A program made the position numbers and the translations under genes. The notes beneath the pieces were generated by a model, which worked only from the letters and a program-made list of their open reading frames with translations, searched no databases and was not told where the DNA came from. Shown here piece by piece: positions 1 through 37,150 of a stretch of 37,150 bases of DNA. Positions within the stretch are counted from its first letter, which is position 1; every line of letters begins with the position of its first letter. Origin of the DNA: Flavobacteriales bacterium (lineage in GTDB: Bacteria; Bacteroidota; Bacteroidia; Flavobacteriales; UBA7312). The stretch spans positions 1 to 37,150 of the forward strand of contig JAQWJZ010000013.1 of assembly GCA_029248105.1 (NCBI GenBank). Direction: 5' to 3'.

Positions 1-184
1 TTCCGGGTACAGAAACAACTTTTACATCTCTTATGCCATGGTCAGCCAACATTTTTTCGGCAACCTCTTTACCAGTCATTCCATTTGACAATGGGACTAA
101 AGAATATTTTTTGAATTTGTTTTTGAGTCGGCTACTAACGATACCACCGACAATCATGAAAAATATAATAATTAACCAAATCAT
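1..184 (-). CDS. YugP-like neutral zinc metallopeptidase, N-terminal fragment
   Basis: Partial gene cut by the left edge; it reads leftward from ATG at 184. The first 61 residues are visible: a short hydrophobic membrane segment (about residues 2-17) followed by SRLKNKFKKYS and NGMTGKEVAEKMLADHGI. This pattern is typical of the N-terminus of the membrane zinc-peptidase family represented by Bacillus YugP (Zn_peptidase_2). The HExxH zinc motif lies outside the window, so catalytic competence cannot be judged. It lies downstream of the beta-barrel gene at 289-747 on the same strand, but a terminator-like hairpin separates them. The name rests only on the N-terminal pattern. Confidence 0.75.
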   Translation of the reverse strand, partial: MIWLIIIFFMIVGGIVSSRLKNKFKKYSLVPLSNGMTGKEVAEKMLADHGIRDVKVVSVPG

Positions 185-235
185 AAATCTTGTTTTAATT
201 AGGTGCAAAGTTAAGAAATATGTAAGATTTTAAGC

Positions 236-272
236 AAAAAAAAAGCGTATCATTTACGATACACTTTTTTTT
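236..272 (-). terminator. Rho-independent terminator after the beta-barrel gene
   Basis: An inverted repeat GTATC (247-251) / GATAC (258-262) with a six-base loop is flanked by an A run at 236-244 and a T run at 265-272. Read on the minus strand, this is a hairpin followed by a run of T (the complement of the A run), about 17 bases past the stop codon at 289. The flanking A/T runs make it potentially bidirectional. Confidence 0.6.
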
Positions 273-288
273 AAATTTAGTTGAATGC

Positions 289-747
289 TTAGAATCTGTA
301 TGCTAAACCTAATTTAAATGATCCATTTCTTTCATCAGAATCATCTGCTTGCAAATCCATAGTGTAGTTAGGCTCTACATAAAAGCTACCAAACGCTGCA
401 AAGCTGTACCCTGCACCTAAACGTAGGTTGTCAGAAAAGTCTTCAGTTGAAGTGTTTGCTGTAAGATAAATTGATTCATTCCAATTGTAACGAACAAATA
501 ATCTGAAATCTTCATCATCATGGTCAGCATGTTCAGCTTCTGTTTCACCTTCATGAACACCTTCACCCATAATAATTGCACCAACAGTCCAAGTATCATT
601 AAATGCGTAACCAAAACCAAAATTAGTAGTCTCTGTAATGTTTTCAGCATCAAATTCTTCAAGGTCTAAATCAGCTGTTACCATAAATTGAGCAGAAGCT
701 ATCAAGCTTGAAAATACTACTGCAGCTGTTAAAAGCATTTTTTTCAT
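289..747 (-). CDS. small outer-membrane beta-barrel (porin-like) protein
   Basis: 152 residues from ATG at 747. An upstream non-ATG extension is possible, but the ATG at 747 starts a clean Sec signal peptide (MKKMLLTAAVVFSSLIASAQ). The mature part has alternating hydrophobic/polar strands and ends in ...KLGLAYRF, a terminal aromatic residue typical of outer-membrane beta-barrels. It is rich in Asp and Glu, with a His/Glu/Asp cluster (EAEHADHDDED) that probably forms an extracellular loop and might bind metal. The size fits an eight-stranded OmpW/OmpX-like barrel. The substrate is unknown. Barrel topology is inferred from the strand pattern. Confidence 0.65.
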   Translation of the reverse strand: MKKMLLTAAVVFSSLIASAQFMVTADLDLEEFDAENITETTNFGFGYAFNDTWTVGAIIMGEGVHEGETEAEHADHDDEDFRLFVRYNWNESIYLTANTSTEDFSDNLRLGAGYSFAAFGSFYVEPNYTMDLQADDSDERNGSFKLGLAYRF

Positions 748-779
748 AATTTTATAATTTAAAAATAGATTAATATTTT

Positions 780-789
780 GCAAATATCT
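780..789 (-). promoter_or_regulatory. putative -7 element for the beta-barrel gene
   Basis: On the minus strand this reads AGATATTTGC, one base away from the Bacteroidota -7 consensus TAnnTTTG, 33 bases before the ATG at 747. The same ten bases occur in the other orientation before hisS. No clear -33 TTG was found, so this is weak. Confidence 0.3.
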
Positions 790-873
790 TAATTTCTTAT
801 CATCTCACAATATATTTTTGTTGATTTTTAAAATAAATATCCTATTTCTTGATTATTTCAAGAGTAATTTTTC

Positions 874-883
874 AGATATTTGC
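874..883 (+). promoter_or_regulatory. putative -7 element for hisS
   Basis: AGATATTTGC lies 21 bases before the hisS ATG and resembles TAnnTTTG with one mismatch. A second candidate, TATTTTTG at 813-820, matches the consensus fully but lies further upstream. Neither has an obvious -33 TTG. Confidence 0.3.
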
Positions 884-904
884 TTGATTTTTAAGATTTA
901 AAAA

Positions 905-2266
905 ATGAGCAATAAACCAAGTATTTTAAAAGGTACAAGAGATTTTTCCTCTTCCGAGATGAGGAAGAGAAATTATGTTTTTCAAATGATCAAAAAGTCG
1001 TTTGACAAGTATGGTTTTGAGCAAATTGAAACGCCATCTATAGAAAAACTAGAAACCTTGACTGGTAAATATGGCGATGAAGGAGATCAATTGATTTTTA
1101 AAATCTTGAAATCTGGTGATTATTTGTCAAAATCACAAATTGATAAGGCTACAACTTCTAAATCCTTAACTCAACAGATATCTGACAAAGCGCTAAGATA
1201 TGACTTAACTGTGCCATTTGCTAGGTATGTTGCGCAAAATAGAAATGATATCACTTTTCCTTTTAGACGTTATCAAATGCAAAATGTATGGCGAGCTGAT
1301 AGACCACAAATGGGAAGGTTTAGAGAATTCTATCAGTGTGATGCCGATATTATAGGCACAACATCTCTAATAGCAGAAATAGAATTAGTTCAGCTTTATG
1401 ACGAGGTATTCAACACATTAGGTATAGATGATGTAACTATCAAAATTAACAATAGGAAAATTTTGAGTGGAATAGCTCAAGTTGTTGGCGAAGAAGATAA
1501 AATAATTGATATTACCGTTGCACTAGATAAAATCGATAAAATAGGCCAGGCAAAAGTTAAAGACGAAATGTATAGTAAAGGCATTTCTAAGGAGACGGTT
1601 AGTAAAATGGATATCCTTTTTGATTTAAAAGGAGAAAATACGGATAAATTAACAGCTTTAAAGTCTTTTCTAGAAGGATCAGCAATTGGTTTGGAAGGTA
1701 TTGATGAGTTAACGGATGTGGTTAATCGATTAGAAAGTTTAAAGCTACAATGTGCTGCTTTAGAGATTGATGTAACTCTTGCAAGAGGTTTGAACTACTA
1801 TACTGGTGCTATTTTTGAAGTTCAAGCTAATGGGGTTGATATTGGTAGTATTGGTGGAGGCGGTAGATATGATAATTTGACAGGTATATTTGGACTTGAT
1901 AACGTGTCTGGTGTAGGTATTTCATTTGGTTTTGATAGAATTTGTATTGTACTTGAAAGTCTTGGTTTATTCCCTGATTTGACTGAAAAAGGTACTCAGG
2001 TTTTGTTCGCTAATTTTGGCGATATAGAGGCCGATTATTGCTTGAAGATGTTAAAACAATTGAGGAGTGAGGGGGTGCAGTCAGAGATATATCCAGACAA
2101 AGCCAAGATGAAAAAACAAATGCAATATGCAGATAGAAAAAACGTTCAATACGTATTATTAATTGGTGAAAATGAAATGAAAACCAATACAATAACAGTC
2201 AAAAATATGTTTGATGGTTCGCAAAAAAGTATGACCTTTGAACAATTATTATTAACAATTAAATAA
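905..2266 (+). CDS. hisS: histidyl-tRNA synthetase
   Basis: 453 residues, normal length for bacterial HisRS, a cytoplasmic class II synthetase that charges tRNA-His using ATP. Visible signatures are the N-terminal KGTRDF, the class II motif region RYDLTVPFARYVA, FRRYQMQNVWRADRP, the histidine-recognition segment LARGLNYYTG and the motif 3-side glycines SIGGGGRYDNL. The C-terminal anticodon-binding domain occupies roughly residues 355-453. The start ATG follows an A-rich stretch, as is usual in this phylum, where Shine-Dalgarno sequences are weak. It is first in a short run with a lipoprotein gene (8-base gap) and cinA (20-base gap). Confidence 0.96.
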   Translation: MSNKPSILKGTRDFSSSEMRKRNYVFQMIKKSFDKYGFEQIETPSIEKLETLTGKYGDEGDQLIFKILKSGDYLSKSQIDKATTSKSLTQQISDKALRYDLTVPFARYVAQNRNDITFPFRRYQMQNVWRADRPQMGRFREFYQCDADIIGTTSLIAEIELVQLYDEVFNTLGIDDVTIKINNRKILSGIAQVVGEEDKIIDITVALDKIDKIGQAKVKDEMYSKGISKETVSKMDILFDLKGENTDKLTALKSFLEGSAIGLEGIDELTDVVNRLESLKLQCAALEIDVTLARGLNYYTGAIFEVQANGVDIGSIGGGGRYDNLTGIFGLDNVSGVGISFGFDRICIVLESLGLFPDLTEKGTQVLFANFGDIEADYCLKMLKQLRSEGVQSEIYPDKAKMKKQMQYADRKNVQYVLLIGENEMKTNTITVKNMFDGSQKSMTFEQLLLTIK

Positions 2267-2274
2267 ACCTACCT

Positions 2275-2673
2275 ATGAAAAATTTATTGACAATAGCATT
2301 CGTTATGACTTTAATGTTCGCTTGTACCCAAAAAAACGATTCGCCTGTTATTAATTCAATAACACTTACGTCTTCAAACATTCAAAAAGCAGATGGTGCT
2401 TTTTTAGAGTTTATCTATGAATTTTCTGATGATAACGGATTAAACCAGTTTAGAGTTTCAGTTCTTGATAATTTTGAAAATGCTCGTTTACAATCTGCAC
2501 CTTGGAATTTTGAAAGAGACTACAACCTTTCAGGTACAAATGTGAATGATACTCTTCAAATAGCTCTTCCATATCCAGATTTAGAGCCTGGCAGATACGA
2601 GTTAACAATTACCGTACAGGATATTGATGGCGAGGAAACAGCTCAAAACAAATCTTTTTATATTGTTGAGTAA
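2275..2673 (+). CDS. DUF4625-like lipoprotein
   Basis: 132 residues with a lipoprotein signal peptide (lipobox ending ...LMFAC, Cys17). The mature part has the pattern ITLTSS ... EFSDDNGLNQFRVSVLDNF ... WNFERDYNLSGT ... PGRYELTITVQDIDGEE. It resembles the Bacteroidota DUF4625 family, whose Ig/cadherin-like fold is common on envelope lipoproteins. The assignment is from memory of the pattern, not a search. The gene lies between hisS and cinA with small gaps, so it is probably co-transcribed; the context says nothing about function. The protein should be anchored in the envelope. Confidence 0.65.
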   Translation: MKNLLTIAFVMTLMFACTQKNDSPVINSITLTSSNIQKADGAFLEFIYEFSDDNGLNQFRVSVLDNFENARLQSAPWNFERDYNLSGTNVNDTLQIALPYPDLEPGRYELTITVQDIDGEETAQNKSFYIVE

Positions 2674-2693
2674 TTTCAGCTTAGGCTGTATCA

Positions 2694-3926
2694 ATGAGGG
2701 CGGATATAATCACCATAGGCGATGAGATATTAATAGGTCAAACTATTGATACAAACTCGGCATGGATAGGAGATTTTTTAGAAAGTAATGGCATTCAAGT
2801 TGTTGAGATAAGTACCATATCTGATAAACAAGAGCATATAGTGTCCGCTCTCAATAATTCATTAAAACATTCGGATTTCATTTTTTTAACCGGCGGACTT
2901 GGACCTACTAAAGATGATATTACTAAACAGACCTTATGTGATTTTTTTGGCGATAAACTAGTATTGAGTCAAGAAGTTTTAAAAGATATCAAAGCTTATT
3001 TTGAGTTGAGAAATAGAATGGTTAATGAGTATACCGAGTTACAAGCTTTGGTTCCTTCCAAATGTAAAGTCATTAGAAATAGGAAGGGTACGGCGCCAGG
3101 AATGTGGTTTGAGCACAATGGAAAGGTAATAGTTTCTATGCCTGGTGTCCCTTATGAAATGAAGTCAATGATGCAACTTGTTCTCTTTAAGCTAAAAGAG
3201 GCCTATAGTTTGTTGGAGATTGTTCACAAGACGGTTTATACTAGGGGAATTATAGAATCGCATTTAGCAGAGTTGATTGTTGATTGGGAGAATTCATTGC
3301 CTAAGGAGATAAAATTAGCCTATTTGCCTTCTGCAAGTTGCCTGATGTTGCGTTTTACAGCTAGGGGGAATGATAGAGCGTATATTGAAAATCTGATTGA
3401 TGAAAATATTGAAACCCTCAAAACAATAATTGGCCCTTATTTTTCTAAGTATCAAAAACGTTTGAATGAGGAGGTCGTTGGGCAAATAATGAATGAAAAA
3501 GATTGCAGTATTTCTACAGCTGAAAGCTGTACAGGAGGCAATATAGCCAAGATGATAACCTCTATTTCTGGTAGTTCAGAATATTTCAAAGGTTCATTGG
3601 TCGCTTATTCTAAAAAAATTAAAGAAGATGTTCTAAAAGTAAGTTCTGATACAATTTCTGCATACGGACTTGTCAGTGAAGAAGTCGTGCGAGAAATGGC
3701 GCAATGTTCTCAAAGGTTATTTAATAGCGATTTTGCTATTTCTACCTCTGGATTGGCAGAATTAGTCGATAGTGCAGGTGTTAAAGGAGGTACAATTTGT
3801 ATGGCAGTAGCTACACCATTAAATGTATATTCTCAAACCGTTGCTTACAATACAGATAGAGATACAAATATCATTAGAGCTTCAAATGCGGCACTTAATT
3901 TTTTGATTAGTGTAGCAGAAAAATAA
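2694..3926 (+). CDS. cinA: CinA-like protein (MoCF-type domain plus atypical PncC domain)
   Basis: 410 residues, usual length for two-domain CinA. The N-terminal half has IITIGDEILIGQ, LTGGLGPTKDDITK and MPGVPYEMKSMM, typical of the MoCF/ADP-ribose pyrophosphatase-type domain. The C-terminal half is the nicotinamide-nucleotide amidohydrolase (PncC) domain, which recycles pyridine nucleotides. It retains AESCTGG with the presumed nucleophile Ser278, and the GSSEYFKGSLVAYS segment. The second family signature, normally SGIAGPxGG, reads here SGLAELVDSAGVKGG (residues 352-366), so the GP-GG turn is lost. The frame is intact, so this is divergence rather than breakage. The deamidase activity may be reduced or altered. 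The next gene, rpmB, has its own promoter. Confidence 0.92.
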   Translation: MRADIITIGDEILIGQTIDTNSAWIGDFLESNGIQVVEISTISDKQEHIVSALNNSLKHSDFIFLTGGLGPTKDDITKQTLCDFFGDKLVLSQEVLKDIKAYFELRNRMVNEYTELQALVPSKCKVIRNRKGTAPGMWFEHNGKVIVSMPGVPYEMKSMMQLVLFKLKEAYSLLEIVHKTVYTRGIIESHLAELIVDWENSLPKEIKLAYLPSASCLMLRFTARGNDRAYIENLIDENIETLKTIIGPYFSKYQKRLNEEVVGQIMNEKDCSISTAESCTGGNIAKMITSISGSSEYFKGSLVAYSKKIKEDVLKVSSDTISAYGLVSEEVVREMAQCSQRLFNSDFAISTSGLAELVDSAGVKGGTICMAVATPLNVYSQTVAYNTDRDTNIIRASNAALNFLISVAEK

Positions 3927-3953
3927 AAGGGTAGTTTTTTTAATAAATAAGTT

Positions 3954-3961
3954 TATATTTG
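3954..3961 (+). promoter_or_regulatory. rpmB promoter -7 element
   Basis: TATATTTG is an exact match to the Bacteroidota -7 element TAnnTTTG, 28 bases before the rpmB start. It is followed by GCAACCCAA, a stretch repeated exactly after the rpmG promoter. The -33 region is only T-rich. Confidence 0.65.
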
Positions 3962-3989
3962 CAACCCAAAATAATTAAACAATACGGAG

Positions 3990-4229
3990 ATGGCAAGAAT
4001 TTGCGACATAACAGGTAAGAAAGTAATGGTTGGAAACAATGTTTCTCACTCTAACAGAAAAACCAAAAGAAAATTTTACCCAAACTTACAGACTAAGAAA
4101 TTTTTTATTCCAGAGTCTGGCGAATGGATTACTTTAAAAGTATCAGCAAGTGCGCTAAGAACTATTGATAAAAATGGTATCACTTCAGTATTGAAAAAAG
4201 CATTAGAAAACGATAACGTATTGTTGTAA
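3990..4229 (+). CDS. rpmB: 50S ribosomal protein L28
   Basis: 79 residues, matching L28. It begins MARICDITGKKVMVGNNVSHSN and continues with a basic KRKFYPNLQTKKF segment. This is a small component of the large ribosomal subunit. It has its own -7 element 28 bases upstream and a strong terminator 31 bases after its stop. In most relatives rpmG follows directly; here two unrelated envelope genes and that terminator intervene, so L28 is probably made from a monocistronic message. Confidence 0.96.
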   Translation: MARICDITGKKVMVGNNVSHSNRKTKRKFYPNLQTKKFFIPESGEWITLKVSASALRTIDKNGITSVLKKALENDNVLL

Positions 4230-4260
4230 TTTACAATACCTCTTTTTAAATAAGAATAAA

Positions 4261-4290
4261 GTTGTTACATTTGGTAACAGCTTTTTTTTT
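4261..4290 (+). terminator. strong Rho-independent terminator after rpmB
   Basis: GTTGTTAC (4261-4268) pairs with GTAACAGC (4274-4281) over eight bases with one G-T wobble, around the loop ATTTG, followed by nine T (4282-4290). Its position rules out the longer reading frame that would start at 4262 and supports the lipoprotein start at 4310. Confidence 0.85.
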
Positions 4291-4309
4291 AACCTTACAT
4301 ACAACATTT

Positions 4310-4924
4310 ATGAAATTTAGTTTAAGAATTCTGACCATATCCATCTTGTCTTCTCTAGTAATTATTTCTTGTAAAAAGGAAGATGTTAATATTAATGAAG
4401 ACATAAATCCTAGCGGTGGAGAAGATAATATTGAGACTATATTTGGATGTATGGTTGATACGGCATGTAATTATAATAGTCTTGCCAATTTTGATAACCA
4501 ATCGTGTGATTACCTATCTTGCTACGGATGTACCGACGAGTTGGCTTTCAATTATGATCAAGAAGCTACTTTTGATGATGGAAGCTGTACATATGCCTCT
4601 CAAATAATGGTAAATAATTGGGCGGTTGAGTCGAATTGTGATGGTATTTTAATGTCTGAACTAATTGATTTTGGCGCTAGTGAAATTACTATTGTAGAAG
4701 GTGCAAATGAAGGTGATTTAATTGTCGATTTTGGATTATTTACCTTAGAGGGAACTATAGATAATGACGGTAATATCTCTGTGAGTGGTGAAGATCCAAC
4801 TGGATTAACACAATTGTCAGGCACTGGGTTTTTGCAATCAGAGAATACAGCGATTATTAATATTACTGCAACGTTTATGCTTTTGTCAGAAAATTGTACA
4901 TTGACACTCACTTTAATTGAGTAA
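4310..4924 (+). CDS. lipoprotein with CTD-NYD-DDGSC cysteine motifs
   Basis: 204 residues from ATG at 4310. The lipobox ends ...VIIS with Cys21, followed by KKED. After an acidic linker come two degenerate copies of a cysteine-rich motif, GCMVDTACNYN...SC and GCTDELAFNYD...DDGSC (about residues 44-89). The same motif occurs once in the giant protein at 15584-20041. The remainder is beta-rich and might be a small lipocalin-like or META-like domain, but I do not recognise it. An upstream in-frame start at 4262 lies inside the rpmB terminator and is rejected. The protein is envelope-anchored; function unknown. It is followed after 27 bases by the M1 peptidase gene. Confidence 0.7.
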   Translation: MKFSLRILTISILSSLVIISCKKEDVNINEDINPSGGEDNIETIFGCMVDTACNYNSLANFDNQSCDYLSCYGCTDELAFNYDQEATFDDGSCTYASQIMVNNWAVESNCDGILMSELIDFGASEITIVEGANEGDLIVDFGLFTLEGTIDNDGNISVSGEDPTGLTQLSGTGFLQSENTAIINITATFMLLSENCTLTLTLIE

Positions 4925-4930
4925 ATCAAT

Positions 4931-4952
4931 TGAACAAACTATGAACAAACTA
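4931..4952 (+). repeat. 11-bp tandem duplication before the M1 peptidase start
   Basis: TGAACAAACTA occurs twice in direct tandem, and the second copy ends in the A of the real ATG at 4952. The duplication creates a decoy ATG at 4941 whose frame stops after four codons (M-N-K-L-stop), overlapping the real start region. Confidence 0.7.
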
Positions 4953-6589
4953 TGAAAAAACTCATTTTACTTACAATTCTATTTCAATCTTTATTTGCTT
5001 ATTCTCAAGAATTTGGTAGGAAAGATAGTTTGCGAGGGTTTCTTTCTCCTGAACGGTTATGCTATGACGTAAACTATTACCATTTAAAAATATCTGTAGA
5101 TCCAGAAGAAAAATTCATTAAAGGTTATTCTGAGATACATTTTGAAGCCCAATCTGATTTTGAACTAATTCAGATTGATTTATTTGATAATATGCGTATT
5201 TCGGAAATCCTTTTCGAAGGGAGAACGCAAAATTACACTAGAGAATTCAATGCTGTATTTGTCAATTTTGATACTATAGTAAAAAAAGGACAGCAGAGTT
5301 ATATCAGAGTCTACTATGAAGGTAATCCTAGGGTAGCTATTAATCCCCCTTGGGATGGAGGTTTTTCCTGGGATAAAGACAAAAATGGTAAGGACTGGAT
5401 AGGAGTTTCTTGTCAGGGCTTAGGAGCTAGTTCGTGGTGGCCCAACAAAGACCATCAGTCCGATGAACCTGATAGTATGCTGATAAGTTGTCAAGTTCCT
5501 GCTGGTCTGCAATGCATCTCAAATGGAAATTTACGTTTTCACGACTTACGCAAATCCACTAAGCTATACAACACTTACCATTGGTTCGTGTCATATCCTA
5601 TTAATAATTACGATATCTCTCTTAATATCGGTGATTATTCACATTTTTCTGATGAATACATAAGTGGTGTGGATACCTTAGCGTTAGATTATTATGTTTT
5701 ACCCTATAATTTAGAAAAAGCAAAAAAGCAATTTCAGTCGGTTAAACCTATGCTTCATTGTCTTGAAAAATACCTAGGTCCTTATCCTTTTTGGAACGAT
5801 GGTTTTGCTCTAGTAGAAACACCTTATTTAGGCATGGAACATCAAAGTGCTATTGCCTACGGCAATCAATATAAACTGGGTTACCTGGGCAATACACGTT
5901 TTACCGCTGGATTAGGATTTGATTACATTATTATTCATGAAAGTGGTCACGAGTGGTGGGGTAATAGTATTACGGCTAATGATATTGCTGATATGTGGAT
6001 TCAAGAAACCTTTTGCACTTACGCTGAAGTTCTGTATGTAGAATGTACGTATGGCTATGACGCTATGATTAAATATGTTAAAAATCAAATGTCTATGGCT
6101 CAAAATAGAAGAGCAATAGTAGGAACGCCAGACGTTCACCACAAGGGAAGTAGCGATATGTATGCTAAAGGAAGTGCATTTTTACACACTCTAAGAAGTC
6201 ATGTAGAAAACGACACTTTATGGTTTGATATCATTAAATCAATGACTAATCACTTCAAGCATCAGACTATTGATGGCCGTGATGTTTTAGACTATATAAA
6301 TGATAAAAGTGGTCGTAATTTTGATATGTTGTATCAGCAATATTTATATACACCAAAATTACCTGAGTTAGAATATAAACTCAGTGGTTGGGGTAAGAGA
6401 AAAACACTTAAATACAGATGGAATGCTATTAACGGCTTCGATATGCCTATAAAAGTGACTTTAGAAAATGGTAAGTTCGATTGGATTTATCCTGAAAAAG
6501 AATGGAAAGAGATGAAATTATCTATTTGGAGAAAAGATTTTCAGATAGCAGACCATTTATTTTTGATTGACGTTAAAAAGCTTCAATAG
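4952..6589 (+). CDS. M1 family zinc metallopeptidase, secreted
   Basis: 545 residues with a Sec signal peptide (MKKLILLTILFQSLFAYSQ), so it is periplasmic or surface exposed. The M1 (gluzincin) active site is complete: H329ESGH333 followed by E352 eighteen residues later as the third zinc ligand. The exopeptidase motif reads G294MEHQ in place of GAMEN, a variant I have seen in Bacteroidota M1 enzymes. An N-terminal beta domain precedes the catalytic domain. There is no long C-terminal helical domain as in PepN, so this is the short secreted type that trims amino acids from peptides. It sits with the lipoprotein gene between rpmB and rpmG, an unusual place. It has no CHU_C or por sorting domain, so periplasmic or outer-membrane-associated action is likely. 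Confidence 0.88.
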   Translation: MKKLILLTILFQSLFAYSQEFGRKDSLRGFLSPERLCYDVNYYHLKISVDPEEKFIKGYSEIHFEAQSDFELIQIDLFDNMRISEILFEGRTQNYTREFNAVFVNFDTIVKKGQQSYIRVYYEGNPRVAINPPWDGGFSWDKDKNGKDWIGVSCQGLGASSWWPNKDHQSDEPDSMLISCQVPAGLQCISNGNLRFHDLRKSTKLYNTYHWFVSYPINNYDISLNIGDYSHFSDEYISGVDTLALDYYVLPYNLEKAKKQFQSVKPMLHCLEKYLGPYPFWNDGFALVETPYLGMEHQSAIAYGNQYKLGYLGNTRFTAGLGFDYIIIHESGHEWWGNSITANDIADMWIQETFCTYAEVLYVECTYGYDAMIKYVKNQMSMAQNRRAIVGTPDVHHKGSSDMYAKGSAFLHTLRSHVENDTLWFDIIKSMTNHFKHQTIDGRDVLDYINDKSGRNFDMLYQQYLYTPKLPELEYKLSGWGKRKTLKYRWNAINGFDMPIKVTLENGKFDWIYPEKEWKEMKLSIWRKDFQIADHLFLIDVKKLQ

Positions 6590-6591
6590 TA

Positions 6592-6622
6592 TTTGTAGAT
6601 AACAATAGTTTAATTAAATTTG
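6592..6622 (+). promoter_or_regulatory. rpmG promoter, full Bacteroidota type
   Basis: TTTG at 6592-6595, a spacer of exactly 19 bases, then TAAATTTG at 6615-6622, fitting the Bacteroidota consensus (-33 TTTG, -7 TAnnTTTG). The downstream GCAACCCAA is identical to that after the rpmB -7 element. The start codon is at 6645. Confidence 0.75.
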
Positions 6623-6644
6623 CAACCCAATAATTTTTAAGCAA

Positions 6645-6827
6645 ATGGCTAAGAAAGGAAATAGAGTTCAAGTGATTTTAGAATGTACAGAGCACAAAGC
6701 ATCTGGACAAGCAGGTACATCTCGTTACGTTACTACAAAGAACAAAAAGAATACACCGGACAGAATGGAGTTGAAAAAGTTCAATCCAATTCTTAAAAAA
6801 ATGACGGTTCACAAAGAAATTAAATAA
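6645..6827 (+). CDS. rpmG: 50S ribosomal protein L33
   Basis: 60 residues matching L33: [18 protein letters not shown], then [20 protein letters not shown] and a basic C-terminus. It has only one cysteine, so this is the zinc-independent (C-) type without the paired CxxC knuckles. It is a small large-subunit protein near the E site. It is followed 21 bases later by the DUF4295 gene, the usual Bacteroidota arrangement. It has its own canonical promoter because its usual partner rpmB is separated from it by about 2.4 kb here. Confidence 0.95.
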
Positions 6828-6848
6828 GCAATTTAAAGCTGATATATT

Positions 6849-7004
6849 ATGGCAAAGAAGGCAGTAGCATCTTTACAGAAAAGAGGAGCAAAAGATTTTA
6901 CAAAAGTAATCAAGATGACTAAGTCTGAGAAGACAGGTTCTTACGGTTTTAAATCAGAAATCGTTCCTAAAGATAAAGTGAACGAATTTTTGGCTAAGAA
7001 ATAA
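6849..7004 (+). CDS. DUF4295 small basic protein
   Basis: 51 residues: a Lys-rich protein beginning MAKKAVASLQKRGAKDF and ending VNEFLAKK. It matches the short Bacteroidota DUF4295 family, almost always encoded between rpmG and ftsY. The conserved position beside ribosomal genes and the basic composition suggest a ribosome- or RNA-associated role, but that is inference. It starts 21 bases after rpmG, and a terminator-like hairpin lies 26 bases past its stop. Confidence 0.88.
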   Translation: MAKKAVASLQKRGAKDFTKVIKMTKSEKTGSYGFKSEIVPKDKVNEFLAKK

Positions 7005-7030
7005 ACCTTATCTTATAACTTAATGGACTG

Positions 7031-7060
7031 AGCTTCTTGAAAAAGGAGCTTTTTCTGTTT
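7031..7060 (+). terminator. terminator or attenuator between DUF4295 and ftsY
   Basis: AGCTTCTT (7031-7038) pairs with AAGGAGCT (7043-7050), with one T-G wobble, around a stable GAAA tetraloop, followed by TTTTTCTGTTT. It ends about 18 bases before the ftsY ATG, so it may partly terminate the ribosomal transcript and lower ftsY expression. Confidence 0.7.
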
Positions 7061-7077
7061 AATAACAGCGTATAACT

Positions 7078-8028
7078 ATGGGAATATTTGGTTTTTTTTC
7101 AAAAGATAAAAAGGATAAACTCGATAAAGGTTTAGAAAAAACGAAAGAAAATGTTTTCGGTAAGTTATCACGTGCCGTTGCCGGTAAGTCTAAAGTAGAC
7201 GAGGAGGCTCTTGACGACATAGAAGAAGCTTTAATCACTTCAGACATAGGTGTTGAAACGACTCTTAAAATTATTGAAAGACTAGAGGAAAGGGTGGCAA
7301 AAGATAAATACCTCGATGCCAATGAAATTAATGCCTTTCTTAAAGATGAGATAAGCCAATTACTAGAAGAAAGTAATAACACTGATGAAGTAAACTTTGT
7401 GGTGCCTGAAACAGATGGTCCTTATGTTATTATGGTAGTCGGTGTTAATGGTGTTGGCAAAACAACAACCATTGGGAAGTTGGCTCATCAATTTAAAAAA
7501 GAAGGCAAAAAAGTAGTTCTAGGTGCTGCCGATACCTTTAGAGCTGCTGCTGTAGATCAATTAGTTATTTGGTCTGAAAGAGTAGGAGTAGAGATAGTAA
7601 AGCAAGACATGGGCTCTGACCCTGCATCTGTAGCTTTTGATACGGTACAATCTGCTAAAACTAAGGGGGCTGATGTAGTCATTATTGATACGGCAGGTCG
7701 ATTGCATAATAAAGTCAATCTGATGAACGAATTGACTAAAATTAGAAATGTAATGACTAAGGTTATCCCTAACGCTCCACACGATGTAATGTTAGTTCTA
7801 GATGCTTCTACAGGGCAAAACGCTATTGAACAAGCCAAACAATTTACCCTTGCAACAAAAGTAGATTCATTAGCTTTAAGTAAGCTAGATGGTACTGCTA
7901 AAGGTGGTGTGGTTATTGGTATTTCTGATCAATTCAAAATACCTGTTCGCTATATAGGTGTAGGAGAAGGAATAGAAGATTTACAAGTGTTCAATAAAAA
8001 AGAGTTTGTGGACTCTTTATTCAACTAA
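7078..8028 (+). CDS. ftsY: signal recognition particle receptor FtsY
   Basis: 316 residues: the NG-domain GTPase that docks SRP-bound ribosomes at the inner membrane. The short N-terminus (MGIFGFFSKDKKDKLDKGLEK) lacks the long acidic A domain of E. coli FtsY, as is usual in Bacteroidota. The helical N domain runs to about residue 100. The GTPase motifs are GVNGVGKTTT (about 122-131), DTFRAAA, DTAGRLHNK and LSKLDGTAKGG. It overlaps no neighbour but is followed after one base by rimO, so translation is probably coupled. Its partner ffh is also in this window at 31074. Confidence 0.97.
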   Translation: MGIFGFFSKDKKDKLDKGLEKTKENVFGKLSRAVAGKSKVDEEALDDIEEALITSDIGVETTLKIIERLEERVAKDKYLDANEINAFLKDEISQLLEESNNTDEVNFVVPETDGPYVIMVVGVNGVGKTTTIGKLAHQFKKEGKKVVLGAADTFRAAAVDQLVIWSERVGVEIVKQDMGSDPASVAFDTVQSAKTKGADVVIIDTAGRLHNKVNLMNELTKIRNVMTKVIPNAPHDVMLVLDASTGQNAIEQAKQFTLATKVDSLALSKLDGTAKGGVVIGISDQFKIPVRYIGVGEGIEDLQVFNKKEFVDSLFN

Positions 8029-8029
8029 G

Positions 8030-9340
8030 ATGAGGACAAAGTCGCTTAAAAATAATAAAATCAACGTTATCACCCTGGGGTGTTCAAAAAACATTTACGA
8101 TTCTGAAGTCTTGATGGGGCAATTGAAAGCCAATAAGATGGAAGTAGAGCACGAGTCTGAAAAAGACGATGCCAATATAGTAGTAATCAATACTTGTGGG
8201 TTCATAGATAACGCTAAGGAAGAATCCGTCAATACTATTATTGAACAGGCCGAACGCAAATCAGATGGTAAAATTGATAAGCTATTTGTTACAGGATGTT
8301 TGTCAGAACGTTACAAGCCCGATTTAGAGAAAGAAATCCCTAATGTAGACGAGTATTTTGGCACAACTGACTTGCCAAAATTGTTACAGGCTCTAGGAGC
8401 AGATTATAAGCATGAGCTGATAGGGGAACGCATGACAACTACACCCAAGCATTATGCTTTTTTGAAAATTGCAGAAGGTTGTGACCGTCCTTGTTCTTTC
8501 TGTGCTATCCCTTTGATGCGTGGTAAGCATAAATCCAAACCTATAGAGGATTTGGTCAAAGAGGCTACTAACTTAGCTAGGGACGGCGTTAAAGAACTTA
8601 TTCTAATCGCTCAAGATTTGACTTACTACGGACTGGATTTGTACAAATCAAGAAGGTTAGCTGACTTACTGCTTGCTTTATCAGAGGTTGAGGGTGTAGA
8701 ATGGATACGTTTGCATTACGCTTTTCCAACAGGCTTTCCTGAAGATGTTTTGGAAGTGATTCGAACTAACGATAAAATTTGTAACTACATCGATATTCCT
8801 TTGCAGCATATAAGCGATTCTGTTTTAAAATCCATGCGAAGAGGAACGACTCATCAAAAAACAGATGCTCTATTGAAAAAGTTTAGAGAAGATGTTCCTG
8901 GAATGGCTATTCGCACCTCCCTAATTGTAGGTTATCCAGGCGAATCAGAAGAAGATTTTCAAGAACTCAAGCAATGGGTCAGTGATACTGAATTTGACCG
9001 TTTGGGTGTATTTACTTATTCACACGAAGAAAACACCCATGCTCACCTATTAGAAGACGATGTGCCAGAAGAAATTAAACACCAAAGGGCTGAAGAGATA
9101 ATGGAGCTACAAAGCGATATTTCTTATCGACTCAATCAAGCCAAAGTGAGCCAGACCTTTAAAGTGCTTTTTGATAGGAAAGAAGGGGAGTACTTTATTG
9201 GTAGAACTGAATTTGATTCACCAGATGTAGATAATGAGGTGTTAGTCAAAGCCACAGACTCATATGTTAGAATGGGCGACTTTGCCAATGTCAAAATCAC
9301 CCATGCTGATCACTACGACCTCTATGGAGATATAGTGTAA
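8030..9340 (+). CDS. rimO: ribosomal protein S12 methylthiotransferase RimO
   Basis: 436 residues from ATG at 8030, one base after the ftsY stop. A longer frame starting inside ftsY is less likely. RimO adds a methylthio group to an Asp of ribosomal protein S12. Domain order is an N-terminal UPF0004 domain with three cluster cysteines (LGCSKN, NTCGF, VTGCLSE), a radical SAM core with C151DRPC155SFC158, and a C-terminal TRAM domain. The GCSKN...SE form and ribosomal neighbours favour RimO over the tRNA-modifying MiaB. It ends exactly where the convergent minus-strand gene ends. Confidence 0.94.
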   Translation: MRTKSLKNNKINVITLGCSKNIYDSEVLMGQLKANKMEVEHESEKDDANIVVINTCGFIDNAKEESVNTIIEQAERKSDGKIDKLFVTGCLSERYKPDLEKEIPNVDEYFGTTDLPKLLQALGADYKHELIGERMTTTPKHYAFLKIAEGCDRPCSFCAIPLMRGKHKSKPIEDLVKEATNLARDGVKELILIAQDLTYYGLDLYKSRRLADLLLALSEVEGVEWIRLHYAFPTGFPEDVLEVIRTNDKICNYIDIPLQHISDSVLKSMRRGTTHQKTDALLKKFREDVPGMAIRTSLIVGYPGESEEDFQELKQWVSDTEFDRLGVFTYSHEENTHAHLLEDDVPEEIKHQRAEEIMELQSDISYRLNQAKVSQTFKVLFDRKEGEYFIGRTEFDSPDVDNEVLVKATDSYVRMGDFANVKITHADHYDLYGDIV

Positions 9341-9748
9341 TTATTCAATAAGAGTATAAGTCTTCGGAGTAGGACTCGTTTCGTTGATTACTCTAATTTC
9401 GTTTCCACCTATTTTTGCTAAATAGATAAGATTGATGTCATCATTTTTGTCCGTAAATTCCAAATTGTTGTAACTATTATATTTGATTATTTGCTCAACT
9501 GCAATGCTATTTTCTTTACAAGAATCCATATAACTTATGGACGTTTTGCCTGTATTGAGTAAGCGCTCCAATACGATATCATCTTCTGAAATAATGAGGT
9601 TTTCGGTATAGTTAGTGGAGTCAGTATAAATCCAACTTCCTCTTATCCATTCAGGAGGTGTGATGCTAGGGTCAGGTGTTGGAGGTTTTTCGTAAGGGTC
9701 GCAAGAGAAAATAAATAGTGCTACAATAGCTAATGGTAAAAATTTCAA
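9341..9748 (-). CDS. small lipoprotein of unknown function
   Basis: 135 residues starting at TTG (9748), with a lipobox ...LFIFSC and a likely lipidated Cys16, then a Pro-rich linker (EKPPTPDPSITPPEW). The mature part, WIRGSWIY...NLIISEDDIVLE...IYLAKIGGNEIRV, resembles small lipocalin/META-like 'how much does it weigh on the template' folds found in Bacteroidota lipoproteins, but no family is recognised. Its stop codon abuts the rimO stop with no gap. A TAnnTTTG element lies 22 bases upstream of the start. It is downstream of the broken barrel gene and may have its own promoter. Confidence 0.6.
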   Translation of the reverse strand: MKFLPLAIVALFIFSCDPYEKPPTPDPSITPPEWIRGSWIYTDSTNYTENLIISEDDIVLERLLNTGKTSISYMDSCKENSIAVEQIIKYNSYNNLEFTDKNDDINLIYLAKIGGNEIRVINETSPTPKTYTLIE

Positions 9749-9770
9749 GGTTTGTTTTTTTTAAGTTTAG

Positions 9771-9778
9771 CAAAGTTA
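9771..9778 (-). promoter_or_regulatory. putative -7 element of the small lipoprotein gene
   Basis: On the minus strand this reads TAACTTTG, an exact TAnnTTTG match, 22 bases upstream of the TTG start at 9748. No -33 TTG at the expected distance. It overlaps the space just after the stop of the barrel gene. Confidence 0.4.
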
Positions 9779-9783
9779 TCAAT

Positions 9784-10343
9784 TTATTTTAATTTTAACA
9801 TTATTTTCAGATAACCTGTATTGCGACTGCCATGAAAACCGTTTGTAATATTATAACCTAAAAGAGTTAGGTCGACAACAAATCGTCTATGCTCTTTTCC
9901 AAATCGTAAGCCAAGATTGGCATAAGGCCTTATATAAGAATCTCTAGTTGAGGTAAAATTTTTATTTTCTGTTTCATTGAATAAATAATCTATACTAAAG
10001 TTATTTGTTTTTGAATAATCGCCACCAGCAATAATGAATGTGTTAACACGTCTTTCTCTTGAAAACATGAATCTAGCATTTAAATTAAGGTCAATGATGC
10101 TCTTCTTTACGAAACTAATATTGACATTATGCGAAGAGTATGTGTAATTACCGTTGTTAATGTTAAATGTCAAATCAAATTTTTTGCTCAGATTTTTCTC
10201 AATACTTAATCCAACTTTATTTCCATAGCCCCAGTGGTCACCAACAGGGTTAAAAAGAGGTTTCCAGAAAATAGAGATGATTTAGGCTTTTCTTGTGCAA
10301 ACAGTGCGTTGGAGATCAGTAATATGAAGAGTAGTTTTTTCAC
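9784..10343 (-). pseudogene. frameshifted outer-membrane beta-barrel gene
   Basis: Reading leftward from GTG at 10343 gives a clear signal peptide (VKKLLFILLISNALFAQ) then EKPK. The frame then runs into a stop within about 25 codons. Shifting by one base at the AAA run at 10281-10283 restores IISIFWKPLFNPVGDHWGYG and joins the long frame that ends ...GYLKIMLKLK at 9784. Adding one A to the run would give a continuous 185-residue protein with a signal peptide and beta-barrel-like strands. The gene is therefore either a recent pseudogene or carries a one-base sequencing or assembly error in a homopolymer. It is between two other minus-strand envelope genes. The barrel family is not recognised. 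Confidence 0.75.
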
Positions 10344-10388
10344 GAGGTTAAATCAGTTTGTTTACTTGAGTTTTAGGAGATGGATGCT

Positions 10389-10925
10389 TCAGTCTTCTTG
10401 AAAGCTGAATTTTCCTTTACAGTACGCTTTCTTTTTCATTTTTCTATCGAAATCAGCTCTTAGCACAGGAGGCACATAGAATTCCATTTCATCGTGATAG
10501 CGATACAGTCCTGCTTTTAATTTTGTAATGGATTCTCCTCTAGGCTCTGATAGGTAGAATTCATTAATAAGAATCATTTCAAAATATTGGTAAGCTAGTG
10601 TTTGTAATGCGACCTCTATAAGCTCATAATCTCTATCTGATACATCTTGAGGAGGATTGGCATATATGGTTTCTTTAACTTTTAGCTGATAGCGGTAGCC
10701 CCATTCAAAATCAAAGCCTTTGACATATTCCACATAAGGATTGTCCGAGACTAAAGTAAGTGATGTGAAAAAAGCACCATTGCTAAGTTTTTTATACGGT
10801 TCTATAGTAATGCTGAATTCACTGACTTTATCAGATTGAGAATCTTGATAATCTTCAGCAATGATTTGGGAGAAGGAAAAAAAAGAAGTAAAAATACAGA
10901 GGGTGATTAGATAAATTTTATTCAT
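10389..10925 (-). CDS. DUF4377-like secreted protein
   Basis: 178 residues with a Sec signal peptide (MNKIYLITLCIFTSFFSFSQ). The central segment YVKGFDFEWGYRYQLKVKE...RDYELIEVAL fits the pattern I associate with DUF4377, a small domain of Bacteroidota and other bacteria often next to META domains. The C-terminal part, with YCKGKFSFQ, is not recognised. There is no lipobox, so it is probably periplasmic. It is the first of three minus-strand envelope genes; the frameshifted barrel gene follows after 45 bases. The role is unknown. Confidence 0.6.
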   Translation of the reverse strand: MNKIYLITLCIFTSFFSFSQIIAEDYQDSQSDKVSEFSITIEPYKKLSNGAFFTSLTLVSDNPYVEYVKGFDFEWGYRYQLKVKETIYANPPQDVSDRDYELIEVALQTLAYQYFEMILINEFYLSEPRGESITKLKAGLYRYHDEMEFYVPPVLRADFDRKMKKKAYCKGKFSFQED

Positions 10926-10993
10926 GATTAAGTAACTATTGATTTAATCTCTTATTTTATGGTATAAATAAATTCTAACTTTTTCATTTTACT

Positions 10994-11001
10994 TACTTTT
11001 G
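10994..11001 (+). promoter_or_regulatory. bshC promoter -7 element
   Basis: TACTTTTG fits TAnnTTTG and ends seven bases before the GTG start at 11009. The transcription start would therefore fall on or next to the start codon, suggesting a leaderless or nearly leaderless message. No -33 TTG at the usual distance was found. Confidence 0.45.
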
Positions 11002-11008
11002 CCTGAAA

Positions 11009-12532
11009 GTGAGTTCAAAGCAAATACCATATCGTAAAATTAATGTTTTAAGCCCTTTGGTGCAAGACTATTTAGATGAAAAGCCTGATTTGTCAGTTTT
11101 TTATGGTCGATATAATAAGATAGACAATTACCGCACACAAATACAGGATAGAAGTCAATTTTCTACTGATAGACAAACTCTTGTTGAGGTTTTGAAAAGG
11201 CAAAACGCTACTCTTGAATTGTCAGATTTATCAAAAGAGAATATTGAGTCGCTAGAGTCTGAGGATACTTTTACTGTTACTACAGGTCATCAGTTGTGTT
11301 TGTTTACTGGGCCTTTGTATTTTATATACAAGATAGTTTCAACAATTAACCTTGCTAAGGAATTGAAGAAACACTACCCATCAAAGCATTTTGTGCCTAT
11401 TTTTTGGATGGCTTCAGAAGATCACGATTTTGATGAAATTAATCATGCACAATTATTCGGTCAGACTGTAAGGTGGAATACTAAACAGGGCGGAGCAGTT
11501 GGGAGAATGAATTTAAACGATATACCTTCCGTTTTGAAAGAGTTGGATGCCATGATTGGAGATGATGAAAACGCTCAACAATTAAAAGGCATTTTTCACA
11601 AGGCTTATTCTGCGCAGAACTTGGCACAAGCTAGTCGTATTTTGGTTAATAGTTTATTCAAAAACGATGGTCTTGTTATCCTAGATGGTGACGATTTTCA
11701 GCTAAAAAAACTATTCGTTGAGGTCATGAAAAAGGATATTTGCGAAAAGTCTTTTGCTTCTATCATAGCCTTACAATCAGAAAAGTTAAGTAAAAACTAC
11801 AAAGCTCAGGCGCATGTTAGAGAAATAAATTTTTTCAAGTTAGAAGAGGGAGGGAGAGAAAGAATAGCTTCGCCCTTAGATGCGCAAGAGGTTGTTAATT
11901 CTGCTGAAAATTTTAGTCCTAACGTTCTCATGCGACCACTTTATCAAGAGTTGATATTACCTAACTTAGCATATATTGGCGGAGGTGCTGAAATGGCGTA
12001 TTGGATGCAGTTAAAAACAGCCTTTGAATTTGAAAATATACCCTTTCCTATTTTGGTTTTAAGGAATTCACTTTTGTTAAGCCATTCGTCACAGCTCAAC
12101 AAAATTGAGAAATTGGGCTTTTCAGTAGAAGACTTTTTCAATTCTGAAGCTGATTTACATAAGCAATACATACAATCTCAAAAAGATTTTTCACTAGATC
12201 GTGAGCTAGATTCTTTAACTCAATTGTTCGATAAAATGAAAAGTAAATTTGAGGGAGACGCACACAAGCCCATCATAGATGCCGAACATAAGAGGCAAAA
12301 GAACTCCTTGGAGAAGTTAGCTAAAAAACTATACCGAATAGAAAAAGTTAAGCATGAGACAGCTCTTTCGCAGATTTCAAAGATAAAGGCTAGTTTTTTT
12401 CCAAACGCTACTTTACAAGAACGCTACGATAATTTTATTCCCTATTATTTAAAATATGGTGATAACTTTATAAAAAAGTTAAAAGACGAACTCAACCCAC
12501 TAGATACTAATTTTGTAGTTTTAGCCCTTTAA
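11009..12532 (+). CDS. bshC: bacillithiol biosynthesis cysteine-adding enzyme BshC
   Basis: 507 residues from a GTG start, usual length for BshC. BshC adds cysteine to glucosaminyl-malate in the last step of making bacillithiol, the low-molecular-weight thiol of many Bacteroidota and Firmicutes. Recognisable segments are an early DYL...L..FYGRY, TVTTGHQLCLFTGPLYFIYK, FVPIFWMASEDHDFDEI, and GGGAEMAYW near residue 325, with a coiled-coil-like C-terminal region rich in Lys and Glu. bshA and bshB are not in this window. guaA follows after 12 bases. The next in-frame ATG lies well inside the conserved region, so the GTG start is favoured even though it is very close to the promoter. Confidence 0.92.
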   Translation: MSSKQIPYRKINVLSPLVQDYLDEKPDLSVFYGRYNKIDNYRTQIQDRSQFSTDRQTLVEVLKRQNATLELSDLSKENIESLESEDTFTVTTGHQLCLFTGPLYFIYKIVSTINLAKELKKHYPSKHFVPIFWMASEDHDFDEINHAQLFGQTVRWNTKQGGAVGRMNLNDIPSVLKELDAMIGDDENAQQLKGIFHKAYSAQNLAQASRILVNSLFKNDGLVILDGDDFQLKKLFVEVMKKDICEKSFASIIALQSEKLSKNYKAQAHVREINFFKLEEGGRERIASPLDAQEVVNSAENFSPNVLMRPLYQELILPNLAYIGGGAEMAYWMQLKTAFEFENIPFPILVLRNSLLLSHSSQLNKIEKLGFSVEDFFNSEADLHKQYIQSQKDFSLDRELDSLTQLFDKMKSKFEGDAHKPIIDAEHKRQKNSLEKLAKKLYRIEKVKHETALSQISKIKASFFPNATLQERYDNFIPYYLKYGDNFIKKLKDELNPLDTNFVVLAL

Positions 12533-12544
12533 ATTCAATGTCAA

Positions 12545-14080
12545 ATGGCTCAAGAAAAGATACTTATACTAGATTTTGGTTCTCAATATACTCAGCTCAT
12601 TGCGCGAAGAGTCAGAGAGCTTAATATCTATTGTGAAATCCATCCCTTCAATAAAATACCAGAATTGACTGATAACCTCAAAGGTGTTGTCCTTTCGGGA
12701 AGTCCATCTTCTGTACGAGATGATAATGCGCCAATACCTAATTTGGATGGTATTATTGGGGTGTTGCCAGTTTTGGGTGTTTGTTATGGCGCACAGCATC
12801 TTGCTAAAATAAATGGGGGTGAAGTTTTGCCTTCAAAAATTCGTGAATATGGTAGAGCAAAGTTATCCTTTGTGAACTCTTCTAATTCACTTTTTAAGGG
12901 TATTTCAGAGGGTTCTCAAGTGTGGATGAGTCACGGAGACACCATTACTTCTTTGCCGAATTCTTGTGAAATTATAGCTTCAACTGAAGATGTACAAGTA
13001 GCTGGTTACCAATTCATTAACGAAAAAACATTTGCTATACAATTTCATCCAGAAGTCTATCATTCGACTGATGGCAAACAATTGTTATCTAACTTTTTAA
13101 TTGATGTTTGTGAATGCTCTCAAGACTGGACTCCAGACTCTTTTGTGCAACGAACGGTAGATGAATTAAAAGCCAAATTGGGTAATGATAAAGTCGTTCT
13201 TGGGCTGTCTGGTGGTGTAGACTCAACCGTTGCCAGTGTGTTATTACATAAGGCAATTGGCGACAATCTATATTGCATTTTTGTTGATAATGGCTTGTTA
13301 CGTAAAAACGAGTTTGAGAACGTTTTGGAGCAATATAAAGAAATGGGTCTTAATATCAAGGGCGTTGATTCTAAGGATCGATTCTACCAAGTTTTAGATG
13401 GTGTTAGCGACCCTGAAGCTAAGCGAAAAGCAATAGGTAATAAATTTATAGATATTTTTGATGATGAGGCGCACCTCATAAAAGATGTGAAGTGGTTGGC
13501 TCAAGGAACTATTTATCCTGATGTCATTGAGTCGGTATCTGCTACTGGAGGACCATCAGCAACTATTAAATCGCATCACAATGTTGGAGGATTACCAGAC
13601 TTTATGAAGCTTAAAGTTGTTGAACCCTTGAATACACTCTTTAAAGATGAGGTTCGAAGAATAGGACGTTCTATGAATATTGATGAATCCTTATTAGGAA
13701 GACACCCTTTCCCTGGTCCAGGATTAGCCATTCGTATATTGGGAGATGTTACCAAAGAAAAAGTAAGAATATTGCAAGAAGTAGATCATATTTTTATTTC
13801 TTCTCTTATATCTGAAGGATTATACGATAAGGTTTGGCAAGCAGGAGCTATATTTTTACCTGTTCAGTCGGTAGGAGTAATGGGAGACGAAAGAACTTAT
13901 GAGAATGCAGTAGCTTTGAGAGCTGTAGAATCTACTGATGGTATGACAGCTGATTGGGTACACTTACCCTATGAGTTTTTAGCCAAAGTATCCAACGATA
14001 TTATTAATAAGGTAAAAGGGATAAACAGAGTGGTATACGATATCAGTTCTAAACCACCAGCAACCATAGAATGGGAATAA
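12545..14080 (+). CDS. guaA: GMP synthase (glutamine-hydrolysing)
   Basis: 511 residues, full length. It converts XMP to GMP using glutamine and ATP in the cytoplasm. The N-terminal class I glutamine amidotransferase domain has nucleophile Cys80 in GVCYGAQ and the His-Glu pair in [11 protein letters not shown]. The ATP-pyrophosphatase domain starts with the P-loop [11 protein letters not shown] (about residue 220). The C-terminal dimerisation domain has the XMP-binding segments [14 protein letters not shown] and [12 protein letters not shown], and ends KPPATIEWE as the family does. It is in a row with bshC upstream and the LysM protein gene 23 bases downstream. Confidence 0.97.
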
Positions 14081-14103
14081 TAAAAATAACTTTAGAAAGT
14101 TAA

Positions 14104-15498
14104 ATGTGTATGACAAGATTAGCAATATGTTTAGTTTTTTTTAGTGTCTTTTCTGGCTTTTTTGCTAAAGCACAGACTCAAGATACTATTATTGACAACA
14201 AACCTTATGCTATTCATGTGGTTCAGCCTAGAGAGACATTATATGGTATTTCACGCCAATACAATGCTGAACTTAATGATTTAGTTGTCTCTAATCCTGC
14301 AGTAATTCAAGGATTGCACGTAGGATTTCATCTTTTAGTGCCTTTACGCCATGACATTGTCAAAACCATTAGTTCAGATACCGTATTTTCTGATTATAGT
14401 CCGAAAGAACTGTCATCAAATGATACGGTTAAGTTTATGGATATTCAAAGGTCTAATTTCCCGATTTATGAATTAGATTCAACAGTAGTTAAAGTAGCAT
14501 TACTTTTGCCCTTTTATTTGGATTTTAACGACTCTTTGAAGGTAAATAATAGGGGTAAAAATATGATTTACCCTAAGTCAAAAGTCGCTTTGGATTTTTA
14601 CTTTGGCTTTCAACTTGCTATTGATAGTTTAACTCAATTAGGATATAAAATTGATTTAATGGTTTTGGATGTGCCCAACGATTCAGTTTTTGAATCTATC
14701 CTTACTTCAAATATTTTGTATGACCGAGAGTATATTTTTGGACCTATCTACATTAGGCAGTTCGAGGAATTAGCTAAATTCTATGGTTACGATACTAAGA
14801 AGAAGCTTATTTCACCACTTTCGTACATGAGTGTGAAAAACAATTACTTAAACGTCTATCAGTCAGTACCATTATCACAGGTTCAGATAGATGTTCTTGT
14901 AAATTATCTTTTGAGATCAAATAATAGTGATAAATTAATATTATTAGGACAAGAGAATGAAGATGAGTTGATTTCTTACGCTAAAAAGAAATTGAGTTTA
15001 CAGATAATGAATAAAAGGTGTCAAGTTTTTACTTTTAACAAAGCTGAGTTATCCGATAGAGATTTTCTTAAAAGTAAGCTTAGATCGGATAAAAATATCA
15101 TCATTGTACCGTCTAACGACCGTTCGTTTGTAAGTAGATTACTACCTGTTTTGGGAAGTATGGAAGATACCTTATTTTCAATTTATGGTTTAGATACATG
15201 GAATAGGTTTGATAATTTAGATTACTATGATTTGGTTAATTTAAATGTTCATTTGCCATCCATCTTTATGAATGACAATAGTGAATTTTATTCTGACTTT
15301 CTGCTTAATTACTATCAAAAGTACTTTTCTTATCCTGAAAAATATGCTTATTCTGCTTATCAGCAGTCAATGTATTTTTTGAGTAATGAGTTTAAAAACC
15401 TTCTTAATTTCGAAACATTTCGAAATACCTCCTTTAAGTCCAATACCAAATTCAATATTGTTCGATATGTTGATTTTGAAAGGCTTATAGTTCAATAA
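14104..15498 (+). CDS. LysM domain plus periplasmic-binding-protein-like protein
   Basis: 464 residues with a signal peptide ending ...FFAKAQ; the start may be ATG 14104 or ATG 14110. One LysM domain follows at about residues 36-81 (HVVQPRETLYGISRQYNAEL...NP...LHVGFHLLVPL), which should bind peptidoglycan. The rest begins VKVALLLPFYLDF and resembles a type I periplasmic-binding-protein fold, as in the 'LysM peptidoglycan-binding / amino-acid ABC substrate-binding' proteins common in Flavobacteriia, often beside guaA. No permease or ATPase genes are nearby, so a cell-wall role similar to LpoA-type activators is more plausible than transport, though this is inference. Confidence 0.8.
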   Translation: MCMTRLAICLVFFSVFSGFFAKAQTQDTIIDNKPYAIHVVQPRETLYGISRQYNAELNDLVVSNPAVIQGLHVGFHLLVPLRHDIVKTISSDTVFSDYSPKELSSNDTVKFMDIQRSNFPIYELDSTVVKVALLLPFYLDFNDSLKVNNRGKNMIYPKSKVALDFYFGFQLAIDSLTQLGYKIDLMVLDVPNDSVFESILTSNILYDREYIFGPIYIRQFEELAKFYGYDTKKKLISPLSYMSVKNNYLNVYQSVPLSQVQIDVLVNYLLRSNNSDKLILLGQENEDELISYAKKKLSLQIMNKRCQVFTFNKAELSDRDFLKSKLRSDKNIIIVPSNDRSFVSRLLPVLGSMEDTLFSIYGLDTWNRFDNLDYYDLVNLNVHLPSIFMNDNSEFYSDFLLNYYQKYFSYPEKYAYSAYQQSMYFLSNEFKNLLNFETFRNTSFKSNTKFNIVRYVDFERLIVQ

Positions 15499-15545
15499 TA
15501 GTCTGCTCTATTTTCTTTGTTAGTTTAAGTAAGAGTCATATTTGT

Positions 15546-15553
15546 TATATTTG
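15546..15553 (+). promoter_or_regulatory. promoter -7 element of the giant surface protein gene
   Basis: TATATTTG matches TAnnTTTG exactly and is followed by TACC. It lies 30 bases upstream of the TTG start at 15584, which supports that start over any start at 15542. A TTTG occurs 26 bases upstream, longer than the usual spacer. Confidence 0.5.
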
Positions 15554-15583
15554 TACCTCTTTTTAAACTTAATAAGTTCGACC

Positions 15584-18500
15584 TTGAAATATTATATACT
15601 GCTACTTTCTTTGTTTTTTGCATCCTTTACTAATGCTCAAGTTTTTCAAGGTACGGGAGGTAATATTCCAGATGCTACATTTTTTGGACCATCTCCATGG
15701 TTTGACTATTACTTGAATGTTAACTCAGTCGGAACAATAAATTGTGATATAACTGTATGTTTAGATATTTCTCATACCTACACAGATGATTTAGATATTA
15801 GGCTCATTTCCCCTTCTGGTACGATTGTTTACTTATCCACTGATAATGGAGGTGCTGGCGATAATTACACAAATACTTGTTTTACAACTTCCGCCACAAC
15901 CAATATAACAGCAGGTAATGCTCCTTTTACAGGTGACTATGTGCCTGAGGGCAATTTATCAAGTTTTAATGGACAAAATGCTAACGGTCAGTGGCGTTTG
16001 CAAATAAGGGATGATGACTGGATTTTTTCAGGAACACTTAATTCTTGGTCTATTGATTTTACCTGTCAGGCGGATTGTGAAGATGGTGAAGAAGGATATA
16101 CTCTTAATTTATTTGATTCCTATGGGGATGGATGGGATCATGGTTCTGGACACCTAGTAACAATTAATGGAGTAGATTATGGCGGTTATGATTTCACTAC
16201 AGGAACTTTTTATTCTTATACGATTTGTTTAGATCCAACAGATTGTTTTGATATATCTTTTACAGACGGTGGACCATGGGAGTATGAATGTTCCTATGAG
16301 CTTGTCAATAACCTTGGAGTTACCATTTTTTCGGGAAACCACTTAACAGCTGATCAAACAATTGGAGATTGTGAAGTAGGGGGTTGTACAGACCCTGTAG
16401 CTTGTAATTATGATTCTGAAGCTGAAGAAGATGATGGAAGTTGCTTTTATTCACCTCTAGCCACAGATGACTGTGAATCATTATATTGTGCAAGTCAGCT
16501 GGGTGAACAAGTAGCAAGTCAATTTATAGGTACAAATATCAATTACCTTACTATTGATATAACAGAAGACGGTATAATTAATGAATTATTTTATGATGTA
16601 TACTGGCATAGTCATGGTTGGGGTAATATAAATTTTAATATCAATAATGCCACTATAGCATTGTACGATAATCAAGGTGCTTTCGTTCAAAATATTGAAG
16701 TTATAGGAAATAATCTTAGTACTGCTAACTATCAAAATTTCACAAACACATTAAATACAGACATAAACGTATATGCTGGATATTCAATTCAAGTGATTAT
16801 AAATAGTCCCAATTGGGGTGGAGGTACTTGGGAGTCTTATGTAAATGAAGCAAATATTTCGTTCACTCTCATTACAGAATCCATTAATGCTGGTAATGAT
16901 ATTCAGGGTTACTCGATGTGTTATGATGACCCACCAATAAATTTATTTAACTTTTTAGGAAATAACGTTGATCAAGATGGTACTTGGTCACCTGCTCTTT
17001 CTGGTGGTTATTTAGGAACATTTGATCCTCAAATTAATTCAAGTGACGATTATATATATACTGTAGTAGGTGAATGCTTATCGGATTTTTCTACTATCCC
17101 CATTACGGTTATAGATTTATTGACTCCGGAGATTGTTTCTAGTCAAGATACTATTTGTTTTGGAGCCTCATCATTAGTTACTTATTCTGTGACTTCTAAT
17201 CAAGGCTCTTCATATTCTTGGTCAGTTAGTGGAGGTAATATTGTTGGTTCTTCAAATGGTAATTCAATTCAGGTAGATTGGTCGGCAACACCTATGGGTA
17301 CAATCTCAAATGCTGTAGTTATAACAGAGAGTTCATATGGCTGTACTAACAGTTCATCAATTGATGTAACAGTTGTATCTAATCCGATTCCAGCTCTAAG
17401 TATAGATGATGTTGAGATATGTTTAGGTGAATCAATCACAGTAAGCACCAATGCAATTTATAATGACTATCAATGGACACCAGCAGTTATAAGTTCAAGT
17501 TCAGATGTTTATACGCCTAACTCCATTACTGACAATCAGATTACTGTAACAGTTACAGGAGATGGTGGTTGTACAACATCTGAATCTATTGACTTTACAG
17601 TTTATGAAACCCCGGTAGTAAATTTATCTATTGTTGATTCAGAAATTTGTATGTCTGATTCTTTGGTGCTAACATCTAACCCTGGATATGACGATTATTC
17701 GTGGACACCATCTACTATTTCTGGTAGTACGGATGTGTATTATCCTTCATCATCATCAGAGGATATGGTATCACTTACAGTTACTGGTGATGGGGGTTGT
17801 ACAAGTACAGAGACATTAGATATCGTTGTTTACGATCTGCCTGTTGTGAACCTTACAATAGATAATCAAGAAATATGTATCGGTGAATCAGTAAACCTTA
17901 GTACAACAGCAGGATACAATAATTACGATTGGACACCTTCATCAATAAGTTCAAATTCAGACACTTACACGCCTACATCTTTAACGGATAATCTAATTTC
18001 AGTAACTATTACAGCTGACGGTGGTTGTACTTCCTCAGATTCTGTTGACATAACCATTTATGATTTGCCCATTGTTAATTTGTCAATAGACGATGCCGAT
18101 TTGTGCATGGGAGAATCACTAGTTGTAAGTTCAAATCCTGCTTATAATGATTACTCTTGGACGCCATCTTCCATTACAGGTAATACAGATATTTATACTC
18201 CTTCATCATCATCAGAAGATATGATATCACTTACTATTACTGGAGATGGAGGTTGTACAAGTACAGAGACATTAGATATCGTTGTTTACGATCTGCCTGT
18301 TGTGAATCTTACAATAGATAATCAAGAAATATGTATCGGTGAATCAATAAACCTAAGTACAACAGCAGGATACAATAATTACGATTGGACGCCATCGGTA
18401 ATCAATTCAAATACAGATGTTTACACACCATTATCACTAACAGATAATCAATTTTTTATTACAATAACAGGGGATGGGTCTTGTACATCAAGTGATTCTA

Positions 18501-20041
18501 TTCAGCTTATTGTTAATCCGCTTCCTATTGTTGAAGTTTCTTTATCAGATAGCGTTATATGTTTAGGAGAGTCAATAGCTGTTAACTCGACTTCAGGTTT
18601 TGTGAATTATGATTGGACACCCACATTAATAAATACATCAAATGTAATTACCCCTTTAATAGGCCAAACGAATTACCTTGTTGAAGTTACGGATAGTAAC
18701 GGTTGTATTTCTTCCGATGATGCTGATTTAGTCATCAATCAATCAACACCAATTAACCTATCTGTCAATGGTGGTAATTCCACTACAATATGTGTTGGTG
18801 AAGAGATTGATTTATTCGCTACACCTGGATTTGATTTGTATACATGGTCAGTTCCTGGATTATCATCAAATCAAGAAAGTTATGTGCCTTCAGATTTGTC
18901 AGATAATCAATTTTCTGTTATTGGTACTAACCAATTTGGATGTAATTCATCAGCAAGTTTGAATATTACTATCAATAGTATTCCAACCCCTAGTTTAATA
19001 TCTGTATTATCAGATAGCATACAAACATCGCCACAAAGTATTAATTTGTGTGAAGGCATCTCAAATGTTAAATTCTCTTCCATAATAAGTAGTGATTCAA
19101 ACCCTGTTGAATGGCTTTTTGTTAGTGGTAATGGTGCTGTAATTGAAAGTGGTCAAAATACATCAGAGATTGAAGTGTCATTTCCTGATGTTGAAGATTA
19201 TATTTTAGAATTTAGAGAGTATGGATCTGTTAATTGTTACACCCCTCAGCAAATAGAGGTTAAGGTTAATCCTAATCCAGTCCTTGATGTAAGTTATGTA
19301 GAAGATTGTTATAAGGATTCTGTCTTTTTTACTAATAACTCTAATGTAGACACAACTATTCAAAGTGTTTCGTGGTTGGTAGAGGGGCTTAGCTTTGACA
19401 GCTACAATTTAACTTATCCTCTAGATAATAATAGTAAGATTTTTGAACTTACCATTGTTGATGTGTTGAATTGTTCTTCATCATTATCTACAAGTTTCGT
19501 TCCATCAGAGAGGCCTTATGTAGATTTTTATCACGAACCAGAAAAAATTACAATATTAGATCCTGAAGTTTCATTTGTAAACCTTTCTACTTATAACGAT
19601 AGTGTTTCGTGGAGTTTTGGTGATAATCAAATGTCAGAAGAATGGGAACCTATTCATACCTACGATTCATTAGGTTGGTTTGAAGTTATTTTGAAAGTAC
19701 AGAATGATGAAGGTTGTGCGGATTCTATTTCTAAACAATTATTGATTGAAAATAATCTCATTTATTATTTTCCAAGCTCTTTTACTCCAGATGGTGATGG
19801 CTTAAATGATGAGTTTGGTATCAGTGGATTTAGAAAAGATAAAATGCAAAACTACCAATTTCAAATAACCAACAGGTGGGGTGAAATAGTATTCTATTCT
19901 GAAGATGTAAATCAAAAATGGAATGGAAAAACATCTAATGGAAACGATGCTATTCCTGGAAGTTATTTGTGGTCTGTTCGAATAGTTGATGAGTTAGGAA
20001 AAGTGACTAGAAAGTTTGGTGATTTCACACTAATGAGGTAG
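15584..20041 (+). CDS. giant modular T9SS-secreted surface protein (P-domain, PKD/Ig-like repeats, CHU_C)
   Basis: 1485 residues from TTG 15584, giving the signal peptide MKYYILLLSLFFASFTNAQ; a start at 15542 would precede the promoter. Order of parts: proprotein-convertase P-like domain (about 20-162, DDLDIRLISPSGT...GQWRLQIRDD); a SYGDGWDHGSG domain (163-265); a GCTDPVACNYD...DDGSC motif (266-287); an unrecognised beta domain (288-435); a NLFNFLGNNV...WSPALSGGYLG module (436-522); a PKD-like domain (SYSWSVSGGNIVG, 523-605); seven Ig-like repeats of about 76 residues (606-1135); PKD domains with VSWSFGD; and the C-terminal gliding-motility CHU_C sorting domain (FTPDGDGLNDEF...NRWGEIVF, about 1394-1485). 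It should be exported by Sec then the type IX system to the cell surface or medium. The role is probably adhesin-like. The next three genes are a split paralogue of it. Confidence 0.88.
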   Translation: MKYYILLLSLFFASFTNAQVFQGTGGNIPDATFFGPSPWFDYYLNVNSVGTINCDITVCLDISHTYTDDLDIRLISPSGTIVYLSTDNGGAGDNYTNTCFTTSATTNITAGNAPFTGDYVPEGNLSSFNGQNANGQWRLQIRDDDWIFSGTLNSWSIDFTCQADCEDGEEGYTLNLFDSYGDGWDHGSGHLVTINGVDYGGYDFTTGTFYSYTICLDPTDCFDISFTDGGPWEYECSYELVNNLGVTIFSGNHLTADQTIGDCEVGGCTDPVACNYDSEAEEDDGSCFYSPLATDDCESLYCASQLGEQVASQFIGTNINYLTIDITEDGIINELFYDVYWHSHGWGNINFNINNATIALYDNQGAFVQNIEVIGNNLSTANYQNFTNTLNTDINVYAGYSIQVIINSPNWGGGTWESYVNEANISFTLITESINAGNDIQGYSMCYDDPPINLFNFLGNNVDQDGTWSPALSGGYLGTFDPQINSSDDYIYTVVGECLSDFSTIPITVIDLLTPEIVSSQDTICFGASSLVTYSVTSNQGSSYSWSVSGGNIVGSSNGNSIQVDWSATPMGTISNAVVITESSYGCTNSSSIDVTVVSNPIPALSIDDVEICLGESITVSTNAIYNDYQWTPAVISSSSDVYTPNSITDNQITVTVTGDGGCTTSESIDFTVYETPVVNLSIVDSEICMSDSLVLTSNPGYDDYSWTPSTISGSTDVYYPSSSSEDMVSLTVTGDGGCTSTETLDIVVYDLPVVNLTIDNQEICIGESVNLSTTAGYNNYDWTPSSISSNSDTYTPTSLTDNLISVTITADGGCTSSDSVDITIYDLPIVNLSIDDADLCMGESLVVSSNPAYNDYSWTPSSITGNTDIYTPSSSSEDMISLTITGDGGCTSTETLDIVVYDLPVVNLTIDNQEICIGESINLSTTAGYNNYDWTPSVINSNTDVYTPLSLTDNQFFITITGDGSCTSSDSIQLIVNPLPIVEVSLSDSVICLGESIAVNSTSGFVNYDWTPTLINTSNVITPLIGQTNYLVEVTDSNGCISSDDADLVINQSTPINLSVNGGNSTTICVGEEIDLFATPGFDLYTWSVPGLSSNQESYVPSDLSDNQFSVIGTNQFGCNSSASLNITINSIPTPSLISVLSDSIQTSPQSINLCEGISNVKFSSIISSDSNPVEWLFVSGNGAVIESGQNTSEIEVSFPDVEDYILEFREYGSVNCYTPQQIEVKVNPNPVLDVSYVEDCYKDSVFFTNNSNVDTTIQSVSWLVEGLSFDSYNLTYPLDNNSKIFELTIVDVLNCSSSLSTSFVPSERPYVDFYHEPEKITILDPEVSFVNLSTYNDSVSWSFGDNQMSEEWEPIHTYDSLGWFEVILKVQNDEGCADSISKQLLIENNLIYYFPSSFTPDGDGLNDEFGISGFRKDKMQNYQFQITNRWGEIVFYSEDVNQKWNGKTSNGNDAIPGSYLWSVRIVDELGKVTRKFGDFTLMR
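17393..18985 (+). repeat. seven Ig-like coding repeats
   Basis: Seven in-frame repeats start near 17393, 17618, 17846, 18074, 18302, 18530 and 18752, most of 225-228 bases. Each encodes a pattern like xLSIxDxxICxGES...YxxYxWTPSxI...TPxSLTDN...ITGDGGCTS. Two conserved cysteines per unit probably form a disulfide. They lie within the giant protein and are not a CRISPR array. Confidence 0.85.
17618..18529 (+). repeat. 456-bp tandem duplication (two repeat units, two copies)
   Basis: 17618-18073 and 18074-18529 are tandem copies of a two-repeat block. Within them, from about 17813 and 18269 on, more than 110 bases are almost identical, for example the run coding ETLDIVVYDLPVVNLTIDNQ in both. The near-identity at the DNA level implies recent duplication or gene conversion. 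Confidence 0.85.
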
Positions 20042-20136
20042 TTGACAACTTTCATATGAAACATATTTAGTAAATTTACGTACAAGAAAGTTGATTTTGT
20101 CTTAACTCTGTTTAATATTTTTTAACCTACAACTAG

Positions 20137-21468
20137 TTGATTTTGAGGTGTATATTCATAATATCTTTTCTTTGTTTACACATGTATTCTTATGCTCAAT
20201 GTGTTGAAGATGAATCTTATTCTTTAAACCCTGAGGGTCCTTATCAAATTGGTGATATTGTTACTGTAGATTATACTTTGGAAAGTTTTTATCAATTGAA
20301 TACTAATTGGGTAATAGCTTTCCAAGTTAACTTAGGTGAAGGATGGACTAATTTAACCCCTATTTCTACTCCTCTAAATACAAATACAAATAATAATTTA
20401 GGTAATGGCTATTGGATATGGGATACGGAAAACACTTACCCTAGTGGACTTGAATTTGGGCCCGGATTTAGGTTTGTTAACAATAGTTGGTATTATTCCT
20501 GGTGGACAGGACAGCTAGTTGGAAATCCCAATTGGGGATCGTCTTCAACAGGTCCTTTATCATTTTCTTTTGAAGTTACTGTTAATGAATCTTGTACTCC
20601 TGAGGATCTTTTTATCAGTATTAATGTATATGGAGATTGTCAAACAGGGGGTTGGAATAATGGAGATTGTTGCTCTGATACAGCATTAGTAAATTATAAC
20701 GATTCACTTTTTGTTTATTCAGATTTAAACTCTGGTTCTGATACTTCTTTAATTTATTGTCAAGAATCTAGCGAGTTTAACTTATTCAATTTATTAGGTG
20801 ATAACGTTCAAAACGATGGCTTTTGGACTCCGTCACTCGCTCAAGGTTATTTAGGCCAGTTTAATCCATCGGTTAATACGCCACAAGAATATGTATATAC
20901 TGTTTCTGATGATTGCAATAGTGAATCTTCTAGTGTGATTTTAAGTCTAGTTAATTCAGATGCACAGACAACAGTAGAATTTCAATTATGTGACAATGCT
21001 TTATCAACAAGCCTTTATAATGTTTTAGGTGTAGACAATACATCTGGAAGTTGGGGAGGCGTTTCTGATTTATCTCAAAGTCAAGCACCAGATTATCTGG
21101 GTTTATTTAACCCGCAAGAACAGACATTTGGACTTTATAATTATACTGTTTTAAATAATAATGGTTGTGAATTAAGTTATCTTATTGAAGTATCTCTACT
21201 TGAAGAGAATATCAACGTGGGTAATGATTTTGATTTAGAAATGTGTAATGACGATCCAGGTCTTAATTTTTATAATTTAATAGGTAGTCCAGATATAAAT
21301 GGTATATGGTCTCCTTCTTTAAATGCTGGTTATTTGGGCTATTTTAATCCATCCACGAACCTTTCAGGAGTTTATACGTACAACATCGATGGGGAGTGTG
21401 ATACGTATCAGTCTCAGGTCAACGTTAGCGTTATTGAAGTTGTACCACCACCTATAATTTCAAACTAA
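20137..21468 (+). CDS. split-adhesin chain A: secreted protein with three NLFNLLG/YLG modules
   Basis: 443 residues from TTG 20137 (TTG 20143 is equally possible); the signal peptide ends ...LHMYSYAQ. The first 180 or so mature residues (CVEDESYSLNPEGPYQIGD...) form a beta-rich domain I do not recognise. Then come three modules of the type NLFNLLGDNV...GFWTPSLAQGYLGQFNPS...YVYTV, the module present once in the giant protein upstream (its residues 436-522). The protein stops at ...VVPPPIISN, in the linker where the giant continues into its PKD-like domain. It has no T9SS sorting domain of any type, so by itself it would be expected to stay in the periplasm. The next gene begins 30 bases downstream and continues the colinear match. 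Confidence 0.8.
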   Translation: MILRCIFIISFLCLHMYSYAQCVEDESYSLNPEGPYQIGDIVTVDYTLESFYQLNTNWVIAFQVNLGEGWTNLTPISTPLNTNTNNNLGNGYWIWDTENTYPSGLEFGPGFRFVNNSWYYSWWTGQLVGNPNWGSSSTGPLSFSFEVTVNESCTPEDLFISINVYGDCQTGGWNNGDCCSDTALVNYNDSLFVYSDLNSGSDTSLIYCQESSEFNLFNLLGDNVQNDGFWTPSLAQGYLGQFNPSVNTPQEYVYTVSDDCNSESSSVILSLVNSDAQTTVEFQLCDNALSTSLYNVLGVDNTSGSWGGVSDLSQSQAPDYLGLFNPQEQTFGLYNYTVLNNNGCELSYLIEVSLLEENINVGNDFDLEMCNDDPGLNFYNLIGSPDINGIWSPSLNAGYLGYFNPSTNLSGVYTYNIDGECDTYQSQVNVSVIEVVPPPIISN

Positions 21469-21498
21469 GCTTTATTACTTAACTTAACTAATTACATT

Positions 21499-22530
21499 AT
21501 GAAAAATTTTATTCATTTATTACTTACAGTTTTTATATCATTTGCATTTTCAACTATAGCACACGCACAAATTGATACTTTGTGTTTTGGCTCTACATTG
21601 GAAAACTATTCAATAACGCCTAATGTTGGCTCTTCATATTCTTGGAGTGTTTCTGGTGGAGGAATAATAGTGGGTTCTTCTGTTGGCACGTCCATTCAGG
21701 TGGATTGGTCTAATGCTCCTGTTGGCTTTATAAACAACGCTATTACACTTACTGAAGAACTAAATGGCTGTACAGCTGATCAATTGTTAAGTGTTGAGAT
21801 TTTGGATAATCCGACGCCTAATTTATCAGCATCAGATCAGTCAATATGCTTAGGAGATTCTGTATTATTATCTGCTGATAGTGGTTACGATACTTATAAC
21901 TGGTCTCCTTCTTCGATAGTAGGGACTTCATTTTTCTACACACCCAACTCTCTTACTGATAACACCTTTGATTTAGAAGTAATAGGCCAAGGTGGGTGTT
22001 CAGCAACTGAAAGTATTCAAATTGAGATTTTTGATCTTCCTACTGTTGAGGTTTCACTTTCTGATAGTGTTATTTGTTTGGGTGAATCAATAACTGTAAG
22101 TGCAACCAATGGATTATCATCATATACTTGGTCTAATCCAGCTCTTTCGGGCCAACAAACTACTTTAACTCCTGCTATTGGAGAAACAGATTATAGTGTT
22201 ACAGTAACGGATGCAAATGGTTGTGTAGCATTAGATGATGTAACTTTAACTATTGATTTAGTTAACCCAGTTGTGTTAACAGTTAATGGTAGCAACACAA
22301 CGACCATATGTTTAGGTGAAAGCATTTCTTTAGAGGCTACACCAGGCTTAAATGCTTACGAGTGGGCTCCTGCTGTAGTTGTTGGTGATAATGGTATCTA
22401 TGAGCCTCAGAATACGTCTGAGACCTCATATACTGTCACTTCTACTGATGCTAATGGTTGTCAGTCTGTTGATACTATCAACATTACAATTAACAATTTA
22501 CCGAATCCAGGTCCAATTATATTTAATTAA
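21499..22530 (+). CDS. split-adhesin chain B: secreted PKD-like/Ig-repeat protein without sorting domain
   Basis: 343 residues from ATG 21499 with a strong signal peptide ending ...TIAHAQ. The mature chain begins at once with IDTLCFGSTLENYSI and a PKD-like domain (SYSWSVSGGGIIVGSS), matching the giant's residues from 523 (DTICFGASS...). It continues with three Ig-like repeats that correspond best to repeats 1, 6 and 7 of the giant; VEVSLSDSVICLGESI is identical in both. It ends at ...LPNPGPIIFN in the linker after the last repeat. No CHU_C or por-type sorting domain is present. The third chain starts five bases after its stop, so the two are translated from one message. Confidence 0.82.
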   Translation: MKNFIHLLLTVFISFAFSTIAHAQIDTLCFGSTLENYSITPNVGSSYSWSVSGGGIIVGSSVGTSIQVDWSNAPVGFINNAITLTEELNGCTADQLLSVEILDNPTPNLSASDQSICLGDSVLLSADSGYDTYNWSPSSIVGTSFFYTPNSLTDNTFDLEVIGQGGCSATESIQIEIFDLPTVEVSLSDSVICLGESITVSATNGLSSYTWSNPALSGQQTTLTPAIGETDYSVTVTDANGCVALDDVTLTIDLVNPVVLTVNGSNTTTICLGESISLEATPGLNAYEWAPAVVVGDNGIYEPQNTSETSYTVTSTDANGCQSVDTINITINNLPNPGPIIFN

Positions 22531-22535
22531 TCAGA

Positions 22536-23597
22536 ATGCATAGACTGCTTATACTTTTCTTTTTAAAGTTAAGTTTTCTAGGCTATTGTCAAAATCTTCA
22601 AATATGTCATAGCGATAGCCTAGTTGATTTTTCTGTTGTACCTAGCTCTTTAACAAATGCTCTTGAATGGGAGTTTATTTTTGGTGATGGTGCAGAAATT
22701 ATTGATGGACAGTTTTCCGATAGTATAAGTGTAAAGTTCTCAAACCCTGGTGAATATATTCTTCAACTTAGAGAAGTTGCTTCTAATGATTGTTTTACAC
22801 CTGTAGATTTAAACATATTTGTCAGTCCAAATCCATTAGCAAGTTTTTCTAATGATGGGGTGTGTATATATGATTCAGTTAAATTTTTCAATACTTCTAT
22901 TGCGAATGATGGCATACAGTCCTCTATTTGGAGAGTTGGTAATGAAGTTTTTGATGACATAGATTTAAATTATAAATTCGATGAGACTGGAGAATATCTA
23001 ATAGAATTATCTGTAGTAAGTAACTCTGGGTGTTCAGATACAGAATCTTTGATATTTAGTTTGTCAGATAGACCAATGGCTGATTTTTATCATTATCCAG
23101 AAAAAATTACTACCCTTGACCCAACTGTTGAGTTTGTAAATATTTCTTCCGAGGGGAGTGTCAGTTGGAGTTTTGGTGATGAGCTTTTTTCTGATGAATG
23201 GCAGCCGACACACTATTATCCAGCAGCAGGTTGGTACGATGTTCAATTGACCATAGAAGATGAAAATGGTTGCTTAGACTCTATAACAAAGAGCCTACTC
23301 GTTGAAAATGAACTTATTTATTATTTACCTACCTCATTTACACCTGATGGTGATGGTTTGAATGATGACTTTGGTTTAAAAGGATTCAATATCGATAGAA
23401 TACAAGAATTTTCTCTAGTAATAACTAATAGGTGGGGTGAAGTTATTTTTTCTGTAGATGATATTAGCCAAACATGGAGGGGTGAAAATTTGCTAGGAAA
23501 TGCTGCTATGACGGGCACCTATTTATGGTCAATTCGTATCAAAGATGAATTGGGAAAGCAAACCAGACATATAGGAGAGGTAACTCTTCTAAGGTAG
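22536..23597 (+). CDS. split-adhesin chain C: PKD protein with CHU_C T9SS sorting domain
   Basis: 353 residues from ATG 22536 with the signal peptide MHRLLILFFLKLSFLGYCQ. The mature part matches the giant's last third: ICHSDSLVDFSV..., YILQLRE, DGVCIYDSVKF, then MADFYHYPEKITTLDPTVEF with the PKD signature VSWSFGD, and the gliding-motility CHU_C domain from about residue 262 (FTPDGDGLNDDFG...NRWGEVIF...GTYLWSI). It is the only one of the three split chains with a type IX sorting signal. It could be a surface protein by itself or the outer anchor for chains A and B. Its stop is one base from the convergent lolA stop. Confidence 0.85.
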   Translation: MHRLLILFFLKLSFLGYCQNLQICHSDSLVDFSVVPSSLTNALEWEFIFGDGAEIIDGQFSDSISVKFSNPGEYILQLREVASNDCFTPVDLNIFVSPNPLASFSNDGVCIYDSVKFFNTSIANDGIQSSIWRVGNEVFDDIDLNYKFDETGEYLIELSVVSNSGCSDTESLIFSLSDRPMADFYHYPEKITTLDPTVEFVNISSEGSVSWSFGDELFSDEWQPTHYYPAAGWYDVQLTIEDENGCLDSITKSLLVENELIYYLPTSFTPDGDGLNDDFGLKGFNIDRIQEFSLVITNRWGEVIFSVDDISQTWRGENLLGNAAMTGTYLWSIRIKDELGKQTRHIGEVTLLR

Positions 23598-23605
23598 GCT
23601 ACCTT
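23591..23605. repeat. 15-bp palindrome holding both convergent stop codons
   Basis: AAGGTAG-G-CTACCTT is a perfect inverted repeat centred on the single base between the plus-strand TAG (23595-23597) and the minus-strand TAG (23599-23601). Both proteins therefore end in ...L-R-stop. It has no long T run, so a terminator role is uncertain. Confidence 0.6.
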
Positions 23606-24216
23606 AAATCAATAACATCTATGTTAGGATAATCTGCTGTTTTGAATACAAAAAAGTCGTTGCTCATCTCTTTGTTTGTAATAAATGAGTCAATATCGTA
23701 TTTGTAATGACTTCCTTGTTTGTCAATCATATTAAATGAGCTGATTTGCATCTTAGTTTTGTTGATGAATAGCTCTACTTTCAAAAAAGGACCACTTTCT
23801 TTAGGGAATAAATCGATGTGATAATTTTTACTGTCTTCTTTTACAAATTTATATTTGTAGCCTTTCTCATAAATAGTGAAAATTTTAGACGGATTGAGTT
23901 CGTTTTCTTCATCGTCAATTTCAGTAATGTTTACTTCCTCTTCCTCTTCTAAAAATATCCAATTCGTTTCCCCGTCACAAATGATAGTTTGTCCTTCCAT
24001 TTCCAATCTGTACGAATCGTTCTTTAGATATAAAGTCCCTTTTTGAGATTCATTTAAATCTGTCATTGTATTAGAAAACGTGTTGGTAAACTTTGCTTCT
24101 ATAGATGAGTATGTTCTAGTTTTAGCACTCAATTCATCTAATATTTGTTTGGCTTGTTGGTCTTGCGCAATAAGTAAGCAAGGCAATGTCAATAGTAAAA
24201 GGAATAGTTTATTCAT
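23599..24216 (-). CDS. lolA: LolA-like outer-membrane lipoprotein carrier
   Basis: 205 residues with a signal peptide ending ...CLLIAQ. The LolA pattern is visible: an N-terminal helix (QAKQILDELSAKTRTYSSIEAKFTNT), then the open beta-barrel strands GTLYLKNDSYRLEM...IICDGETNWIF, and a C-terminal strand region. LolA carries lipoproteins across the periplasm from LolCDE to the outer membrane. An acidic insert (FLEEEEEVNITEIDDEEN) is longer than I would expect, perhaps an exposed loop. Its ATG overlaps the ftsK stop by one base (TAATG), so it is translationally coupled to ftsK, the usual Bacteroidota arrangement. Confidence 0.88.
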   Translation of the reverse strand: MNKLFLLLLTLPCLLIAQDQQAKQILDELSAKTRTYSSIEAKFTNTFSNTMTDLNESQKGTLYLKNDSYRLEMEGQTIICDGETNWIFLEEEEEVNITEIDDEENELNPSKIFTIYEKGYKYKFVKEDSKNYHIDLFPKESGPFLKVELFINKTKMQISSFNMIDKQGSHYKYDIDSFITNKEMSNDFFVFKTADYPNIDVIDLR

Positions 24217-26549
24217 TAGTTGGGGTTGTTTAATTGGTTTAATACTTCTTCTAACGCCATTTCATCACGAATTAGTACTTGACGAGCTTTACTTCCTTCA
24301 AAAGGCCCTACAATTCTAGCTGTTTCTAACTGGTCAATGATTCTTCCTGCTCTGTTATAACCTAGCTTTAGTTTACGTTGAATAAGAGAGGTAGAACCCG
24401 ATTGATGTTGCACAACTACTCGGGCAGCTTGTTCAAACATAACGTCTCTATCGTCAAGATCAGCATCGCCTGTACCACCTTCAGCATCTCCTACATATTC
24501 AGGCAGTAAAAAGGCTTCAGGATACGCCCTTTGATTGCCAATAAAGTCTGTAATTTTTTCAACTTCAGGCGTATCAATGAAAGCACACTGAAGACGAATA
24601 AGGTCACTACCTAAAGATATGAGCATATCTCCACGTCCTATGAGTTGGTCAGCACCTCCTGCATCTAAGATAGTTCTTGAGTCAATTTTAGAAGTTACTC
24701 TAAAGGCTACACGAGCTGGGAAATTGGCTTTTATAATACCTGTAATAACATTTACTGATGGACGTTGTGTAGCAACAATTAGATGTATTCCAATAGCTCT
24801 TGCCAATTGTGCTAATCGAGCAATAGGTGTTTCAACCTCTTTACCAGCTGTCATTATGAGGTCGGCAAATTCGTCAATGACAAGGACTATATATGGCAAG
24901 TATTTATGCCCATCGTTAGGGTTTAGCTTTCTAGCAATAAATTTTTTGTTGTACTCAACGATGTTTCTACATTGTGCATTTTGCAATAAGTCGTAACGTT
25001 GATCCATCTCAATACAGAGGGAATTGAGGGTGTTAATTACCTTTTTTGTATCAGTAATGATTGCTTCTTCAGAATCTGGCAATTTGGCCAAAAAGTGTCT
25101 TTCTATTTTATTAAAAAGAGTAAGCTCTACTTTCTTTGGGTCAACCAAAACAAACTTGACTTGTGCAGGATGTTTTTTGTATAGTAAAGATGCAAGTATA
25201 GCATTTAATCCAACCGATTTACCTTGTCCTGTGGCACCTGCCATTAATAGGTGAGGCATCTTTGCTAAGTCGGCAACAAAGGTTTCGTTAGATATGGTTT
25301 TACCAAAGGCTACAGGTAGTTCCATATCAGAATTTTGGAATTTATCTGAGGCTATAACGGCTTTCATAGATACCGTAGTTGGATTTTGGTTTGGCACTTC
25401 AATTCCGATAGTTCCTTTTCCAGGGATAGGCGCAATGATACGAATACCTAAAGCGGATAAACTAAGGGCGATATCGTCCTCTAGGTTTTTGATTTTGGAA
25501 ATACGTACACCAGCTTCAGGAACAATTTCATAAAGCGTAATAGTAGGTCCAATAGTTGCGCTAATGGATGATATACCAATTTTGTAATTGGCCAGTGTTT
25601 CCACAATTCTATTTTTATTTGCTTCTAGCTCACTTTTATCAATTTCTATTTTTCCAGAGCCATAGTCATTTAATAGATTTATGGCAGGTATTTTGTAGTT
25701 GGACAAATCCAATTTAGGATCGTAATCACCAAGTTCTTCAAGTTTCGTTTTTATATCTTTTTGACTCAATGTATCTTCTTCATTGACATGAACCTCTATG
25801 CCTAAATCATGATCTTCGGTTTCTTTATTTTCTGTTTTAGTAACAATTTCTTTTTCAGAAGGGCTAGGGGTTTCTAATATTGTTTCGGTAGGTATTTCTA
25901 TAGTAGGCTCTTCAAAAGTGCTGATAGTAATTTCTTCAGAACTTAAATCATCAATACCGTTTTCTTCTTCAGGAATTTCGATATTTTCAGTTGTTTGATT
26001 TGATTTAAACTTTGGGTTAAAACGTATAATGATAAAAGTCAAAAGAGAAAGAAAAATGACAAAGCCACTTCCTACTTTACCGATTCGTAATGCTAGAAAT
26101 TCATTCATTTCACTACCAAATACTCCTCCAAGAATAGAAGGGGAGCTGAAAAAGGCAAAAAATAGAGAAATCCAAACAATTGCCAGTAATCCTATTGAAA
26201 ACCCTTTTTTAATAGAAAATAAAGTTTTATCAAATACAAGTGACAAACCCCAATTGAAAAATAGTAGGGGAATTAAAAATGAAGAAATACCAAAATAATG
26301 GTATAAAAATAGGTGTGATATTCTGTGACCAAACACGCCACCAAAATTTCTGATTTCATCTGTCAGTTTACCTATTTTATCTTGGTCAATATTGCCGTTA
26401 AATACATAAGAAACAAAAACGATGAATAGATATAGAGAGAAAAATAAGAATACAAAACCAATTATCTTTTTTGTTCTTTCATCTTCAATTTTTAGTTTTT
26501 GAGCTAAGCGTTTAAAGATATTTTCTTTTTTAGTTTTCTTTTTTTTCAT
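24216..26549 (-). CDS. ftsK: DNA translocase FtsK
   Basis: 777 residues. Lys-rich N-terminus, four hydrophobic membrane segments in roughly residues 25-170, an acidic linker (about 180-260), then the alpha/beta motor with Walker A GATGQGKSVGLNAI (about residue 434) and Walker B-like IVLVIDEFADLIM. The C-terminal gamma winged-helix domain (about 705-765, TSLIQRKLKLGYNRAGRII) recognises polar KOPS-type sequences in relatives. FtsK pumps chromosomal DNA through the closing septum and coordinates dimer resolution. It lies 11 bases downstream of the enoyl-CoA hydratase gene and overlaps lolA by one base. Confidence 0.96.
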   Translation of the reverse strand: MKKKKTKKENIFKRLAQKLKIEDERTKKIIGFVFLFFSLYLFIVFVSYVFNGNIDQDKIGKLTDEIRNFGGVFGHRISHLFLYHYFGISSFLIPLLFFNWGLSLVFDKTLFSIKKGFSIGLLAIVWISLFFAFFSSPSILGGVFGSEMNEFLALRIGKVGSGFVIFLSLLTFIIIRFNPKFKSNQTTENIEIPEEENGIDDLSSEEITISTFEEPTIEIPTETILETPSPSEKEIVTKTENKETEDHDLGIEVHVNEEDTLSQKDIKTKLEELGDYDPKLDLSNYKIPAINLLNDYGSGKIEIDKSELEANKNRIVETLANYKIGISSISATIGPTITLYEIVPEAGVRISKIKNLEDDIALSLSALGIRIIAPIPGKGTIGIEVPNQNPTTVSMKAVIASDKFQNSDMELPVAFGKTISNETFVADLAKMPHLLMAGATGQGKSVGLNAILASLLYKKHPAQVKFVLVDPKKVELTLFNKIERHFLAKLPDSEEAIITDTKKVINTLNSLCIEMDQRYDLLQNAQCRNIVEYNKKFIARKLNPNDGHKYLPYIVLVIDEFADLIMTAGKEVETPIARLAQLARAIGIHLIVATQRPSVNVITGIIKANFPARVAFRVTSKIDSRTILDAGGADQLIGRGDMLISLGSDLIRLQCAFIDTPEVEKITDFIGNQRAYPEAFLLPEYVGDAEGGTGDADLDDRDVMFEQAARVVVQHQSGSTSLIQRKLKLGYNRAGRIIDQLETARIVGPFEGSKARQVLIRDEMALEEVLNQLNNPN

Positions 26550-26560
26550 TCAATGAAATT

Positions 26561-27340
26561 CTACCAATTTAAATTTTCTTTTTTGAGAAAGGAGCTAATT
26601 CCTTTTTTGCAATCGTCATTTTTTCTGGCTTTGGCATTTTCTTGGACAGCATACTCAAGACCATCATCTAACGACATATATTGCAGTTTTGATATAAGCT
26701 GTTTTGTATGCTCTAAAGATTGTTCAGAAGTATGCTCACACAATTTGCTTGCTAGTTTCAATACAGTGGTATTGAGTTTTGATTTTTCAACAGCTTGATT
26801 TATCAATCCTATACTTACGGCTTCTGTTGCACTAATGATTTTACCGCTTAGCAGTAGTTCTTTAGTTTTTCCCTCGCCAATTTTACGTAAAAGAAACACG
26901 CTGACAATAGCAGGTATAAAGCCAATTTTCACTTCAGAATAGCCGAATTTAGCATCTTCCGAGGCAATAGAGAAGTCACAAACACTAGCCAATCCGCAAC
27001 CGCCGGCTATGGCATGACCTTGAATGTTGGCTATTACAACCTTCTTAAGAGTATAAATTTGCTTAAATAACTGCATTAAATTGTTAGAGTCGGCAACATT
27101 TTCTTCGTCCGAAAAAGATTGCAAAGATTGCAAGTATTTCAAATCAGCCCCAGCGCAAAACGCTTCGCCTTCAGCTTCCAAAACGATAACTTTACATTTT
27201 TCGTCGTTTTCGGCAGTATCAAAAGCCGATTTTAAACCTGTTATAAGCTGTGGATTGAGAGCATTTCTTTTTTCTGCCCTCATCAAAGTGATAAAGCCAA
27301 TTCTATTTTCACAACGGTATGCTACAAATTTATCTTTCAT
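26561..27340 (-). CDS. enoyl-CoA hydratase/isomerase family (methylglutaconyl-CoA hydratase-like)
   Basis: 259 residues from ATG 27340; a TTG at 27361 is in frame but overlaps the promoter element. Crotonase-fold signatures are NALNPQLI, AFCAGADLKYLQ (oxyanion-hole loop), IQGHAIAGGCGLASVCDF and FGYSEVKIGFIPAIVS. The second catalytic Glu (SEVKIG) is present, while the first position is Gly (GGCGLA rather than GGCELA). That pattern, with the IPA-V motif, resembles the LiuC-type methylglutaconyl-CoA hydratases of leucine breakdown, though other short-chain hydratases cannot be excluded. It is first of the minus-strand run with ftsK and lolA. Confidence 0.85.
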   Translation of the reverse strand: MKDKFVAYRCENRIGFITLMRAEKRNALNPQLITGLKSAFDTAENDEKCKVIVLEAEGEAFCAGADLKYLQSLQSFSDEENVADSNNLMQLFKQIYTLKKVVIANIQGHAIAGGCGLASVCDFSIASEDAKFGYSEVKIGFIPAIVSVFLLRKIGEGKTKELLLSGKIISATEAVSIGLINQAVEKSKLNTTVLKLASKLCEHTSEQSLEHTKQLISKLQYMSLDDGLEYAVQENAKARKNDDCKKGISSFLKKENLNW

Positions 27341-27358
27341 TTTTTTTGAAATACTCTT

Positions 27359-27366
27359 CAAATATA
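27359..27366 (-). promoter_or_regulatory. promoter -7 element for enoyl-CoA hydratase-ftsK-lolA
   Basis: On the minus strand this reads TATATTTG, an exact TAnnTTTG match, ending 18 bases before the ATG at 27340. Its overlap with the alternative TTG start at 27361 decides in favour of the ATG. Confidence 0.55.
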
Positions 27367-27427
27367 TTCAAATTTATGTGTGCAAATAATATCATCTTTA
27401 AGATTTTATTAAACCCTAAAGTATAGT

Positions 27428-27435
27428 TAAATTTG
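27428..27435 (+). promoter_or_regulatory. promoter -7 element for the arginine/SRP gene run
   Basis: TAAATTTG is an exact TAnnTTTG match 17 bases before the ATG at 27453. The 62 bases between this and the divergent element at 27359-27366 hold only AT-rich sequence. It is the only good promoter seen for the seven genes up to 35831. Confidence 0.6.
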
Positions 27436-27452
27436 CCATTCATTGAAAAAAG

Positions 27453-28367
27453 ATGATAGCACTTAATTTACATAACGAAACGAGTCAATTGGAGGTTGTT
27501 ATTCTTGGTTTGCCCGATAGCTTTGGTGGTACGCCAAAAATTGAGGATTGCTATGACCCGAAGTCTAAAGAGCATGTTTTGAATGGCACTTTTCCTACTC
27601 AAGAAAATGTTATTAACGAAATGAATGCTGTCAAAACTATTTTTTTGAAGTACGGTGTCGAAGTTTTACGACCAAATAATATAGAAGGATTAAATCAAAT
27701 TTTTTCAAGAGATATAGGATTTGTTATTGGCGACAGTTTCATTATTCCAAATATTATTGAAGATAGAAAACAAGAAATTTTAGCAATAGATACATTGCTA
27801 GAGAAAATTAGTTCCAACAAAATCATCTCTATGCCAGAAGGTGCTAGAGTTGAAGGTGGAGATGTGATGTTATGTGGCGACTATGTATTTATCGGTTATT
27901 CAAAGGAAGAAGATTTTAATAAATATCAAGTAGCAAGAACCAATAAGGCAGCTATTGACTTTTTACAATCGGCGTTTCCTAATAAAAAAGTAAGAGGCTT
28001 TGAGTTAAAAAAGTCAGACTCTAACCCTAAAGATAATGCCTTACACCTAGATTGTTGTTTCCAACCAATAGGAGAACAATCGGCTATAATGTATGCAGGT
28101 GGTTTTAAAAATACTTCAGATGTTGATTTTTTAGTTAATCACTTTGGCGAAGAAAATATCATTTTCATTACTCGAGAAGAAATGTATGAGATGAATTCTA
28201 ATGTATTTTCTATATCTCCTAAAGTTATACTTTCAGAAAAAGGATTTGTAAGATTAAATAATGAATTAAAAAACAAAGGATTCACTGTAGAAGAAGTACC
28301 TTACGCCGAAATTGCTAAAATGGAAGGTTTGTTACGTTGCTCTACATTACCATTAAGAAGAAAATGA
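27453..28367 (+). CDS. arginine deiminase / dimethylarginine hydrolase family protein
   Basis: 304 residues with the guanidino-group-modifying fold. Visible active-site parts are R86DIGF, E134GGDVML with Asp137, the H198LDCCF segment with its His, MNSNVFSISP, and the C-terminal nucleophile in LLRC296STLPLRR. Enzymes of this superfamily hydrolyse arginine, methylated arginines or related compounds to citrulline plus ammonia or an amine; which substrate applies cannot be told from sequence. Its stop overlaps the ctlX start by four bases (ATGA). Together with ctlX and argS it makes an arginine-centred group. Confidence 0.8.
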   Translation: MIALNLHNETSQLEVVILGLPDSFGGTPKIEDCYDPKSKEHVLNGTFPTQENVINEMNAVKTIFLKYGVEVLRPNNIEGLNQIFSRDIGFVIGDSFIIPNIIEDRKQEILAIDTLLEKISSNKIISMPEGARVEGGDVMLCGDYVFIGYSKEEDFNKYQVARTNKAAIDFLQSAFPNKKVRGFELKKSDSNPKDNALHLDCCFQPIGEQSAIMYAGGFKNTSDVDFLVNHFGEENIIFITREEMYEMNSNVFSISPKVILSEKGFVRLNNELKNKGFTVEEVPYAEIAKMEGLLRCSTLPLRRK

Positions 28368-29296
28368 GTCAGATTACTAAACACATATTAATGATACAAC
28401 CCGTTAGCTTTCGCTTTAACGAACAAACGGCTGTAAACAATTATTATCAAAAAGTATTGGACGGTCTATCACCTGAAGCTACACAACAGCAGGCCTTAGC
28501 GGAGTTCAACAGTTTTGTAGAGAAATTAAGGGCTAAGGGAGTCAATGTTATAGTTGTTGAGGATACTAAAGAACCAGATACCCCAGACTCTATTTTTCCG
28601 AACAATTGGGTGTCCTTTCACAATGATGGTGACGTAGGATTATATCCTATGTGTGCAGAAAATAGACGTACAGAGAGAAGAGAAGACATCTTTGATATTC
28701 TAGTTGATGATTATGGTTTTCATATTGAAGAAATTCATGACTTTACTGAATTTGAAGAATACGATAGGTATTTAGAAGGGACAGGAAGTATGATATTGGA
28801 TAGAGAAAACAAGTACTGTTATGCCGCTATCTCAGAACGAACTGACGAACAAGCAGTCATTCAATTTTGTGATGTTTTCGGCTATAAACCCGTTTGTTTT
28901 ACTGCAAATCAAGATGTAAACGGTGAACGTTTAGCTATCTACCACACCAATGTAATGATGTGTGTAGCCGATAATTTTGCTGTTATTTGCTTAGATACTA
29001 TTGATGAATTGGAAGAACGCACTCATATTATTGAGATATTGGAAGAAACAAACAAAGAAATAATAGAAATTTCAGAAGATCAAAAACAACATTTTGCAGG
29101 AAATATGTTACAGCTAATGGGAGATAAGCCATATCTGGTGATGTCTGATTCAGCGTATAATAGTTTGACTCAAGAGCAGATTTCTCAGATAGAAAATCAT
29201 TGTCCCATTATTCATAGTTCCTTAGATACCATAGAAGCATGTGGAGGTGGTAGTGCACGATGTATGATGGCCGAAATATTTTTACCTCAAGCCTAA
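28364..29296 (+). CDS. ctlX: citrulline utilization hydrolase CtlX-like protein
   Basis: 310 residues from ATG 28364, overlapping the upstream stop. It begins QITKHILMIQPVSFRFNEQTAVNN, the typical CtlX N-terminus, with SIFPNNWVSFH, MCAENRRTERR, the catalytic His194 in YHTNVMMCV and the nucleophile Cys300 in GGGSARCMMAEIF. CtlX is a member of the arginine-deiminase superfamily reported to break down citrulline. Next to an arginine deiminase-like gene it could complete a route from arginine to citrulline to ornithine. Its stop overlaps the argS ATG by one base. Confidence 0.88.
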   Translation: MSQITKHILMIQPVSFRFNEQTAVNNYYQKVLDGLSPEATQQQALAEFNSFVEKLRAKGVNVIVVEDTKEPDTPDSIFPNNWVSFHNDGDVGLYPMCAENRRTERREDIFDILVDDYGFHIEEIHDFTEFEEYDRYLEGTGSMILDRENKYCYAAISERTDEQAVIQFCDVFGYKPVCFTANQDVNGERLAIYHTNVMMCVADNFAVICLDTIDELEERTHIIEILEETNKEIIEISEDQKQHFAGNMLQLMGDKPYLVMSDSAYNSLTQEQISQIENHCPIIHSSLDTIEACGGGSARCMMAEIFLPQA

Positions 29297-31068
29297 TGAT
29301 AGATCAAGAATTACATAAAGCAGTAGAATTGGCTTTAAAAGAGCTATTTCAAGCAGAAGTACAATCTTTTCAATTTCAGAAAACTAGAAAAGAATTTGAA
29401 GGAGATATCACTTTAGTGGTTTTCCCTCTAACGAGGTTTTTCAAAAAAAGCCCTGAGCAAACAGGTGAAGTACTCGGACAATATCTAAAAGATAATGTTT
29501 CTCTCGTATCAGATTATAATACCGTTAAAGGATTTTTGAATCTAAGCATTGATAATTCCTATTGGTTATCGCAATTTCAAACGGCTTTTGATACGGATAA
29601 TTTCGGTTGTATAGAGACTTCTGAGGATTCAGCAAATCACCTAGTTGAATTTTCTTCCCCTAACACCAATAAGCCTCTGCATTTGGGACACATCAGAAAT
29701 ATCCTTTTAGGAGCATCTGTTTCAGAAATATTAAAAGCGGCTGGTAAAAAGGTCAAGAAGGTACAAATCATCAATGATAGAGGTATTCATATCTGTAAAT
29801 CTATGATTGCTTGGCTGGAGTTTGGTAATGGAGAAACACCACAGTCAACTCAGATGAAAGGCGACCATTTTGTAGGTAAGTATTATGTCATTTTTGACAA
29901 ACACTACCGTACTGAACAAGCTCAATTGGTGGAAAGTGGCATGTCAAAAGAAGAGGCTGAAAAAGAAGCACCTCTCTTCAAAAAAGCTCAAGATTTGTTG
30001 CGTAGATGGGAGGCAAAAGATGCTGAAGTTATAGCACTTTGGGAAAAAATGAATAATTGGGTGTACGATGGTTTTTCATACACTTACGACAGAATGGGTG
30101 TTGACTTTGATAAAAACTATTACGAAAGTGACACTTATCTTCTTGGTAAAGCTGTCATTCAAGAAGGATTAGATAAAGGCACTTTTTTCAAGAAAGATGA
30201 CGGTTCTGTATGGATTGATTTGACTGCCGATGGATTGGACGAGAAAATTCTATTACGTTCAGACGGAACAGCTGTCTATATGACTCAAGATATTGGTACT
30301 GCTATACAAAGGCATCAAGATTTTGATTTTTCTCACATGGCTTATACAGTAGGTAACGAACAGGATTATCATTTTAAAGTATTGTTTTTAATCTTGGATA
30401 AGTTAGGTTACGATTGGGCTAAAAACTGTTATCATTTATCCTACGGAATGGTAGATTTGCCTTCTGGAAAGATGAAGTCTAGAGAGGGCACAGTTGTTGA
30501 TGCCGATGACTTGATGCAAGAAATGGTAGACTCTGCCAAAACCATAGCTCAAGATTTAGGTAAGCTAGACGGCATGGAAGAAAAGGAGTCTAATATCCTT
30601 TATGAAAATATTGGTATGGGAGCCTTAAAATATTTTATGCTTAAGGTTGACCCTAAGAAACGTATGTTATTCGATCCAGAAGAATCTATTGATTTCAACG
30701 GTAATACCGGACCATTTATTCAATATACCCATGCACGTATTCAAACCATGGTTAAGAAATATAACAAAGAGATTCAGTTTACTATAAATGGATTGGATTT
30801 ACTAGAGAAAGAGCGTACACTTATAAAGCAGATTAATGATTTCCCAACGGTTATTCAGGAGGCAGCAAATTCATACAGTCCGGCTTTAGTGGCAAATTAT
30901 ATTTATGATTTAGTTAAAGAATTCAACGGTTTTTATCAGAATGTTCCTATTTTGATTGGCGAAGATAAAAACCAAGTAGCATTTAGAATTGCGCTTTGCC
31001 AAATGGTAGCAAGAGTAAGTAAAACAGGTATGAAATTATTAGGGGTAAATGTACCCGATAGAATGTAA
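29296..31068 (+). CDS. argS: arginyl-tRNA synthetase
   Basis: 590 residues from ATG 29296, which overlaps the ctlX stop (TAATG); an in-frame start at 29260 inside ctlX is less likely. This cytoplasmic class I synthetase charges tRNA-Arg. It has the N-terminal Add-1 domain, the HIGH motif as H129LGH in NTNKPLHLGHIRN, the KMSKS-region equivalent SGKMKSREGTVV, and the all-alpha anticodon-binding domain ending ...LLGVNVPDRM. It lies between two arginine/citrulline-metabolising genes upstream and ffh five bases downstream. Confidence 0.96.
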   Translation: MIDQELHKAVELALKELFQAEVQSFQFQKTRKEFEGDITLVVFPLTRFFKKSPEQTGEVLGQYLKDNVSLVSDYNTVKGFLNLSIDNSYWLSQFQTAFDTDNFGCIETSEDSANHLVEFSSPNTNKPLHLGHIRNILLGASVSEILKAAGKKVKKVQIINDRGIHICKSMIAWLEFGNGETPQSTQMKGDHFVGKYYVIFDKHYRTEQAQLVESGMSKEEAEKEAPLFKKAQDLLRRWEAKDAEVIALWEKMNNWVYDGFSYTYDRMGVDFDKNYYESDTYLLGKAVIQEGLDKGTFFKKDDGSVWIDLTADGLDEKILLRSDGTAVYMTQDIGTAIQRHQDFDFSHMAYTVGNEQDYHFKVLFLILDKLGYDWAKNCYHLSYGMVDLPSGKMKSREGTVVDADDLMQEMVDSAKTIAQDLGKLDGMEEKESNILYENIGMGALKYFMLKVDPKKRMLFDPEESIDFNGNTGPFIQYTHARIQTMVKKYNKEIQFTINGLDLLEKERTLIKQINDFPTVIQEAANSYSPALVANYIYDLVKEFNGFYQNVPILIGEDKNQVAFRIALCQMVARVSKTGMKLLGVNVPDRM

Positions 31069-31073
31069 AAGAT

Positions 31074-32417
31074 ATGTTTGAAAATTTATCAGAAAAATTA
31101 GAAAAAGCCTTTAAAGTCCTCAAAGGACAGGGTAGTATATCGGAGATTAATGTAGCGCAGACTATGAAAGAAATCCGTAAAGCCTTATTGGCTGCCGATG
31201 TGGATTTCAAAACAGCTAAGCAATTCACTGCTACAGTGAAAGAAAAAGCCATTGGTCAGCAAGTACTTACGGCTGTTGAGCCTGGTCAATTGCTTACCAA
31301 AATAATGCGTGACGAGTTAGCCGAATTAATGGGTAGTTCTAAATCAGATATCAACCTAGATGGTAGTCCGACCGTTATTTTGATAGCAGGACTGCAAGGT
31401 TCAGGTAAAACCACTTTTACTGGTAAGTTGGCACTGCATTTAAAAGACAAACACAATAAAAAACCTCTCTTAGTTGCCTGTGACGTTTATCGTCCTGCGG
31501 CTATTGATCAGTTAGGGGTATTGGGTGAGCAAGTAGGTACTGAGGTTTATAAAGAAACAGAAAATAAAAATCCAGTAGAAATTGCTCAAAATGCTATTAA
31601 GTACGCCAAGTCAAATAATCACAATGTAGTTATTGTGGATACGGCTGGTCGTTTGGCTATTGATAAGCAAATGATGAACGAGATAGCTTCTGTAAAGTCA
31701 GCAATTAATCCCAACGAAATATTATTTGTAGTAGATTCAATGACTGGTCAAGATGCAGTCAATACAGCTAAAGCCTTTAATGAGAAATTAAATTTTGATG
31801 GCGTTGTACTGACTAAGCTAGACGGTGATACTCGAGGTGGTGCTGCACTTACTATCCGTTCGGTAGTAGATAAGCCAATTAAGTTTATTGGTACGAGTGA
31901 AAAAATGGACGGTTTGGATGTGTTCCACCCTGATAGAATGGCTAGTCGTATTTTAGGCATGGGTGATGTTATTTCTTTGGTGGAAAGAGCACAGCAACAA
32001 TTCGATGAAGATGAAGCCCGTAAGATGCAAAAGAAAATTGCCAAGAACCAATTCGGTTTTGACGACTTTCTCAAGCAAATACAGCAAATAAAGAAGATGG
32101 GTAATATGAAGGATTTGATGGGTATGATACCAGGAATGGGTAAAGCCTTGAAGGGTGTTGATATTGACGATGATGCTTTTAAAGGAATAGAGGCTATGAT
32201 TAAGTCTATGACATTAGAAGAACGTAGCAATCCTAAAATTTTGAATGGTAGCCGAAGAAAGAGAATAGCTAATGGTAGTGGTACTTCTATTCAAGATGTC
32301 AATCAGCTTATTAAGCAGTTTGGACAAATGGGTAAAATGATGAAGATGATGCAGGGTGGTGGCGCCAAGCAAATGATGCAAATGATGAAGAATAAGGGCG
32401 GTATGCCTAGAATGTAA
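31074..32417 (+). CDS. ffh: signal recognition particle protein Ffh
   Basis: 447 residues. Ffh binds 4.5S RNA and nascent signal sequences and delivers ribosomes to FtsY. N domain about residues 1-95; G domain with [14 protein letters not shown] (from about 106), [18 protein letters not shown] and [11 protein letters not shown]; methionine-rich M domain from about 300, with the RNA-binding [13 protein letters not shown] and a C-terminal KMMKMMQGG... tail. The SRP RNA gene is not in the window. It follows argS after five bases and shares its last base with the folD ATG. Confidence 0.97.
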
Positions 32418-33298
32418 TGCTTATGCAAATATTAGATGGTAAACAAACATCCTTAGATATTCAGCAAGAAATTGCTGAAGAGGTTAAGGTTTTGGTTGAA
32501 GAGGGTAAAAAGAAACCTCATTTAGCGGCTATTTTAGTTGGTAATAATGGGGCTAGCGAGACTTATGTAGGAGCAAAAGTTAAGGCTTGTGAAAGGGTAG
32601 GTTTTGACTCTACCTTGCTACGATTCGATGAAAGTATTACCGAAGAAGAATTAGTATTACAAGTACAAAAGATAAATGAAGATTCCAATATTGATGGATT
32701 AATCGTCCAACTGCCTTTACCATCTCACATCGATGAAATGACTATTACTGAAACCATATTACCATCTAAGGATGTCGATGGTTTTCATCCTCAAAACATC
32801 GGTAAGATGGCTTTGAACTTACCAACATTTTTACCAGCTACACCAGCAGGTATTGTCGAATTGATAAAGCGTTACGAAATACACACTGAAGGTAAGCACT
32901 GTGTTGTAGTTGGGCGTAGTCATATTGTTGGTTCACCGATGAGTATTCTTATGGCAAGAAACAGTTACCCTGGTAATTGTACAGTGACTTTGACTCATAG
33001 CCGCACGACCAATCTCAAAGAAATTTGCCTAACTGCCGATATTCTTATTGTCGCTTTAGGTCGTGCCGAATTCATTACTGCAGATATGGTCAAAGATGGT
33101 GCAACAGTGATAGATGTAGGTATTAGTAGAGTGAAATCTGATAAGACAAAAAGTGGTTGGAAGTTAAAAGGCGATGTTAATTTTGATGATGTAGCATCTA
33201 AAAGCGAATACATAACACCTGTTCCTGGTGGAGTAGGCCCTATGACTATTGCTATGCTCTTAAAAAACACATTGCAAGCTGTTAAAGGATTCAATTAA
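32417..33298 (+). CDS. folD: methylene-THF dehydrogenase / methenyl-THF cyclohydrolase
   Basis: 293 residues from ATG 32417, overlapping the ffh stop (TAATG); ATG 32423 is a possible alternative. FolD interconverts 5,10-methylene-, 5,10-methenyl- and 10-formyl-tetrahydrofolate with NADP. It has the catalytic Tyr/Lys segment [20 protein letters not shown], the Rossmann [17 protein letters not shown] and the signature [12 protein letters not shown] near the C-terminus. Supply of 10-formyl-THF for purines and initiator Met-tRNA fits with neighbouring translation genes. Its stop overlaps the queE ATG by one base. Confidence 0.96.
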
Positions 33299-33930
33299 TG
33301 AACAAAACTCAAGATACATTAGTTGCTCAGGGGCTTATGTTGCCTCTTATGGAGGCTTTTTACACCATTCAAGGCGAGGGTTTTCATACGGGCAAATCGG
33401 CTTTTTTTCTAAGGATAGGAGGGTGCGATGTGGGTTGCCATTGGTGTGATGTTAAAGAAAGTTGGGACGCTGAGTTACATCCACCAACATCTTTGGAGAA
33501 TATGCTCGATCAGATCCTTATTCACCCTTCAAAAACGGTGGTAGTAACAGGTGGAGAACCTTTGATGTGGAATATGCAACCCCTTACTGATAGTCTTCAT
33601 AATAAGGGAATAAGCGTACATATAGAAACTTCTGGTGCTTATCCACTAACGGGTGATTTCGATTGGATTTGTTTGTCACCTAAAAAGAATAATCCTCCCC
33701 AAGAAACAATAATTCCTAAAGCTCACGAGTTAAAGGTTATAATACACAATAGAGACGATTTCAAATGGGCGGAACAATTTGCTAGTAAATGCTCTTCTTC
33801 ATGTAAGCTATACTTACAGCCCGAGTGGAGCAAAGCCCAAGAAATGATGCCTAAAATAGTAGATTACGTGATGAATAACCCCCAATGGAATATATCTTTA
33901 CAGACGCATAAGTATATGAATATCCCATAA
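33298..33930 (+). CDS. queE: 7-carboxy-7-deazaguanine synthase QueE
   Basis: 210 residues. This radical SAM enzyme forms the 7-deazaguanine core from carboxy-tetrahydropterin in queuosine biosynthesis. The N-terminus has FYTIQGEGFHTGKSAFFLRI, then the cluster cysteines C43DVGC47HWC50D (Cx3Cx2C), then the glycine motif VVTGGEPLMW and the LSPKKNNPP and QPEW segments of the family. queC, queD and queF are not in the window. It overlaps folD by one base, and the PorE-like gene follows after 17 bases. Confidence 0.93.
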   Translation: MNKTQDTLVAQGLMLPLMEAFYTIQGEGFHTGKSAFFLRIGGCDVGCHWCDVKESWDAELHPPTSLENMLDQILIHPSKTVVVTGGEPLMWNMQPLTDSLHNKGISVHIETSGAYPLTGDFDWICLSPKKNNPPQETIIPKAHELKVIIHNRDDFKWAEQFASKCSSSCKLYLQPEWSKAQEMMPKIVDYVMNNPQWNISLQTHKYMNIP

Positions 33931-33947
33931 TCTTAAACCCCCTTGAA

Positions 33948-35831
33948 ATGAAAAACATCCTTATTCTTTTATTATTTCCCTTTATTCTGTTTTCGCAAAA
34001 TACGCCCAAAGCAAAAAAAGCCTATGTAAAAGCGGTGGAGCTTTTTGAAGTCAGTAACGATAAAAAAGCCAAAGACCTTTTAATGTCTGCTATTCGACAC
34101 GATAATAATTATTTGCCAACCTATTTGTTGTTGGGGCAGATAGAAGAAGAACAAGGAAATATACAATTGGCAATAGATAATTATTTAAAAGGCTTATCCG
34201 ATAATAACCCTGATAATGCATGGGGTTATTGGAAGGTAGGAATGTTGTACATGCAAAAGCCCGATTATGTGGAAGCTAAAAGAGCTTTCACCCACTTTTT
34301 GACTTTTAAATACCAACGTTCAGAAAAGGTGGAGTCAGCTAGGAAAGAGCTTAAAAATTGTGAATTTTCTATCGATGCGATGGCTAATCCTAAACCCTTT
34401 GACTTTAAAAATATGGGCGAAGGAGTAAATTCTGAATGGGAAGAGTATTTGCCTAGTGTTTCTGCCGATGGTAAATTATTTGTTATTACCCGTAGAGGAC
34501 CCTACCAAAACGGTATAGTGTCGGAAGATTTTTTTCAAAGTGTGTACAAAGATGGTAAATGGAGCATGGCTCAAAATTTGGGACCATCTGTCAATACTAT
34601 GGGCAACGAAGGGGCTCAATGCCTATCTCCTAATGGTAAAGTGTTATTTTTTACAGCCTGTGATAGAAAAGATGGACTGGGACGTTGTGATATTTATATC
34701 AGTGTCAAGAGAAATGGGCAGTGGTCAGAAGCTAGAAATATAGGACCTAGCATCAACACTAAACATTGGGAATCACAACCTACCATATCTCCTGATGGCA
34801 GAGAGCTCTATTTTGTGAGTAACAGACCGGAGGGTTATGGCGGTATGGACATCTGGAAAAGTGTATTAACCGAAAAAGGGACTTTTTCAGAGCCTGTAAA
34901 TTTAGGCTCTACCATAAATACCTCTTACGATGAAATGTCACCCTTTATTCATACCGATAATCAAACTTTATATTTTGCTTCTAAAGGACATCCAGGCTTG
35001 GGTGATTTCGACTTGTTTTTGAGTAGAAGGGACTATCCATCAGCATCTTGGCAATACCCTATTAACTTAGGTTATCCTATTAACACACACGGCATAGAAA
35101 ACAGTTTAATTGTAGGTTCTGATGGCAAAACCGCCTATTTCGCATCCGATAAATCGGGTTATGGAAAAGAAGATATCTTTTGGTTTCATTTGCCACAAGA
35201 AATGCAATCTCAGCAAGTGGCTTATCTCAATACCAATGTGTATGATGCTGAAACAAAAACACCTATGAAATCTAGTGTAGAGATTATTGACCTTGCAACA
35301 GGAAAGGTCATGATATCTTCATTTACATATACCAAGACGGGTGAATTTTTTACCTGTTTGCCTGCAAATGCCAATTATGCCGTTAATGTTTCTAAGGAGG
35401 GCTATTTATTCCATTCTGAAAACTTTGCTTTAGATGAGCAGAGTGCTTTACAAGCCTTGGAGTTAGATATTCCCTTGCAAAGGCTAAATAAGGGAAGTAA
35501 GATTGTATTAAATAATATTTTCTTTGATACCGATGCCTACAGTCTTAAAGATGAATCGGAGGTTGAATTAAACACACTTGTTAATTTTATGCGCAACAAT
35601 GCTATGCTTAAAGTTGAGATTGAGGGGCATACCGATAATGTTGGTACAGAAACACATAATACTATGCTTTCTACAAATAGAGCCAAAGCAGTCTATGATT
35701 TTCTAGTAGATAATGGTATAGATGCTAACAGAATGACCTACAAGGGTTTTGGTGCTAGTCAACCTATTGCTACTAACGATACCGAAAAGGGTAGAGCCAC
35801 CAACAGACGCACTGCTTTTAGGGTGAAGTAA
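33948..35831 (+). CDS. PorE-like OmpA-family protein (TPR, beta-propeller, CRD, OmpA)
   Basis: 627 residues with a Sec signal peptide (MKNILILLLFPFILFSQ). TPR repeats at about 18-140, a PD40-type beta-propeller (about 150-420, with SADGKLFVIT, SPNGKVLFFTA, SPDGRELYFVS, GSDGKTAYFAS), a carboxypeptidase-regulatory-like domain (about 424-505), then an OmpA-type peptidoglycan-binding domain (516-627, IEGHTDNVG...NRAKAV...GRATNRR). This order matches the T9SS accessory protein PorE, which links the secretion apparatus to peptidoglycan. PorE is a lipoprotein, whereas here there is no lipobox cysteine, so this may be a paralogue of the wider family. It is last in the run starting at 27453. Confidence 0.85.
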   Translation: MKNILILLLFPFILFSQNTPKAKKAYVKAVELFEVSNDKKAKDLLMSAIRHDNNYLPTYLLLGQIEEEQGNIQLAIDNYLKGLSDNNPDNAWGYWKVGMLYMQKPDYVEAKRAFTHFLTFKYQRSEKVESARKELKNCEFSIDAMANPKPFDFKNMGEGVNSEWEEYLPSVSADGKLFVITRRGPYQNGIVSEDFFQSVYKDGKWSMAQNLGPSVNTMGNEGAQCLSPNGKVLFFTACDRKDGLGRCDIYISVKRNGQWSEARNIGPSINTKHWESQPTISPDGRELYFVSNRPEGYGGMDIWKSVLTEKGTFSEPVNLGSTINTSYDEMSPFIHTDNQTLYFASKGHPGLGDFDLFLSRRDYPSASWQYPINLGYPINTHGIENSLIVGSDGKTAYFASDKSGYGKEDIFWFHLPQEMQSQQVAYLNTNVYDAETKTPMKSSVEIIDLATGKVMISSFTYTKTGEFFTCLPANANYAVNVSKEGYLFHSENFALDEQSALQALELDIPLQRLNKGSKIVLNNIFFDTDAYSLKDESEVELNTLVNFMRNNAMLKVEIEGHTDNVGTETHNTMLSTNRAKAVYDFLVDNGIDANRMTYKGFGASQPIATNDTEKGRATNRRTAFRVK

Positions 35832-35843
35832 GTTTACTTTTTT
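35826..35843. terminator. weak bidirectional hairpin at convergent stop codons
   Basis: AAGTAA (35826-35831) and TTACTT (35834-35839) form an inverted repeat around GT and contain both stop codons of the convergent genes; four further T follow on the plus strand. The loop is too small for all six pairs to form, so it is a weak terminator at best. Confidence 0.35.
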
Positions 35844-36631
35844 GGTCCGATTATGTAATAATTGGTGGTTATTAAAAAGTTTCTCACATACGGAATTGAA
35901 GATATGAGTTTATTGGCTATTCGTGGTTTCAATCCGAATTTTATCTCATAGTTAGGATTTATAAAATACAATGTCCTACTCAAGACATTGTATCCTGTTT
36001 TTTTGAGAATACGTTCAAAACGTTCAATAGTAATCCCTGTTTCTTTAATTTCTACTAGATTTTTTATGCGAACAGGACTTTCGCCAAATGCTTTCAAAAC
36101 CACTTTGTAAAGAACTGTAGGTAAAAGGTGAAAGTAAGGCAGTTTGGAAAGAATTTTGCTTTCACACATTTGCTGATGACCACCAAAAGGATTATGCCAA
36201 GGAGGGAGGCCTAGAAAAAACAAGCCATCTTTTTTAAGTAAGGGTTTTACAAACTGCAAAAACTTTTCTTGATCGTGAATATGTTCCAAGACATCTCTAG
36301 TGATGATGACATCAAACAGACCAAGTTCGGAGGGCTTAATATTGTATATGTCGGAATGAATAAATTCAATAGTTTTAGTATCGCTCAGCTCAAAGTAATA
36401 TTTTTTAGCGTTTTCAATCTTACCTATTGATAAATCTACACCAACAATTTTTTTAAAACCTTTAGATTCAAAAAAAGGCAGCAAATTTCCACCTTCTCCA
36501 CACCCTATTTCAAGAACGGATAAGTTCCTGCTTTTGGATTTAAATCGATTTATTAATGGAAAGACGTACTTGCTTGAAGTCGTCCCTTGTTCATTGAAGT
36601 ATTGTTTTCTTAGTTTATGTCTTTCTTGCAT
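35834..36631 (-). CDS. class I SAM-dependent methyltransferase
   Basis: 265 residues. The SAM-binding motif I is VLEIGCGEGGNLLPFF followed by an acidic residue at the end of strand 2 (IVGVDLS); later come VIITRDVLEHIHD and FVKPLLKKDGLFFLGLPPW, typical of the Methyltransf_11/23 type (compare the SAM-dependent methylases of ubiquinone and glycan pathways). The C-terminal 100 residues (SKLPYFHLLPTVLYKVV...) are not recognised and may define the substrate. The substrate cannot be inferred; neighbours (cytochrome c, PorE-like) give no hint. It lies 32 bases after the cytochrome gene on the same strand. Confidence 0.8.
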   Translation of the reverse strand: MQERHKLRKQYFNEQGTTSSKYVFPLINRFKSKSRNLSVLEIGCGEGGNLLPFFESKGFKKIVGVDLSIGKIENAKKYYFELSDTKTIEFIHSDIYNIKPSELGLFDVIITRDVLEHIHDQEKFLQFVKPLLKKDGLFFLGLPPWHNPFGGHQQMCESKILSKLPYFHLLPTVLYKVVLKAFGESPVRIKNLVEIKETGITIERFERILKKTGYNVLSRTLYFINPNYEIKFGLKPRIANKLISSIPYVRNFLITTNYYIIGPKK

Positions 36632-36663
36632 TTAGATGTGAGTTTTTTTGGCTTGTTTGAATT

Positions 36664-37150
36664 CTATAGAGGCGGTAGTGGTGCAGGGACTAGGTTTTCT
36701 ACTGGCTCTAAGGATTGTAAGTAATTGAAAATGGCTTTTATTTCTTTATCGTTTAAGCTCTTATAACCCATTCATGGCATAGGAGGTAATAAGAAACGTC
36801 CATTTTCTAGACCTTTGCTTTTGCCTTCTTTCATAGCTTTGGTAAATTGTTCAATAGTCCAACTTCCTAAACCTGTTTCGTGTGGTGTTAAATTGGAGGC
36901 AAAAGAAGTACCCCACGGACCTACGGCTGCTGTGCCAATTCCGTTAAACAGTATCCAATTACCAGAATTAGGCAAGCTTGGGTCATATTCCGATAAAGAC
37001 ATATTTTGTGGGTGACCAGAAAGCAAAAGCTTTTCATCGGGGATAGGACCAAATTCAGTCATTTTCTTAGGAGAATGGCAGTCGTTACACCCTAGAGCAG
37101 TTACTAGTCGTTTGCCTTCTTCAACGCTCGTTGAACATGTCTCCTTATCT
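36664..37150 (-). pseudogene. c-type cytochrome gene with in-frame TGA, 5' end outside window
   Basis: Read leftward from the window edge, one frame gives EEGKRLVTALGCNDCHSPKKM with the heme-binding motif CNDCH, then MTEFGPIPDEKLLLSGHP...GPWGTSFASNLTPHETGLG and FLLPPMP. TGA at 36774-36772 then interrupts it. The same frame continues MGYKSLNDKEIKAIFNYLQ...ENLVPAPLPPL to a TAG at 36666-36664. In relatives the motif reads MPWM, so TGG has become TGA. The distal heme-ligand methionine and last helix lie around or after the stop, so the truncated product would probably not be a working cytochrome. It may be a recent nonsense mutation or a base-call error. Confidence 0.7.

Follow-up and report, generated by a model that had tools for sequence, protein, structure and literature searches.

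A probable three-chain adhesin of Flavobacteriales, predicted to be joined by C-terminal strand donation and bearing a type IX sorting domain on its anchor chain only

We analysed a 37,150-nucleotide stretch of contig JAQWJZ010000013.1 (assembly GCA_029248105.1) from a Flavobacteriales bacterium, referred to here as the window. Open reading frame (ORF) calling in the window places a gene for a giant exported protein and, behind it on the same strand, three genes for chains designated A, B and C (Table 1), which are intact ORFs as delimited in an earlier note on this DNA. The cassette is flanked by genes for BshC, GuaA, LysM and LolA, and neither a chaperone nor an usher was found among these flanking genes. 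As read from the sequence, A, B and C each open with a short hydrophobic stretch, followed by a cleavage-like site that precedes Gln. A genome search for a second copy of chain A returned none. In the genus, the split cassette is retained next to a giant that is fused throughout (window 15542-23597); in the other genera examined, only a split or partly fused form is present at this locus.

Table 1 Features of the A-B-C locus in the window, and split and fused cassettes in viral contigs
Feature	Position	Strand	Basis
Giant, 1499 aa, fused paralogue of A-B-C; P_proprotein, Ig/PKD repeats, own type B CTD	15542..20041	+	Pfam/NCBIfam, BLASTP
Intact A/B-junction counterpart in giant: TPEIVSS strand, then acceptor domain	17123..17371	+	PKD_6 match, model
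Chain A, 443 aa; signal peptide, tip region of no assigned family, related repeats, C-terminal donor tail	20137..21468	+	ORF; orthologues in G002-G004
Start codon of A, TTG	20137 or 20143		
Predicted signal peptide of A, LILRCIFIISFLCLHMYSYA, cut before Q	20137..20196	+	Read from sequence
Donor tail of A, PPPIISN, C terminus; equivalent to TPEIVSS of giant	21445..21465	+	BLASTP alignment
Chain B, 343 aa; signal peptide, PKD_6 acceptor apparently without first strand, Ig_7-type domains, donor tail	21499..22530	+	ORF; full length kept in G002-G004
Acceptor domain of B, mature N terminus QIDTLCFG	21568..21813	+	PKD_6 from position 13; AlphaFold
Donor tail of B, NPGPIIFN, C terminus	22504..22527	+	Sequence, BLASTP; kept in orthologues
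Chain C, 353 aa (anchor); signal peptide, acceptor domain, PKD domains, type B CTD	22536..23597	+	ORF, Pfam, NCBIfam
Acceptor domain of C, mature N terminus QNLQICHSD	22590..22829	+	PKD_6 from position 12, under family cut-off
T9SS type B sorting domain of C, CHU_C/TIGR04131	23328..23594	+	Pfam, NCBIfam, genome-wide search
Split phage cassette	L238:430-2171		
Split phage cassette	L280:4511-6264		
Split phage cassette	L285:4699-6447		
Split phage cassette	L289:4384-7044		
Split phage cassette	L290:807-2563		
Split phage cassette	L294:4245-6453		
Fused single-gene phage form	L283:5023-6984		
Fused single-gene phage form	L257:4903-6915		
Fused single-gene phage form	L284:5086-6894		
Fused single-gene phage form	L252:4720-6372		
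Fused single-gene phage form	L295:1269-3467		

The earlier note had assigned Sec-type signal peptides to A and B and a type IX secretion system (T9SS) sorting domain to C alone among the three, and both assignments were borne out by sequence reading and by Pfam and NCBIfam searches. Chain C matches CHU_C (E 4.5e-15; 56 bits, cut-off 27) and TIGR04131 (37.3 bits, cut-off 35), while no sorting domain was detected in A or B at E 0.1 with either library. A genome-wide CHU_C search listed C and the giant, with A and B absent; a genome-wide Por_Secre_tail search gave no match on contig C13; and ten A-type chains taken from other cassettes likewise lack a sorting domain. The genome (1.74 Mb, 99% complete) encodes SprA (2,604 bits) and has six PorP_SprF matches, and export by T9SS is therefore plausible.

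BLASTP confirmed the further claim that A and B are homologous to parts of the giant, where these parts are fused to a sorting domain. The three chains tile the giant almost without gaps, A 350-443 aligning with giant 439-534, B 26-335 with giant 536-843 (in a second alignment, B 90-340 with 904-1153) and C 19-353 with giant 1165-1499, at E values down to 4e-102. The statement that A and B stop right after a linker proved wrong: each ends inside an Ig-like (PKD_6) domain, past its first strand. Directly before its stop codon A ends in PPPIISN and B in NPGPIIFN, and the remainder of each split domain opens the next chain behind its signal peptide. At the position of the A/B cut the giant reads TPEIVSSQDTICFG, to be compared with the A end PPPIISN and the mature B start QIDTLCFG in the separate chains.

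As judged from the profile alignments, the acceptor domains of B and C each lack one strand. Of the 82 positions of the PKD_6 profile, the Pfam match begins at 13 in B and 12 in C, compared with 4 in the intact domain of the giant. When the upstream tail was joined, the match start moved to 6 in both chains, with score gains of 2.1 bits (B) and 1.7 bits (C), compared with 0.5 for a shuffled tail. The corresponding gains for examples from other families lie between about zero and 0.6 bits, and such small gains count against the interpretation below. Together with the fused homologues, the alignments indicate that the strand missing from each acceptor is carried by the neighbouring chain.

AlphaFold predicts an Ig fold for the fragment of the giant, in which the equivalent of the A tail (I43-V44-S45) is a strand with pLDDT of about 80, followed by the next strand at 49-51 (TIC). 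For an in-frame read-through of A and B, in which the stop was read as a residue and the alignment rows of the acceptor lacked strand A, the acceptor was predicted confidently (pLDDT 93-97) and the tail was undocked at low confidence; the linker in this construct is the signal-peptide helix, making it a weak test.

On the simplest reading, which we consider probable, the three genes encode a single adhesin made as separate chains, joined by C-terminal strand donation from A to B to C and exported by way of the sorting domain of C. Each chain would be exported separately by Sec. In the periplasm, the C-terminal strand PPPIISN of A would be inserted in trans to complete the N-terminal Ig-like domain of B, which appears to lack its own first strand, and NPGPIIFN of B would likewise complete the N-terminal domain of C. 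The product would be a non-covalent rod of A (tip), B (linker) and C (anchor), assembled before passage of the outer membrane. With the type B domain on C alone, A and B would reach the surface bound to C, whose sorting domain would hold the rod on a PorP/SprF-type carrier for display and a role in adhesion. No PorP/SprF gene was seen beside A-B-C at the locus, which counts against this model.

The donor tails of cassettes mostly follow the pattern P-x-[TL]-G-P-I-x-H-[N/Y/W/F] and lie at the very C terminus. The fetched loci contain 1,894 distinct ORFs of 120 aa or more, of which 86 end in I-x-H-[N/Y/F/W/D/Q], compared with 0.8 expected from composition; since most of these loci were selected for carrying the cassette and many are related, the count gauges specificity rather than abundance. 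All 86 are cassette chains without a CTD; 82 have a further cassette member as neighbour, and in the remaining four cases the neighbours are broken or incomplete. In the genus studied here the motif histidine is replaced (PPPIISN, NPGPIIFN), which again counts against strand donation. A DNA pattern for the motif, GGNCCNATHNNNCAYWWYTRA, gave 17 matches in 148 genomes versus 4 for a backwards control; it was rejected as a cassette finder, missing this genus and giving matches of which about half of those inspected were not cassettes.

An alternative reading takes the motif (G/P-x-I-x-H-N and variants) for a short signal of a new type, used in sorting or processing, and not for a donor strand; this would suit its position at the exact C terminus, as in signals, and its confinement to exported chains without a CTD. 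We regard this as very unlikely, since the same segment occurs inside fused proteins, immediately before the acceptor domain and with no chain end, since it forms a strand in the model of the fused giant, and since acceptors lacking a strand are encoded near the donors. Fused phage homologues, for example, read PPIPSTGPINGLD followed by TICY before the acceptor cysteine, resembling separate tails such as IPTTGPINHW at a stop codon. When 27 fused domains from related sequences were scored with a tail profile, the segment before the acceptor was the best-scoring one of its entire protein in 8 and among the three best in 15. For the giant of the window itself, the profile places the segment only 96th of 1,492, a result counted against strand donation.

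The tails also bear on how the chain would be composed. In a variant of the strand-donation model, B tails would fill B acceptors as well, giving a B fibre of variable length with A at the tip and C at the base. B is both donor and acceptor, and the tails of A and B are alike, as such a polymer would call for; however, within family f11 the A tails (TQPINHN, TPPISHN) differ from those of B (TGPINHW, TGPIFHN), which suggests that each tail has its own acceptor, and we hold the variant to be distinctly unlikely.

The same A/B/C split is present in three further genomes of the genus (G002-G004), across which B (exactly 343 residues) and C are identical in length, and dN/dS values of 0.09-0.17 for A, B and C indicate purifying selection. 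The shared split and these values rule out an assembly error or a recent fission. In other genera of the family, one genome (G005) has the split form and two (G006, G009) have A and B fused with C separate. Across the order, cassettes of tip (A), linker (B) and anchor (C) were found in three families, and they occur in phages as well. In family f11 the three-part cassette lies mostly at guaA-LysM-A-B-C-lolA-ftsK, the same place as here, and in family f8 it adjoins pyrF/prfA-like genes, the neighbours outside the window having been named by eye from sequence. In the recipients compared, the signal peptide is followed at once by the acceptor domain. The tip chain, A, is modular, with GEVED, CUB, L-type or C-type lectin or IgGFc-binding domains varying by genome.

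A profile search with chain C across 396 genomes of the order ranked short split C chains above large fused proteins, the hits with E < 1e-105 all being such short chains, and gave C frames of 338-357 aa in about a dozen more f8 genomes. When genome contigs were searched with chain C, most of the 79 loci obtained encoded large fused proteins, and only two were clearly split (L066, L067). In the class-wide search nearly all hits were large fused frames, the few short frames being too partial for judging, and no further split C chain was listed outside the order. One f8 genome encodes one B and one C with two A-like donor chains (L178:360-4342), which look like alternative tips sharing one anchor. 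At two other f8 loci (L175:4376-7218 and L034:6919-12710) a donor chain lies downstream of C, and gene order is thus not always chain order.

The split cassette also occurs in six distinct viral contigs (Table 1), where B and C each measure about 190 aa and A ranges from 198 to 490 aa; the L238 cassette is short, at about 180-200 aa per chain. The start of the phage A resembles that of the window's A by eye, unscored. Retention of the same three-part organisation in this separate genome set speaks for a joint function of A, B and C. The six cassettes encode split adhesins predicted to be exported by Sec and T9SS. Most of the fused single-gene phage forms have a recognisable type B end, and those in L283 and L257 lie directly behind tail sheath/tube-like genes. 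Neighbouring genes in the phage contig set match tail sheath, tail tube and T4-type RNA ligase families, and the fused form is also present in a 635 kb phage record.

These comparisons weigh on a rival account of the locus, plain gene fission, by which A, B and C would be separate proteins of the surface or periplasm, without mutual contact and divided by chance close to domain borders. Split genes do occur and the tails are short, but in all families seen both junctions are cut within a domain and at the same strand; order and synteny are conserved, the chains are under purifying selection, and phages carry the same cassette. Fission of this kind is therefore highly improbable. We infer, with good support from the comparative sequence evidence, that A, B and C assemble.

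In chaperone-usher pili, donor strand exchange supplies the missing strand of an Ig-like subunit from a neighbour. The A-B-C cassette resembles these pili, at the level of sequence, in having an Ig-like domain that apparently lacks a strand and a neighbour to provide it; unlike them, it would donate from the C terminus rather than the N terminus, would form a heterotypic three-part chain, and has no visible chaperone or usher at its locus. Strand donation between subunits has been proposed for the type V fimbriae (FimA/Mfa) of Porphyromonas (PMC4789730, PMC5954841). Like A-B-C in the arrangement proposed here, these are surface structures of Bacteroidota; in A-B-C, by contrast, the donor is a C-terminal tail, the acceptor is an N-terminal Ig/PKD_6 domain and the anchor carries a T9SS domain, and Pfam gave no match to a FimA/Mfa-type pilin domain in A, B or C. 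The only solved relative of the B repeats by sequence, found also among the fold matches, is GhpA, the grappling hook protein of Aureispira (PDB 9flp among others; E 1.5e-76 for all repeats taken together, 1.9e-10 for the single best stretch), which is one chain of 5,898 residues, unlike the split A-B-C.

SprB-like T9SS adhesins with a type B CTD are anchored by PorP/SprF-type proteins (PMC9143113, PMC12618676). C and the giant resemble them in their type B domains and Ig/PKD repeats, and the genome encodes SprA and PorP/SprF; A and B differ in having no sorting domain. In PMC12618676, PMC12635249, PMC10202324 and PMC10994853, T9SS substrates are described with their own CTD in the same chain, and term searches of these papers found no CTD-less partner of the A/B kind. 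Literature searches on donor strands with type IX secretion and on co-secretion returned only Mfa/FimA fimbriae and unrelated work, in a coverage that mostly leaves out subscription journals, and no published account of an A-B-C-like system was found within this incomplete coverage. To our knowledge, no system of this kind has been described.

The earlier note had suggested that A and B bind C and leave with it. Binding and dependence on C are supported by the break inside a domain, the conserved donor tails, the matching acceptors, the fused homologues and the cassette kept in bacteria and phages, and strand donation, which that note had missed, provides a physical reason for A-B-C to bind. 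The second half of the suggestion is carried less far by these data: we infer joint crossing of the outer membrane because A and B show no other export signal. Strand donation could also hold with A and B taking another route, joining C at the surface or staying in the periplasm, and the sorting signal of C being the only one visible fits such a course. We consider it unlikely, given that no second route is visible, that the lectin, CUB, GEVED and IgGFc-binding domains of related A chains fit an extracellular role, and that in the giant the corresponding parts are joined to a sorting domain. That A and B would leave together with C remains our preferred reading.

Should this reading hold, export by the type IX secretion system would extend to assembled multi-chain complexes, beyond single CTD-bearing chains, and substrate prediction would change, with CTD-less exported proteins that adjoin a CTD partner counted as surface proteins. 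Strand-donation assembly would need no usher, and the strand motif makes the idea directly testable. Cells could exchange adhesive tips while leaving the anchor untouched, and the recurrent phage cassette would gain meaning. Tentatively, the cassette may represent a new class of non-covalent surface fibre, in which tip, linker and anchor are joined C-to-N by strands, only the anchor bears the T9SS signal, multi-chain complexes pass through the type IX translocon, and Bacteroidota phages display an adhesin of their own on the infected cell.
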